Below, in pieces: positions 1 through 64,000 of a DNA stretch of 64,000 bases. The DNA lies in contig CATLHJ010000002.1 in NCBI GenBank assembly GCA_949949035.1, positions 62,001 through 126,000 on the forward strand, given 5' to 3'. A model generated the notes under the pieces. The model made no database searches, was not told the DNA's origin, and worked only from the letters and a program-made list of their open reading frames with translations. The position numbers were made by a program, and so were the translations under genes. Positions within the stretch are counted from its first letter, which is position 1. The number at the start of each line of letters is the position of its first letter. This DNA is from an uncultured Clostridia bacterium. GTDB taxonomy: Bacteria > Bacillota > Clostridia > Christensenellales > UBA1242.

Positions 1-88
1 GGTTGCCAAACCATAAAAACCACCAGACGCGGGGCGGGTCGGGGTTTTCCCTTGTCAAAAACACCCCAAAAGAGTTACCATATCGCGT

Positions 89-2284
89 ATGATTATCGAA
101 GCCGTGGTTGCGTCCGTGGTGTACAGTAACGCCGACAGTGGCTATACCGTGTTGCGGTTAGACAACAATTTGGTGGCCGTTGGTATCGCACCGTTCGCCA
201 CGGTCGGGGCGGGGTATCGTTTTGTCGGCGAATTCGTCAACAACGCCAAGCACGGCAAGCAGTTTGCGTTCAGTGCGATTACCTTATTACCGCCCGATAC
301 GGAAGCCAAAATTTTGGCTTTTTTGGGTGGGGGCTTATTACCCGGTGTGGGACCCGCGACCGCCCGCAAAATCGTGAAGCACTTCGGCACGCGGACTTTG
401 GACGTCATCGCCAACGAGCCACAGGCCTTGGCACAAGTACGGGGTATTTCAGCACTTAAAGCCAAAATAATTGCCGCCAATTACCGCACCATTTGCCAAA
501 TGCAAGACGTGATGATGTGGCTGTACCGTTTCGACATCAGTTTGAACTTGGCGCAAAAAATTTACCAACATTACGGCGACGATACGATCGCCACGGTCGC
601 CAAAAACCCGTACGTCTTAATTGAAACCATTGACGGGATTGGCTTTACCACCGCCGACAACATGGCGAAAACCTTGGGCGTGGCCTATAACGGGACGTTC
701 CGCGTACGGGCGGGGGTGGTGCACATCTTAAAGGTCAGCGCCGAAACCGACGGGCACACTTACGTGGCGTTAACGGACCTGATTGGTAAGGTCTGTCGTT
801 TATTACGCATTAAAATGGAAGAGTTGACCCCGACCTTTAACACGATTATTAACGAGTTATGTATGGACCGGGTAGTGGTGGCCGTCACGATCGACGGTGA
901 ACCCGGCATCCAGTTAATTCGTTTCTTTAACGCCGAAAAGTCAATTGCCCAAAAGTTGCATCTGTTAATGCAGGAGCCGAAAGTGCCCGACCGTGTGGAC
1001 GAGTTAATCGCCCACTACGAGCAGTTGCGGGGGCTTACTTTTCACACCACCCAAAAGCAGGCGATCAAGCAGGCGGTCAGTGGCGGGGTTACCGTCATCA
1101 CGGGCGGGCCCGGCACCGGTAAGACCACGATTATTAACGCGATTTTGTACATTAATCAAGCCAATCAATTAACTACCCAACTTTTGGCGCCGACGGGACG
1201 GGCGGCCAAGCGCATAGAAGAGGCCACGGGGCAATCGGCGATGACCATTCACCGCTGCTTGGATATGGACTACAAAATGGGTGCGGGCAAGTTTACTTAT
1301 GACGACCCAAATCACTTTATTCGCCAAGATATGGTAATTGTCGACGAAGTGTCGATGTGCGATTGTCTGCTGACCGCGTCGTTATTGCGGAAAATTTTGG
1401 TTGGCACCAAAGTGGTCTTGATTGGTGACATTGACCAGTTACCATCGGTTGGGGCGGGGAATGTTCTGTCAGACATTATTACGTCGGGCGTGGTGCCGAC
1501 CATTCGCTTGACCCAAATTTACCGCACGGCGGAAAACGCGACGATTGCGATTAACGCTCACCGCATTAACAACGGGGAAATGCCTTTGCTGGATAACAAA
1601 AGCAGTGACTTCTTTTATTGTAATGTCGAAACGCCAGAACTGATTAAAGACGAAATATTGGGGTTGTGTTTAACACGATTACCACAATATCTTGGGGTCG
1701 ACCACGGTAAGATACAGGTTTTGGCGCCGATGAAGTTGGGGGCGGCGGGGGTAATCAATTTGAATCAATGTTTGCAAGCCGCGCTTAATCCGCCTGGCGA
1801 CAACAAGGACGAATACTCTTACGGCGACACGATTTTCCGTTTGGGCGACCGCGTGATGCACACGGTAAACAATTACCAGCAGGAATGGACCCGCAACCAC
1901 GAACAAGGTAAAGGTATTTTTAACGGGGACATTGGCAAAATTGTGGCCATTAACGCGGACAACGGCGAAATTACCGTCGAGTTGGAAGACGGGCGGGTTA
2001 CTATTTACCCGCGTTCCGATTTAAGCGCGTTGACTTTGTCCTACGCGATTACGGTGCATAAAAGTCAGGGGTGCGAATTTGATGCAGTGGTAATTCCCGT
2101 AGTGGCGGGGGCGTACATGATTATGACCCGCAATCTTTTGTATACGGCGGTCACGCGCGCCAAACGGTTAGTGGTTTTGGTTGGTAAAACCGAAAACATC
2201 CAAAAAATGGTGGCGAATACTTACACCAAAAAACGTAACAGTTGCCTGAATAAATATTTACAATATTTTCAAGATATGGCATAA
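89..2284 (+). CDS. recD2: RecD2-type helicase (exodeoxyribonuclease V alpha-like)
   Basis: Walker A GGPGTGKTT, VIVDEVSMCD, C-terminal TLSYAITVHKSQGCEFD and YTAVTRAK motifs; N-terminal HhH-like region. Confidence 0.93.
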   Translation: MIIEAVVASVVYSNADSGYTVLRLDNNLVAVGIAPFATVGAGYRFVGEFVNNAKHGKQFAFSAITLLPPDTEAKILAFLGGGLLPGVGPATARKIVKHFGTRTLDVIANEPQALAQVRGISALKAKIIAANYRTICQMQDVMMWLYRFDISLNLAQKIYQHYGDDTIATVAKNPYVLIETIDGIGFTTADNMAKTLGVAYNGTFRVRAGVVHILKVSAETDGHTYVALTDLIGKVCRLLRIKMEELTPTFNTIINELCMDRVVVAVTIDGEPGIQLIRFFNAEKSIAQKLHLLMQEPKVPDRVDELIAHYEQLRGLTFHTTQKQAIKQAVSGGVTVITGGPGTGKTTIINAILYINQANQLTTQLLAPTGRAAKRIEEATGQSAMTIHRCLDMDYKMGAGKFTYDDPNHFIRQDMVIVDEVSMCDCLLTASLLRKILVGTKVVLIGDIDQLPSVGAGNVLSDIITSGVVPTIRLTQIYRTAENATIAINAHRINNGEMPLLDNKSSDFFYCNVETPELIKDEILGLCLTRLPQYLGVDHGKIQVLAPMKLGAAGVINLNQCLQAALNPPGDNKDEYSYGDTIFRLGDRVMHTVNNYQQEWTRNHEQGKGIFNGDIGKIVAINADNGEITVELEDGRVTIYPRSDLSALTLSYAITVHKSQGCEFDAVVIPVVAGAYMIMTRNLLYTAVTRAKRLVVLVGKTENIQKMVANTYTKKRNSCLNKYLQYFQDMA

Positions 2285-2293
2285 TAACGAGTA

Positions 2294-3295
2294 ATGGACA
2301 TCCTTAACGAACTGGCGAAAATTGCTAACGAAGCCGATTTGGCGAATTTCCACAAAAAATACTTGTCGAAAACGGGAGAATTGACCGCTCAATTACAGAA
2401 CTTGAAAAATTTGCCCGCTGACCAACGGGCCACAGCGGGTAACCGTATCAATGAACTTAAACGCAATGTGGAACGCGAATTTTTCCGCAAGCAGGCCGTC
2501 TTGCGCGAACAGGCCATTAACGACCAATTACGAGCAGATCCGTTAATCGACATCACGGTACCCGCGATTAAAGAACCACAGGGTAGTTTGCACCCAATTA
2601 CCTATTTAACCCGTCGGGTCAGTGAAATCTGTCGCTCAATGGGGTTCTTGGTGGTGGACGGTAATGAGGTGGTTACCGAATTTGAAAACTTTGACGCGGT
2701 GAACATTCCTGCCGACCATCCCGCCCGTGATATGCAAGACACATTTTGGTTGACTAACGGTAAGTTGTTGAAAACCCAAACTTCGGCCATGCAAAACGCG
2801 ATTTTGCGGAAGTACGGCCCTGTCGTATCGGCGATTTTCCCCGGTCGTTGTTACCGCAATGAAGCCACGGACGCCAGCCACGAATTCGCGTTCTTCCAAT
2901 GTGAAGGCATGATGGTGGGGGAGAACATTTCCATTGCAAATTTAATCTACGTAATGAAAACCATCTTGTCCGAAGTTTATGGCAAGGAAATTGAGGTGCG
3001 GTTACGTCCGGGCTATTTCCCGTTTGTTGAACCGGGTTTTGAATTGGATGCCAGTTGTCCGTTCTGTGGCGGTAAGGGGTGCAGCGTTTGTAAGCATTCG
3101 GGTTGGATTGAATTCTGCGGTTGCGGGATGATTCACCAAAACGTGTTACGCCAAGCCAATGTTGATCCCGAACGTTACCAAGGTTTTGCTTTCGGTTTTG
3201 GGTTGACCCGCATGGCGATGATGCAGTACGCGATTAACGATATTCGCCTGCTTAACTCGGGCAATTTGGAATTTTTGCGAGGTATTAGACGATGA
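2294..3295 (+). CDS. pheS: Phenylalanyl-tRNA synthetase alpha subunit
   Basis: Class II aaRS motifs (HPITYL, FPGRCYRNEATDASHEFAFFQCEG, GFAFGFGLTRMAMM); followed by pheT. Confidence 0.96.
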   Translation: MDILNELAKIANEADLANFHKKYLSKTGELTAQLQNLKNLPADQRATAGNRINELKRNVEREFFRKQAVLREQAINDQLRADPLIDITVPAIKEPQGSLHPITYLTRRVSEICRSMGFLVVDGNEVVTEFENFDAVNIPADHPARDMQDTFWLTNGKLLKTQTSAMQNAILRKYGPVVSAIFPGRCYRNEATDASHEFAFFQCEGMMVGENISIANLIYVMKTILSEVYGKEIEVRLRPGYFPFVEPGFELDASCPFCGGKGCSVCKHSGWIEFCGCGMIHQNVLRQANVDPERYQGFAFGFGLTRMAMMQYAINDIRLLNSGNLEFLRGIRR

Positions 3296-5607
3296 AAATT
3301 TCGGTTAATTGGTTAAATGATTATGTAGACTTGTCGGGCATTACGGCAACGGAAATTGCCGACAAATTAACGCAGATAACTTGTGAAGTTGAAGAGGTTA
3401 TTCCGGTTGGGCGTGACCTAAACACCATAGTGGTGGGTAAAATTTTAACTTGCGTCAATCACCCGCAAAGTGACCACTTGCACCTACTGACGGTAGATAT
3501 CGGGAAAAAACAACCACTAAATATTGTTTGTGGCGCCCCGAACGCCCGCGCGGGAATTATTGTAGCGGTGGCGACCGTTGGCACTGTGATGCCCAACGGT
3601 ATGAAAATTGAAGCCGTCAAACTGCGCGGTTGCGATAGTTGCGGTATGTGTTGTTCCTATGCCGAACTGGGTTACAAAGAAGAAAACGAAGGCATTATTG
3701 AATTACCAGCGGATACTAAAATCGGTACACCAATTACCGCCGTTCTGTCAGGGTTGACAGACGATATTATTGATATTGACAACAAGAGTATTACTAACCG
3801 CCCCGACTTGTGGGGACATTATGGTCTAGCGCGGGAACTGGCGGTAATTTTTGATCGCCCATTAAAGTCAATTAGCATTAAAAACGTATCTGCTTATGAC
3901 GAGTTGCCGCCGTTAAACATTAAAATCGAAAACGACCATTGTTTGTCGTACGGTGCCATTAAGGTCACGAACGTGGGGGACTGTGTGTCACCCGACTTAA
4001 TCCAAAATCGTTTGTATAAACTGGGACATAACAGTCATGGTTTATTGGTCGATTTGACCAACTACGTGATGTTGGCGTTTGGTAATCCGTTGCACGCCTT
4101 TGACGCCAGCAAGGTGGAAAAAATCAGTATTGGTACGGTGCCGGTCGGTACCAAATTTACCACACTTAAAGATAACCAAATTACTGCCACCAAGGAAATG
4201 TTGTTTATTAAATCTAATGGTAAACCAGTGGCACTGGCGGGGATTATGGGTGGTAAGAATAGCGAAATTACGCCCGCCACCCGTGACGCAGTGTTTGAAA
4301 TTGCGACTTTTGACGCGGCGAACGTGCGTCGCACTTCGGTAGCGGTGGGGATTCGCAGCGACGCCAGTATGCGTTACGAAAAAGCGTTAGACCCCGAAAC
4401 TAACTGGTTAGCGACAGCAGAGTTGTTGCGTTTACTGCAACAATACGCTCCACAAGCCAAGGTCGTTTCGTCCTTTACCCGAGTGGTTAACCCCAAGGCG
4501 GTGCGCTCTACCCAAACTATCGTAGTTCCGAAGCAACGGCTGTGCAGTTTTACGGGGGTCGATTTCACCAACCAATACGACTTGGTCAAACGTAAATTGA
4601 CGGCCTTGGGTTTTCAACCTAAAATAACCGCCAAAGATATTACCGTGACCGTACCGTCATGGCGCAGTTGGAAAGATATTACTACACCCGCCGACGTAAT
4701 CGAAGAAATTATTCGTAATTATGGCTACCAAAATATTCCGCCGGTGGCACCGACGGTACAAATTAAGCCGTTGCCATACGATGCTTACGCGGCCGCTAAA
4801 GAACAAATTAAGGACGCTTTGGCGTGGCATTATTACTTTAACGAAGTACATACCAATATATGGTACGATACTAAAGCGTTAAAGAATATGGGCTTAACGC
4901 CGCCGTCGTACGCGACAATTGCCAATCCGTTCAATAAGGACGACAACCAAATTCGTAGTACCATGTTGCCGAGTATGCTGACCGTGGCGGTAAACAATAA
5001 ATTGCAACCGATGGTGCGCGTATTTGAAATTGGTCGCGTTATTAACGCCGATGGTACCGAAAGTGAACACCTGGCGGGGACAGCGGTGTGTTTACCTTAT
5101 CATGAAGTCGCACGTATGCTGGTCAGTATTTTTGATCGCCTTGGTTTTGTGTTAGAATATAAGATTAACACTGTGGACAATCCCGTTTTTCACCCGACCA
5201 ATAATGCGGAAATTTGGTGTAACGGACAGTGCGTAGGTAAGATTGGTATTGTTCACCCGCGGGTACTCGGTTATGCGCAAGCGGTGGCTTTTGAAATTGA
5301 TTTGTCGACCATCGCGTGGGACAGCGTTCCGCAAAATTTAGCGCCCGTGTTGTCGAAATTTCCCAAAACGGAACTGGATTTCACATTTGTTTGGAACGGA
5401 ATATACGCGGATTTAGCCAAGATTATGGCGGGGTTTAATCATCCGTACGTGACGGGGCAACACTTAACCGCGGTGTATGAAAACCGGTATACCTTAACTT
5501 TCACCGTTTCTTGCCGCGAAAAAACGCTTGACAAAGAAGAAATTAAGCAGATTCACCAAGAAATTGTTGACTTTGCCGCTAAAAATAGTGTACATCTTTA
5601 TCAGTGA
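3292..5607 (+). CDS. pheT: Phenylalanyl-tRNA synthetase beta subunit
   Basis: N-terminal EMAP-like tRNA-binding domain, B3/B4 and B5 domains; 4-nt overlap with pheS. Confidence 0.96.
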   Translation: MKISVNWLNDYVDLSGITATEIADKLTQITCEVEEVIPVGRDLNTIVVGKILTCVNHPQSDHLHLLTVDIGKKQPLNIVCGAPNARAGIIVAVATVGTVMPNGMKIEAVKLRGCDSCGMCCSYAELGYKEENEGIIELPADTKIGTPITAVLSGLTDDIIDIDNKSITNRPDLWGHYGLARELAVIFDRPLKSISIKNVSAYDELPPLNIKIENDHCLSYGAIKVTNVGDCVSPDLIQNRLYKLGHNSHGLLVDLTNYVMLAFGNPLHAFDASKVEKISIGTVPVGTKFTTLKDNQITATKEMLFIKSNGKPVALAGIMGGKNSEITPATRDAVFEIATFDAANVRRTSVAVGIRSDASMRYEKALDPETNWLATAELLRLLQQYAPQAKVVSSFTRVVNPKAVRSTQTIVVPKQRLCSFTGVDFTNQYDLVKRKLTALGFQPKITAKDITVTVPSWRSWKDITTPADVIEEIIRNYGYQNIPPVAPTVQIKPLPYDAYAAAKEQIKDALAWHYYFNEVHTNIWYDTKALKNMGLTPPSYATIANPFNKDDNQIRSTMLPSMLTVAVNNKLQPMVRVFEIGRVINADGTESEHLAGTAVCLPYHEVARMLVSIFDRLGFVLEYKINTVDNPVFHPTNNAEIWCNGQCVGKIGIVHPRVLGYAQAVAFEIDLSTIAWDSVPQNLAPVLSKFPKTELDFTFVWNGIYADLAKIMAGFNHPYVTGQHLTAVYENRYTLTFTVSCREKTLDKEEIKQIHQEIVDFAAKNSVHLYQ

Positions 5608-6647
5608 ACGAAAACATTTTTTACATTGACGCCAAGACCAAAATTGTCGATTTCCTAACGACCGAGTTTTCGGGCACTTTCCCGATTAAATTACAAAACC
5701 GTTTCCTGAATTTCTTCCCACAAATTACCAATTACGAAGAAGAAGGGCATAAATACAAACCTGCCATTTTCTTCACTAACAATATTGACGCTGTGGTTAA
5801 AAACGTACCGAACGCCACTAAAATCGTGCTGTTTAATGATATAAACGAAAACATGTTTGCGTCACGCTTAAAAAGTTTAATTCCGTTTTGTAACCTGAAT
5901 TGGTGCGTTTACGTGTCGGTTTCAGATGACAAAACCGAATATGGCATTTTCCGGATTATTAACAGTATTAAAGACGAAAGTTTGGAAACTGTGTTATTCA
6001 AATCCCAAACTTTATTGGATAAAAGCAATAAACTGTTTGGTATTTACGTTTACGCCGAAAACACTTGGACGATTACCATGCGCAGCCTAAAAGGACGCAT
6101 GGTTAACGTTAACTTTGCGTTAGACATTAAGGTGGTTAATAACTGGGAAGACGAAATCAAAGAATTTGTTGATGCCAGTTTTGCTAAATTACGCACTAGT
6201 TCTAAAAAATTGCAAGACATTAAAAATATGTACAAAAACATCTTCAAAAACGTTATGCGCTCGATTGATGGTACTATTTGTGTAGTAGTGGATTCGGATT
6301 ACAAACCCGACGCATTCTTTGAAGATGGCATTTGGCTGACCGAACCAATCAACTTGTCGAAATTGTTTGCCCAAACTAACCAATACAATGAACAAAAACT
6401 GACGACCATTGCCGATGTCTTTATGACTATGTTGAATTTTGACGGTATTACCGTAGTTGATAACATGGGGCAAATTCGTGCCTATAACGTATTTATTGAA
6501 ACCAATTTGAAGGTTGCGGGTAACATTATGGGTGGGGCACGCAAACGGGCAGCCTATACAATTATTAACAGCAAACGGCCCAACATTATCGGTGTCTATT
6601 TTCAAAGTCATGAAGGTGAAATGTTTTACGCTCCCGTTAAAAGATAA
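5604..6647 (+). CDS. Protein with divergent DAC (diadenylate cyclase/DisA-N-like) C-terminal domain and unknown N-terminal domain
   Basis: C-terminal FDGITVVDNMGQIRAYNVF...GGARKRAAYTIINSKRPNIIGVYFQSHEGEMFYA resembles the DGA...GTRHRAA...VVSEETG pattern of DAC domains; ATGA overlap with pheT. Confidence 0.55.
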   Translation: MNENIFYIDAKTKIVDFLTTEFSGTFPIKLQNRFLNFFPQITNYEEEGHKYKPAIFFTNNIDAVVKNVPNATKIVLFNDINENMFASRLKSLIPFCNLNWCVYVSVSDDKTEYGIFRIINSIKDESLETVLFKSQTLLDKSNKLFGIYVYAENTWTITMRSLKGRMVNVNFALDIKVVNNWEDEIKEFVDASFAKLRTSSKKLQDIKNMYKNIFKNVMRSIDGTICVVVDSDYKPDAFFEDGIWLTEPINLSKLFAQTNQYNEQKLTTIADVFMTMLNFDGITVVDNMGQIRAYNVFIETNLKVAGNIMGGARKRAAYTIINSKRPNIIGVYFQSHEGEMFYAPVKR

Positions 6648-8122
6648 AAAACTTTTTGTAAACGTGGCATAATATCGGACAACTGTTCTCGTCCTAACGG
6701 GTGGGGTAAACGGTCGTTTCCTAGTTCAATCGTAAATGACGGAATGTCGTTCTTTAGTGCTAAGTAATCGGTTAACCCACCATAAGAATCAACCGACATG
6801 GTGGCACGGTATTGGGTTAGTTCGGCAAGCTTTTGGGCGGTTGGTTGATCGGTAATCCGGCTGTAATAAATAACTTCGCCTTTAGTGTGTAAAGCCACGC
6901 TGATAGTGGGGTGAAAGTCATGGACCAATCGCAAAATGGCTTTGGTTTCTGGTTCGCTGTGTGGGTGATGCCCAATATAGTTGGCGGGAGCGGGGGTAGT
7001 AAGGTTGCTGTGACCTTGCCCCCAGCCCGCATCATAATTAACGTTCAAATCGACGGCACGGGCGTTGGCTTTCCAGAGACGAAAATCAGTACTGCCGCGA
7101 TTGACGCGTTTTAACCATCGACGACGACAACGGGGCGTCGCGGTTAAACCTTGGGTAGCTAAGGCTATGCCGTCAGGATTACAGTTAGGAACCAAAACAA
7201 CGCCAACGTCACTGGGTAAATCGAAGCACAAAGGTAATAACCCGCGTGTAGCGTCAACCGTTAACCATTCACGGGCGTGCATTCCGCCGGTAATTAAGAC
7301 GCGTTTGCTGGCACGTAAGTTACCGAATTGATAAGCAATAATTGGTCGGTGTAATACGCTGTGTCCGATAATTTTAATACAGTCCAAATGTTGTAAGTCA
7401 CGATAATCAGTTATCCCGTTGGGTAACGTAGCGGTACCATGAAAATCCGAACCGACTCTTAAACATTGGTCTCCAAAATGTTTAATAAAGTATAAATAGT
7501 GTTTTATGTAGTTATAAATACTACAAGATGTAGTGTGTTGCGTTAAAAATTCGGGCACCACGCACAGGCCGACCAGTCCTCCTGATTTAACGATGGTCTG
7601 TATTTGATGGTTAGTTAAATTTCGTGGGTGGCGGTGCAAAGCGTTTAAGGCGGTATGTGTGCAAACCAAGGGGCGACTGGTAATTTGCGCTAATTGGTAG
7701 AAACTGTGACGATTCAAGTGTGCGGTATCGATTTGGATACCCGCAGCTTCCAAGGCAGCAATGACTTGACGCCCCCACGGGGTGATGTTGTGGTGACTTT
7801 TGGCACCACCGGCTAAGGTGTTGGCTTGATTCCACGTTAAACCGACGCTGTGCGGGCGCAATTTAATGAATGCGTCTAAATTAGCTGGGGTTAAAAACCA
7901 CGCGTCTTCGATGTGTAAACGACATAGGGGGTAAGCGGGATCACCGGCTAATTTATCTAACACTCGCTTTTTGGTTTTGATAGTAGCCATGGGGTTGGGT
8001 AAGCGAGTAGTCCATACCGATAGCCAAATTTCGTGTACGCCGTCGCGTTTGGCTTTTTGCAGGTAGGTGCGTAACTGGGCGGTAGGTAGTGCCAGTAACG
8101 CGTCATTATGTAAATCAACCAT
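6626..8122 (-). CDS. Fusion of M19 membrane-dipeptidase-like domain and M14 zinc carboxypeptidase domain
   Basis: M19: DLHNDAL, HIEDAW, IDTAHLN, CTHTAL, RNLTNHQI, VGSDFHG. M14: GGMHAREW, VPNCNPDGI, DLNVNYDAGW, ALHTKGEVIYY, FTIELG. Confidence 0.82.
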   Translation of the reverse strand: MVDLHNDALLALPTAQLRTYLQKAKRDGVHEIWLSVWTTRLPNPMATIKTKKRVLDKLAGDPAYPLCRLHIEDAWFLTPANLDAFIKLRPHSVGLTWNQANTLAGGAKSHHNITPWGRQVIAALEAAGIQIDTAHLNRHSFYQLAQITSRPLVCTHTALNALHRHPRNLTNHQIQTIVKSGGLVGLCVVPEFLTQHTTSCSIYNYIKHYLYFIKHFGDQCLRVGSDFHGTATLPNGITDYRDLQHLDCIKIIGHSVLHRPIIAYQFGNLRASKRVLITGGMHAREWLTVDATRGLLPLCFDLPSDVGVVLVPNCNPDGIALATQGLTATPRCRRRWLKRVNRGSTDFRLWKANARAVDLNVNYDAGWGQGHSNLTTPAPANYIGHHPHSEPETKAILRLVHDFHPTISVALHTKGEVIYYSRITDQPTAQKLAELTQYRATMSVDSYGGLTDYLALKNDIPSFTIELGNDRLPHPLGREQLSDIMPRLQKVFYLLTGA

Positions 8123-8146
8123 TGGCTATATCTATGTGGGAAGTGG

Positions 8147-8176
8147 TTGTCAAATACTACCAGATTATGGTATAAT
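8147..8176 (+). promoter_or_regulatory. Promoter of tmRNA
   Basis: TTGTCA - 18 nt - TATAAT with TGG extended -10, 24 nt upstream of the tmRNA 5' end. Confidence 0.7.
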
Positions 8177-8200
8177 TATAACAGGACGACCACAAGCCGT

Positions 8201-8564
8201 GGGGGCGATTGGCTTCGACGGTTGGCGGGCGGTTCGTTAAGCATACCGGCGGGGAAACCATACGTTAATTGGTTTCGAAAAGACAAATGCAAGTCCTAAA
8301 AATGCAAACTTGGCTTTGGCTGCGTAAGTAAGTCAAAGAACCGGGCGAACGACGCGTTTAACCCTTTTAACGGTCGCTCGACAACAAAGGGTGAACGGGG
8401 CAGTATAACCTTGGTTAACGGTAATATTGTTCGGCACCAAAGTTAACCCTAACCGAATTACTTTGTCGTTAATTTATCGGTTGGGAAATAGATAACGACT
8501 ATGTATGTAGAAGTACGAACCAGAAACCAATCGGACTCGGGTTCAATTCCCGACGTCTCCACCA
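8201..8564 (+). ncRNA. ssrA: tmRNA (transfer-messenger RNA)
   Basis: 5' GGGGGCGATTGGCTTCGACGG; 3' GGTTCAATTCCCGACGTCTCCACCA; acceptor stem GGGGGCG/CGTCTCC; tag ORF ending ...ANLALAA-stop. Confidence 0.93.
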
Positions 8565-10089
8565 CAGCAGGGGTATACGCACCCCTAGCACATAAAGCAA
8601 AATTAGTATTGCCTATTGGCGTTGATGTAGTTGTGCCGCCGTCAGGGCAATCGGGAAAAATTAGGTTCATTAGTAGGGCTTCTTTTTGTCCGCTTTTTAA
8701 GTGGAATAAGATTTTCATTTTGTCATCGTACACAATGACGCGGTAGATTAGCGTGTTAATTAACGCCTTACGATTTTGGAAATTGTCATAATCTAATTCG
8801 CGGAAATGGTGTAACCATTTTTGTATATCGGCGTAAGTGTAATTGATTTGCAAGGCTTTTTCGGTCTCAACGGTGTTGGCTAGGGCTTTATTCTCGTTTT
8901 CTAGTTTTTCAATTTGCGCCAAGATTGTGTCAGTGGCTTTGCCGTGCATTAACGCTTGCATTAAGTTGTCGATTGATTTTTGGTTGGCTGCTACCAAGTT
9001 TTCTAGCCGTTTAATCTCGCTGTCGTTTTGTTCAGCTTTAATTAGCGTGTAGGTTTCGGCGGCAATCATATCAATAAATTCATCGGTTAAAGTGCGGACA
9101 ATTTCTTGCACAACGGCGTCTTCAATGATTTTTTGACGGATGGTGCGTTTGTCGCATTGGTGTGATGGAATAATATTGACACAGCGGTAGTAATGGTGCA
9201 GTTTCCCCGTTTTGCTGGTGGCACTGATGCCCGTCATTTTGGCGCCGCATTTGCCGCAAATCAATTTGTCGGAAAGTAGGTAAGGAACTTTCGCTTTGCC
9301 ACGAGCGGGTGCGGCTGCGTATTTAGCAAGCACTTGTTGCACTTGGGTAAACAAATTATCGTCAATAATCCGCGGAATCCCGCCGTCGGTTTCTTGACCT
9401 TGAAAGATGTATTTGCCAAGGTAACGGCGGTTGTTGAAAATGCTGTGAAAACTGTTTTTGTTCCATTTGGCTCCGTGCGATGTTTTGATGCCGTGTTCGT
9501 TCAGGTAGTCGCCAATTTGTACATAGTTGTAACCACTGGCTAACATTTGGAACATTTTTTTGACGATTGGGGCAGTATTGTCATCGATGACGATATTTTT
9601 CTCGGTGTCAACCTTGTAGCCAAGCGGTACAGCACCACCAAAGAATTTGCATTTAGACGCCGAGATAGCAATGCCGCGTTTAATTTTCTGGGCGAGTTCT
9701 GCCGAGTAATATTCCGCCATACTTTCCAAGACGCCTTCGATTAAAATACCGCTGGCATCGTCAGTAATATTTTCCTTGGCGGATAACACGCGAACACCGT
9801 TTTTCTTTAATTTAGATTTATAAATGGCACTATCGTAACGGTTGCGGGCAAAGCGGTCCAACTGGTAAACAATCACAAATTGAAAGGCTTTTTTCTTGCT
9901 GTCTTCAATCATTTGCAAAAAGTCTGGTCGTTTATCAGTTGTTCCCGTTAAAGCACGGTCAATGTATTCGTGAATAATGTGCAAGTCACTGCGTTTGGCG
10001 AACGCATAGCATTCTGCTAGTTGCCCTTCGATTGATTGTTCATTTTGTGAGTGTGAACTAAATCGTGCATAAATTACGGCATTTTTCAT
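8458..10089 (-). CDS. Large serine recombinase (resolvase + recombinase + zinc-ribbon domains)
   Basis: N-terminal YARFSSHSQNEQSIEGQ, YQLDRFARNR; PLGYKVD...RRYLGKYIFQG; CGKCGAKM zinc ribbon; SD aaaaggagtaaaaa on the minus strand. The 3' end overlaps ssrA antisense. Confidence 0.88.
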   Translation of the reverse strand: MKNAVIYARFSSHSQNEQSIEGQLAECYAFAKRSDLHIIHEYIDRALTGTTDKRPDFLQMIEDSKKKAFQFVIVYQLDRFARNRYDSAIYKSKLKKNGVRVLSAKENITDDASGILIEGVLESMAEYYSAELAQKIKRGIAISASKCKFFGGAVPLGYKVDTEKNIVIDDNTAPIVKKMFQMLASGYNYVQIGDYLNEHGIKTSHGAKWNKNSFHSIFNNRRYLGKYIFQGQETDGGIPRIIDDNLFTQVQQVLAKYAAAPARGKAKVPYLLSDKLICGKCGAKMTGISATSKTGKLHHYYRCVNIIPSHQCDKRTIRQKIIEDAVVQEIVRTLTDEFIDMIAAETYTLIKAEQNDSEIKRLENLVAANQKSIDNLMQALMHGKATDTILAQIEKLENENKALANTVETEKALQINYTYADIQKWLHHFRELDYDNFQNRKALINTLIYRVIVYDDKMKILFHLKSGQKEALLMNLIFPDCPDGGTTTSTPIGNTNFALCARGAYTPAVVETSGIEPESDWFLVRTSTYIVVIYFPTDKLTTK

Positions 10090-10387
10090 TTTTTACTCCT
10101 TTTTTGCCTTAAAAGGCAAGGCTCCGCCATTGCCGCTTGGCTACCCGTCCCACTGGCGACAGCAAGGACAGTCAAGGGTCTGCCACGCAGTGGACGGCGT
10201 TTTATGCCTAACGGGAGATAAATCGCCGCCCTTGACGGTGCTTGCCGACAGTGGTAGCAGAAAAACATTGTTTCAATGTAGATATTACTTGCTGGTTTGA
10301 CTTGTGGATTTTTGTCGTAATCTTAGATAAATTGACGATTATAAAAAACTTTTAGTAAAAACCTTGCCATTTGCCTTTCCCCGTGTC

Positions 10388-10451
10388 TATAGGTAGGGGC
10401 TATAAAAATAAAACCTTAACACCCCCTGCGTGAAGTGCTTATAGGTAGGGG
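10388..10451. repeat. Pair of 12-nt direct repeats tataggtagggg (10388-10399, 10440-10451)
   Basis: Exact match read from sequence, between the divergent recombinase genes. Confidence 0.7.
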
Positions 10452-10456
10452 GCACG

Positions 10457-10488
10457 GCGGGCAATGGCGGCGCAGCCGCCTTGCCCGC
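10457..10488. other. Strong GC-rich hairpin in the intergenic region between the divergent recombinases
   Basis: GCGGGCAA-T-GGCGGC-gca-GCCGCC-TTGCCCGC (14 bp with a single bulge). Confidence 0.65.
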
Positions 10489-10550
10489 GGGCGTGTATAG
10501 TATTACCACGCCACCCCGTAACACTGTAACAACATTAAAAGGAGTAGAAG

Positions 10551-10739
10551 ATGTGTAAAACGAATAATTTGCCAAATCGCTTTGACGGTATTTCAGTTAT
10601 CTATTTTGATGACAAAAGTCGCAACCGCTACGTGAAATTACCGGCGGATCAAGAACTGGCAAAACAGTTAGCCAGTTTGCTTTATCACAATGTAAAAATC
10701 ACAATTAGCCAAGACAAGCAAAAGGAGACTGTAAAATGA
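10551..10739 (+). CDS. Small protein (62 aa) translationally coupled to the tyrosine recombinase; possible excisionase/directionality factor
   Basis: SD aaaaggag upstream; ATGA overlap with downstream integrase; function by position only. Confidence 0.5.
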   Translation: MCKTNNLPNRFDGISVIYFDDKSRNRYVKLPADQELAKQLASLLYHNVKITISQDKQKETVK

Positions 10740-11653
10740 AATATCAAAATTGGTTAAACGAATGGTTGGAAAATTATATTAAACCGACCCATAAGCAACG
10801 GACTTACGATCGCTATTGGCAAGTTGTCAATACCCATATTTTGGCAAGTTTGGGTAATTATGAGTTAAATGCTATCACACCCTTGATCCTGCAAAAGTAT
10901 GTTGCCCAGTTGCTGCAAAACGGTAATCAGCAAACGGGGCAGTCATTGTCTGCAAATACGGTTAATGGCATTATTTCAATTTTGCAATCGTCCTTAAAAA
11001 CGGCGTATACCTTGGGGCTGTGCGACGAATACGTCGGCAATAAAATTGCCCGTCCCAAAATCACCGAAAAACAAGTTTCGTGTTTTAACCTGACAGAACA
11101 AAAACAAATTGAACACTATGTCCTCACTAACAAAAAGTTCAAACTTTATGGTGTGATAATTTGTTTGTATACAGGTTTACGTATCGGCGAATTATTAGGA
11201 TTAGAGTGGCGTGATCTTGATTTTAATAAAGGCATTTTGACAGTATCCAAGACAGTTTACGATCACCAAGGTCAGCGCTGTATTGATACTCCGAAAACAA
11301 TCACTTCTTGCCGCATGATTCCGTTGCCCAAACAATTGCTGCCGGTCTTGAGAAACTTAAAGCAAAATACCAAATCAAACTGTATAGTGGTGGATAAAGA
11401 TAATCGTCCTATCTCGGTCCGCAGTTACCAACGCAGTTTTGAATTATTACAAAAGAAATTGAAAATTGCCCATCGGGGGTTTCACGCTTTGCGGCATACT
11501 TTCGCTACGCGGGCATTGGAGTGCGGTATGGATGTAAAATCACTTTCGGAAATCTTGGGGCATAAAAATACCAGCATTACACTTAATCGTTACGTGCATT
11601 CGCTACTGGAACATAAGCAATCAATGATGAATAAACTTGGTAAATTGTTATAG
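10736..11653 (+). CDS. Tyrosine recombinase (phage integrase / XerC-D family)
   Basis: Catalytic pattern TGLRIGELLGL ... HALRHTFATRAL ... LGHKNTSITLNRYVH. Confidence 0.93.
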   Translation: MKYQNWLNEWLENYIKPTHKQRTYDRYWQVVNTHILASLGNYELNAITPLILQKYVAQLLQNGNQQTGQSLSANTVNGIISILQSSLKTAYTLGLCDEYVGNKIARPKITEKQVSCFNLTEQKQIEHYVLTNKKFKLYGVIICLYTGLRIGELLGLEWRDLDFNKGILTVSKTVYDHQGQRCIDTPKTITSCRMIPLPKQLLPVLRNLKQNTKSNCIVVDKDNRPISVRSYQRSFELLQKKLKIAHRGFHALRHTFATRALECGMDVKSLSEILGHKNTSITLNRYVHSLLEHKQSMMNKLGKLL

Positions 11654-11658
11654 AAAAG

Positions 11659-11815
11659 TGTTCATCAAATATTTTAATCGGCGTACATATTTACAATAAA
11701 ACTATACCATAGTCACCTGAAAATCGCAAACAAGTTATCAAAATTGTTCATTTACATGATATTTACCGCCACAAATTGCTCCATTTTGTTCTCCGATTAA
11801 AATATTTGATGAACA
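11659..11815. repeat. Perfect 23-bp inverted repeat (11659-11681 / 11793-11815) flanking a 111-bp segment
   Basis: TGTTCATCAAATATTTTAATCGG and its exact reverse complement CCGATTAAAATATTTGATGAACA. Confidence 0.97.
11701..11729 (-). promoter_or_regulatory. Sigma-70-like promoter inside the inverted-repeat segment, pointing left
   Basis: Minus strand TTGCGA - 17 nt - TATAGT with TGG extended -10. Confidence 0.6.
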
Positions 11816-11853
11816 AATGTTTTGTCGTTATGTACATAAAATGGGAGTTACAA

Positions 11854-12792
11854 ATGGCAAATCAATCACTTAATAAGGCAAAGATTGAAAAGAATGATGA
11901 ATTTTATACTTTAATGAGTGATATTGAAAACGAATTATCAAGATATGATTTCTCCCAATTCAAAGATAAAATTGTATATTGTAATTGTGATGACCCTACA
12001 TGGAGCAACTTTTTTAAATTTTTTACTAAGTGGGGTAAGCGTATGGGAATTAGTGAAGTCCATTTTACCAATTATGCCAATACAAAAAGAAAATGGAATA
12101 AACAATTAACACTTTTTGAAGCGCTTGATTTAAAGGAAAGTGCAGAAGATGATAGATGTGGTACGGCACACCATTGGACTTTTTATCCAGAAACTAATCA
12201 AATTACTAAAAGAAATCTTAAGGGTAATGGAGACTTTCGTAGCCTGGAGTGTATTGAAATTTTAAGGAAATGTGATATAGTCGTCACTAATCCACCATTT
12301 AGTATTTTTAATGATTTTCTCAATCTACTTATTAAATATGATAAATCGTATTTGATAATTAGTGATGATAATAAATTATCGAATATTGATATTTTTCCAT
12401 TAATAAAAGCCAACAAACTTTGGTTAGGCTATACTCGAGTAAAAAAGTTTTTACAACCAGATGGCACATACAAAACTTTTGGAAACAAATGTTGGTATAC
12501 AAATTTAGAAGTAACATATCGTCGGCAACCAGTTATTTTACATGATCAAGACCTAACGCGATTCAAAAAATATGATAATTACAACGCTATTGAAATTCCC
12601 GAAGTTAAATATATCCCAGATAGTTATTATGAACCCATTGGATTACCGATAACTTTTTTACATAAATTTTGTCCTGAACAGTTTGAAATAATTGGTATGT
12701 CAGGTGTAGATATAAAAATCAAGGGTGGACGCTTTTATGTGGCGGGTAGACGCTTGCAGCCAAGATTAGTTGTTCAAAGGAGAAAAATATAA
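11854..12792 (+). CDS. EcoRI-family adenine-specific DNA methyltransferase
   Basis: DIVVTNPPFSIF (NPPF), KNDEFYTLMSDIENEL, KCWYTNLE; start chosen at ATG 11854 with upstream GGGAG. Confidence 0.8.
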   Translation: MANQSLNKAKIEKNDEFYTLMSDIENELSRYDFSQFKDKIVYCNCDDPTWSNFFKFFTKWGKRMGISEVHFTNYANTKRKWNKQLTLFEALDLKESAEDDRCGTAHHWTFYPETNQITKRNLKGNGDFRSLECIEILRKCDIVVTNPPFSIFNDFLNLLIKYDKSYLIISDDNKLSNIDIFPLIKANKLWLGYTRVKKFLQPDGTYKTFGNKCWYTNLEVTYRRQPVILHDQDLTRFKKYDNYNAIEIPEVKYIPDSYYEPIGLPITFLHKFCPEQFEIIGMSGVDIKIKGGRFYVAGRRLQPRLVVQRRKI

Positions 12793-12793
12793 A

Positions 12794-13870
12794 ATGCAAT
12801 ATCAAATCGCAATTAGAACAATCAAAGATTTGCTGAATGATCAAGTATATTTAACCAATATCAATATGCAAAGAAAGTATATTTACAACCACGAACAGGC
12901 ATCTCATTTACTTGATAGTATTCAAAAGGGAATACCAATTCCAGCAATTTATTTGTGGGATAACCGTGATGGTACTTTTGATGTATTAGACGGGAAGCAG
13001 AGAATAACTGTCATGCGTTTATATGTTAATCCAAAATATTTACCTGGCGGAGTGCATAATTTTTTCATTGACCACATGGACATTAGAAATTTTGAAAGCT
13101 ATCAAATTCCCGTCATTATTTGTTCTGGAACCGAAGAAGAGAAAATTGAAACGTTTAAGCGAATTAATACTACTGCGGTTGCCTTAAAAGAATTTGAAAT
13201 TTACAACGCGTTATATCAGGGAACTTTTGTTGAAGAATTTGGTAACTGGGGCATTGGCTTATCACCAAACGAAGAATTGTTTTTCGGTAAAAGCATAAGG
13301 GGTGAAAACTGTATTAAAGCAGTAAAATTATTTACTGAGAAACCAGAAAATTATTTTAAGCATAATCGCAATCAATCCTTTGTGAATGGACTTAAAAGAG
13401 AGCTTGATGTTTTGGTTGAAACCACGCTTAACCTGTTCAAGGATTACGGAAATGATTATTACATTTTGGCTAAAATTGTACTAGAAAATATTAATAATAT
13501 CTCGTTAATTAATAGTTGGAAATTAAACAAAAGAACAATTACCGATTTATTAATTGAGTATGCTAATAACGGCGAATTGGCTAACGCACCCAGCCGTGAA
13601 AGTTTTTATAAGGAATTATTAGGTTGTTATACAATTACAGGTTTAGACAGTAAGCGGTTTTTCACAAAAGATGATAAAAAAGCCTTATATGAAAAATTAA
13701 GTAAAGGATTGAGTAGTGGAAAAAGAGTTTGTCCAACCTGTGGCAAAGAATTTAGTTTTGACCAATTCGAAGTCGACCATGTTTTGCCTTGGAGTAAAGG
13801 CGGCAAGACGTGTTTAGATAACGCCCAATTATTGTGTAAGGGCTGTAATGTTAAGAAAAGCAATCAATAA
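12794..13870 (+). CDS. DUF262 (ParB/GmrS-like) protein with C-terminal HNH nuclease domain
   Basis: DVLDGKQRITVMRLY (D-G-x-Q-R), QRKYIYNHEQASHLLDSI; CPTCGKEFSFDQFEVDHVLPWSKGGKTCLDNAQLLCKGCN; SD aaggaga upstream. Confidence 0.8.
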   Translation: MQYQIAIRTIKDLLNDQVYLTNINMQRKYIYNHEQASHLLDSIQKGIPIPAIYLWDNRDGTFDVLDGKQRITVMRLYVNPKYLPGGVHNFFIDHMDIRNFESYQIPVIICSGTEEEKIETFKRINTTAVALKEFEIYNALYQGTFVEEFGNWGIGLSPNEELFFGKSIRGENCIKAVKLFTEKPENYFKHNRNQSFVNGLKRELDVLVETTLNLFKDYGNDYYILAKIVLENINNISLINSWKLNKRTITDLLIEYANNGELANAPSRESFYKELLGCYTITGLDSKRFFTKDDKKALYEKLSKGLSSGKRVCPTCGKEFSFDQFEVDHVLPWSKGGKTCLDNAQLLCKGCNVKKSNQ

Positions 13871-14002
13871 ATAGTTTTAATAGTGAGCAATTGATTGTTT
13901 AATTAGTACTTAATGTGATTGAAAATTTATTATTCTTTATGCTTATCGGGCATATACAGCAAATATTTCAGAATTCTAAAACTAATTTAAAATCAAATAT
14001 AA

Positions 14003-14031
14003 ATATGTTATAATCGGATTATAAAATCCAG
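14003..14031 (+). promoter_or_regulatory. Putative promoter of the second restriction cluster (approximate position)
   Basis: TTTAAA-17-TATAAT just upstream of the SD and ATG at 14045. Confidence 0.4.
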
Positions 14032-14044
14032 GAGAAAAACGAAA

Positions 14045-14788
14045 ATGATTCCGAAAGAGTTACTTCAGAATGAATATAAGTCTTGGTTGCAGCAGAATGT
14101 TAAAACAGAGTCAAGTAGGAATAAGTATTTTTCTGCGATACAAATTATAAGTAAAGAAATGTTGGCACTTAAGGTAATAGATAAAGATCTGTTTGAGGTA
14201 GTAAATTTTGAAGATTTTATAATCTTATGTGATAAAATATTAAAAAATAATTTCTTTATCAAGAAAGATCGGGTTGGACACAATATGTATAGTTCAGCAT
14301 TGCGTAATTATTATAGAAATTTTTTGGCTGAAAAGTTTTATTGTGACAATGATATTGTATTAGATATGAATACATCTACATGGACTGATGAGACTGACAA
14401 AGGAGAATATAGAGCAGAAATATCGTTATCAACATTGTCTAAATTGCAAGAACTTAAAAGTGGGAATATAACCGAAGGTGAAAAAAGAAAAATTCAATCT
14501 TATGTTTACGAAAGAAATAGTAGAGCAAGGCTTCTGTGTATAGAGCATTATGGTTCAGTATGTCAAGTTTGTGGTTGCGATATGGCGAAAATCTATGGGG
14601 AAGAATTTACTGGTAAGATACATGTCCATCATAAAGTGCCACTAAATGAAATTGCACAATCATATGAAGTTGATCCAATAAAAGATTTAGTACCTGTGTG
14701 CCCTAATTGTCATATGATACTACATTGCAAGAAAGATGGTTATTATACGGTGGACGAGATTAGAGAGAAAATTAATAAGTTGAGGTAA
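14045..14788 (+). CDS. HNH endonuclease (McrA-like), putative restriction enzyme
   Basis: CQVCGCDM...IHVHHKVPLNEIAQSYEVDPIKDLVPVCPNCHMILH. Confidence 0.78.
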   Translation: MIPKELLQNEYKSWLQQNVKTESSRNKYFSAIQIISKEMLALKVIDKDLFEVVNFEDFIILCDKILKNNFFIKKDRVGHNMYSSALRNYYRNFLAEKFYCDNDIVLDMNTSTWTDETDKGEYRAEISLSTLSKLQELKSGNITEGEKRKIQSYVYERNSRARLLCIEHYGSVCQVCGCDMAKIYGEEFTGKIHVHHKVPLNEIAQSYEVDPIKDLVPVCPNCHMILHCKKDGYYTVDEIREKINKLR

Positions 14789-14995
14789 ATTATTACGTAT
14801 ATCTATAACTACAATCTATACTATGAAAGTGTTGTAGACTAAAGAAAAGTAATAAATCTTTGATTCAAAAGTTTTTAAAAAATTATAGATTATTGAGATA
14901 TAGGAAATTAAGTTAATAAAAAGTAATACACAGTTTGATAAAAAACGTGTATTATTATTATGGGATTTATTAAATAAGTGTTATAAGAGGTAAGA

Positions 14996-17158
14996 ATGAA
15001 AAAAGTTCAAGTTTCTAATATCAAAATTCACCCCAGATCAATTGAGGCGATGGGGGCAAGTTTGGTTACTAATGATAATGTAGCGATTTTAGAATTAGTT
15101 AAAAATGCATATGATGCATTCGCATATAAAGTCAATATAACATTTAGTCACGACAATTCAAAGATAACTATTATTGACGATGGTATTGGAATGACCCTAG
15201 ATGATATAACTGAAAACTGGGCGACCATATCTACAACATATAAAGTTGATAACAAATATATTGAACGTAATGGTATTAAGCGTATAACATCTGGAAACAA
15301 AGGATTAGGGCGATTATCCGCTTCAAGATTGGGTGGAAAATTAACACTTATAACAAAAGCAAAAAATTCACCAATTTTAAAAACGGTATTTGTTTGGGAC
15401 AATTTTTATGAACAAGAAAGTCCAGAAGATTGCAAATTTGATATATACGAATTAGACGTAGATGAGGATATAAAAGAAACTGGCACAAAATTAATAATTG
15501 AAGACCTTAAGGCAAGTTGGGAATCAAGTAAAATTGACGATTTGAAAATAGAATTAGAAAGACTAATTAATCCATTTGATGGCAATAAGGATTTTGTTAT
15601 TACGTTAAATGATAAAATTGAGCCATTAACTATTTTTGATCATTATGAAAATACTGGAATTGTCGAAGTAAACAAATTAATTTCGGATCCAGTCTATAAA
15701 GTAACTGGAAGTGTTGATGATGAGTTAAACGTAGACTATACTTTTGAATATTTTGAGAACTATAATTCCAAAGATAAAAGAAATAAAAAGGTATTGAAAG
15801 GTTTTATATCTTGGGATGAAATTAAAGAAAAGTGCAATGATAGTAATTCTGAAACTATTCCTTATCATGATGATATAACTTGCGGAAAGTTTGGTTTTGA
15901 GTTTAGAATTTGGGAATTACAATCAGATTATCTTAATGAAATTGCAAATAGATATGGATTAAAATCAACCAGTATAGTAAGAAAAATTATAAATAATCAG
16001 AAAGGGATATCAGTTTATAGAGATGGAATTTTGGTTTTGCCAAAATCTGAAAATTCTAGAGATTGGTTAGGGCTAGACAAAAAGCGTATAAGTCAAATAG
16101 GTCGAAGATTATCTACAGCACAAATAATTGGTCAAATTAATATTTCGATCAATGAAAATCCTAAGTTACTAGATACTTCTAGTAGGGAAAGTTTTGTTAA
16201 AAACGAAGAGTTTGATAACTTCTACGCAGTTTGTGTAGCTGGAATCATTAATAAAATTCAGCAGTTGCGTTTACAAGTTAAGCCAGATGCAACTAATCGT
16301 CCTAATGTGAAAGACTTTTTTAAAGATGCATCGCCAGATAAACTAAATTCAGCTGTTGAAGATGCTGTTAAACAAAACAAATCAATTAGTGAAGTGCAGC
16401 AAGTTGTGCAAGATTATAGTAGGGAACTTAAAAGGAGTTTGGCTCTGCTAAAGGAGAGAGTTGAATATTATGCACAGTTAGCTTCAGCTGGTACCTTCAG
16501 TAAGGTAATAATTCATGAAATAAAGAATAACACCAACCCAGTTAAACGCTTTAATAGGAGCGTATATGAAATATATTCACCATTTAACGAAAGACTTAAC
16601 AATTATTATAAATTGTCTTGTGATGGATGTGATAGATTAATAAAATTATCTGATACTTTTGCACCTTTAAGTAGGACAACTTTCAAAACAGAAAAGCATA
16701 CTTGTGATCTATATTCAGAATCGAATAATGTTTTGCTCTTAATGAATGATTATTTAACAAATAACAACATTGTAGTTACAAATAATATTCCAAAAGGGAT
16801 TACCGTAAAGTTACATAGCGGTGAAATACAGACTATTTTAATTAATCTTTTAGACAATGCTATATATTGGGTTTGCAGAAACAAAAATCTGAATGATAAA
16901 TTAATTCAATTTAGTGTGGAAGAATGTGATAATGGCTTTATTGAAGTAAGAGTTTCAGATAATGGTATTGGTGTTGATCCGAATCTTGGGGAGAAAATAT
17001 TTGAGCCTGGAATAACATCTAAGCCTTCGGGTTTTGGTATGGGACTTGTTGTAGTTAATGAAATTGTATCAACACATTCGGGATATTTAAAAAACATACA
17101 ACCAGGTGAAATAGCAGATGGTGCAACATTTGCTTTTACGGTTCCAGTGGAGGAGTAA
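14996..17158 (+). CDS. Dual-GHKL protein: N-terminal MORC/Hsp90-like ATPase and C-terminal histidine-kinase module
   Basis: N-terminal ELVKNAYDA, IDDGIGM, SGNKGLGRLSA; C-terminal IIHEIKNNTNP H-box, NLLDNAIYW, VSDNGIGVDP, SGFGMGLVVVNEI. Confidence 0.83.
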   Translation: MKKVQVSNIKIHPRSIEAMGASLVTNDNVAILELVKNAYDAFAYKVNITFSHDNSKITIIDDGIGMTLDDITENWATISTTYKVDNKYIERNGIKRITSGNKGLGRLSASRLGGKLTLITKAKNSPILKTVFVWDNFYEQESPEDCKFDIYELDVDEDIKETGTKLIIEDLKASWESSKIDDLKIELERLINPFDGNKDFVITLNDKIEPLTIFDHYENTGIVEVNKLISDPVYKVTGSVDDELNVDYTFEYFENYNSKDKRNKKVLKGFISWDEIKEKCNDSNSETIPYHDDITCGKFGFEFRIWELQSDYLNEIANRYGLKSTSIVRKIINNQKGISVYRDGILVLPKSENSRDWLGLDKKRISQIGRRLSTAQIIGQINISINENPKLLDTSSRESFVKNEEFDNFYAVCVAGIINKIQQLRLQVKPDATNRPNVKDFFKDASPDKLNSAVEDAVKQNKSISEVQQVVQDYSRELKRSLALLKERVEYYAQLASAGTFSKVIIHEIKNNTNPVKRFNRSVYEIYSPFNERLNNYYKLSCDGCDRLIKLSDTFAPLSRTTFKTEKHTCDLYSESNNVLLLMNDYLTNNNIVVTNNIPKGITVKLHSGEIQTILINLLDNAIYWVCRNKNLNDKLIQFSVEECDNGFIEVRVSDNGIGVDPNLGEKIFEPGITSKPSGFGMGLVVVNEIVSTHSGYLKNIQPGEIADGATFAFTVPVEE

Positions 17159-18159
17159 TGAAAGTATTAATAGCGGAAGATAAATTAGAAACAATACAAT
17201 CTATAACAGATCATTGCAGTGATAATAGTATAGAGTATCAAATAATCCAAGATTTTAATGATGTTTTATCTACATTAGCAACAACACATTTTGATGCATT
17301 AATTTTAGATTTAAAGAAAGATCCTGGTGAGGAATATCCTGGATATGATATATTTAATCAGATATGGGCAGAAAGATTTATCCCTATCATTATTTATTCT
17401 TCATATTATGATAATCTACCTAATAAGGTTGACCATCAGTTTGTTTCGTACTTTGATAAGTCCGAAGAGGAAAAGGTAATAGTTCGCTTGACTGAGTATT
17501 TAAGTATGAGCGAAAAAATTACTAAAATTCGTAGTAAAATGAATGATTTATTTATACAAGCTTTAAGGTTCGTTAATAATAACGACTCGAATGATGTTCA
17601 ATTTCAAAGAGTATTGATTGGGATGAAAAATTATCTTGACGAGGACAATCCCAACCTTTCGTTACCAGCAGATGTGCAATACTTGGTTTTACCTCAATAT
17701 CAATCATTAGCGACTTGTGATATTGTTGAGACTATTCCACAACACAATACAGAATCTGAATTTTATATGATTATGTCACCGTGGTGTGAAATTGCGCAAG
17801 CAGGAAGTCCGATTGAATTAGAATGTAAGAAAATTATTGATAATTCTTCTGTGAATAGTGAGACAAGAAATACTATTAAAAACCATAGCAATGAAGGTGG
17901 GTATAGAAATTATATTTTGCTTCCCGATTGTAAAAAGTTGAAAAAAAAAATCGTTGATGTAACGAAGACTGTTATAATAAAAAATGATCAAATATCACTC
18001 AATCCAAACGAAACAGATTTAAATAGATATAAATATAGAAAAATAATTTCAATAGCAAGTCCATTTCGTGAAAGGATGATTGCCTTATGTTATAACAATA
18101 GATCGCGTATCGGTGTGCCAAACTTAAATAAGGATAGTTGGTGGATCGATGAAAATTAA
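17158..18159 (+). CDS. Receiver-domain (response-regulator-like) protein with uncharacterised C-terminal domain
   Basis: Receiver residues: IAEDK acidic pair, LILDLKKD phosphoacceptor, IIIYSSYYD, SYFDKSEE lysine; overlaps both neighbours. Confidence 0.75.
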   Translation: MKVLIAEDKLETIQSITDHCSDNSIEYQIIQDFNDVLSTLATTHFDALILDLKKDPGEEYPGYDIFNQIWAERFIPIIIYSSYYDNLPNKVDHQFVSYFDKSEEEKVIVRLTEYLSMSEKITKIRSKMNDLFIQALRFVNNNDSNDVQFQRVLIGMKNYLDEDNPNLSLPADVQYLVLPQYQSLATCDIVETIPQHNTESEFYMIMSPWCEIAQAGSPIELECKKIIDNSSVNSETRNTIKNHSNEGGYRNYILLPDCKKLKKKIVDVTKTVIIKNDQISLNPNETDLNRYKYRKIISIASPFRERMIALCYNNRSRIGVPNLNKDSWWIDEN

Positions 18160-19297
18160 AGCGATAGACCTGTTTTCAGGCTGCGGGGGAGTTTCTTGTG
18201 GATTAATTAATGCTGGGTTTAATGTTACAGGAGCCGTAGAAATAAATAAAGATGCAGTAAGAACCTACAAAAATTATAAAAGATTACAACATGTTAATGT
18301 TATTAATGATGATATTCGTAATGTTGATGGTTTTGAATTACTAAAACAAAGCCAGATTGAACCTAGCGATATTTACTTATTGGCAGGTTGCCCACCTTGT
18401 CAAAATTTTTCATCGCAGAATAGGTCTGGAAGATTAAAAACAGAAACAGAAAAAGAAGCATTATTAATGGAATATTTAAGAATTATTAAACAAGTGTATC
18501 CACCGTTTGTTTTACTTGAAAATGTTTCTGGTATTACAAGTCCATGTAATAAAAACATATTAAATAAATTTATAAATGAATTAAAAAATGAAAAAGATAC
18601 TTGTGCGGAACACCAATATTTTGTGCTGTGTAGTATATTAAACGCCGCCAATTTTGGTGTGCCACAAAGACGTCGTAGGTTTGTGCTACACGCTATTAGA
18701 AAGGATATATATAATCTACTCAAAAGCCAAAATATTGGTGTTTCATTACCAAGAGAAACTCATAATAAGAATGGTGATCATGGTTTGAACAGATGGGTAT
18801 CAGTATGGGATGTTATATCTGATTTACCACCGATAGAAGCTGGACAACATTTTAATTCAGGAACAATTAAAAACCACACTTGTGCCAATTTATCTGAACT
18901 TAACATCCGAAGAATGGAATATATACGAAATAATGGAGGTAGTAGAAGTAGTCTACCTGATGATCTACAATTAAATTGTCATAAGAATTATTCAGGGCAT
19001 AAAGATGTTTATGGAATTATAGATCCTAATCTTCCCGCTCCTACTATGACGGGAGGGTGTTTATGTTATTCGAAGGGACGTTTTGGACATCCATATCAAA
19101 ATAGAGCTCTATCAATAAGAGAAGCGGCTAGGATACAAACTTTCCCTGATGATTTTATTTTTGACGATTTGACAACAAAGTCAGGACTGCAAATAGGCAA
19201 TGCTGTCCCGGTTAAATTAGTTGAAGTTTCTGCAAAAAATATACTACTTGAAATAGTCAATTATCAAAAATTATTGAGAAAATCTTCTAATAAATAG
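18149..19297 (+). CDS. DNA (cytosine-5) methyltransferase
   Basis: Motifs DLFSGCGGVSCGL (I), AGCPPCQNFS (IV), LLENVSG (VI), QRRRRF (VIII), QIGNAVPV (X). Confidence 0.95.
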   Translation: MKIKAIDLFSGCGGVSCGLINAGFNVTGAVEINKDAVRTYKNYKRLQHVNVINDDIRNVDGFELLKQSQIEPSDIYLLAGCPPCQNFSSQNRSGRLKTETEKEALLMEYLRIIKQVYPPFVLLENVSGITSPCNKNILNKFINELKNEKDTCAEHQYFVLCSILNAANFGVPQRRRRFVLHAIRKDIYNLLKSQNIGVSLPRETHNKNGDHGLNRWVSVWDVISDLPPIEAGQHFNSGTIKNHTCANLSELNIRRMEYIRNNGGSRSSLPDDLQLNCHKNYSGHKDVYGIIDPNLPAPTMTGGCLCYSKGRFGHPYQNRALSIREAARIQTFPDDFIFDDLTTKSGLQIGNAVPVKLVEVSAKNILLEIVNYQKLLRKSSNK

Positions 19298-19470
19298 TTT
19301 TGGTGCAGGTGGATAAAATCAAGCGATTTTGAAAAGTCTGCAGGTGCTAATTTTTAAAAAATTATTCTGGAATATAAGGTCGCAATCGTTCTAGTTTTAA
19401 AAAGAAATTTGAGACCAAATTATTTTTGTAGTTGATTCTTTGAAAGATAAAGAGTTAGATAACTTAAATA

Positions 19471-19608
19471 GAAAAAATAATAGATTTTTTGAAGAATAAA
19501 CTATATGATAATCAAGTTATTGTAGCATCAATTTATTCCGCAGAACAATTATTTACCGATTTTGATAAAACTATTATTATTCATGATAAAGCCATAGAAA
19601 CTAGATAA
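19471..19608 (+). pseudogene. Relic coding fragment after the methyltransferase
   Basis: EKIIDFLKNKLYDNQVIVASIYSAEQLFTDFDKTIIIHDKAIETR*; a protein-like stretch (DQIIFVVDSLKDKELDNL) lies just upstream in another frame. Confidence 0.35.
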
Positions 19609-19889
19609 GTCTATGTTCAATTTGACAATAAAAGTTATCCCGATTAACTTTTAATATAGTGGTGTGCGTATTTAAGGTATGCCGTTCCACCACAGACGAA
19701 TCATTTGAAATCCACCGCGTAGCGGAACTAAAATGGTATTTTATCGCATGTGTTTTATGCGTAGAACTGTTTAGAAATAGTAATGAAATTTTACATGTAA
19801 TTTTTAGTGGCAGTAAAATGGCAGATTTTATAAATTTGCTGTTACCTTATTGGTGGTTACAAATGGCGTGAACCAAAAAGGAGGTAAAA

Positions 19890-20180
19890 ATGGGCGGTGC
19901 CTGTATGCCCAGTGGTGGGGTGATTATTTTTGATAGCAGTAAGCATATTGATTCAGTATATCCAGAATATCCTAATGCTCGCTTTGATATTTTTAATCAA
20001 TTTGGAAAATTAATTAAACAATATTGGACTGACTATTTAGGAAACTTAATTTATCGGCGAGATCATACGAACCATAATAATCCAAAACAGCATCCTGAGG
20101 TGCCACATGATCATGACGTAGGTGCCAATGGTCCGAATGCCCCATGGATATCGGTAGACAGAACGGGAAGATTTTGTTAA
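19890..20180 (+). CDS. Small His-rich protein, possible toxin-domain fragment
   Basis: aaaaaggaggtaaaa SD; DYLGNLIYRRDHTNHNNPKQHPEVPHDHD resembles C-terminal domains of polymorphic-toxin/YD-repeat proteins (by eye). Confidence 0.45.
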   Translation: MGGACMPSGGVIIFDSSKHIDSVYPEYPNARFDIFNQFGKLIKQYWTDYLGNLIYRRDHTNHNNPKQHPEVPHDHDVGANGPNAPWISVDRTGRFC

Positions 20181-20193
20181 AAAAGGAGTAATC

Positions 20194-20664
20194 ATGAAAA
20201 AAACAGGAAAGATTGAATTGGAAAAATGCCCAATTTGCGGTCGGATGATTTTTACGCTTTATGGTAATCAAGTGGATCAAAATGGTGAACGGAGTGATGG
20301 TTGTTTTTGCCAATGCGGTTGGCATAAAACTTGCGGTGGCGAACTTAAACCCGACAAAATTGATTTTCCAAATCATATTTCATTGAACGAAGCCAAACGG
20401 CGTTTCCAAGCTAAGCAACCATTGACTCCAACGTATGATGATTTTATCGCCATGCTGAGATATTGGACAGAAATTCAATTCTTCTATTTAGGTATAAAAT
20501 ATGGTGTTTGTCTCGACAGAGAAAGTGTTTACATTTATGTTTGGGGTGGCGATGTGGTTTGCGAATACCCCACGATTGAAGAATTCGCCGCCAAGGCTAA
20601 TATCAATGGTATGTTGTTAAAAGACCTGTGGCCACAAATCAAAGACGTGGATTGGGCAGAATAA
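20194..20664 (+). CDS. Cys-rich (CPxC...CxC) small protein, possible immunity partner of upstream gene
   Basis: aaaaaaggagtaatc SD; CPICGRMIF...DGCFCQCGW; 13-nt gap from upstream gene. Confidence 0.45.
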   Translation: MKKTGKIELEKCPICGRMIFTLYGNQVDQNGERSDGCFCQCGWHKTCGGELKPDKIDFPNHISLNEAKRRFQAKQPLTPTYDDFIAMLRYWTEIQFFYLGIKYGVCLDRESVYIYVWGGDVVCEYPTIEEFAAKANINGMLLKDLWPQIKDVDWAE

Positions 20665-20677
20665 AAGGAGTGTAAAA

Positions 20678-20925
20678 ATGAATAATGCCGAAAAGTTCAA
20701 GGAACTATTTTTTGCGATGCAAACAGAAGCGGACGAAAGTAGTGAAACATACCAGCAAGAAAAACGACAGAAAAACAACGCATCGTTTGTAACTAGTTTG
20801 CGTTAGAAGAAAAATACAGAACTTTGCGAGAAATCCAAGCCCTTTGTCCGGCGTGCCGCGGTGTCAAACATTTCCGTAATTCGACCAGAATTGGCTATGG
20901 CGAACAAGCTAAAAACCACTTTTAG
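20678..20925 (+). pseudogene. Frameshifted small gene
   Basis: ATG with SD (aaaaggagtg) gives MNNAEKFKELF...FVTSLR*; then in another frame EEKYRTLREIQALCPACRGVKHFRNSTRIGYGEQAKNHF*, a coherent Zn-finger-like tail. Confidence 0.5.
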
Positions 20926-20990
20926 TATTGACTTTTGGGGTGTGTGGTGACTAAAATATAACGATAAATGTTTGCGGAAGGTATTTTATA

Positions 20991-22025
20991 ATGGCTTATG
21001 ATCAAGACGGAACTAAGCGGAGTGATGTTAGGCAATATTCTAATAAGCTTTTAATAATCGTGACCAAAAAATGTAATCGCGATTGTGCTTTTTGTATCGA
21101 CAGACCCAACCGTAAATATTACCTTGATGATCAAGCATTTATCGATTTAGCAACGGTAAAAAATATCTTAAACTTTGCCAAAAGCAAAAATATCAAAACC
21201 ATTGCACTTAATGGCGGCGAACCGACTTTGCACCCACAAATCGTCACCATTGCCAAAATGGTGAAAGAGGCGGGTTTCTTGACCAAAATTTTTACCAATT
21301 ACGATTTTCCAGAAGTCGTGAAACAATTAGATGGCATTATCGATATCATTAGAATCTCGTATTATGGCCCTATGCAATTACCTAAGCAAAAAGATTTTCA
21401 ATCAAAAATTACTTTGAAAATAACGTTAACTAAGGCCACATTCCCTAAACTCGATGATTTAATACAATTTGTTAAGGAACATCGGCATGATTTTTATGAC
21501 CTTGAAATTCATACCTTGATGCAAAATAATGATTACAGTATTAACGCCCAAGTTGATTATCTTGATATTTTGAATGAATGGTATCCCTTAAAAAGAAATG
21601 CCAAAGGCGATTACTATCATGATTTTATGGGGTTTCAAATTAAAAGAGAAGACTTACCTAATCTCGATTATAACCTTGAACAAAAATTGTATAAAGCCCA
21701 TATGGACGGCACTATCTCGCATTATTTTGAAGAAGACCATTACGAAATCGGTGGTTTAGACCAAAATGCTACTCTCACCAAAGTTTTAAGAGCCCATCGC
21801 AATGCGCAATATCGAGAAAATGTCAAACGGGCTTATGAAACTTCCAGTTTGGATTTAGATAATATTGATAAATATTTGCCGCAAAAACAAAATGATAAAT
21901 TGGCGACTTGGCGGGGCGGAAATAAAGAATGCATGAAACCGGTCAGCAAATCGGTCAGCGATGCCGAATACGAAGAACTGAGACAGGAACCATCATCAAT
22001 GAAAGATATTACCTTGGGGAATTGA
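20991..22025 (+). CDS. Radical SAM protein
   Basis: VTKKCNRDCAFCIDRP (CxxxCxxC), IALNGGEPTLHP. Confidence 0.85.
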   Translation: MAYDQDGTKRSDVRQYSNKLLIIVTKKCNRDCAFCIDRPNRKYYLDDQAFIDLATVKNILNFAKSKNIKTIALNGGEPTLHPQIVTIAKMVKEAGFLTKIFTNYDFPEVVKQLDGIIDIIRISYYGPMQLPKQKDFQSKITLKITLTKATFPKLDDLIQFVKEHRHDFYDLEIHTLMQNNDYSINAQVDYLDILNEWYPLKRNAKGDYYHDFMGFQIKREDLPNLDYNLEQKLYKAHMDGTISHYFEEDHYEIGGLDQNATLTKVLRAHRNAQYRENVKRAYETSSLDLDNIDKYLPQKQNDKLATWRGGNKECMKPVSKSVSDAEYEELRQEPSSMKDITLGN

Positions 22026-22053
22026 CTTGGGGTAGCATTTCTGCTAAATTTAT

Positions 22054-22434
22054 TTGATGGACGAAAAATTGACTCCGGCGGAAATGCAAGAACTTTTGCG
22101 GTCGACCGCAGAATATTGGCGGACGACCATGGGTATAGACTTGCCCGCGGAACAGGCTGTTGGGCAACCCGGTAAATTAACCAAGTTGGCAACCAGCATT
22201 AAAAACATGGGTGAAAAACTGCGAACGAATGTCACTAACCAATGGTATGCCTTGCGTAATGCTCCGAAAAAACGTAAATTCCAAAAATGGTGTCGCGAAA
22301 ACAATATTTGGGGGGGTGACGTCGTTAGCAGTGGCCCCGTTGACTACGACGCACTGCAACGCGATATTCAAGGTGTCATAGCCGAAGTTGACGCCACCAA
22401 TTTATCGGCTGCTGACGAAAAGGGTAACGACTGA
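22054..22434 (+). CDS. Hypothetical protein (126 aa)
   Basis: Open reading frame downstream of radical SAM gene; no recognised motif. Confidence 0.45.
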   Translation: MMDEKLTPAEMQELLRSTAEYWRTTMGIDLPAEQAVGQPGKLTKLATSIKNMGEKLRTNVTNQWYALRNAPKKRKFQKWCRENNIWGGDVVSSGPVDYDALQRDIQGVIAEVDATNLSAADEKGND

Positions 22435-22492
22435 TTTTGCTCACGTTCTTTTCCTTGAATAATGGGTAGTTGTGTGCTATAATATTATTTGT

Positions 22493-23566
22493 ATGGATAA
22501 CAGTAATAAGTTAAAACAATTCAACCAAACGGCGAACTTGCGACCGAAAGTTACGTTGCCGACGGCGGCAGAAATTGCACAAGTTCCTTATTTTAGTTAC
22601 GAACTAACCGACTTCGCAATGTTCAGTGGCGCCCGTCAAGTTAGCGAATGTTACGATAAATTGGGCAACAAACACGTTTACGGTGAAGTTTGGACTCGTA
22701 TGGCCGTTAACCCAACACAAATGCGCACTTGTGCCGCCGATACCGTAGTTCATCGTTTGCTGGTGCAAAAAAAACAAGACCCCCAAAATGCTACAATCGC
22801 TGTGGCACCACGTTTTCAAAACCCAGTCTTAAATGCATTGAATACTGTCCGCATGGACGGTCACGATTATTTAACGATGAACGGCATTATAGTTTATTAT
22901 CCGCGTTATCGAATAGATGCTTATACCGCGCCCGTTTTAACCCAAGCCGTACAACAAAGACAGTGTCAACCCATCAATAATTACGCATACCAACAGTATA
23001 ACACGGGTAATTTCGCACCCAATTACGCCGCGTATTATCAACAATACTACCAGCAATATTACCAACAACAGTACGCAGCGAATTATAATTACCAAAATAT
23101 TAAGCAAAATTATTTTTACTATAATTGCTATACCAATAATTATGCGTATTATCAATACCAAGGTAAAAATTATGCGTTGTACACGTACCCAAGTTACGAC
23201 CGTAAAAGTTTAGTTTACGATTGGTTCGCTATGGAACCGATTCAAGTTGTTCGCTGTCAAGACGGCAGTTTGCAATGCGTACATCCGTTATTCGCCGCCA
23301 GTTATACCGCCGTTAATAATTTTGCCGGCATGGCGTCATATTTGCCAAATGACAAACGAGATGAACATTACCAACTATTAAAAAAACGCGGAGTTACGGG
23401 TTACAGTGGTGTGCCGATTGATACTAATTTAACGCCACTGGGACAATATTTGAATCAAGGTTTCATGCAACAGTTGGCAGAAAGTTTGGCGTTTAATCGA
23501 ACTTCAACTAAGCAATACGTGGCACAGCCCAAACAACAAACCGCGCCTGACAGCCGTTTAATATAA
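22493..23566 (+). CDS. Lineage-specific paralog family A, with Tyr/Gln/Asn-rich low-complexity insert
   Basis: Shares LTDFA-F/Y-S, GEVWTR, QNP, YQYxGxNY, EPIxxxxCxxGxLQC with 26527..27426. Confidence 0.65.
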   Translation: MDNSNKLKQFNQTANLRPKVTLPTAAEIAQVPYFSYELTDFAMFSGARQVSECYDKLGNKHVYGEVWTRMAVNPTQMRTCAADTVVHRLLVQKKQDPQNATIAVAPRFQNPVLNALNTVRMDGHDYLTMNGIIVYYPRYRIDAYTAPVLTQAVQQRQCQPINNYAYQQYNTGNFAPNYAAYYQQYYQQYYQQQYAANYNYQNIKQNYFYYNCYTNNYAYYQYQGKNYALYTYPSYDRKSLVYDWFAMEPIQVVRCQDGSLQCVHPLFAASYTAVNNFAGMASYLPNDKRDEHYQLLKKRGVTGYSGVPIDTNLTPLGQYLNQGFMQQLAESLAFNRTSTKQYVAQPKQQTAPDSRLI

Positions 23567-23648
23567 GGCGAATATGGCGAGTACACTATGGTAACAACGT
23601 TTATGCCTAAATACTTGTGCGGGTAAGTTTTCTGTGTTAGGATTTAGC

Positions 23649-25094
23649 ATGCGAATCGGTATTGATATTGATAATTGTCTTGCGAATTTCAATGATGTTT
23701 TATTACAAGAATATTTACAACACGACCAAACCTTGCGTAATACCGGCATTATTAACGCTAATCCGGAATACTTACGTAGGGGAATGTTCGATTGGACTGC
23801 CGAGGAGGAACAGGATTTTTATCAGGCTAATATTGAAAAGGTAGCCAAACGGTTACGACCGTTAAATAACGCACCCAAATACATCAAACAATTAAAAGCC
23901 GATGGCCACGAAATTTATATTATTACCGGTCGCGATAATGGGGAATATCACGACCCAATCGCGTTAACCAAATCATGGTTGCAGCAATACCAGATTGTCT
24001 ATGACCAATTGATTTTTACTAATTCTAACAATAAACATTCCAAAACCGAAGTATGCTTAACTAAACAAATTGACGTTATGATTGAAGATACTACTAGCGT
24101 CAGTTTGGATTTGCTGGCACACGGCATCAAAGTCTTAACCATGAATACCCGCTATAATCAACGGGAAAAAACTTTGGACCGTGTTTCAAGTTGGCGGGAA
24201 ATCTATGAAAGAATTACTAACTTAAACCACAAAGTGAATGCTGCCAAAATCAACGTTATTTTGGATACGGATACTTATAACGAATGTGACGACCAATTTG
24301 CTTTGGCGTATTTATTAAAATCACAAGACAAATTCAATGTTGAAGCCATTACGGTTGCACCTTACCATCACGATAATGGTCTTTCGGTAACGGAAGGGCT
24401 TGATAAAAGTTATCAAGAGGTGATTAAAATTTGTGACTGGTTAGGTTTTGATTACCGCGGTAAAGTCTGTAAAGGTGCTACCGATTTTTTGGATAATGGT
24501 TATACCGCCAGCAATGATGCGGTTAAGCGTATTATCGAAATTGCCAAGAAGCAGGACAAGACTTATATTTTGGCCATCGGGGCTATCACCAATGTGGCTT
24601 TGGCGATTAAGCAAGCTCCTGAAATTATTGATAAAATTGAAGTGATTTGGCTGGGCGGACACAGTTTCTTAAGTGAAAACAACCAAGAATTTAATTTCCG
24701 TAACGATATATCGGCTGTGAAAACTGTTTTCGCGTCCAAGGTGAAATTGACGATTATTCCGTGCCAGAATGTTGTATCAAATTTACGAACATCGATTTAT
24801 GAACTAGAACATTACCTAAAAGGCAAAAGTGAATTGGGCAATTACCTGTGCCAAAGATTTTATGATGACGGGGTGCACGGTATACAAGAGCGGCGTGTGA
24901 TTTGGGATATCAGTGTCGTGGCGTACTTAATCAATCCTGCTTGGTTTGAAACCGAGTTAGTCAGTTGTCCGCAAATTAACGCCGATACCAGTTACCGACT
25001 GACCACGAACCAACACCCGATTACGGTGGTGAACTATTTAGATGCCGATAAAATTTTTCAAGACCTATTCCAAAAGTTAGGGGCAGTCCAATGA
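23649..25094 (+). CDS. Fusion: HAD-type 5'-nucleotidase-like domain + inosine/uridine nucleoside hydrolase-like domain
   Basis: N-terminal RIGIDIDNCLANF, YIITGRDN, DVMIEDT; C-terminal NVILDTDTYNECDDQFALAYLL, AIGAITNVALA, WLGGH. Confidence 0.78.
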   Translation: MRIGIDIDNCLANFNDVLLQEYLQHDQTLRNTGIINANPEYLRRGMFDWTAEEEQDFYQANIEKVAKRLRPLNNAPKYIKQLKADGHEIYIITGRDNGEYHDPIALTKSWLQQYQIVYDQLIFTNSNNKHSKTEVCLTKQIDVMIEDTTSVSLDLLAHGIKVLTMNTRYNQREKTLDRVSSWREIYERITNLNHKVNAAKINVILDTDTYNECDDQFALAYLLKSQDKFNVEAITVAPYHHDNGLSVTEGLDKSYQEVIKICDWLGFDYRGKVCKGATDFLDNGYTASNDAVKRIIEIAKKQDKTYILAIGAITNVALAIKQAPEIIDKIEVIWLGGHSFLSENNQEFNFRNDISAVKTVFASKVKLTIIPCQNVVSNLRTSIYELEHYLKGKSELGNYLCQRFYDDGVHGIQERRVIWDISVVAYLINPAWFETELVSCPQINADTSYRLTTNQHPITVVNYLDADKIFQDLFQKLGAVQ

Positions 25095-25696
25095 AATTAA
25101 CCAGTGCTGCAGCACGACAACTGCTTAATGGTTTGCGTAGTGAACGCAACCGTAGATGGCTTGACCATTCAATTTGTGTTGGTAACGCCGCTGGGGTAAT
25201 TGCTAGTGCTTTGCACTTAGATGCGGATTATGCTAAAACTTTGGGGTACATTCATGACATTGGCAAAAAATTTGCGGATATTGGCGATGGTGTTTTGCCG
25301 CACGCCGTAAAGGGTTATGAGTACCTTAAAGCCTTGGACTATGATGAAGAATACGCTGGTATTTGCCTTAAACATTCTTTTTTGAATAACGACATTGATT
25401 GTTTGGCTAACGATCGTGATGCGACCGACTCGTGTCACCCAGATTATGAATTTGTTAAAAATTACCTTAAACAAGATTACACCATTTATGACCGAATCAT
25501 CAATCTTTGCGACCTAATGTGTACAACAGAAGTTTTAACCGTTGACAAACGGATGATGGATTTATTGTTAAGGCATGGTGTGTACGCAAAAACTCATTAT
25601 CACCTGCAAGAAACCCAACGGCTGAAAGAATTTTTTGATGACCAATTAGGTTATAACCTATATGATTTATTTCCAGCAATTAAAGACCATTTGTAA
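25091..25696 (+). CDS. HD-domain phosphohydrolase
   Basis: RRWLDHSICVGNAA...TLGYIHDIGK...LKHSF; overlaps upstream gene. Confidence 0.8.
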   Translation: MKLTSAAARQLLNGLRSERNRRWLDHSICVGNAAGVIASALHLDADYAKTLGYIHDIGKKFADIGDGVLPHAVKGYEYLKALDYDEEYAGICLKHSFLNNDIDCLANDRDATDSCHPDYEFVKNYLKQDYTIYDRIINLCDLMCTTEVLTVDKRMMDLLLRHGVYAKTHYHLQETQRLKEFFDDQLGYNLYDLFPAIKDHL

Positions 25697-25743
25697 TAGG
25701 TTAAAATTTACGCTATCTAGGTGAAACTTAAATTGGAAATACT

Positions 25744-25857
25744 TTGGTGGGAGTTCACGGACTTGCTGACCAGGAGCGAAGCGACGCAGGCATCTGGCAC
25801 GTAGTGACAGAACCGCGGACGAACGGGAAACAATCTTGGTGGGAGTTCACGGACTTG
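25744..25857. repeat. 22-nt direct repeat ttggtgggagttcacggacttg (25744-25765 and 25836-25857) duplicating the tRNA-Met 3' end
   Basis: Exact match read from sequence. Confidence 0.9.
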
Positions 25858-25913
25858 AACCGCGGACCGACCGGTTATGAGCCGGTTGCTCTAACCAACT
25901 GAGCTAAACTCCC
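25837..25913 (-). tRNA. tRNA-Met (CAT) (or tRNA-Ile2 if lysidinylated)
   Basis: GGGAGTT acceptor, anticodon loop CTCATAA, GGTTCAAGTCC T-loop, encoded CCA. Confidence 0.93.
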
Positions 25914-26012
25914 GTTAAAGGTTTACTGGGTAAGGTAACAACTTTGTTCGTAATTGTCAATGATTTGCCTTTGACAACGGGGAAAGAGTAGTGTATACTT
26001 TAATTTGTTTTT

Positions 26013-26099
26013 GGCCGGGTGGTGAAATTGGCAGACGCGTCGGACTCAAAATCCGATGAGGTAACACTCGTGTGGGTTCAAGTCCCACCCCGGCCACCA
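26013..26099 (+). tRNA. tRNA-Leu (CAA)
   Basis: GGCCGGG/CCCGGCC acceptor, loop CTCAAAA, long variable arm, GGTTCAAGTCC, encoded CCA. Confidence 0.93.
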
Positions 26100-26165
26100 A
26101 AAAAGGACTGTAAGGCTTATGTAGGTTTTGCTAGATCGCTTATTCCATAAATTAAGGGGTAACCA

Positions 26166-26471
26166 ATGGCAACGAAAAAAGACTTTATTGAATATGTTTT
26201 GGGGCAAATGGCCGACGCGTCCGCTTTTACCGTGCGCCCAATGATGGGTGAGTATTTAGTTTATTATCAAGGTGTCTTGATTGGCGGGTTTTACGATAAT
26301 CGGTTTTTATTAAAGATGAATGTCGATAACGGTAACTGTGGGTTGCCGACCACCATTCCGTATGCGGGTGCCAAGCCAATGTATTTAGTTAACGATTTTG
26401 ATGACCGCGAACGTTTAGCCGTAATTATTCAAGCCACTTATGCGGGGTGCCAGAAAAGTAAAAAACAATAA
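26166..26471 (+). CDS. TfoX N-terminal-like protein
   Basis: VRPMMGEYLVYYQGVLIGGFYDNRFLLK pattern typical of TfoX_N. Confidence 0.72.
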   Translation: MATKKDFIEYVLGQMADASAFTVRPMMGEYLVYYQGVLIGGFYDNRFLLKMNVDNGNCGLPTTIPYAGAKPMYLVNDFDDRERLAVIIQATYAGCQKSKKQ

Positions 26472-26526
26472 ATTGGTAAGCACACCATCTTGACAAAATA
26501 GCTTGCTGAAGCGTATTATTAGTATA

Positions 26527-27426
26527 ATGAAAAATAGTTACCGAAACTTACGCATTACCTTACCCGAAAGCACTGATCTAGCGGATGAAGCCATTGGCTT
26601 GACCGATTTTGCCATTTATTCAGCACCTAAACCACAGCAGTTTGGTCCTCGTCGCACCTTGGCGTACCGCGAAATCAATGTAGTCGGCGGTAAACGTTAT
26701 GCGGTTGGTGATGTTTGGACGCGGCGTGTTTCATCGTTGGTCTCGGATATGATGTTGACGCGTGAGTGTGATACTGGTTTAACTTTTGCCAGTGAAATTG
26801 ATGCTACCGATGTTGGTGTCGTCCCCCAAATTCAAAATCCCGCGGCCGAGCAGTTAGGTAGCATCACTATCGCTGATCAAAAATTCTTAACCGATGGGAC
26901 ATCGGTTGCTACCCATCCGGCTACCGCGGTTAAGGCGCGTTTGGCAAAACAGTTAACGACGGCATTGTTAGACAATAACCCTGAATTAGTAACCAAGGGT
27001 TTCCTTGCCTTGCCATCAACCAGTGCGGTGCAATCCGCCTGTGTATATCAGTACAATGGCCGCAATTACGTTTATGCCAAGTCCAAATCGCAAAATTCCC
27101 AATGGTTTAATTGCGAACCAATCCGAATAAAAGAATGTGCCAATGGTAATTTGCAGTGTCTTGATGTGTTATATGTTACTCCGTTCGCTGATTATTCAGA
27201 ATACGCCGCCAAACAAGACGCCGTCGCCCCTAACGGGGTAATTGATACGGACCAATTCCTTTTCCGTCGCTATTTGCAATTTCACTTCCGGCAAAACCTT
27301 AAACTTTTGCGTTTGCCGGTCGCAACGATTACCGCACAACTATCTGAAACCCATAAATTACGCCGTTTATTGAACACTTTTACCCAAGCGGCGAAAAAAA
27401 GGTATGTTCCTGAAAGGGAGCGATAA
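26527..27426 (+). CDS. Lineage-specific paralog family A (second copy, no Y/Q-rich insert)
   Basis: LTDFAIYS, VGDVWTRR, YQYNGRNYVYAKSK, WFNCEPIRIKECANGNLQC aligned by eye to 22493..23566. Confidence 0.65.
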   Translation: MKNSYRNLRITLPESTDLADEAIGLTDFAIYSAPKPQQFGPRRTLAYREINVVGGKRYAVGDVWTRRVSSLVSDMMLTRECDTGLTFASEIDATDVGVVPQIQNPAAEQLGSITIADQKFLTDGTSVATHPATAVKARLAKQLTTALLDNNPELVTKGFLALPSTSAVQSACVYQYNGRNYVYAKSKSQNSQWFNCEPIRIKECANGNLQCLDVLYVTPFADYSEYAAKQDAVAPNGVIDTDQFLFRRYLQFHFRQNLKLLRLPVATITAQLSETHKLRRLLNTFTQAAKKRYVPERER

Positions 27427-27478
27427 TTTTACCAGTTGGTCTTGAAATGTTACCGGTTCGTATGGTAAACTGCTAACG

Positions 27479-28249
27479 ATGAATAAACCCGAAGTAATTT
27501 TATTATTTGACGATTTATTAAATAAGTATGGCAATGGTTTGCGGGTCAGTGACTTATTTGACCGAAAAATCTTGGTTGAATTAGACAATGGTTTTCGCAA
27601 AGTTTTTGCGGGTAAATACTACCGCGGGTTGCCCGTGAATTACATTTTGCATCGTGGCAGTGTGGGTTGGGAAATTCACGCCCCCGAAGCCTTGACCGTG
27701 GCGCTGGGTGAACGTGCAACCTTATGTACCGGAGTGTTGGAGCGGTTTATGTCTTTTGGCGGTACTGAATCCGCAATCCGCAGTTGGGTTGAAGTGTGCA
27801 GCGGGTACGTGTTAGAACCGGCTTGGGGTTTGGCAATTGAAAAGGACCTTTATTATAAAGTGTTCCGCCCCAAAATATGGGAAAAACAAACTTATAAGCA
27901 ATTAGTAGCGGCGAACCAACAAGACCCCGCCGCGATTAACATTTATTGCCGTGAAGATTACGAAAACAATGGGATACCCTTAAACCCTAATGTGGTCCGC
28001 GAAGCCCAGGTTGATGCCAATATTATTAAGCAAAGTAATTATGACAACCCCCAACGCTGTGCCGAGGCAGAACAATTATTGGCGGCGTTACCTGATTTAG
28101 CCAAATGTAAGAACCTTATTACGTCACCGCGGGTAAAACGATTGACGCATTTTCAACGATTTGGTAGGCCACCACGTGGCATTGTGGGGGATATGATTCA
28201 AGAACTGAACCCGAATGCAGTTTGGTTTAATATCGGCAAAGGCAAATAA
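27479..28249 (+). CDS. Paralog family B: transglutaminase-like fold, probable pseudoenzyme
   Basis: YYRGLPVNYIL..GWEIHAPEALTVALG...WVEV....EPAW...IYCREDYENNGIPLN aligns to 33154..33855 but lacks its Cys/His/Asp. Confidence 0.55.
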   Translation: MNKPEVILLFDDLLNKYGNGLRVSDLFDRKILVELDNGFRKVFAGKYYRGLPVNYILHRGSVGWEIHAPEALTVALGERATLCTGVLERFMSFGGTESAIRSWVEVCSGYVLEPAWGLAIEKDLYYKVFRPKIWEKQTYKQLVAANQQDPAAINIYCREDYENNGIPLNPNVVREAQVDANIIKQSNYDNPQRCAEAEQLLAALPDLAKCKNLITSPRVKRLTHFQRFGRPPRGIVGDMIQELNPNAVWFNIGKGK

Positions 28250-28311
28250 TATTTTGACAGCATTATTTCCTTAATCTATAATAAAAATAGATATAAAAGG
28301 AGAAAAAAAGA

Positions 28312-28869
28312 ATGGCCAAGAAAAAGAAAAAATTTAGTTTACTATCGCTAATTTTATCGATAGTTGGTATTGTGGGGGCAGTGTTAAGTTTTATCGCTTT
28401 GGCACTCAACTTTGTCAATACCGCGACGACTACCAAAATTGGTAACAGTACTAGTACTACCAATAACTCAATCGGTTTGGGTAAATGGTTTGATAGGATT
28501 AACCAAGCGCAAGAAAGTAACGCCGAAATTCATAAATTAGGTGGCGATGATATTATTGATATCAATGGTTGGGCAACGGCACGCGTGTTTTTGATCATTA
28601 CCTTGGTTTTGGTGGCGTTGGTGGCTATTGCCTTAGTGGTTAAGTTCTTTATCAACAACAAAATCTTGAACTGGGCAACAATGATTGTGGCGTGCTTAAC
28701 GGTGGTCAGTGCACTGGTGTTCTTGATTGCAGTTTACGTCGGTGGCAGCCCGTTCAGCAGCGAAGGTTCGGTAGTTACGGTTAAAGTTATGGCGGACGTT
28801 GGCGCTTGGTTAGTAACCTTGGGTGCGGTCATCAGTGGTGCTATGGGTATTGCTGTCGCTCGCAAATAA
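28312..28869 (+). CDS. Hypothetical multi-pass membrane protein
   Basis: About four hydrophobic segments; SD aaaaggagaaaaaaag. Confidence 0.6.
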   Translation: MAKKKKKFSLLSLILSIVGIVGAVLSFIALALNFVNTATTTKIGNSTSTTNNSIGLGKWFDRINQAQESNAEIHKLGGDDIIDINGWATARVFLIITLVLVALVAIALVVKFFINNKILNWATMIVACLTVVSALVFLIAVYVGGSPFSSEGSVVTVKVMADVGAWLVTLGAVISGAMGIAVARK

Positions 28870-28943
28870 TCATTGAAAAGGTTGTGACGACATGTTAAAC
28901 TGAAAGTAGGTAGGTAATACCTACTTTTTATTAAGGAGTAATT

Positions 28944-30170
28944 ATGTTTACGGTAGAACAAAAACTTGAACATCTACAAAAATTGGGGTTCAAGGGTAAT
29001 CTAAACGAAATTGCCAAATGTTACCGTGGAGAAGAGTTTAATTTAGAAGATGCTAATTACCAAAAATTGTTGAAGGTAAGTAAGCAATTGTGTGCCGAAT
29101 TTACCCAGTTGTCGGCTTACCTGTCGAATCCATGGTTGCGCAAAGACGCCGAAGAACGCAAAGCCGAAATTCTGGACGCTTTATTTCCGGGGCACGGTAT
29201 GATCTTTGGCGGGGGTGACGGTTTAACAGCCGTTATTGGTATGGTCGATATCGGTAATATGGTTTACCTTAACGCCCGTAACCATTATTGTGCTAATGCT
29301 TTGGTGACTTTAAATGATTACGTTTTTGTTGCGACTAACGTAACGTTTGGGCAGGACTTCCCAATCAAGGGACGGGTCAAGGCCGTGCCAACCACGGTGG
29401 GAGCGAACACTTGGTTGTGTTCGGACATTGCCGTTGCGGCGGGCAGTCAAATTGGTGCGAAATCGGTTTTAGGGTTGGGCAGTGTGGTGACGCCGGCCAG
29501 TGTTATCCGTGATGAAACCTTGGCGTTCGGTGCACCTTGCCAAAGTTACAAGGCTATCACACCTGATTATGTGGGTAAAAAACTAGACAAGCCGTTTGCT
29601 TGGACGGAAGATGAAATCAAATTTTTATTGCACCACGCCCGTACCTTGGGGGTTAAAGATGACTTACACGATTATGTACGCCTGTTGAACGGCGAAGACT
29701 ATAACTGCTTGGCGCCGGGGGTGGGGGCGTTGCACAATTTAGCACACCATTTGTGCAGTGAATATAACGATCATGCGACTAACGACACGCGGCGAGAATT
29801 GATTTTGGATATGTTGTTCCCGATTCATGGTAAAAATCTGACCATCGGCAAGGACTTGTATTGCGATATCGTCGGGGCAACCCGCATGGGAAAAAACGTT
29901 AAAATTGGTGACCACGCTACTTTGGCGGGGAACATTGACCTTGGTAATAACGTGACGTTGGGTGATAATGTAACTTTGCAAAGTATTGGTCACCGCGTCT
30001 ATTGGCAAGATCGCTTGCTGGGGTATACTGCCGACCAACAACCAAGGGAAATAAATACATCCCGTGCTATTAAGATTAAGCACGGCGTCACTTTGCGGCG
30101 TGGCACAAAAGTTAAACCGGGGGTAACAGTTAGTCGTGACACGGCAGTTGATGAACTGATAATTAAATAA
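28944..30170 (+). CDS. Tandem-duplicated hexapeptide (maltose/galactoside O-acetyltransferase-like) acyltransferase
   Basis: Two Mac-like N-regions (GEEFN...LDALFPGHG; GEDYN...LDMLFPIHG), each followed by hexapeptide-like repeats. Confidence 0.75.
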   Translation: MFTVEQKLEHLQKLGFKGNLNEIAKCYRGEEFNLEDANYQKLLKVSKQLCAEFTQLSAYLSNPWLRKDAEERKAEILDALFPGHGMIFGGGDGLTAVIGMVDIGNMVYLNARNHYCANALVTLNDYVFVATNVTFGQDFPIKGRVKAVPTTVGANTWLCSDIAVAAGSQIGAKSVLGLGSVVTPASVIRDETLAFGAPCQSYKAITPDYVGKKLDKPFAWTEDEIKFLLHHARTLGVKDDLHDYVRLLNGEDYNCLAPGVGALHNLAHHLCSEYNDHATNDTRRELILDMLFPIHGKNLTIGKDLYCDIVGATRMGKNVKIGDHATLAGNIDLGNNVTLGDNVTLQSIGHRVYWQDRLLGYTADQQPREINTSRAIKIKHGVTLRRGTKVKPGVTVSRDTAVDELIIK

Positions 30171-30253
30171 AACTGTTGCCAAAGGCAAATACTTGTGTTA
30201 AGATAAAAAGGTGGGCCAGTCAGGTCCATTTTTTTGACGCTAAAGGAGGAGTT

Positions 30254-30502
30254 ATGAATAATAAATTTCAAACTTTGTGCCAAAAGGTCATTAACGACGC
30301 GGGGTATGAATTGCTGCGGGTGACATGGAAAAATCACGAATTGTGTTTTTATATCGACCAATCAACCGGAATTGACCATACTGACTGCGAAAAAGTGACC
30401 AAGTTAATTGAACCAATTGTGGAAGCCAACGATGCTGAACTGGGCGAAAATTACAGCCTGTCGGTCAGCAGTGTTGGAATTGACGGTAAAGATTGGGAAT
30501 AA
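30254..30502 (+). CDS. rimP: RimP-like ribosome maturation factor, C-terminally short
   Basis: VTWKNHELCFYIDQSTGIDHTDCEKVTKLIEPIVEAND...YSLSVSSVGIDG; immediately upstream of nusA. Confidence 0.75.
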   Translation: MNNKFQTLCQKVINDAGYELLRVTWKNHELCFYIDQSTGIDHTDCEKVTKLIEPIVEANDAELGENYSLSVSSVGIDGKDWE

Positions 30503-30517
30503 AAGGAGATAAATATA

Positions 30518-31645
30518 ATGACCTCAAAAGATTTTTTCGTGGCCTTGAATATGATGGCCAGCGAACGCGGAATGGAAGTATCCGCGATTATTAAGGATTT
30601 GGAAGAAGCGTTATCGATTGCTTTCCGAAAGGCGCATGGTGAAGCGATGAATGCGCGCGTGGCATTAAATCCCGAAAAGAACACGATTCGTATTTACAGT
30701 TATAAGACCGTAGTGGCGGACGAAGATGAAAAATTAGATAGTGATGAAGAGGGGTTCGTGCCCTTTGATTACGACAAATTTATTACCCTGTCGGAAGCCA
30801 AGGAAATTAAGAAGTCTGTTAAAATTGGTGATGTTTTGGAACAAGAAGAGAACCCTAAAGATTTTGGTCGGGTAGCCGCCGTTGCTGTTAAGCAAGTTTT
30901 GAACCAAAAGATGAAAGAGCGTAACCGTAACGCCGCGATGCAAGAAATTTCTACCCGAGAAGACAAAATTGTTACCGCCAAGGTTAATCGCTATGATGGT
31001 GGTAAATACTTTTTGGAAATTCCGGGTAGCACTTTGGAAGGGATTTTGGATGAACGCAGTAATATGTTAGGGCAAACCTTTAAGGTTGGCGATTTTGTTA
31101 AAGTTTACGTACCCAAAATAAAAGATATCGGTTACACCAACGACGTCTTTGTAACCCGTACCCGTCCGGAATTTGTCCGTGCTTTATTTACTTTGGAAGT
31201 ACCGGAAATTGAGAAAGGGGAAATTGAAGTTAAATCAATTGCTCGTGAAGCAGGTTACCGTACTAAAATTGCCGTGGCCTCCACAATTGCAAATATTGAC
31301 CCGATTGGTGCCTGCGTTGGTACCAAAGGCTCGCGCATCAATAATATTTTGAACGAAATTCGTCCGGAAAAAATTGATATTATTCCGTGGAGTGAAGATC
31401 CTTTGGAATTTATTGCTTCGGCTTTGTCACCGGCTACTGTATTGCGGGTAGAAGCCAACGAAGAAGAAAAACGGGCGCGTGTGGTGGTGCCGAATGACAA
31501 GTTGTCGTTGGCCATCGGTAAAGCCGGCATGAATGTACGGTTAGCGGCCAAGTTGACGGGTTGGAAAATTGACGTTAAGAGCGAAGAAAAAGCCAATGAA
31601 GAAGACGCCGCCTATATTGAGGAATTTACCCTTGGCGGCAATTAA
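30518..31645 (+). CDS. nusA: Transcription termination/antitermination protein NusA
   Basis: NusA N-domain, S1 and KH regions (IGACVGTKGSRINNI, DKLSLAIGKAGMNVRLAAKLTGWKIDV). Confidence 0.95.
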   Translation: MTSKDFFVALNMMASERGMEVSAIIKDLEEALSIAFRKAHGEAMNARVALNPEKNTIRIYSYKTVVADEDEKLDSDEEGFVPFDYDKFITLSEAKEIKKSVKIGDVLEQEENPKDFGRVAAVAVKQVLNQKMKERNRNAAMQEISTREDKIVTAKVNRYDGGKYFLEIPGSTLEGILDERSNMLGQTFKVGDFVKVYVPKIKDIGYTNDVFVTRTRPEFVRALFTLEVPEIEKGEIEVKSIAREAGYRTKIAVASTIANIDPIGACVGTKGSRINNILNEIRPEKIDIIPWSEDPLEFIASALSPATVLRVEANEEEKRARVVVPNDKLSLAIGKAGMNVRLAAKLTGWKIDVKSEEKANEEDAAYIEEFTLGGN

Positions 31646-31898
31646 GCCAGTTGAACGAATTTGTTGCGTTTGTCACCGTTTACAGCCGACTACGCAAATG
31701 ACTCGGGTAGTATGTTTCCGTGGCGTCTTTACCGTGCAGGTTGATAAATATCTTGACGGCCGTGGGGCGTACGTTTGTGCCGGTTGCCGTACCAATCCCG
31801 CCGTAGGCAAAGCCTTATCCCGCAGTTTTCGCCAAACTGTTCCCGCCACATTGGTGCAGGAGTTGACAGGCGGCTATGGTGCCGTTAAAATGAAATGA
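31569..31898 (+). CDS. ylxR: YlxR (DUF448) family protein; exact start uncertain (overlaps nusA)
   Basis: RICCVCHRLQP...KYLDGRGAYVCAGC. Confidence 0.8.
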   Translation: MTLRAKKKPMKKTPPILRNLPLAAIKPVERICCVCHRLQPTTQMTRVVCFRGVFTVQVDKYLDGRGAYVCAGCRTNPAVGKALSRSFRQTVPATLVQELTGGYGAVKMK

Positions 31899-33079
31899 TG
31901 TTGTTGACCAAAGATAAACCAAAAGTAGTGATTACTTATATTGAAGCCGGTATGGGACACGCGATGAGTGCCACGGCAGTTAGTGAGGCCTTGCACCTTA
32001 ATTATGGTGAACAATTAACGATTGTGGACGCCAAAATTTGCCATTTAAGTGATAACCAAACCTTGGTTAAATTTGAAAAAAATTTAGTAAGGTCAACTAA
32101 GGCTTACAGCAAGGGGCGTCTGGCAGCGTCGTTGCAGTACGGGCTGTTGAGAATATTGGGTGGGCGCTTGGCTCGTTGGTGTTTGTACAATTTGGTCTGG
32201 GGTAGACCTAAACGAGCGATGATCAAGGAATTTCGTCGTCTGGATCCCGATGTGATTATTGCGACCCATTTTGCTGTAGCGGATTTTGCCGCAACATATC
32301 GTGACCGCTATAAACCAACCTGTAAAGTTATTACCTATAACCCTGATTATAATACTTTGGCTTTCTGGGGACATCGTGACGATTTATTCATTGTCAATAA
32401 TGCTGTGGCCTACCGTCATTGTCTTGAGCGTAAGTTTCCCATGGCGCGGGTACGTGAGGTACCTTTTGTGATTCGTCAATGTTTGAAGGATTGCCATTTA
32501 ACCAAAGCCGAAGCCCGTAGTAAACACGGTTTGCCGGCCGATAAATTCACCATTTGCTTGGTTGACGGAGCGTATGGGGCTGCTAAATTAAAGACATATA
32601 CTGATGAACTATTAAAAATCGATCGTCCAGTTACCTTGTTGGTGGGGGCGTGCAAAAATACTGCTTTGTATGAGCATTACCAACAATTAGTTGGTCGTGT
32701 TCCGGCCCAAATCACTTTGGTACCTTTGGCCTTCCGAATGGATATTTACGAGTTTTACCGGGCAGCCGATGTGGTAATTACCAAAACGGGAGCGTCGATT
32801 TGTTTGGATTGCTTATGCATGAATACACCAATGTTAGTGAACTATTGTGCCCAACCGATTGAAGAGTTCAACCGTGATTTATTCCTTAACGAGTACCAAA
32901 TTGGCGAATGGTTACCGGATGCGGTGGCGTGTCGTGAACGGATTGAACAATTTATTGACAATCCGGCTTTATTAACTCCGTACGTTGAGCATACCCAACG
33001 TTTTGACAAACATAACGATGGTGGTCGCCAAGTCGCCGACTTAATATTTGCCAAAGTCATCGAACCTGTGGTACAATAA
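31895..33079 (+). CDS. MGDG synthase/UgtP-like glycosyltransferase
   Basis: ITYIEAGMGHAMSATAVSEAL; DPDVIIATHF; DVVITKTGASICLDCL (MurG-like C-terminal). Confidence 0.72.
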   Translation: MMLLTKDKPKVVITYIEAGMGHAMSATAVSEALHLNYGEQLTIVDAKICHLSDNQTLVKFEKNLVRSTKAYSKGRLAASLQYGLLRILGGRLARWCLYNLVWGRPKRAMIKEFRRLDPDVIIATHFAVADFAATYRDRYKPTCKVITYNPDYNTLAFWGHRDDLFIVNNAVAYRHCLERKFPMARVREVPFVIRQCLKDCHLTKAEARSKHGLPADKFTICLVDGAYGAAKLKTYTDELLKIDRPVTLLVGACKNTALYEHYQQLVGRVPAQITLVPLAFRMDIYEFYRAADVVITKTGASICLDCLCMNTPMLVNYCAQPIEEFNRDLFLNEYQIGEWLPDAVACRERIEQFIDNPALLTPYVEHTQRFDKHNDGGRQVADLIFAKVIEPVVQ

Positions 33080-33087
33080 GCAGTTTT

Positions 33088-33175
33088 GGAAGGGTGTCAG
33101 AGTGGTCGAATGTACCTGTCTCGAAAACAGGTAAGCCGCAAGGCTTCGCAGGTTCAAATCCTGTCCCTTCCGCCA
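33088..33175 (+). tRNA. tRNA-Ser (CGA)
   Basis: GGAAGGG/CCCTTCC acceptor, loop CTCGAAA, long variable arm, discriminator G, encoded CCA. Confidence 0.94.
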
Positions 33176-33855
33176 ACATCAGTTAAACCCTGCAATAGGT
33201 CATCGTAATAACCGTGAATAGGGCAACAACACGTAACGTCCAGCGTGTCGGCAACCACTTGGGCAGCAATCTGTCCGCGGTCACTGTGGGCGTAGGCTTT
33301 GGACAAAAATTGGGCACCGCGTTTGGCGGTTAGTACCTGTTCTAAATCAACGGGTACTCCTCCGGATTCGTAATCTTCACGGTGATAAATTTTACAACCT
33401 AATACGTCTTGGTAGGGACTATAATATTCACGAGTGGTCAGGTCTTGCGTTTTTTCTGCACCAAATAATTGATAATAAGCCGGTTGGTCGACAATGACTT
33501 GCCAAGTTGTGTCGTAAACCTGCCCGTCGCGCTCTACCCAGCCATGGTGGAAAATGGTATTATAGGCTTTGTTCAAACTGTTAAGCCGTCCGCGACAAAT
33601 ATGGACGTCGTCACCGATACCTAACGCCGCGGCCAAAATTGCCGAAGCGTCAAAGCACCAACCCTTACTCATTTCACGCAAGCGGTAAGCCACAGGTACG
33701 CCATTCCAATATTGACCGGCAAATTGTTGATAGAATTGGGCATCCATCGGCATGGCCAAGCCACGTTTAATTAGGGTTTTAATTGCGCAATCTACTTTAT
33801 TTGCCTGTAAATTTTTACTTCCACGACGCAGTGGTAAAATACTTAATTTTTTCAT
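33154..33855 (-). CDS. Paralog family B: transglutaminase-like protein with intact Cys/His/Asp
   Basis: YWNGVPVAYRLREMSKGWCFDASAILAAALG...HHGWVERDGQVYDTTW...IYHREDYESGGVPVD; 3' end antisense to tRNA-Ser. Confidence 0.6.
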   Translation of the reverse strand: MKKLSILPLRRGSKNLQANKVDCAIKTLIKRGLAMPMDAQFYQQFAGQYWNGVPVAYRLREMSKGWCFDASAILAAALGIGDDVHICRGRLNSLNKAYNTIFHHGWVERDGQVYDTTWQVIVDQPAYYQLFGAEKTQDLTTREYYSPYQDVLGCKIYHREDYESGGVPVDLEQVLTAKRGAQFLSKAYAHSDRGQIAAQVVADTLDVTCCCPIHGYYDDLLQGLTDVGGRDRI

Positions 33856-33937
33856 CGCTGTTATTTTAACATAATGTTGTTTAACTTTCAAGATGTAGGG
33901 TAAAATTTATGAAGAACTGAAAAATATTTTCAAAAAA

Positions 33938-33964
33938 TTAGCAATAAACGCTTGACATTGCTAG
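33938..33964 (+). promoter_or_regulatory. CIRCE-like operator (HrcA-type) overlapping the hsp20 promoter -35
   Basis: TTAGCAATA-N9-CATTGCTAG vs consensus TTAGCACTC-N9-GAGTGCTAA. Confidence 0.55.
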
Positions 33965-33980
33965 CAGTCCGGTATATAGT
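33952..33980 (+). promoter_or_regulatory. hsp20 promoter
   Basis: TTGACA - 17 nt - TATAGT. Confidence 0.8.
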
Positions 33981-34024
33981 AGTGATGAAACCGCGGAAAG
34001 CGGTGAAAAAAGGAGAAAAAGAAA

Positions 34025-34483
34025 ATGAAAAATCAAGGAAATGACAAAGAAAGGGGCGTAGTTGTTCGCAGTGATGACGATTATTTCGGATTGTTCCACC
34101 CGCTATGGGATGATTTCTTTAATGACCGTCCGTATCGTAAAGAAGTGCGCGATTTGCAACGCATTATGCGTACCGATATTACTGAACACGATGATGGTTA
34201 CGAATTCAAAATCGAAGTTCCTGGTTACGAAAAGGACGAATTAAACATTGGTTTGGAAAACGGCTATTTGACGATTGCCGCCAATAAAACGGCACACGAC
34301 GACGAACACAATCGTCACGGTAATTATTTGCGTCGTGAACGTATCACCAGTGCTTGTTCGCGTAGTTTCTACGTTGGCGAAATTGACGAAAAAGCAATAA
34401 CGGCCAACTTGAAACACGGTGTCTTAACCGTATTTGTCCCCAAAGAAAACAAGCCGACCAAAAAACACATTGAAATTAAGTAA
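34025..34483 (+). CDS. Hsp20/alpha-crystallin family small heat-shock protein
   Basis: DGYEFKIEVPGYEKDELNIGLENGYLTIAA...NLKHGVLTVFVPK. Confidence 0.93.
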   Translation: MKNQGNDKERGVVVRSDDDYFGLFHPLWDDFFNDRPYRKEVRDLQRIMRTDITEHDDGYEFKIEVPGYEKDELNIGLENGYLTIAANKTAHDDEHNRHGNYLRRERITSACSRSFYVGEIDEKAITANLKHGVLTVFVPKENKPTKKHIEIK

Positions 34484-34505
34484 AACGTGCGGTAGTTTTG
34501 TTGGC

Positions 34506-34539
34506 AAAAACGACTGTTTAATACTGGCAGTCGTTTTTT
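34506..34539 (+). terminator. Intrinsic terminator after hsp20
   Basis: AAAAACGACTG...CAGTCGTTTTTT hairpin with T-run. Confidence 0.85.
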
Positions 34540-34612
34540 GTTGTCCTATGGTAGGTAAAGTTCCCCCATAAATGCGCCAACGTTACGCAGTTAGTGCGAA
34601 AAAGTCTTGACA

Positions 34613-34627
34613 GGGGGGGGGGGGGGG
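34613..34627 (+). repeat. G15 homopolymer between -35 TTGACA and the -10 region
   Basis: TTGACA(34607-34612) followed by 15 G then TAATATTATATATG. Confidence 0.95.
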
Positions 34628-34638
34628 TAATATTATAT

Positions 34639-35205
34639 ATGTTTGATAAAATAATTGAATTAAGTTTTAATTGGGTTTGGTGGGTTTCGCAAGGGTTTGC
34701 GGTAATTGGACTTATTTTCTCAATTATCTCTATGCAACAAAAATCACGTATCAGTATTTTGTCGTGGAATTTGGCGGCTGCGGTTGCCATGTTTATCAGT
34801 TGTTGCTGCTTGTGGCAGTTTTCGGCCATGATTTTAATGGGTGTTTCATCAGTGCGCAGTGTTACCGCGTTGATTTTTGCCATTAAACCAAATGTAAAAA
34901 AATGGATTTTCATTACCACCAACGTTGTTTTGGCATTATCGATTATAGTTTTTAATATCGTTTTCTGGAATGGTTATTTAAGCATTTTTAGTATTATAAT
35001 TGGCATCGGCTCTATTATCTCCTTTGCCCAAGTCAAACCGAAAAATATCCGCTTGACGATTGCCCCAATTCAGGTTATTTCCACCATATATTATATATTG
35101 ATGTTGGCGCCAATTAACGCCATGATTGAACTAACCGCACTGATTAGTGCGATTGTTGGTATGATCCGCTTGGATTTTAAGAAGCAACCGGTCGCGGCAA
35201 AGTAA
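34639..35205 (+). CDS. YgjV-like multi-pass inner-membrane protein
   Basis: MFDKIIELSFNWVWWVSQGFAVIGLIFSIISMQQKSR...; hydrophobic segments; GTG alternative start at 34594 reads through the G tract in frame. Confidence 0.6.
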   Translation: MFDKIIELSFNWVWWVSQGFAVIGLIFSIISMQQKSRISILSWNLAAAVAMFISCCCLWQFSAMILMGVSSVRSVTALIFAIKPNVKKWIFITTNVVLALSIIVFNIVFWNGYLSIFSIIIGIGSIISFAQVKPKNIRLTIAPIQVISTIYYILMLAPINAMIELTALISAIVGMIRLDFKKQPVAAK

Positions 35206-35220
35206 CGGTAGTATAGAAGT

Positions 35221-36192
35221 TTAATTGAACGCCTTGGCGAAGGTGCTTTTACCCGCGATACCGTCGACGATTAAGCCGTTAGCACGTTGGAAGTCGCGCA
35301 CTTGACGATCGGTATTAGTGCCGAAAATACCGTCAGGTGTGGTGCGGTAGCCTTTAACGTACAAGGCGGATTGTAACAAATACACTATGTTGCCACGTGC
35401 TCCTTGACGTACATTGCGTACAGCGGCTTGCGTTTTGGGACCCCAAATTCCATCGACGGTTAAGCCCGCGCCATAGGTCATGTTTAATTCAATTTGCAGC
35501 GCCTTGATTAACGCTTTTTTAGATTGTGGACCCCAAATGCCGTCTACGGCTAGACCCGCACCATAACGATTATTTAAGGTCTGTTGTATGTTGCGAATCG
35601 TGGCGTCACCGCCCGTACTTGGTGGTGTCGTCGGCGGGGTAGTACCACCACCAGGGTTGCAGTTAACGCCGACACTTTGCGCTAAACTGGCAGCGATAGT
35701 GTCGGCATAGGCGTCAAAGCGACTGTCAAACAGTTGGTTGTCACGGTCATTGCTGATAAAGCCTAATTCTAATAACAGCGCAGGGGCAGTGGTTTCCCGT
35801 AAAACACTTAAATTACCGGTTTTAACGCCACGGTCGCTTTGGATACCAACATCCGCTAACGCGTTTTGTAAATTGCTGGCGGCGCGGCGTGCCTTTTGGG
35901 ACGCGTTAGTATAGACAATGGTCTCTACACCGTTAGCACTAGGGTTGGTGGCAGAATTACGGTGGAAAGAGGCAAATAAATCAACATTGTTATTATTGCT
36001 AATACGACTGCGCTCCAATAAGGGAATGAAAGTGTCATCGTCGCGGGTGTAAATAACGCGTACGCCGCAATTTTTTAACCGTTGACCGACGGCTAAGGCC
36101 ATCCTTAAATTATCATTTTTTTCGTAACGGGAGCCATTAACTGCTCCCGCATCGTAACCGCCGTGTCCGGCGTCAATTACTATGGTTGCCAT
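35221..36192 (-). CDS. N-acetylmuramoyl-L-alanine amidase (Amidase_3) with C-terminal peptidoglycan-binding repeats
   Basis: IVIDAGHGGYDAGAV...ERSRISNNNNVDLFASFHRN...ALLLELGFISN; repeats VDGIWGPQS/VDGIWGPKT/PDGIFGTNT. Confidence 0.92.
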   Translation of the reverse strand: MATIVIDAGHGGYDAGAVNGSRYEKNDNLRMALAVGQRLKNCGVRVIYTRDDDTFIPLLERSRISNNNNVDLFASFHRNSATNPSANGVETIVYTNASQKARRAASNLQNALADVGIQSDRGVKTGNLSVLRETTAPALLLELGFISNDRDNQLFDSRFDAYADTIAASLAQSVGVNCNPGGGTTPPTTPPSTGGDATIRNIQQTLNNRYGAGLAVDGIWGPQSKKALIKALQIELNMTYGAGLTVDGIWGPKTQAAVRNVRQGARGNIVYLLQSALYVKGYRTTPDGIFGTNTDRQVRDFQRANGLIVDGIAGKSTFAKAFN

Positions 36193-36266
36193 AGTTTAAT
36201 GTTATGGCAGTAACATTATTTTTGTTACTTCATAGACTAAATTATATCAATAAAAGGAGAAAATAA

Positions 36267-38048
36267 ATGGGCATTGGCTACATGAAAATTGCTACGACTA
36301 CGGCCAACGGTGGTTTACCCGTTGCCGACGTGTCGTTTGCAATTAAAGACAAAAGCGGAAAAATTTTATACTCGGGTTTAACGGATGCTAATGGCGACAG
36401 TGAAACTTTTTCGTTACCAGCGCCAGATAATGATTTATCGCAGGCACCAGAACCAAAAAGTGCGCCGTTCGCCGTGTACGACGTGGCACTTAACAAAAAA
36501 CAATACCAAAGTGTCAGTAAAATTGACGTGCAGGTTTTCGACCAAATTACAACCGTGGTGGGGGTCAATTTGGAACCATACGTTACCGGACAAGATGATG
36601 CTGACCAAGTTTTTGTAACGCCACCGCAAGATGTAGCGTTTCCGACCACCACGCGCGGACAAATTGGTACTAATGAAGTAGTAGGTGGCGGTGAGCGAGT
36701 ACTGTCCAGTGTGGTAATTCCTGATTATATAACCGTGCATTTAGGTGTACCCAGCAACACCAGTGCGGCCAACATCCGGGTACGATTTATCGATTACATA
36801 AAAAACGTGGTTAGCAGTGAAATTTACCCAACTTGGCCCACTAACGCCATTTTGGCCAATATCACGGCGATTGTAACTTTTGCGCTTAACCGTATTTATA
36901 CCGAATGGTACCGTGCGCGTGGCTTCAATTTTGATATTACTAATTCTACCGCAACCGATATGGCATTTGTTCGTAATCGTGAGATTTTTGCTAATATTTC
37001 GCAACTGGTAGACGGTGTTTTCAGCGTTTATGCTCACCGCGATGGTTTCCGTAATCCATATTTTACCGAATTCTGTAATGGCACTACGGCCACTTGTCGG
37101 GGCTTGTCCCAGTGGGGTACGGTAACGTTGGCTAACGAGGGCCGCTCGGTTTTGGAAATCTTACGTTATTACTACCCGAAAGACTTGATTTTAAGTAACG
37201 CACCTTCAGGCAGTGTGCAAAATTCTTATCCAGGGTCGCCGTTGCGCCTTGGCTCGTCGGGCATCGCGGTGCGCCGTATGCAGAACTTCTTAAACCGCAT
37301 TCGTGGTAATTATCCTTTAATTCCGGCGATTGATCCAGTTGATGGAGTTTTTGGTGAACAAACCGAAAATGCGGTGCGCACATTTCAAAAAGTCTTTAAT
37401 TTGAGCAGTGATGGAGTAGTAGGAGTTAGCACATGGAATAAAATTTCTCAAGTTTATACTGCCGTAACGGGTTTGTCTGAATTGAACGGAGAAGGTGAAC
37501 GCATTGGTTTAAGTCCAACTCCACCAACCGTGGTCATTCGTCAAGGTAATCGTGGTAGCAACGTATTACAGTTGCAATTCTTATTGAACTACATATCACA
37601 ATTTTACCCGACGATTGACGCTCCGGTACAAGACAGTGTGTTCGGTGCGGATACTACGACGGCGGTGAAGACCTTCCAACGTCTGTTTGGTCTAACCGCG
37701 GACGGCATCGTTGGCCCAGCAACTTGGAACAAGTTGTACCAGGTATACCGTACGGCGCAAGGACAAACTTTAACTACACCCGATAATAATCCCACTACGC
37801 CGACGCCGTGGCCCGGAGTTTATTTGCGCCAAGGTAGTCGTGGCGAAAACGTAGTAACTTTACAAAATTTCTTGAACATTGCTCGTCGCACCTACGCCCA
37901 AATCCCCGCTTTGACAGTAGATGGTATCTTTGGCGCTAATACTAATACGGCGGTGCGTAATTTCCAGCAAGCGGCAGGGCTAAGTGTGGACGGTATCGTT
38001 GGCCCAGCAACGTGGAACGCGTTGGCCAACTTGGCTATCGGCGGGTGA
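36267..38048 (+). CDS. SpoIID/cortex-protein-like domain with three peptidoglycan-binding domains
   Basis: YIKNVVSSEIYPTWP...FALNRIYTEWYRARGFNFDITNST...GLSQWGTV; three VDGVFG/VFGADT/VDGIFGANT repeats. Confidence 0.75.
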   Translation: MGIGYMKIATTTANGGLPVADVSFAIKDKSGKILYSGLTDANGDSETFSLPAPDNDLSQAPEPKSAPFAVYDVALNKKQYQSVSKIDVQVFDQITTVVGVNLEPYVTGQDDADQVFVTPPQDVAFPTTTRGQIGTNEVVGGGERVLSSVVIPDYITVHLGVPSNTSAANIRVRFIDYIKNVVSSEIYPTWPTNAILANITAIVTFALNRIYTEWYRARGFNFDITNSTATDMAFVRNREIFANISQLVDGVFSVYAHRDGFRNPYFTEFCNGTTATCRGLSQWGTVTLANEGRSVLEILRYYYPKDLILSNAPSGSVQNSYPGSPLRLGSSGIAVRRMQNFLNRIRGNYPLIPAIDPVDGVFGEQTENAVRTFQKVFNLSSDGVVGVSTWNKISQVYTAVTGLSELNGEGERIGLSPTPPTVVIRQGNRGSNVLQLQFLLNYISQFYPTIDAPVQDSVFGADTTTAVKTFQRLFGLTADGIVGPATWNKLYQVYRTAQGQTLTTPDNNPTTPTPWPGVYLRQGSRGENVVTLQNFLNIARRTYAQIPALTVDGIFGANTNTAVRNFQQAAGLSVDGIVGPATWNALANLAIGG

Positions 38049-38083
38049 TTTGACAGTAAAGCACGAAACTGGTATAGTAGTTT

Positions 38084-39277
38084 ATGAAAAACATTTACTA
38101 TATCGGTTATCGCCAAGGTGACGCCGAAGCTAGCTTCTATAACCAAACCATGGACGGCTATTTTGCGGGCAGTATTACCGAGCACGGGAATAACAAGCGC
38201 GGTAATATTGCCCACAATGCGTCTACGCGCGTGCAATTAAGTAGCAATGTTGAATTTGATGAACGCAACGACAAAATTATGCGGGTCTTCGTTAATGAAA
38301 AATGTCGTGAAATTGTTGCTCGCGTGCCGGATGCTTATTTTTACCCCTATTCGCCCGTTTACGCCAGTTACGTACCACCGGAATTACAAGATCGTATCTT
38401 GTGTTGTAATAACCCCAAAGTATTTGCGGTGCTGGATAGTAAATTCCAATTTCGCAAAATTTTTAAGGATATCTTGCCGTTTGCCCCTTACGAATATGTG
38501 GTGGGGCAGACCATAATTGAGCGCTTAAAAGATGGTACTTACCCCAACCAAAAGGAAGTGGTAATTCAACGTGACTACGGCTCCGGTGGTTTTGGTACCT
38601 TGGTGGTAAATAAGGTTTATTTCGCCGACCCCACTTTGAAAGAACGGGCAATTAAAGAAATTCACCCCAAGGAAACTTATTTGGTCAGTGATTATATTGA
38701 ATCATTGTGTTCGACCAGTTTGCATTTACTTGTATCGAACAACGAAGTGTTAATTCTACCGTCAACGGTACACGCCTACCACGGTTATCACAAGTTAGCG
38801 TATATGGATCTGAAAGCCTTTACCAAATTACCATCCGCCATGGTGCAACAGGCTTACGATTGTGGCCTCAAATTCGGCAAGTTCGTGCAAAAGAGTAAAG
38901 AATACCGTATGCGTGGTTGGCTGCACATTGACCTTTTGTTCGGGAAAGATGGTAAAGTGTACGCCATGGAAGCTAACCCGCGTTTTGGTGGGTCAGTTGG
39001 TTTACAAAACCGTATGTTCCGTGCGGCAGGGTTGGAATCTGTGTTTGAATATAATTATCGTGCTTTCTATGATAAAAAAACCAATTTTGCTCCGGGGCTG
39101 AAAAAATTAAAACCTTTGGGTATTTACCGTCATGCTAATGTCGAACGTAACGCGGATGGGGAATTGGTCAGTTTGGAAAACGAAAACGTTAATCGCGAGG
39201 GGTTTGATATGACCTTGTTGCGCGAAGAAGATGGTATGTACACGCACTCGGTTTACGAAATCCAAACGGAAGATTAA
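38084..39277 (+). CDS. ATP-grasp domain protein
   Basis: VVIQRDYGSGGFGTLVV; MRGWLHIDLLFGKDGKVYAMEANPRFGGSVG. Confidence 0.8.
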   Translation: MKNIYYIGYRQGDAEASFYNQTMDGYFAGSITEHGNNKRGNIAHNASTRVQLSSNVEFDERNDKIMRVFVNEKCREIVARVPDAYFYPYSPVYASYVPPELQDRILCCNNPKVFAVLDSKFQFRKIFKDILPFAPYEYVVGQTIIERLKDGTYPNQKEVVIQRDYGSGGFGTLVVNKVYFADPTLKERAIKEIHPKETYLVSDYIESLCSTSLHLLVSNNEVLILPSTVHAYHGYHKLAYMDLKAFTKLPSAMVQQAYDCGLKFGKFVQKSKEYRMRGWLHIDLLFGKDGKVYAMEANPRFGGSVGLQNRMFRAAGLESVFEYNYRAFYDKKTNFAPGLKKLKPLGIYRHANVERNADGELVSLENENVNREGFDMTLLREEDGMYTHSVYEIQTED

Positions 39278-39298
39278 AATGGTTTTGGTGTGTTAATA

Positions 39299-39321
39299 AT
39301 AACCACAACCAGTTGTGGTTA
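39299..39321. terminator. Bidirectional palindrome between convergent ATP-grasp gene and glmS
   Basis: ATAACCACAACCAGTTGTGGTTAT-like perfect dyad. Confidence 0.6.
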
Positions 39322-41010
39322 TAGCACGGTAACGCTTTTTGCTAAGTTGCGTGGTTTGTCAGGGTTAATGCCTAATTGTTCCGCCATGTCTAACGCCATA
39401 ATTTGGGCAGGTATGATGCGGGTGATAAAGTTTAACGGGTTTTCGGGAGCAAGAGGTGGTAGAGTAATTACTTGCCCACCACGAGCAGTGATTTCCGCTA
39501 CAGCATTGCTGGTGCTGTCGGATTGGTAAACTACCGCTAGGCTGTGCTGGTCAATCATGGATAAAGGACCATGTTTAAGTTCGTTGGCGGGATAGCCTTC
39601 GCAATGTGTGTAGGTGACTTCCTTAACTTTTAACGCTGATTCCAAAGCCAAAAAGTAGTCAATTTGTTTCCCGATGAAAAAAATCTTTTGCGGACGGTTG
39701 GCGGGCAGGTGAATTAACTGGCGGGCTTGCTGTAAAGTTGTTTGGGCAAGTTGACCTAATGCTGCACAATCGGCAGGGTTAAAGCGGTTAATCAATAAGC
39801 AACCGACCAGTAACGCTGCGCAAAAAACTTTGGTGCTGGCGACGGCGATTTCAGGGCCACAAAGTAAGGGGAAACAAAGTTCGCTTTGTCCGGCAATGGT
39901 ACTACTGGTGACATTGCACAACGCTACAATAGGCACGCGGTGGGCTTGTAGCAGGCTGATACAAGCCAGAGTATCGGCGGTTTCACCCGATTGGCTGATA
40001 ACGATGGCTAAATTACGTTTGTCAATTAAGGTGTCGGCGGTGAATTCACTGCTGACATGGGCAATTGCACGCAGATGCAAGTGCTTTTCGATTAGGTGAG
40101 CAATAATTAAGGCGGCGTGATAACTGGTGCCGCAGGCGCATAAGTGTACGCAGTCGGTTTGACTTAATTGGCGGTGAAACTGGCGTTGGTGGAGCAGTAG
40201 TGTTTCGTCTTGTTGGTAAGCAGCAGTAATACGGTTTAACACGTCAGGAATTTCGTTAATTTCTTTTGCCATGTATGTGGCAAATCCGTTTTTGTCGGTT
40301 TGTTTGTTAAGTGGCGTAAACGCTTGCCAGGCTTTAGTAATAGGTTGACCAAGGTGGTAAAATTTGCTGCCGTCGAGCGTAATTTCTCCCGTGTCTCCGT
40401 CGTTTAGTGCAATAATTTGCTGGACGGTGGCGGGAAAAGCCATCGTGTCACTGCTGACGTAAACCGTGTCCTTTGCTCGACCGAGATATAGGGGAAGAGT
40501 GCCACTCTTGGCAACGAAAAAGCCGGGCGCGGTAGTTGTGTCGGCGGCCGCAAAAACGTATTGACCACGTAAATACTGGTGTATCTTGTGTTTATTATGT
40601 TGTAATAAATACAAGATATTGGGAATAACTTCGGTATCAACTTCAGTACGCAGTTTAATCTGTTTCTTTTGTAGTTTGGTGCGGCATGCGTCATAGTTTT
40701 CAATAATCCCGTTATGTACCACCGCGATTTGCTCGTTAAAGGATACTTGCGGGTGGGCATTTTTCAAATTAACGCCACCATTGGTTGCCCAACGGGTATG
40801 CCCAAGACACAAACTGGTTGCGGGGCGAGTTTTGACACGGGCAGTCAGTTGGTTAATGTCGCCGACCGCTTTGATGACACGTAATTTCCCTTGGGCAGTG
40901 CGGTATACGATGCCGGCGCTGTCGTAACCGCGGTATTCTAATAAACGTAAACCTTGTAAAGTCTGGGTAATTAAATTGTGTTTTCCCAGACAACCAAAAA
41001 TTCCACACAT
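39319..41010 (-). CDS. glmS: Glutamine-fructose-6-phosphate aminotransferase
   Basis: MCGIFGCLG, GHTRWATNGG, CGTSYHAAL, SQSGETADTL, C-terminal NLAKSVTV. Confidence 0.96.
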   Translation of the reverse strand: MCGIFGCLGKHNLITQTLQGLRLLEYRGYDSAGIVYRTAQGKLRVIKAVGDINQLTARVKTRPATSLCLGHTRWATNGGVNLKNAHPQVSFNEQIAVVHNGIIENYDACRTKLQKKQIKLRTEVDTEVIPNILYLLQHNKHKIHQYLRGQYVFAAADTTTAPGFFVAKSGTLPLYLGRAKDTVYVSSDTMAFPATVQQIIALNDGDTGEITLDGSKFYHLGQPITKAWQAFTPLNKQTDKNGFATYMAKEINEIPDVLNRITAAYQQDETLLLHQRQFHRQLSQTDCVHLCACGTSYHAALIIAHLIEKHLHLRAIAHVSSEFTADTLIDKRNLAIVISQSGETADTLACISLLQAHRVPIVALCNVTSSTIAGQSELCFPLLCGPEIAVASTKVFCAALLVGCLLINRFNPADCAALGQLAQTTLQQARQLIHLPANRPQKIFFIGKQIDYFLALESALKVKEVTYTHCEGYPANELKHGPLSMIDQHSLAVVYQSDSTSNAVAEITARGGQVITLPPLAPENPLNFITRIIPAQIMALDMAEQLGINPDKPRNLAKSVTVL

Positions 41011-41058
41011 ATCGTTATCTATGTTGCCAGTCGCAAAAATGTTTGGTATGCTTAATTT

Positions 41059-41616
41059 ATGACTAAGTTAAATTTTCCGTATCGCATCGAGGTGTCGGCA
41101 CGGCATGTGCATTTGTCAGCGTCCGATTTTGCTACTTTGTTCGGGGCGAACGCTGTTGCCGAGAAGGTTAAGGATTTAAGCGTGGACGGCGAATTCAAAA
41201 CCAACTGTACGGTGACCATAGTGGGGCCTAAACGTAATTTAGAACGGGTAGCGGTGTTGGGCCCGTGGCGTGACCAAACGCAAGTTGAAATTAGTTTAAC
41301 CGACAGTTATTTTTTGGGAATTCCCGACGTACCATATCGTTTGAGTGGTGATTTAGTGGGGTCGGCACCCGTGAAATTGGTAGGGCCTTGTGGTACCTTA
41401 TCTTTGCCGGCGGGCTTAATTATTGCGTTGCGCCATTTGCACATTGACGCTGCCACCATGCGCAAGCACCATTTACAGCCTGGGCAGGCCGTGGATATTA
41501 CTACCGATGGTCCCCGAGCGGTGACATTCCACAACGTCATGGTTCGCGAATCGCAGGTGGATATTCCCGTGGTACATTTGGATACCGACGAAGGTAATGC
41601 AATGACGGCTAAATAA
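41059..41616 (+). CDS. pduL: PduL-type phosphate acyltransferase
   Basis: VSARHVHLSASDF...VAVLGPWRDQTQVEIS...LRHLHID. Confidence 0.9.
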   Translation: MTKLNFPYRIEVSARHVHLSASDFATLFGANAVAEKVKDLSVDGEFKTNCTVTIVGPKRNLERVAVLGPWRDQTQVEISLTDSYFLGIPDVPYRLSGDLVGSAPVKLVGPCGTLSLPAGLIIALRHLHIDAATMRKHHLQPGQAVDITTDGPRAVTFHNVMVRESQVDIPVVHLDTDEGNAMTAK

Positions 41617-41675
41617 TATTTATTTGCCGTTTCCACATAATTAAGATATAATTTGAGTGGGCATTTGGGGGAATT

Positions 41676-43202
41676 TTGAACCGTTGGTATAAGTGGTGTG
41701 TTCTGTCGTTAATTACCTTGGTGGTAGGGATGGTTATGGTCGGTCTTGCCCCCTTAAAAACGGCTGCGTTAAACACGGTTAGGGCAACATCGGAATCCAG
41801 TTTAATTTCGGTGCCAGGCGCTTACGCTTTTTTACCCAGCGAGTTAGAAACTGATAGTTCCGTGGTGGGGGTTTTTTTAACCAAAGCCACTAAATACGGT
41901 ACTACGTATTTCGGTAGTGTTGACGCACATGACCTTTACGAAAACAATGGGGGAACCAGTTTTAACCCGACTTACACCGCCATGGTCAAGCATAACGACA
42001 TTTGGGAAGACGTGCCCGTTAACGCCCAAGGACAGTGTGAAGGATCATTCCGCATTGACAGTACTTTTGATATCGAAGCCTCGGATAAGTTATCCATTGG
42101 TTGGGAATTGGACGCTGATGCGCCGGCTGCCGTGTACGGTATTAAGTGTGCTTACCCTGACCCAGTAACGCCCGAAATCCACGAAAGTATTTTCTATGTA
42201 GTTTACACTGATGCTTGGACTTATTTGTCGGTCTATGACCAAAACGGCAGTCATTATCTTAATAATTTTGGGGGTGGTAGTGATCGCACATTGACGGTTC
42301 AGTTATCCTTTAATGACGGGGCTATTACCCCTACGTGGGAGCCAGTTAATGACGAAATAGATGATTCAGGAGTTTATTACGGTGCCATCAGTAAAAATGA
42401 GATTATTTCTTTGGATACTTTGCAATTTACCTTAAAAAGTATTACCGGTGAAAGTTATAACGGCATGATCAGCGTGCAACGAATACCGAACACGAATTTG
42501 GTCAGTTTAATTTTTGCCGATAACTTGGCTAACGGTACTTACGTTTTACAAGTTTCGTCAACAGTTGATGATAAAATTTACGGCGAATTGGTGATTTATA
42601 ACGGTGTGCGCAATGCAGGAATCAATTTATCACGGATTTGGATTTTCTTTATGGTAGCCGGTGGTTTGATTGTGTTAACGGCGGTAATTATGTTCTTCTT
42701 GCCGTTGTCAATGGCCAAAATTAACACCCGACGGGTCGATAAAGAAAATGCCCGCATCGCGCGCATGAAAAATCCGGAAGCCTACGCCAATAAAAGCGGT
42801 ACGCTGTTCCAGCGCCTACAAACTAAACTAAAAAAATTGGCTAATCGTAAGCAAAAGGACGGGGCAGCCACCGAAGAAGCAAAACCGCAGGCAGAACCTA
42901 CACCCGCGTTCAAACCCAAATTTACCGATCTATTACGGGAACGTCGTGAACAACGTGATGGAATGAACAAAGGGGGAAAAACCACCGCAACAACACCGGC
43001 CAATAATGCCACGCAAGAAGCTACTGGCAAAACAGGTTTTGCTTTCTTGCGTGACGACGATGACGATGATGAAATTGCTTCGTTGCGTGAAGTGAAGGAG
43101 GAAGTCTCCACGATTGAGACCGGTTCTTATGTGAAAGACGGGGTAACTTTTGCCAAATTAGACAGTTTGCAGGGTGAAAATGACGACCAAAACGGGCAAT
43201 AA
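41676..43202 (+). CDS. Single-pass membrane protein, extracellular N-domain and charged cytoplasmic tail
   Basis: Signal-like N-terminus, TM IWIFFMVAGGLIVLTAVIMFFL, tail with DDDDDDE; TTG start (41676) with gggg SD. Confidence 0.6.
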   Translation: MNRWYKWCVLSLITLVVGMVMVGLAPLKTAALNTVRATSESSLISVPGAYAFLPSELETDSSVVGVFLTKATKYGTTYFGSVDAHDLYENNGGTSFNPTYTAMVKHNDIWEDVPVNAQGQCEGSFRIDSTFDIEASDKLSIGWELDADAPAAVYGIKCAYPDPVTPEIHESIFYVVYTDAWTYLSVYDQNGSHYLNNFGGGSDRTLTVQLSFNDGAITPTWEPVNDEIDDSGVYYGAISKNEIISLDTLQFTLKSITGESYNGMISVQRIPNTNLVSLIFADNLANGTYVLQVSSTVDDKIYGELVIYNGVRNAGINLSRIWIFFMVAGGLIVLTAVIMFFLPLSMAKINTRRVDKENARIARMKNPEAYANKSGTLFQRLQTKLKKLANRKQKDGAATEEAKPQAEPTPAFKPKFTDLLRERREQRDGMNKGGKTTATTPANNATQEATGKTGFAFLRDDDDDDEIASLREVKEEVSTIETGSYVKDGVTFAKLDSLQGENDDQNGQ

Positions 43203-43641
43203 TTTAACTGCTGGGGAATTATACGAACGGGCGGTAGCGTATATTTTGCGCCTGCCGAAAACCGAAAAACAGGTACGGCAATGGTACGCCAGAAAAACCA
43301 CTGATCAGGCCTTAATTGACGAGCAGATTGCTCGCTTGCAAGAGTACAATTTACTTAACGATGTCGATTATGCGCAAATGTACGTGGCGGGGAAACGTGA
43401 TAAAATGGGGGTTGGCATGATTAAAACCAAATTACGGCAAAACGGTGTGGCTCCCGCCATTATTACTGCGGCCGTGGCCGTTATTGACGACCAACGAGAT
43501 TTAGCAGTAAACTTGGTTACTAAATACTTGCGTAATAAAGAACGGACACCGGCCGTAAAAAGCAAGTTATTCCGTTGGTTGTTGAGTAAAGGAATAGATT
43601 ACGATTTAGGGGCGGAGGTCATTGATGAATATTGGTATTGA
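43174..43641 (+). CDS. recX: Regulatory protein RecX
   Basis: AVAYILRLPKTEKQVRQWYARK...LLNDVDYAQMYV...IKTKLRQNGV. Confidence 0.85.
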   Translation: MKMTTKTGNNLTAGELYERAVAYILRLPKTEKQVRQWYARKTTDQALIDEQIARLQEYNLLNDVDYAQMYVAGKRDKMGVGMIKTKLRQNGVAPAIITAAVAVIDDQRDLAVNLVTKYLRNKERTPAVKSKLFRWLLSKGIDYDLGAEVIDEYWY

Positions 43642-43933
43642 TATTGTTGATTGCGAACGCTGCGGGGGTATTGTATCGAACAAAATCTTTGCTCCCAGTG
43701 AACTGGCGTATATTAACCAAAAAAATAATGCGCTGACTACCATCGCGGGGTTGTACGCCGCCAAGGAAGCCTATTGCAAAGCCAAAGGTACCGGCATCGT
43801 CAAAAGCCAGTTACCACAAATCGTGATTGCTCATGACGCCTTGGGTAAGCCGTATTACGCCAACGACCCGCAAAGTACGCTGTCGATTAGTCATACCGCA
43901 CTTTCGGCCGTGGCTGTTTGCCTGATTTTTTAG
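43625..43933 (+). CDS. acpS: Holo-[acyl-carrier-protein] synthase
   Basis: MNIGIDIVDCER...FAPSELAYI...GLYAAKEAYCKAKGTG...LSISHTALSAVA. Confidence 0.9.
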   Translation: MNIGIDIVDCERCGGIVSNKIFAPSELAYINQKNNALTTIAGLYAAKEAYCKAKGTGIVKSQLPQIVIAHDALGKPYYANDPQSTLSISHTALSAVAVCLIF

Positions 43934-43967
43934 GAATTTAGGACTTTTTTACGTATATATAAGCATA

Positions 43968-45758
43968 ATGCAAAACAAAGGTTACCCCGAAGAATTTATC
44001 AAACGTGTTCGCGATGCCAGTAATATCGTAGATATTGCCAAAGGTTATTTGCCTTTGAAACAAAAGGGACAAGACTTTTGGGCTTGCTGCCCGTTCCACA
44101 GTGAAAAAACGCCCAGTTTTGCTATCAGTGCGCCAAAACAGTTTTATTACTGCTACGGGTGTCACGCCAGCGGTAATGTTTTCTCTTTGGTGATGAAGAT
44201 GGAAAATCTGTCTTGGCGCGAAGCGGTAGAGCACTTGGCCAAAAAAGCCAATATCGAACTACCGCAAACCGCGGACAACAGTGATTGGTTAAAGCTGCGA
44301 CAAAAAAAAGAAAAAATTTATCAGGCTTTAATGTTGGCTCGTGATTATTATTGTCGGACCTTGCAACGTCCCGCCAATCGGGCGGCGGTAGAATACTTGC
44401 ACCAACGTGGCATTGATGACGAATTGATTAAATTGTTCCACATCGGTTACAGTGACAGTTGGCAAGGGGTAGTTGATGAACTGAAAAGTCATGGTATCAG
44501 TGAACAGTTGTTGCAGGAAGCAGGCATCGTGGCCAAAAACGAGCATGGTCGAATTTGGGATGCACAATTTGAACGGATAACTTTTGCTATTCACGACGTT
44601 TATGGTAACTGTATCGGTTTTACTGGGCGCACCATGAAAAAGGATGAAAATTTGGCCAAATATAAAAATACGGCTGAAACCATGGTTTTTAACAAAAGCA
44701 ATATCGTATATGGCGTAGACGTGATGAAGGAAAAAACTCGCGGGCAGGGCATGGCGGGTTTGATTGTGGTTGAAGGTAACGTTGATGAAATTGCCATGGT
44801 AAAAAACGGCTTCCCCAATACAGTAGCGTGCATGGGAACCGCCTTAACTAAGTTCCACGCGGGAATCATAGCACGGTTTAGCCGCGTAGTGTACCTGTGT
44901 CTAGATGGTGATAATGCGGGGCAGCACGCCACTTTGAAGTCGATTGATGTTTTACAGAACGCGGGGTTAGCCGTAAAAGTGGTAGTTTTACCTGATGGTC
45001 AGGACCCTGATGAATTTTTGCAAACTCACGGGGCTGCGGCCATGCAAAAAATGTTGGCCAACAGTATGGGGGGGATGGAATTTAAGTTGGACTACTTAAA
45101 AAAACATAGCGATTTGACCAATCGGGTCGGTAAGGCCGAGTACCTTAATCAAGCGGTGGCTTTATTGGCAGAAATCCCTACTATTGCCGAGCGTGAGTTG
45201 TACCTATCCGATGTTGCCGAAGCGGTCGGGGTAACGGTGGAAGCCATACGCAATACTTTGCTTTCACAATTAAGTAAAAAGGAAACACCGATAAAAAAGA
45301 AAGATGACACTATATATAGTGGTAATTATGGTAATAACAACCACAATATACAAAAGCGAAAAGTTCCGCCTAAGGTATTGGCCGCCGAGGCGGTAATTAC
45401 CAAGGCCGTCTTGCATGATCGTGAATATGCCCGCGATTTTCCGCGGGAAGAGTTGCCAACCTTGCACAATGTGGTTTACCAAAAAATTGTTGCCGAGGGC
45501 TTGAAACTGAAAGACATATATGATATTTTAGATGAAAAAGAGTTAGCCATGATTGACCCGCCATTACTTGATGAGCGTACTGAACAATCGGCACAGGATG
45601 AAATAGCGGAATGGCAAGATTGTTTTAATCTCTTGCGGAAGAGTAAGTTGGAACAACAGCGGGACGCGGCTACCGATATTGCGACCAAAGCAAAGATCAT
45701 TAAACAAATTAAAGCATTAGAAAAAGCGATGCAACAGCAAAAAGTGGAGGACATGTAA
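43968..45758 (+). CDS. dnaG: DNA primase
   Basis: CPFHSEKTPSF, YYCYGCHASGNVFSLVM, VVEGNVDEIAM, LDGDNAGQHA. Confidence 0.96.
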   Translation: MQNKGYPEEFIKRVRDASNIVDIAKGYLPLKQKGQDFWACCPFHSEKTPSFAISAPKQFYYCYGCHASGNVFSLVMKMENLSWREAVEHLAKKANIELPQTADNSDWLKLRQKKEKIYQALMLARDYYCRTLQRPANRAAVEYLHQRGIDDELIKLFHIGYSDSWQGVVDELKSHGISEQLLQEAGIVAKNEHGRIWDAQFERITFAIHDVYGNCIGFTGRTMKKDENLAKYKNTAETMVFNKSNIVYGVDVMKEKTRGQGMAGLIVVEGNVDEIAMVKNGFPNTVACMGTALTKFHAGIIARFSRVVYLCLDGDNAGQHATLKSIDVLQNAGLAVKVVVLPDGQDPDEFLQTHGAAAMQKMLANSMGGMEFKLDYLKKHSDLTNRVGKAEYLNQAVALLAEIPTIAERELYLSDVAEAVGVTVEAIRNTLLSQLSKKETPIKKKDDTIYSGNYGNNNHNIQKRKVPPKVLAAEAVITKAVLHDREYARDFPREELPTLHNVVYQKIVAEGLKLKDIYDILDEKELAMIDPPLLDERTEQSAQDEIAEWQDCFNLLRKSKLEQQRDAATDIATKAKIIKQIKALEKAMQQQKVEDM

Positions 45759-45760
45759 CC

Positions 45761-47320
45761 ATGAAAGATAAGGAAAAACTGGGAAAGAGTAAGGCGAAAG
45801 ATAAAACTGCTAAAACGCCAACCAAAGTGACAACAGTAAACGCAACCGCCAAAACAATGACGAAGACCGCCAAAGTGACAACGAAGGCTACCTTAAAAGC
45901 GGTGAAATTAAACAAGACTGCGGTTGTGCCTGCGGTACAAAAAACGTCCGTAGCTAAAGCAGCGGCCAAACCGGTAAGGGTGGCGAAATCTGTGGGTACC
46001 ACGAAAACTACGACAAAAAAGACCTTAAATACTGCATCTAGTGCTAAAAAAGTCACGAAAACCACTAAAAATACCACGGCCAAGGCGAAAAAAGCGACCA
46101 AAATCTTAAAATCGACGAACGGTGCTAAATCTATTGCCACTGATACCGTTAAAGCCAAAGCTGTTGTGAAATTGGTTAAGAATGTCAAACCAAGTAAATC
46201 CGAGGCTAAGGCTGACCTTTCCGGAAAAACTACACCATCATCGGTGGTGTCGACCGGTGAAATGCGTCCGGAAATAGCCGAATTGATTAACCGTCTATTG
46301 GAAATTGATAAAGGGCGTGAGATTAAAGAAGACAAATTGACCATGATGTTGATTGAACGCGATGCTACCGCCACTGATGTGGAAAAAGCCAAAAATATTT
46401 TAACAAATGCGGGGATAACGATTAAAAAAACGACCGAAGATGATAAAATGAACTTGGACGCGATTGAAAAAATTATGTCCGAAGCGTCAGTTGATGACCC
46501 GATTAAAATTTATTTGCGCGATATTGGGCGTTATAAATTGTTGACGGCTGAAGAAGAAGTTGAAATCGCTAAACGCATGGCGGACGGCGATTTGGAGGCT
46601 AAAGAAAAACTTAACCAAAGCAACTTGCGCTTGGTGGTGCATATCGCTAAAAGATACGTTGACCGTACACCCTTAAAATTACTTGATTTGATCCAAGAAG
46701 GCAACCTGGGCTTAATGAAGGCGGTAGATAAGTTCGATTATCGCAAAGGCTTCCGTTTTTCGACTTATGCCACTTGGTGGATTCGCCAATCGATTACGCG
46801 GGCCATGGCTGACCAAAGCCGTATTGTGCGCTTGCCCGTGCATATGGTAGAGACTATCAACCGTTTGGCTAAGACTACTAAAATGTTACAACAAGAATTT
46901 GGACGCGAACCAACTACTGCGGAATTGGCCGAACGTATGGAAGTTGCCGAAGAAAAGATTGAAGAAATTCGCCGGATCAGCCAAGATACCACCAGTATTG
47001 ATGCGCCGTTGGGAGACGAAGGGGATGGTACGATTATGGATACACTTTCCGACCCGTCGATTATTCAACCCGAGGACAATACTTTTAAGGAAGGCCTGAA
47101 ATCGCAACTGATGTTAATTATTGCGTCCTTAACGCCGCGTGAACAAAAGGTGATTCGTTTACGGTATGGTTTGGATGATGGGCGACCCCGTACTTTGGAG
47201 GAAGTAGGGCGTATCTTTGAGGTCACTCGTGAACGTATTCGCCAAATTGAAGCCAAAGCCTTGCGTAAACTGCGCAACCCGAACCGTACCCGTCGCCTGA
47301 AGGATTTTGTAGAAGCCTAA
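45761..47320 (+). CDS. rpoD: RNA polymerase primary sigma factor with long Lys/Thr/Ala-rich N-terminal extension
   Basis: DPIKIYLRDIGRYKLLT, LLDLIQEGNLGLMKAVDKFDYRKGFRFSTYATWWIRQ, C-terminal TLEEVGRIFEVTRERIRQIEAKALRKLR. Confidence 0.97.
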   Translation: MKDKEKLGKSKAKDKTAKTPTKVTTVNATAKTMTKTAKVTTKATLKAVKLNKTAVVPAVQKTSVAKAAAKPVRVAKSVGTTKTTTKKTLNTASSAKKVTKTTKNTTAKAKKATKILKSTNGAKSIATDTVKAKAVVKLVKNVKPSKSEAKADLSGKTTPSSVVSTGEMRPEIAELINRLLEIDKGREIKEDKLTMMLIERDATATDVEKAKNILTNAGITIKKTTEDDKMNLDAIEKIMSEASVDDPIKIYLRDIGRYKLLTAEEEVEIAKRMADGDLEAKEKLNQSNLRLVVHIAKRYVDRTPLKLLDLIQEGNLGLMKAVDKFDYRKGFRFSTYATWWIRQSITRAMADQSRIVRLPVHMVETINRLAKTTKMLQQEFGREPTTAELAERMEVAEEKIEEIRRISQDTTSIDAPLGDEGDGTIMDTLSDPSIIQPEDNTFKEGLKSQLMLIIASLTPREQKVIRLRYGLDDGRPRTLEEVGRIFEVTRERIRQIEAKALRKLRNPNRTRRLKDFVEA

Positions 47321-47363
47321 TTTTAACATTGCTTAAATTGTCGACGCGTGGTATGATAAAAGT

Positions 47364-48053
47364 ATGAATGCGAGTATTACAAAGTTGTTAACTGCCCAAA
47401 AAATTGATCACGAGCGTTTGGTCTTGTTACAGGCTTTGACGAAGGGTAGCGTCAAGGTAGAATTAGACAAAGCCAATCAAACCATTGTTGACTCCAAGAA
47501 AAATTTGTTACAGTTGGAAGCCGATGCTAAAAATTTGAAAGATAATTACGAAAAAGTGAGTAAAATTATTACCGAAACTTTGGCTTTAGTGAAACAGGCT
47601 AATCAAGCCCAAAGCCAAGATATGGGCGAATACGGCGATTATTTGTCGAAACTATCAATTTTGGAAAGTCAGTTGGCGGATATCGAACGTAAAATTATGG
47701 AAAAATCGTCCGCCTTTAAGAACGCTACCGTTTCCGTGGTGAAGGCCAGTGATTTTGTAAAGAAGAATTTACCAACTTATGAACAACAAAAACAGCAAAC
47801 TGACGTCCAAGTAAAGGCTTTGGAAAAACAGTTTGCGGAAGCGACTAACGAAGTCGATGAAAAATTGTTGGCTAAATACAAAGCCGCACGTAAAAGTAAG
47901 GTTGGGGATGTTAAAGACGTGTTGGTACCATTAACGGCTGATAGGCGTTGCCAAGGGTGCTATATGGATGTGCCGGCGGCCATTACTAGTAAAATCAGTG
48001 CCGATGGTTGGGCGCTTTGCGAAGAATGTGGAAGGATTATTTATAAAGCATGA
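47364..48053 (+). CDS. C4-type zinc-ribbon coiled-coil protein
   Basis: Coiled-coil N-region and RRCQGCYMDVPAAI...LCEECGRIIY. Confidence 0.75.
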   Translation: MNASITKLLTAQKIDHERLVLLQALTKGSVKVELDKANQTIVDSKKNLLQLEADAKNLKDNYEKVSKIITETLALVKQANQAQSQDMGEYGDYLSKLSILESQLADIERKIMEKSSAFKNATVSVVKASDFVKKNLPTYEQQKQQTDVQVKALEKQFAEATNEVDEKLLAKYKAARKSKVGDVKDVLVPLTADRRCQGCYMDVPAAITSKISADGWALCEECGRIIYKA

Positions 48054-49354
48054 AAACTTTGGCACGGTTTGCCGATTTTTATCAAAAAATTAACGCCACC
48101 AGTTCGCGTTTAGCCAAAGAAGCCATTTTGGCAGAATACCGTGCTGATGATGCACTGCAAGAAGTGTTAAAATTTTTGTTCAATCCTTTTATCGTAACGG
48201 GCATCAGTGCCAAAAAATTGACCAAAGCGGTAACCATTGCGGGGCAGCCTTGTGGCAGCCTGCACGAACTCTTAACGTATTTTCAAGCTCATAACACGGG
48301 GCGCGACGAAGATATCGCAGTGTTGAGACAATTTACCGCAGACTTACCGGCGGAACAGCAAAACTTGGTTTACGGTTTAATTAAAAAAGATTTAACGCTG
48401 GGGGCCAACGAAAAAACGTTGAATAAAGTGTTTGGAGCGGGATTTATTCCCGCCTTTAACGTTATGTTAGCGGAGAAGTACGGCGAGAATCAAGACTATG
48501 TAGCGGGAAAAAAGTTTATTATTACCGAAAAATTTGATGGGGTACGCTGTATGTTGATTTTTAATGATGCGGGGGGACCGACTTTCTTCTCACGGGCGGG
48601 TAAGTCTTTTGATGATCTGATTGAATTGAGTGAAGAAGTACAAAAATTGGATCACCAGTTGGTTTACGACGGGGAGTTGTTGCTGGGTACTGACCAAAAA
48701 ATTGACAGTGCCGACCTTTACCGCATGACCGTTAAGGTAACCGCCAAGGACGGTGAAAAGCGGGGGTTAATTTATAATGTCTTTGATGCGTTACCGAAAA
48801 GTGATTTATTGGCTGGTTATTCGGCGATTCCGTGCCAACGCCGTAAAGCAATGGTCAGTAAGCAGTTGAAAAAATTGACTTTGCCACACGTGAAAAACGT
48901 ACCGATACTTTACTCGGGAACAGACGTGAAACAAATTGATACTATTTGTGATGAATACACCAATATGGGGCGCGAAGGGGTCATGGTTAACCTTGCCGAC
49001 GCTCCTTATGAATGTAAACGTACTAAAAATTTGTTGAAGGTAAAACGTTTTAATGCCGCCGATGTGCGGGTTTTAGACTGGGAAGAGGGCGCGGGTGCCA
49101 ACCAAGGTAAATTAGGTGCCGTGACCGTTGAATTTATTGCCCCTGACGGAAAACATTACCAATGTAAAGTTGGCAGTGGTTTCGCTAAAGAAGAACGAGA
49201 GTACTTTTTTGCCAATCCCTCGGCGATTGTGGGACACATTATTGAAATTGGTTACTTTGAATTATCAAAGAACCAAAATGATGACGGGTATTCTTTGCGT
49301 TTTCCGACTTTCAAATGTTTGCGCGACGATAAAGACGAAATTTCTATGCATTAA
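48050..49354 (+). CDS. ATP-dependent DNA ligase
   Basis: EKFDGVRCML (KxDG), VYDGELLLG, GREGVMVN, LLKVKRF. Confidence 0.88.
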   Translation: MKTLARFADFYQKINATSSRLAKEAILAEYRADDALQEVLKFLFNPFIVTGISAKKLTKAVTIAGQPCGSLHELLTYFQAHNTGRDEDIAVLRQFTADLPAEQQNLVYGLIKKDLTLGANEKTLNKVFGAGFIPAFNVMLAEKYGENQDYVAGKKFIITEKFDGVRCMLIFNDAGGPTFFSRAGKSFDDLIELSEEVQKLDHQLVYDGELLLGTDQKIDSADLYRMTVKVTAKDGEKRGLIYNVFDALPKSDLLAGYSAIPCQRRKAMVSKQLKKLTLPHVKNVPILYSGTDVKQIDTICDEYTNMGREGVMVNLADAPYECKRTKNLLKVKRFNAADVRVLDWEEGAGANQGKLGAVTVEFIAPDGKHYQCKVGSGFAKEEREYFFANPSAIVGHIIEIGYFELSKNQNDDGYSLRFPTFKCLRDDKDEISMH

Positions 49355-49405
49355 AATTGCATAAATTTGTTTGTCACGGTTAAATTTAATGGTATAATTA
49401 TTATT

Positions 49406-49624
49406 ATGTTATATCCGAAAATTGAAGATTGTATTGCCAAAGCTGGTAACAGTAAATATGTTTTAGTGGCGATGGTGGCTAAACGTGCCAAGGACTTAAT
49501 CACGCGTAACGCGGGACAATTTACCGCCGGTAAGGAAAAACAAATTTCTTACGCTATGCGGGAAGTCATGGACGGGCGCATGGTACCCGTTTATGGCGCT
49601 AATCAAGTGGTTAATGCTAAATAA
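49406..49624 (+). CDS. rpoZ: RNA polymerase omega subunit
   Basis: MLYPKIEDCIAKAGNSKYVLVAMVAKRAKDL; upstream of priA. Confidence 0.85.
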   Translation: MLYPKIEDCIAKAGNSKYVLVAMVAKRAKDLITRNAGQFTAGKEKQISYAMREVMDGRMVPVYGANQVVNAK

Positions 49625-49627
49625 TCT

Positions 49628-51649
49628 ATGGCTAAATATGCCCAAGTTGTCATTGACGCTGTTTTGAATAATAACCAAGTTTGGGACTATGTGATTCCGT
49701 CGCAATGGTCCGTCAGTGCTGGGTCCTGTGTAACCGTGCCGTTCGGCAAACGGCAGATTGACGGTTATGTTTTGACGGTTAGTGACCAAACAACCGTGCC
49801 CGAAAACTTGTTGAAACCACTTACGGGACTTAAAGACAACGTGATGATTAAACCCGAACTGCTGGCCTTGTTGCCACAAATTTGTGCTCATTTCAAATTG
49901 CGGTATCTTGATGTTCTTAAATTATTTATTCCCAGCGCGGTACGTACGGGGAAGCCCAAGCGCAATGGGGAACGGCGGGTTCCGGCTTATCAGCATAAAC
50001 AAGACCAACCAGTAATTTTGAATCACGAACAACAACACGCTGTGGCTACGGTTTTGGCAGGTGGGGATGAGGTTTTTTTGCTGAAAGGGGTAACGGGCAG
50101 TGGTAAGACCGAAGTGTACATGCACATTATTGAACGCGTGTTAGCCGTGGGTAAAACCGCCTTGGTATTGGTACCAGAAATCGGTTTGACGCCCCAAGTC
50201 TTGGCCAATTTTAAGGCGCGTTTTGGTGACATTGTGGCGATGTTACACAGTAAACTGTATGGCGGTGAAAAATTCGATGAATGGCTGCGGGTTAGTCAGG
50301 GAACGGCGCGCATTGTGATTGGTGCCAGATCCGCGGTTTTCGCACCGTTAGAAAATATCGGCGTGATTATTATTGACGAAGAACATGACGGCAGTTATCA
50401 AAGCGACAGCAATCCACGCTACCAAACGCACGACGTGGCGATTATGCGTGCTAAATGGCACCATTGTCCCGTGGTTCTGGGGTCTGCAACGCCGTCAATC
50501 GAAAGTTTTTACCGTGCCGAACAAGGGCAGTACCGCTTATTAGAATTGACCAAACGCGCCAACAACGTACCATTACCGAAAATCAATATTGTTGATATGG
50601 CACACGAGATTCGGTCGGGTAACGGTGGTATCTTTGGCCGTGACGTGCTGGCCGCCTTATTGGCGACCTTGAAGGCGGGGAACTCGGCCATGATCTTTTT
50701 GAACCGACGGGGTTATTCTCAAAGCGTTCGGTGTTTGCAATGCGGGTGGACGGCGAAGTGTGAAAATTGCGATGTTTCAATGGTCTATCACCGTGATGAC
50801 GAACAGTTAAAGTGTCATTACTGCGCGGCACGCTTACCATTTCCGCCACGTTGTCCGCAATGTGGCAGCACTTATATTAAACACGGAGCAATGGGCACCC
50901 AAAAGATTTGTGCCGAATTAGAAAAATTATTGTCGCAAGCCGGACTGCTGAATGTGCCAGTCTTGCGGATGGATACGGATAATACGCAGACCAAGGGGGC
51001 GTTAGTTAAAATTTTGGACGAATTTGCCAATGCGTCGCCCGCGGTGTTGGTTGGTACGCAAATGATTGCCAAAGGGCACCATTTTCCGCGCGTTGATTTT
51101 GTTTGTGTAGTTAATGCAGACGGTGGCTTTGTGTCCGATTATCGTGCCAGCGAACGAACTTTCGCTTTATTAACCCAAGTAGCGGGGCGGGCCGGACGCG
51201 AAATTGGTACTACGGGAAAAGTTTATATTCAAACCTACATGCCGAACCATTATGTTTATAAATTTGTGCAAGATTACGACTATTTAGGTTTCTATCGACG
51301 GGAGATTGCCGCCCGACAGGCCACCAAGTACCCGCCATTTGCCACTATTGTGCGTGTTTTGGTGTCGGGCACCGTTGATACCAAAATTATTGAAGTTATC
51401 AAGGGCATGATGCAACCATTACGTGATTATGATGCCAAACACCAAGCGTTTATCTATTTGGGAGCCATGAAGTGTCCGTACGGGCGCTTGCAAAATAAAT
51501 TTCGCTACCAAATTTTGGCACGTTTGCGTCAGGAAACAGCGGTAACCACAATTGATTATCTGGACCAAATAGTGCACAACGCGCAAGAACAACCATTGGC
51601 CCGCAGCGTAAAAATCTTTTTTGAAATAAACCCGTCCAGTCTGTCGTAA
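49628..51649 (+). CDS. priA: Primosomal protein N' helicase
   Basis: LLKGVTGSGKTEVYM, IIIDEEHDGSYQSD, C4 zinc motifs CLQCGWTAKCENCDVSM. Confidence 0.96.
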   Translation: MAKYAQVVIDAVLNNNQVWDYVIPSQWSVSAGSCVTVPFGKRQIDGYVLTVSDQTTVPENLLKPLTGLKDNVMIKPELLALLPQICAHFKLRYLDVLKLFIPSAVRTGKPKRNGERRVPAYQHKQDQPVILNHEQQHAVATVLAGGDEVFLLKGVTGSGKTEVYMHIIERVLAVGKTALVLVPEIGLTPQVLANFKARFGDIVAMLHSKLYGGEKFDEWLRVSQGTARIVIGARSAVFAPLENIGVIIIDEEHDGSYQSDSNPRYQTHDVAIMRAKWHHCPVVLGSATPSIESFYRAEQGQYRLLELTKRANNVPLPKINIVDMAHEIRSGNGGIFGRDVLAALLATLKAGNSAMIFLNRRGYSQSVRCLQCGWTAKCENCDVSMVYHRDDEQLKCHYCAARLPFPPRCPQCGSTYIKHGAMGTQKICAELEKLLSQAGLLNVPVLRMDTDNTQTKGALVKILDEFANASPAVLVGTQMIAKGHHFPRVDFVCVVNADGGFVSDYRASERTFALLTQVAGRAGREIGTTGKVYIQTYMPNHYVYKFVQDYDYLGFYRREIAARQATKYPPFATIVRVLVSGTVDTKIIEVIKGMMQPLRDYDAKHQAFIYLGAMKCPYGRLQNKFRYQILARLRQETAVTTIDYLDQIVHNAQEQPLARSVKIFFEINPSSLS

Positions 51650-51658
51650 GTATAGACT

Positions 51659-52909
51659 ATGGTACCGGTAGTGGTGGATCGTTCTCAACGGCAACGTAAT
51701 GCACAACGTAAAATTAAGCGCCCCAAGAAAGTCCGTGGGGTGAACGTACAGAAAATTGCGGTTACCATGCGTAAAATAACCCCAAGATATTGTGATATTG
51801 GCTTATTGTTGGCGGTGCTGGGGTTGACGATTTTTGGCATTCTGATGATTTATTCCGCGTCGCATTATAATGCAACCATTTATTATGATGACCCATTTTA
51901 TTACACCGTTAAACAATTAATTGGTTTAATTATGGGGGTAGTCGGGTTGGTTATTATGTACTTTCTTGATTATCATAATTGGCAAAAATTTGCTTATTTG
52001 ATTTTTGGGTTAGCAGTCTTGTTGTTGGCGGCGGTTTTTATCCCCGGTATTGGTATCAGCAAACTGGGTGCTACCCGCTGGGTAGGTGTAGGGGGCTTCT
52101 CTTTACAACCTAGCGAAATTGCCAAGTTTGCTTTGGTGATTTTTGCCGCCAAAATTTTTGCCTTGCGCCCGAAAGTGACCGGCGAGAAAACAACCATTAC
52201 TCGTTTAGTGGCCCCGCGTTGGTGGCAAACGTTAGCAGTTCTGGCCGCGGGCGGGGTGCTTTGTCTGTTGATTATTCTGGAACCCAATATGTCCATTACC
52301 ATGACCGTGGGGATTATCATGTTGGTGCTGTTGTTTTTGTGTGGGGTGCGCCTGAAGACCTTGGGGTTAATTTTGTTACCGGCTTTAGCGGCGGTCGGGG
52401 TGATGCTGGTGGCCGAACCATACCGCTTAAAACGGCTCTCGGCGTTTGTTGACCCGTGGGCCAATCCTAAAGGCGAAGGTTTCCAGTTGATACAAAGTCT
52501 TTACGGCATTTCTAATGGTGGCTTCTTGGGTGTGGGCTACGGTAACAGTATGCAAAAAAATATGTTCTTACCATTTGCTGAAAGCGACTTTATCTTCGCT
52601 ATTATTGCCGAAGAGTTCGGGTTAGTGGGCTGTTTGGCTCTATTCGCGGTATTTGGTTTGATTATTTATAAAATTATCCGAATCGGTTGCCAATGCCGTG
52701 ATTATTTTGGTCGGTATTTGTGTTTTGGGGTTGGTACCGTTATTCTTGTGCAGTCGGCATTAAATTTTGCCGTGTCAACGGGGTGTATTCCGCCTACGGG
52801 GTTACCGTTGCCGTTTATTTCCTTTGGTGGCACCAGCCTGTTGGTGTTTATGATGGCCATCGGCATGGTATTAAATGTGGACAAACAAAATAAAAAAATG
52901 CTATCATAA
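51659..52909 (+). CDS. ftsW: SEDS-family FtsW/RodA
   Basis: LLLAVLGLTIFGILMIYSAS, FAESDFIFAIIAEEFG, TGLPLPFISFGGTSLL. Confidence 0.92.
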   Translation: MVPVVVDRSQRQRNAQRKIKRPKKVRGVNVQKIAVTMRKITPRYCDIGLLLAVLGLTIFGILMIYSASHYNATIYYDDPFYYTVKQLIGLIMGVVGLVIMYFLDYHNWQKFAYLIFGLAVLLLAAVFIPGIGISKLGATRWVGVGGFSLQPSEIAKFALVIFAAKIFALRPKVTGEKTTITRLVAPRWWQTLAVLAAGGVLCLLIILEPNMSITMTVGIIMLVLLFLCGVRLKTLGLILLPALAAVGVMLVAEPYRLKRLSAFVDPWANPKGEGFQLIQSLYGISNGGFLGVGYGNSMQKNMFLPFAESDFIFAIIAEEFGLVGCLALFAVFGLIIYKIIRIGCQCRDYFGRYLCFGVGTVILVQSALNFAVSTGCIPPTGLPLPFISFGGTSLLVFMMAIGMVLNVDKQNKKMLS

Positions 52910-52913
52910 AAGT

Positions 52914-53465
52914 ATGCCTACACAAATTACGCATCTGGCCATCGCTAAACGTTATTTGGCACAACATCCGCACCAGATCAAGGACACGCAGCGTTTCCTT
53001 GATGGCAATGTGATGCCTGATTTAGTACCCGAAAAGGCGGCAGCGCATTGCGGAGTACGTACGGAGTTTAAGGACTTGGTGAAACGCAATCGGGAAAAGG
53101 TTAATCCCGAATTGTATCGTGCTACTCATGATATGAATGACGACTTTCACAAAGGTTGGTATTTGCATTTGTTGACCGACGACCAATTTTATAATGTTTT
53201 TTTACGGGAATATTGTGCGGGCGTCAGTATCGATCAATCATCGATTGATATATTTGAAACCACACAACGCGATAAGGCCTATTTAATTGCTAAATACGGG
53301 GTTAGTTATAATGACGTCACTGATGCTCAAGCATTGATTGACATCAATGTCGCGTACGAAAAAGATCATCACCAACGTTACGGCTACGATTACCAATTTA
53401 CCATGCCATACACTTTGGCAGAATTGGACGCCTTTATCGAGCGAATAGCGCAGGCAACCATTTAA
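52914..53465 (+). CDS. Zn-dependent phospholipase C-like / hypothetical His-rich protein
   Basis: THLAIAKRYL...FLDGNVMPDL...FHKGWYLHLLTDDQFY. Confidence 0.5.
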   Translation: MPTQITHLAIAKRYLAQHPHQIKDTQRFLDGNVMPDLVPEKAAAHCGVRTEFKDLVKRNREKVNPELYRATHDMNDDFHKGWYLHLLTDDQFYNVFLREYCAGVSIDQSSIDIFETTQRDKAYLIAKYGVSYNDVTDAQALIDINVAYEKDHHQRYGYDYQFTMPYTLAELDAFIERIAQATI

Positions 53466-53905
53466 TTTTGCAATTTATCAATAAATAAAATGCCGTCCAT
53501 GTGGTCCATCTCGTGACCGCAACAAACGGCGTCGCGACCGCGAAAGGTTTGGGTATGTGGTTGGCCGTTACGGTCTTGAAATTCTACCGTAACCAAGTGT
53601 GGACGACGTACGCGACCGCTGATTCCCGGACAAGACAGGCAACCTTCGCCCGCTACGCGCAGGTTTTTGGCCGCTTTGATAATGGGGTTAATGATTTCCA
53701 CAATGCCAAATTCGTCGGTTAATAAGACCGCCATGCGATAAAGTACGCCAACCTGCACCGCAGCAATGCCCACACCATTAGCGCGGAGCATGGTTTCTTG
53801 CATATCGTCTAATAGTTCGTGCACGCGTGGTGAAAAATCATCAACTGGTTTGCTGTGCTTGCGGAGCAGTGGGTTACCTTCTTTGATAATTGTTAATCTT
53901 GCCAT
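53462..53905 (-). CDS. def: Peptide deformylase
   Basis: GVGIAAVQVG, EGCLSCPG, CCGHEMDHMDG. Confidence 0.92.
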   Translation of the reverse strand: MARLTIIKEGNPLLRKHSKPVDDFSPRVHELLDDMQETMLRANGVGIAAVQVGVLYRMAVLLTDEFGIVEIINPIIKAAKNLRVAGEGCLSCPGISGRVRRPHLVTVEFQDRNGQPHTQTFRGRDAVCCGHEMDHMDGILFIDKLQN

Positions 53906-54035
53906 ATAAAACATTATAACACCAGATATGGTGGTGTGCAATTAAAATATTGGTATATATAGTGGTAATTATGATAATAACAAATACTAGATATAGCCTT
54001 TGCCGACAAACGTTATTTTGTGTTATCATATAATT

Positions 54036-54950
54036 ATGAAAATTGCTTTTATGGGGTCACCACAGTTTGCCGCCAGTGTTTTGGCGGGTATTTTACCGTA
54101 CCACGAAGTAGTTTGCGTGGTTACGCAACCGGACGCAGCAGTGGGACGTGGACAACAGGTACAGTTTAACCCCGTTAAACGCTTGGCAATGGAATATGCT
54201 ATCCCGGTGTTGCAACCTACAAAAATTAGTTTAGATTTGGCACCATTATTAGCGTTTAAGCCCGACATTATTGTCACCTGTGCTTTTGGACAAATTTTGC
54301 GGCAAAATGTATTGGACGCCGCGCCGTACGGTGTGATAAATGTACATGGCAGTTTATTACCACATTACCGTGGGGCGGCGCCAATTCAGTGGGCGGTGAT
54401 TAACGGGGAAAAAGAAACGGGTATTACGATTGCGCAAACCGAGTTAGGGTTGGATTGTGGGGCAATTATTAACCAAATCAGCACGCCAATCGCTTCTGAC
54501 GAAACCGCGGGCGATTTGTTCACTCGGTTACCTAGCCTTGCTGTGAGTGCCTTATTACAAGCGTTGTCGGCGATTGCGGATGGTACGGCAACCTTTACGC
54601 CCCAAGACCACACCCAAGCTACTAATGCACCAATGTTAAATAAAGCTATGGCAAAAATTGATTGGCAACAAGACGCGGTAAAAATCGCTAACTTGGTTCG
54701 TGGGCTTAATCCGTGGCCAGTGGCGTATTTTACTTTGGATGGTGTCCCCGTGAAAGTTTATGCGGCGACAGTGGTTGACGGCAAGGTTACCGCGGGAACG
54801 ATAGTGCAATGCGACCCGAAACACGGACTGATTATTGGCTGTGGGCAGGGTTGTTTACGAATTGACCAATTGCAATTAGCGGGGAAAAAAATTACCACCG
54901 GGGCGGCGTTTTGCAATGGTCGCGACTTGTCCAATGCGAAAATTGATTAG
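54036..54950 (+). CDS. fmt: Methionyl-tRNA formyltransferase
   Basis: MKIAFMGSPQFAASVL, INVHGSLLPHYRGAAPIQWAVINGEKETGITI. Confidence 0.96.
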   Translation: MKIAFMGSPQFAASVLAGILPYHEVVCVVTQPDAAVGRGQQVQFNPVKRLAMEYAIPVLQPTKISLDLAPLLAFKPDIIVTCAFGQILRQNVLDAAPYGVINVHGSLLPHYRGAAPIQWAVINGEKETGITIAQTELGLDCGAIINQISTPIASDETAGDLFTRLPSLAVSALLQALSAIADGTATFTPQDHTQATNAPMLNKAMAKIDWQQDAVKIANLVRGLNPWPVAYFTLDGVPVKVYAATVVDGKVTAGTIVQCDPKHGLIIGCGQGCLRIDQLQLAGKKITTGAAFCNGRDLSNAKID

Positions 54951-54963
54951 TAGTAATAATATT

Positions 54964-55452
54964 ATGGGAAAAGTAATTTTAGTTTGTGGAAAAATTGGCT
55001 GCGGTAAATCGTATTACGCTAACTATCTTAAACAAAAAGAAAGGGCAATTATTTTGTCTTGCGACGAAGTTACCAACATCTTATTCGATAATAATTTAGG
55101 TAGTAAGCACGATGCAATGTCGCAAAAAATCCAGCAATATTTACTTGAAAAGTCGGTGGAGTTGGTGAAAGTAGGCTGTAACGTTATTTTAGATTGGGGA
55201 TTTTGGACGGTAAAGGGACGACAAGATGTGCGGAAATTTTATCGGTCACAAAACATTGCTTGTGAATGGCATTATATTGATGTTGATGAACAAACTTGGC
55301 AGAGAAATATTAAAGAACGTAACCGACAAGTTTTGGCAGGTAAGGGCGGTTCGGCGTTTTATATTGACGCTGGATTGCTGGAAAAGATGTTGTCCCAATG
55401 GGAAGTACCTAATCACGAAGAAATCAATGTTTGGTACACGCTTAAACGTTAA
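54964..55452 (+). CDS. P-loop AAA/zeta-toxin-like kinase
   Basis: ILVCGKIGCGKSYYANYL; ILSCDEV; NVILDWGFW. Confidence 0.75.
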   Translation: MGKVILVCGKIGCGKSYYANYLKQKERAIILSCDEVTNILFDNNLGSKHDAMSQKIQQYLLEKSVELVKVGCNVILDWGFWTVKGRQDVRKFYRSQNIACEWHYIDVDEQTWQRNIKERNRQVLAGKGGSAFYIDAGLLEKMLSQWEVPNHEEINVWYTLKR

Positions 55453-55490
55453 GTCTTGTGAAAGATATGGACACAAATAACACGTAGTAT

Positions 55491-55736
55491 TCAGCGACTA
55501 CGGTGGGCGGTGATAATGGTGTAACTGGTCGCGTTGACTGTAATCATAATATTACCGATTGCGCAGTACCAATTTTTGCCTTGGCGTGAAATTTGGCATT
55601 GCGGGGTCGCTATTCGGGTGCGACAAAATTCGACTACTTGGTCGGTGTTTAGGTTAAGGTTTCTTTTGATTCTCGCAACGCCCATTGGTGTAGTGTGCAG
55701 GCGATTAAGGTTAGTAAGCAAAATTTCGCAGTTCAT
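55491..55736 (-). CDS. DUF3781-like small protein
   Basis: LNRLHTTPMGVARIKRNLNL...ISRQGKNWYCAIGNIMITVNATSYTIITAH; ATGA overlap with upstream PPOX gene. Confidence 0.65.
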   Translation of the reverse strand: MNCEILLTNLNRLHTTPMGVARIKRNLNLNTDQVVEFCRTRIATPQCQISRQGKNWYCAIGNIMITVNATSYTIITAHRSR

Positions 55737-56146
55737 ATTTCCAGCCACGACGTTTTTAGGTCTTGGTAAATTCGACATTTTTGGGCTGTGAATTTTAACA
55801 CGCAATAATCGGGGTCGGTTTTTCCTTGGTGGTAAAATATTGTATCGCCAGTTCGCCAAAGAGCGTCTTTGCTGCTTTGGTCGGTCAATACTTGCATAGT
55901 GCCGATCAGCATCACGCCCGTGTAGCGGAACAGCCCACGTCTAAAAAAGTAGATGCACGCTTTCTTGTTCGCTTGGTAGTGTGCAACCCGCAAGGAAGAC
56001 GTATTGGTCGAAAAATAAAAATCATGACCCTTAATTTTTCGCGGAGCAAGCATGGCCTTGACGTTGGGAAAGCCATTTTCGTCGACGGAAGCAATTAACG
56101 CCGTTTTCCGCTTTTTGATAAAGTTAAAAATTTGTTCTTTATTCAT
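55733..56146 (-). CDS. Pyridoxamine 5'-phosphate oxidase-family protein
   Basis: TALIASVDENGFPNVKAMLAPRKIKGHDFYFSTNTSSLRVAHYQANKKACIYF. Confidence 0.8.
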   Translation of the reverse strand: MNKEQIFNFIKKRKTALIASVDENGFPNVKAMLAPRKIKGHDFYFSTNTSSLRVAHYQANKKACIYFFRRGLFRYTGVMLIGTMQVLTDQSSKDALWRTGDTIFYHQGKTDPDYCVLKFTAQKCRIYQDLKTSWLEI

Positions 56147-56972
56147 TTTTCAAAATTCCTTTTTGGGGGTTACGGAAAAAATGTTGCCATAATAGGAATA
56201 AGGCAATCGCCAAGTATGATACGGCAACCGTGATGACAGTTGGTATGGTGAATACGGCCGGAGCAATAAAACAAAAGGCAACACTGCACCAATCGACCAG
56301 AATATGAACGATAATCACCAACCAAAGGTTGTTGGATTTTTTATAAATTACGCCAAAGATAATACCTAATGAGATTGTCCAAACAATACGGCAGGCGATA
56401 GTTAGTGCGTTTTGTCCCAGCATTCCAAAAATGTGACCCAAACCAAATAACAATGACGAAATTATAATGGCAATCAGTGTCGAGTGTTTAGTTTTATGAG
56501 CGATTCTTTCAATGATGTTTAATAACAAGGCACGCACGTATAATTCTTCAATTATGCCTACACCTAGATAATAAATTACGCCCTCAATGATGACTTTTTC
56601 TACGGACGGAGTGTAGTTGTAATAACCAATTAACCCTAGTGAAAAAGCCAGTGCCGAAATTACCAGCAAAACCAGTATAGGTAACCAAAACTTGCGCCAA
56701 CCACTTTGGCAATTGGTTAGCCCCATTGACCGGAAAAGTTGTGGACATAAAAACTTGATAGCAATTAAACCGACCGCAATTACCAGCCATTGGTTAATCA
56801 TAATGGTAAAGATGACTGGGGTTATGTCAGAAACAGTAAAATTAACGAATAAAGCAGCAGGAAAAGCCGTAATGTCCATTACGGTCATACACACGCAAAT
56901 GATACTGGCAAAAATTACTTCTTTGATCGGTAGCGGTGGTTTGGCCGTTGTTGCTTGTGGGGCGGTATCCAT
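56139..56972 (-). CDS. CPBP-family intramembrane metalloprotease
   Basis: GVGIIEELYVRALLLNII (EExxxR) and LLFGLGHIFGML; multi-pass. Confidence 0.8.
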   Translation of the reverse strand: MDTAPQATTAKPPLPIKEVIFASIICVCMTVMDITAFPAALFVNFTVSDITPVIFTIMINQWLVIAVGLIAIKFLCPQLFRSMGLTNCQSGWRKFWLPILVLLVISALAFSLGLIGYYNYTPSVEKVIIEGVIYYLGVGIIEELYVRALLLNIIERIAHKTKHSTLIAIIISSLLFGLGHIFGMLGQNALTIACRIVWTISLGIIFGVIYKKSNNLWLVIIVHILVDWCSVAFCFIAPAVFTIPTVITVAVSYLAIALFLLWQHFFRNPQKGILKNE

Positions 56973-57075
56973 TACTAAATAATTTAGCTTGCCTGCCGCT
57001 ACGTGACAAGCATTTTTTGAAAATAGCACTAATTGCTTGGCGAATTGGTATATTTATTGGTACAATAGGCACAAG

Positions 57076-58152
57076 ATGCAGTATTTATATGATTTGGACT
57101 TGGCGGAATTACAGGCGGCACTGACCGCACACAGTGTCCCGAAATTTCACGCGGGACAAATCTTTACCGCGCTGCACCAAGGCGTGGCAGTCGACGATAT
57201 TACCAATATCAGTAAAGATTTGCGGGCGTGGTTAAGACAAAATTACCGTTGCGGATTACCGACGATTGTGACCGAAAAACGGTCGGTCGACGGCACGAAA
57301 AAGTACCTTTTGTCGTACCAAGATGGTGAACGGACGGACTTAATTGAGTGCGTTCTCTTGACCCAAGATTACGGTAATACGGTTTGTGTGTCGACGCAGG
57401 TCGGTTGCCGTATGGGCTGTCAATTCTGTGCTAGTGGTAAAAACGGGTTAGTGCGTAACTTGACGGCGGGCGAAATTTTGGCGGAAGTAATTTTAGTGAA
57501 CAAACTTAACACTACCGATAAAGGGCGTGGGGTAACCAACATCGTGTTAATGGGGTCAGGGGAACCATTAGATAATTTTGACAACGTGATGCAATTTCTT
57601 GCGTTAGTAACTAGTCCCGATGGAATCAATATCAGTGCTCGTAATATCAGTTTATCGACTTCAGGGTTGGTGCCACAAATCAAAAAGTTTGCGGATTTGG
57701 GTAACCAAGTTAATCTTTGTATTTCTTTGCACGCCCCGAACGACGCTTTGCGTCGGCAAATTATGCCAGTCGCCAAACGTTATACGGTAGCGGAAATTAT
57801 TGACGCTGCGAAGTACTTTTTCCAAAAAACGCACCGACGCGTAATTTTTGAATATTCGTTAATGTTAAAGGACGGGGTGCCATTTAATTGTAATGTGTCC
57901 CAAGCTCGCGAATTAGCGGATTTGGTCCGCGGGTTCCCCGCCCATATCAATTTGATTAATCTAAACCCGTTGCGTTTTACGGCGGGGGCAACTTTGACCC
58001 CACCTAGCCGCCCCGTAGCCAAAGCCTTTATGGACGCGGTAATCAAGAGCGGGGTGTCTTGCACGATGCGCAAAAACAAAGGTGACGATATTGATGGCGC
58101 GTGCGGACAGTTACGCTTGCAACATTTGTCGACTTTACCAAGTCAAAGTTAA
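57076..58152 (+). CDS. rlmN: 23S rRNA (adenine2503-C2)-methyltransferase
   Basis: CVSTQVGCRMGCQFCASGKNGLVRNLTAGEI; NIVLMGSGEPLDNFDNV; CTMRKNKGDDIDGACGQL. Confidence 0.96.
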   Translation: MQYLYDLDLAELQAALTAHSVPKFHAGQIFTALHQGVAVDDITNISKDLRAWLRQNYRCGLPTIVTEKRSVDGTKKYLLSYQDGERTDLIECVLLTQDYGNTVCVSTQVGCRMGCQFCASGKNGLVRNLTAGEILAEVILVNKLNTTDKGRGVTNIVLMGSGEPLDNFDNVMQFLALVTSPDGINISARNISLSTSGLVPQIKKFADLGNQVNLCISLHAPNDALRRQIMPVAKRYTVAEIIDAAKYFFQKTHRRVIFEYSLMLKDGVPFNCNVSQARELADLVRGFPAHINLINLNPLRFTAGATLTPPSRPVAKAFMDAVIKSGVSCTMRKNKGDDIDGACGQLRLQHLSTLPSQS

Positions 58153-58926
58153 GTCCATAATCATCATCGCCACAAAGCCAATTACAAAGCCGATATTACT
58201 CCAACTGCGGTTTTTGGGGTCAATGTCGGGAATTAACTCACCAATAACCACAATTATCATGGCGCCGGCGGCAAAGGTTAATAAGAACGGCAAAGCACTG
58301 CGCACCGCCATGGTGATGAAAAAGCCAATGATGGCGGCTATCGGTTCGACAAGGCCACTGGCTTGTCCCAAAAAGAACGCCTTACCTTTGCGCATGCCGT
58401 CACGGTAGAGCGGTACCGAAACGGCTAACCCATCTGGGAAATTTTGAATACCGATACCTACCGTGATCATGATGGCACTTAACAGGTTACTACCGGCCAG
58501 CCCCATGGCAAAACTGCTAAAACCGACACCGATGGCTAGACCTTCAGGAATGTTGTGCATAGTTACCGTGGTAAAGAGTAAAATGCTGCGTTTTTTGGCG
58601 TTGGCGTGGGGTAGTTTATGATCTAAAATAATGGAAGTTAAGGTAATAAATAGGCCACCGGCCAAAAAACCAAGACTGGGCAGTAACCAACTTATGCCGG
58701 GCCATAATTCACCGGCTAGGTCAATCGCGGGTAAAGTTAACGACCACAACGCCGCCGCCACCATAATTCCGGCACTGACCCCCAACATAATATCCAGAGC
58801 ACGCTTATTAAGTTCTTTATCCTTGAAACAGAAAACTACTGCAGCACCTAGTGTGGTGGCTAGCCAAGCGAAAAACGCCGCCAAGAGCAGGAGAACAACA
58901 GGTGGAATTTGCGCCAAATTGTCCAT
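58135..58926 (-). CDS. ZIP-family metal transporter
   Basis: TVTMHNIPEGLAIGVGFSS, GIQNFPDGLAVSVPL, multi-pass. Confidence 0.88.
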   Translation of the reverse strand: MDNLAQIPPVVLLLLAAFFAWLATTLGAAVVFCFKDKELNKRALDIMLGVSAGIMVAAALWSLTLPAIDLAGELWPGISWLLPSLGFLAGGLFITLTSIILDHKLPHANAKKRSILLFTTVTMHNIPEGLAIGVGFSSFAMGLAGSNLLSAIMITVGIGIQNFPDGLAVSVPLYRDGMRKGKAFFLGQASGLVEPIAAIIGFFITMAVRSALPFLLTFAAGAMIIVVIGELIPDIDPKNRSWSNIGFVIGFVAMMIMDLTLTW

Positions 58927-58999
58927 TATCTTTATCTTATGTTGGAAAATTAGTTTCTGTTTATTGTGCAGTGTGCTATAATCCTTGATAGGGGGTGTA

Positions 59000-59599
59000 A
59001 TGCAGATCTCTATTTCTGTTGAACCATATCTGGGGTTAGACATATCAATATTAACACAATATCTTGATAAAATTGTGCGGCTTAAAGAAAGTCAGGTGCC
59101 TGATTTAAGCGTACACTTCGACTATTTCCGGACGAACGAAGCCGTCTTGCAATTATTGAAAAGTTATGCCGATAAAATTGATATTTATGTCCATTTGATG
59201 GAACCTATGGCGTTAGGAGAGCAGCATTTTAAGGTGGTGTCAATGGATATTGCGCAAAAACCAGCGTTTGGGGATGAGCGGCAAGGCGTAGTCTTGGATT
59301 TAGGCTGTGACGTAACGGGTTACAAAGCCACGATTAAGTCTACTAAATACATTACTATCATGACGGTTAAATGTGGCAAGTCAGGGCAAAACTTTAATGA
59401 ATCGGCGTTGGTTTTGGTGCCACAAATTCGAGCCCTGAACCCGCAGGCGGTAATTACGGTGGATGGTGGGGTTAATGAAACCAACATTTCCTTATTAAAA
59501 AAGGCGGGAGTTGACATAGTAGTGGTCGGTAATTACGCGCGTAAAGCCTACGAAACGGGGACTTTGGCAATATCAATAAATAGGTTGTTGCGTGATTAA
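59000..59599 (+). CDS. Ribulose-phosphate 3-epimerase-like TIM-barrel protein (divergent)
   Basis: DLSVHFDYF, IMTVKCGKSGQNF, ITVDGGVNETNISLLKKAGVDIVVVGNY. Confidence 0.7.
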   Translation: MQISISVEPYLGLDISILTQYLDKIVRLKESQVPDLSVHFDYFRTNEAVLQLLKSYADKIDIYVHLMEPMALGEQHFKVVSMDIAQKPAFGDERQGVVLDLGCDVTGYKATIKSTKYITIMTVKCGKSGQNFNESALVLVPQIRALNPQAVITVDGGVNETNISLLKKAGVDIVVVGNYARKAYETGTLAISINRLLRD

Positions 59600-59623
59600 A
59601 TAGGTTGTGTTATAATCGGTTTT

Positions 59624-59812
59624 ATGAGCAGAGTATGTGATTTATGCGGAAAAGACAAATTAGCGGGTAATACTGTTTCGCACAGTAATCGTCGCGCACC
59701 GAAAAAGAGTGTGCCTAACCTGCAAAAAGAAACCATTGTTTGTGACGATGGTGCCAAAGTAACCTTGAAGGTTTGTACCAAGTGCAAAAAAACATTGAAT
59801 AAAATTGGGTGA
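59624..59812 (+). CDS. rpmB: 50S ribosomal protein L28
   Basis: CDLCGKDKLAGNTVSHSNRRAPKKSVPNLQ. Confidence 0.95.
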   Translation: MSRVCDLCGKDKLAGNTVSHSNRRAPKKSVPNLQKETIVCDDGAKVTLKVCTKCKKTLNKIG

Positions 59813-59818
59813 TCAGGC

Positions 59819-60160
59819 ATGGCGCTTAATACCTCTAATTTATACGGTAATATAGCGATTTCACGTAAAGCAATCCGCTTTGTAGCGGGGATTGCTGCTT
59901 TAGAGTGCTATGGCGTATGGGGAGTTGGCGATAAACGCGTGGTGCGTAATCCTGCCAGTGAATTCCGCATAAAAAACGGTGTTCGGGTGTGGGTTAGTAA
60001 AAACAAAGTGGGTATTTATATTGATCTGCTTTTGTGTTTTGGCGTACCGATTGACGCGATTATTACTTCGGTGCGTAATGCTATTAAGTACAAAGTAGAA
60101 AATTTCAGCGGAATGGAAGTTCTTTTTGTGGACATCCGCGTAATGGGTATTCGTAAATAA
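59819..60160 (+). CDS. Asp23/Gls24 (YloU-like) protein
   Basis: GNIAISRKAIRFVAGIAALECYGVWGV...VYIDLLLCFGVPI-like core; between rpmB and DAK2 gene. Confidence 0.8.
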   Translation: MALNTSNLYGNIAISRKAIRFVAGIAALECYGVWGVGDKRVVRNPASEFRIKNGVRVWVSKNKVGIYIDLLLCFGVPIDAIITSVRNAIKYKVENFSGMEVLFVDIRVMGIRK

Positions 60161-60173
60161 AAGGAAAATTGAA

Positions 60174-61913
60174 ATGAGCAATACTAAAACAACAGCAAAA
60201 ACAACTAAAAATACCAGTGCCAAAACAACCACGGTTAAAGAAAACCCTGTGGTGGCCAAAAAGGTAACGGCTATTACCACCTTAAACGGTGGCACTTTGA
60301 AAAAAATGTTTATTGGCGCGTACAATTTGTTGGATAAAAACAAAAATTTTATTAACAGTTTGAATGTTTTCCCGGTACCAGATGGTGATACCGGTTTGAA
60401 CATGAGTTTAACTTTGCGTTCGGCGATTACCGAAGTGGAAAATATTAACACAAACAATATGGTGGAATTAACCGAAGGTATTGCTCGCGGGGCTTTGAAG
60501 GGTGCCCGTGGTAACAGTGGTGTTATTACCAGTCAGATTTTGAAAGGTATGATGTCGGTTTTTAGCAAAGGTAATAATGATAACAAAATTACTACCAAAA
60601 TTTTTGCCCAAGCGATGACTGAAGGTGCCAAAACTGCGTATTCGGCGGTAACTTTACCCAAAGAAGGTACCATTTTAACGGTCATTCGGGTGATGGCGGA
60701 AGAAGCCGAAAAAATTGCGCGCAACACCGCAGATTTTATTGTTTTTATGCAAAAAGTTATTGATGCGGGTGAACTGATTTTGTCCAAAACTCCCGAGATG
60801 TTGCCCGTGTTGAAAAAAGCCGGTGTGGTTGATGCGGGTGGTCGCGGGGTTATCACCATTTTTATGGGTTGCTTGGCGACTTTGCAGGGCAATTTAGAGT
60901 TAATGGAATTAAAAAATGACAAGGATATGACCGTTTTCCGTGATACGGCGGATGAAGTTGCCGAAATTGATGATATCAGTGAAATCGAATTTGCTTATTG
61001 CACCGAATTTTTTGTGGTTAACATGAAAAAAACTACCACCACCGCCAGTATTGATAAGTTCCGCACCCGTTTAATGGCGTTGGGTGACAGCGTAATCTGT
61101 GTCGGTGACTTGAACATGATTAAAGTGCATGTACATACGAACACCCCGAACTTGGCGTTGGGGGCGGCGTTGGAGTTGGGTGAAATTACCAAAATTAAGA
61201 TTGAAAACATGTTGGAACAAAATCGTGAACTGCGTAACAGCCGTAATATTCCCGATAAGGAACAAGGTATGGTAATGGTGGCTACGGGTGAAGGTATTCG
61301 CGCTTTATTACGCGATTTGGGTGTCGATTTTGTCATCAAGGGTGGTCAAACCAGTAACCCCAGTGCGGAAGAAATTGCTACGGCGTGTGATCGAGTGCAT
61401 GCGAAAAACATTTTTGTTTTCCCGAATAACAAAAACATTGTCTTGGCGGCAATGAATGCCCAATCTCTAACCAAGAAAAACATCGTGATTATTCCCACCA
61501 GCAGTGTTTGTGAAGGTATTTCCGCGGCGATTGCATTCTCGCCCGATTGTACGATTGAAGAAAATACGCAAACGTTTTTAACGACGATTAAAGCCGTGGT
61601 TTCGGCGTCCGTGACTTACGCGGTGCGTGATACAAAAATGGATAACTTGGACATTAAGAAAGGTGACATTATCGGTTTGGACGAAAAAGCAATTATCGCC
61701 AAGGGTAAAAATCCCGCCGAAGTTGCAGTTAAATTATGCGATAAATTGGTCAATGAAACTACGGGTTCAATCACTTTGTATTATGGTGAAGACGTTAAAG
61801 AGAACGAGGCCGAAGCCGTTGGCGAAAGAATTCAAAACAAGTATCCAGCAACGGACGTAACGGTGGTTAACGGCGGCCAAAATATCTACTACTACTTGAT
61901 CGCTATTGAATAA
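60174..61913 (+). CDS. DAK2-domain (YloV/FakA-like) protein with Lys/Thr-rich N-terminus
   Basis: NSLNVFPVPDGDTGLNMSLTLRSA, ARGALKGARGNSGVITSQILKGM, VVDAGGRGV. Confidence 0.9.
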   Translation: MSNTKTTAKTTKNTSAKTTTVKENPVVAKKVTAITTLNGGTLKKMFIGAYNLLDKNKNFINSLNVFPVPDGDTGLNMSLTLRSAITEVENINTNNMVELTEGIARGALKGARGNSGVITSQILKGMMSVFSKGNNDNKITTKIFAQAMTEGAKTAYSAVTLPKEGTILTVIRVMAEEAEKIARNTADFIVFMQKVIDAGELILSKTPEMLPVLKKAGVVDAGGRGVITIFMGCLATLQGNLELMELKNDKDMTVFRDTADEVAEIDDISEIEFAYCTEFFVVNMKKTTTTASIDKFRTRLMALGDSVICVGDLNMIKVHVHTNTPNLALGAALELGEITKIKIENMLEQNRELRNSRNIPDKEQGMVMVATGEGIRALLRDLGVDFVIKGGQTSNPSAEEIATACDRVHAKNIFVFPNNKNIVLAAMNAQSLTKKNIVIIPTSSVCEGISAAIAFSPDCTIEENTQTFLTTIKAVVSASVTYAVRDTKMDNLDIKKGDIIGLDEKAIIAKGKNPAEVAVKLCDKLVNETTGSITLYYGEDVKENEAEAVGERIQNKYPATDVTVVNGGQNIYYYLIAIE

Positions 61914-61960
61914 GCCAATTTTTGACAAATTTTATCAAACTTTGCTTCATAGAGTTGGCT

Positions 61961-63445
61961 ATGAAGCAATTTTTAACGCAACTAAAAATTGGCGACCAGA
62001 CTGTCGCCGTCAGTGGTCTTTATCACAACAGTAAACAGGTACGTTCACAAGGTCTATTTTTTGCTTTGTCGGGTGCTACTTATGTTGAAGAGGCGGTAGC
62101 CAACGGGGCTACGGTCGTAGTTACCGAAGTTGGTATTTTCGTGCCGGCCTCGGTGACGCACGTGGTAGTTGACGATGTCCGCGCCACGATGGCTTTGGTT
62201 AGTAAACAGTTTTACGGTAATGTGGTTGACCAAATGCGCATTACGGCTGTGGTCGGTACGAACGGTAAGACAACCACATCATACATTATGCGCCACATTT
62301 TAGAAATGGCAACGGGCAAAAACGTCGGGCTAATTGGTACTACGGGAATTTATGGTGCGGGTCGCGAATGGGACGGCGTTAATACTTTAACCACGCCTGA
62401 TCCCATCGAATTACACCAAGCCTTGGCGGCCATGTACCACAATGGCGTGCGTGATGTAGTGATGGAAGTTTCCGCCCACGCGATTTATTACCGCAAGGTC
62501 GCGGGTATCAATTTTGCGGGAGTGATTTTTACCAATATTACCCAAGACCATTTAGATTTTTTTCAAACATTCGAGCATTACAAAAATACTAAAATTTTGT
62601 TTTTTCGTGAACTTACTGCGGGCATAGTAGTCATTAACGCTGATGACCAGTATGGTTTAGCGGTCGCCGATGCGGTACGAGGCAAGCCGTTAGTTAAGGC
62701 CATTTCTTATTCTTTACAACAAGACACTATCGTCGGTACGGAACAATGGGCGTTCGTTGATCAAGTTAAATTGTCGGTTACGGGCAGTGATTTTCGGTTA
62801 AGCAAAGTCGGTGCTTGCCACATGGCTATGCCCGGTTTGTACAATGTTTATAATGGTGTGGCGGCGGCCTTGTTGGCTAATGCTTATGGCATAGCGTGGG
62901 ATTTGGTCCAAGAAGCCTTACGCACCGTACCGTCCGTACCGGGGCGGTTTAACACTTACGATATTAAAGGCGTTACTGCTATTATTGACTACGCGCATAC
63001 GCCCGATGGGTTAGAAAAATTGTTAACTAACGCCAAAGCCTTGTTGCCGTCTAAAGCTCATTTGACCGTAGTTTTCGGCTGTGGTGGTGATCGTGATCGT
63101 GGGAAGCGTCCGTTGATGGGGAAAATTGCTGCCCAAATTGCCGACCGTGTAGTGTTGACCAGCGACAACCCGCGTACCGAAGAACCAGATGCGATTATTG
63201 ACGAAATTGAACGCGGTATTATTACCATGGACGTAGCCCATTTAACTGCTAGTTTGGCGGGTGAGCCGCGCAATTGTGTTCGTTTTGTTGACCGTACGCA
63301 GGCCATAAACTACGCGATTGAGCACGCCGATGCGGGCGACATCGTGGTTATCGCGGGTAAAGGACACGAAAATTATTTGGATATTAAGGGCCAAAAAATT
63401 CCGTATATGGACCGCAAAGTGTTAGATAATATTTTACGGGGGTAA
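61961..63445 (+). CDS. murE: UDP-N-acetylmuramyl-tripeptide synthetase (meso-DAP-type DNPR motif)
   Basis: VVGTNGKTTTSYIM, DYAHTPDGLEKLL, TSDNPRTEEP. Confidence 0.95.
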   Translation: MKQFLTQLKIGDQTVAVSGLYHNSKQVRSQGLFFALSGATYVEEAVANGATVVVTEVGIFVPASVTHVVVDDVRATMALVSKQFYGNVVDQMRITAVVGTNGKTTTSYIMRHILEMATGKNVGLIGTTGIYGAGREWDGVNTLTTPDPIELHQALAAMYHNGVRDVVMEVSAHAIYYRKVAGINFAGVIFTNITQDHLDFFQTFEHYKNTKILFFRELTAGIVVINADDQYGLAVADAVRGKPLVKAISYSLQQDTIVGTEQWAFVDQVKLSVTGSDFRLSKVGACHMAMPGLYNVYNGVAAALLANAYGIAWDLVQEALRTVPSVPGRFNTYDIKGVTAIIDYAHTPDGLEKLLTNAKALLPSKAHLTVVFGCGGDRDRGKRPLMGKIAAQIADRVVLTSDNPRTEEPDAIIDEIERGIITMDVAHLTASLAGEPRNCVRFVDRTQAINYAIEHADAGDIVVIAGKGHENYLDIKGQKIPYMDRKVLDNILRG

Positions 63446-63450
63446 GTGCC

Positions 63451-64000
63451 GTGGTCGTAAAAACTGATTTGTGGCTGGTATTATTGTCATTTGTTTTGGC
63501 GTTATTGTGTGGTTTTATTTTTGTACCATTGTTGCGGCGTTTGAAAGCAGGACAGTCAATTTTACGCTATGTTGAGTTACACGCCACAAAATCGGGAACA
63601 CCGACTATGGGTGGGCTGATTTTTATTGTGCCAATTATTGGGGTGGCGGTTGTGTTAGTCGATTGGCAAACACCATTAAGCATCATGTTGTTGGTGGCCA
63701 GTTTAGGGTACGGCTTGGTTGGCTTCTTGGACGACTTCTTAAAAATTAAACATCACCAAAATTTGGGTTTACGCGCTTACCAAAAAATTATTGGTCAATT
63801 AGGAATTGCACTGTTGGTGGCGTGGTTTTACACCCGCAGTAACCCGACGGGCGAAATTTGGGTGCCGTTTGTCAACTGCTTTTGGCAAATTGGCGGCGTA
63901 GGTATTTTTGCGTTGACCTTATTGATTTTGGTAGCAACCACCAATGCCGTTAACTTAACCGACGGGTTGGATGGCTTGGCGGGCAGTACCAGTTTGGTTT
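63451..64000 (+). CDS. mraY: Phospho-N-acetylmuramoyl-pentapeptide transferase (truncated by window end), GTG start
   Basis: LELHATKSGTPTMGGLIF-like stretch, GFLDDFLKI, NLTDGLDGLAG read from nucleotides. Confidence 0.92.
   Translation, partial: MVVKTDLWLVLLSFVLALLCGFIFVPLLRRLKAGQSILRYVELHATKSGTPTMGGLIFIVPIIGVAVVLVDWQTPLSIMLLVASLGYGLVGFLDDFLKIKHHQNLGLRAYQKIIGQLGIALLVAWFYTRSNPTGEIWVPFVNCFWQIGGVGIFALTLLILVATTNAVNLTDGLDGLAGSTSLV

Follow-up and report, generated by a model that had tools for sequence, protein, structure and literature searches.

The window, by which we mean the whole stretch of 64,000 nucleotides that was analysed, carries a tyrosine recombinase gene, a short intergenic region bounded by inverted repeats and two genes of a restriction-modification (R-M) system, all within a region that also contains a tmRNA gene and a large serine recombinase. 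The features are as follows.

8201-8564, tmRNA (ssrA), whose 3' end overlaps the 3' end of the serine recombinase gene
8458-10089, minus strand, large serine recombinase at the left end of the island, overlapping the tmRNA 3' end
10736-11653, plus strand, tyrosine recombinase of 305 aa, presumed invertase of the switch (PF00589, E 1.8e-29; PF14659)
11659-11687, plus strand, recombinase-proximal recombination site, with the exact 23-bp arm at 11659-11681
11682-11792, presumed invertible segment of 111 bp between the two inverted sites, with homologous segments in both orientations in relatives
11701-11729, minus strand, predicted extended -10 promoter of sigma-70 type (TTGCGA-17-TATAGT), facing away from the cargo as assembled
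11787-11815, minus strand, cargo-proximal recombination site, with the exact 23-bp arm at 11793-11815
11843-11847, plus strand, GGGAG, likely ribosome-binding site of the methyltransferase, inferred from sequence
11854-12792, plus strand, EcoRI-type N6-adenine methyltransferase, first cargo gene (PF13651, E 5.5e-82; PADLOC MTase_II; NPPF motif)
12794-13870, plus strand, DUF262/GmrSD_N-HNH nuclease, presumed restriction enzyme, second cargo gene (PF03235, PF01844)

The match to PF00589 confirmed that the gene preceding the repeats encodes a tyrosine recombinase, as the first-pass annotation had proposed. The protein contains a SAM-like N-terminal and a catalytic Pfam domain without a further arm-binding domain, and its nearest solved relative is the integrase of Tn1549 (6en0, E 1.9e-20). 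Along with the catalytic domain, the residues that characterize tyrosine recombinases are present: alignment to Tn1549 Int indicates that the Arg, Lys, His-x-x-Arg, His and Tyr positions are all retained. The gene is full-length, and linked site pairs lie beside its homologues in many genomes. Viral contigs searched with the recombinase, site and segment gave no matches. Plasmid and phage records yielded only recombinases at about 30-36% identity, and a search of genome contigs returned one homologue of 52% identity (L049) and one weak match.

Methyltransferase and nuclease genes lie side by side, as expected of a type II R-M system. Their original assignment to an EcoRI-type methyltransferase and a DUF262-HNH protein held, with PF13651 in the former and GmrSD_N plus HNH in the latter, and PADLOC places the nuclease in REase_II across nearly its full length (E 2e-30). 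This combination recurs in several relatives. The two genes presumably form a working R-M pair that restricts and methylates DNA. Further along the window, positions 14996-19297 may hold a second R-M-like module, which encodes a protein with two ATPase domains and weak similarity to restriction enzymes of the BbrUII/HgiDII family, together with a receiver-like protein and a C5 methyltransferase. A methyltransferase-ATPase pair in a related locus (L118:6500-9108) resembles this module.

On re-checking the coordinates, the arms at 11659-11681 and 11793-11815 proved to be exact reverse complements around a 111-bp spacer, as first described. Spacing to the neighbouring genes also agreed: the first arm begins 6 nt past the recombinase stop codon (11651-11653), leaving a gap of 5 nt, and 38 nt separate the repeat from the methyltransferase ATG (11854). 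This is the arrangement of an inverton, in which inverted repeats enclose a short intergenic segment. A perfect 23-bp inverted repeat with a loop of 50-500 bp is expected by chance about 6e-7 times per 64 kb. The arm has no further match in the 64-kb window with up to three mismatches allowed, the 111-bp segment is single-copy genome-wide, and elsewhere in the genome the site type occurs only as pairs adjoining two paralogous recombinases. The repeat grows to 29 nt at 93% identity (11659-11687 and 11787-11815). Tyrosine recombinases use two inverted half-sites around a core, and the imperfect extension gives each site this form, resembling TGTTCATC-core-CGG..ACA.

The promoter reported on the minus strand of the segment, TTGCGA-17-TATAGT with a TG extension, was found at 11729-11701. 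Its score of 10.6 clearly exceeds that of the best site in the other direction (6.8), in keeping with the earlier statement that no comparable promoter faces the opposite way. Counting consensus matches was uninformative by itself (3 promoters found against 3.0 expected in shuffles, not above chance), and segments were therefore scored one by one; the best score of this segment was matched by about 1% of shuffled segments. The segment is thus predicted to hold a one-directional promoter, as invertons do (shuffle p ~0.01). However, this promoter is a modest consensus match, which counts against reading the region as a switch. An extended -10 is present in most of the homologous segments.

We propose that the recombinase (10736-11653) would act on the pair of inverted sites that directly follows its own gene on the 3' side, recombining them and so inverting the 111-bp segment. 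As assembled, the sole good promoter of the segment points toward the recombinase and away from the methyltransferase, which would leave the R-M pair without a promoter; this corresponds to the OFF state of the first-pass annotation, although OFF could leak. In the flipped state, the promoter would lie at about 11745-11773, with its -10 at 11768-11773 as calculated before, and the mRNA would start about 74 nt ahead of the methyltransferase, close to the leader of about 70 nt given previously. Methyltransferase and nuclease would then be driven together (ON). The inverted form is predicted to carry the junction ...TTTTAATCGGAGAACAAAATGG... beside the recombinase.

Of 14 loci tested, 11 have a hairpin with a U-rich stretch after it at the OFF junction, and this structure is weaker or gone in the ON junction. 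In these terminator-bearing copies, a single inversion would set the direction of the promoter and at the same time create or abolish a terminator. The exceptions are L147, L052 and the window, where we detected no terminator hairpin at the OFF junction and none between recombinase and methyltransferase. In this the window differs from most of the related switches, a point against the switch reading, and read-through from the recombinase could give some expression of the methyltransferase when OFF. The L052 segment has an intrinsic terminator at about 3600-3650 in recombinase orientation (hairpin of -12.8 kcal/mol and a T-run), which faces the methyltransferase in the OFF state, as if blocking read-through.

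Homologues of the recombinase are present in 33 of 298 genomes at the family level (E below 1e-60) and in 79 of 396 at the order level (E below 1e-75). Their loci follow two layouts: in layout A, that of the window, the segment lies 3' of the recombinase, while in layout B the recombinase and the cargo are divergent and flank it. Of the 60 order-level loci examined, 36 had an inverted pair immediately 3' of the recombinase gene. Pfam was used to type the cargo of representative loci, and tblastn or clear sequence resemblance that of the others; on this basis, the 24 family-level loci with identifiable cargo comprise 19 with R-M systems and five with surface or secreted proteins. Type II, type III, Eco57I-like and m5C systems, as well as surface proteins, were seen across loci. 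Near-identical recombinases lie beside type III, EcoRI-type and Eco57I-type systems (L127, L130, L125, L121, L122), which indicates that switch and cargo are exchanged. The first cargo of one switch is a NusG-like gene (L213:5318-5974), whose product might act as a phase-variable antiterminator for a surface-polysaccharide cluster. By a simple promoter score, for which some differences between directions are small, the promoter points toward the recombinase in 25 order-level loci and toward the cargo in 11. By the same kind of score, intact family-level loci are mostly OFF, those that are ON being L054, L144, L152 and L118.

It had been stated at the outset that homologous loci with a single orientation would speak against a switch; instead, both orientations were found. 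L182 (G455) and L185 (G431) represent the same locus, with a cargo side 98.5% identical over 1 kb and recombinase genes 91% identical, and their 137-bp segments, 99.3% identical, lie on opposite strands. The breakpoints fall at a shared 12-bp core, ATTTTCCCAATC. These two recombinases are about 63% identical to that of the window, and a further locus, L178 (G477), has the orientation of L182. The segment also lies on opposite strands in L189 and L192 (83-86% identity, with 83% for the segment), and in G028 it is opposite to that of G179 and G027 relative to the EcoRI-type methyltransferase (and DUF262-HNH) cargo. Comparison of assembled loci thus shows that homologous segments linked to homologous recombinases invert in relatives. 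The reverse orientation of the window's own segment was not seen in the genome assembly; we infer that this segment inverts as well and that its promoter is active.

Contig ends point to the same crossover position. In G179, two contigs begin with an identical 141 nt of the segment and split exactly at the core ATTGCAAGA, one running into the recombinase flank and the other into the methyltransferase flank. Because assemblers often work with a k-mer length of 141, this split is probably a branch of the assembly graph; a second copy of the segment is a less likely alternative. Pairs of contigs also break at the core in G184 (77 nt), G009, G286 (whose methyltransferase and nuclease are 80% and 70% identical to those of the window) and G093 (77 nt; recombinase 63% identical to that of the window), as well as in G027, on one side only (77 nt). 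Among the 60 order-level loci, 10 contig ends lie within 300 nt of the recombinase on its 3' (segment) side and 0 on its 5' side (p = 0.002). We regard contig ends at the crossover core as signs of mixed orientations within one sample. With the homologous segments found both ways, these breaks support the recombinase-driven switch that the first-pass annotation had inferred.

The genome encodes three modules of recombinase, site pair and cargo, including that of the window. The recombinases of the two paralogous modules are 64-65% identical to the window's and have the same site type; both modules have a large repeat-containing lipoprotein as cargo, with leucine-rich-adhesin-like matches in the L007 module, and a promoter directed toward the recombinase. 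The C5 paralogue of the recombinase has an in-frame stop, suggesting that some copies are decaying. At L006 (5878-6567 and 6611-7618), the paralogous recombinase with the in-frame stop (first ORF of 229 aa) adjoins a Rep-like gene, a putative CRESS-type Rep from our reading of its sequence. Because its sites hardly differ from those of L007, L006 might be served in trans. Upstream of the second paralogous recombinase, L007:7777-9788 contains genes for a putative replication protein and a Zot-like ATPase, perhaps the remnant of a filamentous phage, and in the same locus an ORF (5720-6556) sits between recombinase and segment.

In the window, the overlap between the 3' ends of the tmRNA and the serine recombinase gene suggests that the switch-bearing island inserted at ssrA. 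A search for a directly repeated copy of the tmRNA 3' end at the island's right boundary gave none. A large serine recombinase is also near the tyrosine recombinase in L051, where it was confirmed by Pfam, and in L054. The layout B switch of L121 (1404-3887) adjoins a sigma-factor-like gene and a MobL relaxase gene, and is probably on a mobilizable element. These serine recombinases and the relaxase make it probable that mobile islands carry both layouts.

The anatomy of a switch is present in the window, and we consider it highly probable that it constitutes a recombinase-driven promoter-inversion (phase-variation) switch ahead of an R-M operon. A real switch that is now locked, ancestrally invertible and either fixed OFF or flipping too rarely to matter, would fit the single orientation in the assembly and the truncated paralogous recombinase of the same genome, as well as G191 (L117), which has retained a segment in the ON orientation although the 9 kb examined revealed no recombinase. 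We nevertheless judge this improbable, since the recombinase of the window has its full length and retains the catalytic positions, and since the two 23-bp arms have stayed identical, which continued use would predict.

It is less probable still that an integrating element uses the repeats as attachment sites, with the recombinase as its integrase and the 111-bp segment incidental. The recombinase does belong to the integrase family, with Tn1549 Int as its nearest structure, the region resembles a mobile island at a tmRNA gene with a large serine recombinase, and a layout B locus has a MobL relaxase. Yet the sites lie in inverted orientation at a distance of about 110 bp, unlike direct repeats at the ends of an element; the genome has no close copies of them but the two other site pairs; and a separate serine recombinase is available for moving the island. 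Moreover, the segments of relatives invert without a change of locus; L182 and L185 largely refute this explanation, and we rejected it. MITEs can be short units flanked by inverted repeats, and a dispersed unit had been named early on as evidence against a switch; the genome has the segment in one copy, with sites occurring only as recombinase-linked pairs, which argues that it is not a MITE. Considering also the very small chance expectation, and that the location on the 3' side of homologous recombinases is conserved in 36 of 60 order-level loci, we rejected both a MITE and a chance repeat without regulatory role, either of which is scarcely credible.

Invertible promoters and phase-variable R-M systems are each established. 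The proposed switch is like the gut invertible promoters, or invertons (Jiang et al., 2019, as represented where cited in PMC11892184 and PMC11868660), in which a site-specific recombinase flips an intergenic promoter between inverted repeats and turns the neighbouring operon on or off. It is also like E. coli fimS with FimB/FimE, a short invertible promoter segment (314 bp) with a neighbouring tyrosine recombinase (PMC9993118), but its cargo is an R-M system and not fimbriae; the window recombinase is only distantly like models of tyrosine-type DNA invertases (NCBIfam NF007371, 26.8 bits against a cut-off of 222).

Site-specific inversion also alters R-M systems in the phase-variable hsd loci of Mycoplasma pulmonis (Dybvig and Yu, 1994, as cited in PMC11892184) and in the pneumococcal cod locus with PsrA (PMC7096588). 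Both of these rearrange type I specificity genes, and the R-M inversions in PMC11892184 and PMC5903667 occur inside hsdS genes, which they shuffle. Here, in contrast, a separate small promoter segment would be flipped ahead of a whole R-M pair, with its apparent cognate recombinase adjacent, and the cargo is a type II-like methyltransferase and DUF262-HNH pair instead of a type I system. Phasevarions similarly involve a methyltransferase that is ON or OFF in a clonal population, mostly through type III mod genes and to a limited extent type II (reviewed in PMC13076061), whereas promoter inversion here would switch methyltransferase and nuclease together. Recombination of promoters or protein cassettes has been named as a route of R-M diversification (PMC12707154), and invertible promoters have been suggested as a possible control of methyltransferases (PMC10333322). 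In the part of the literature covered, no report of recombinase-linked promoter inversion acting on an entire R-M operon came to light, and a recombinase lineage with such control over whole R-M operons of diverse types looks to be new. The window very likely contains a working switch; its type is known, its cargo unusual and recurrent.

At the level of the order, this recombinase lineage is probably a portable phase-variation cassette, set time and again ahead of unrelated R-M systems (EcoRI-type/DUF262-HNH, type III, Eco57I/MmeI-like and m5C) and of surface lipoproteins, that switches R-M systems as a whole, with many copies having a terminator that the junction builds when OFF and takes apart when ON. 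If so, one DNA flip would split a population into restricting and non-restricting, methylated and unmethylated cells. This may be a bet-hedge that sets phage defence against gene uptake, and a methylation regulon is also possible. A puzzle would then be how a cell survives when methyltransferase and nuclease switch on together, or off with nuclease remaining. Judging by the near-identical recombinases beside three R-M types, it may be common in this order for only a fraction of the cells in a population to express their defence systems, and such expression would mislead estimates of defence that are based on gene content.
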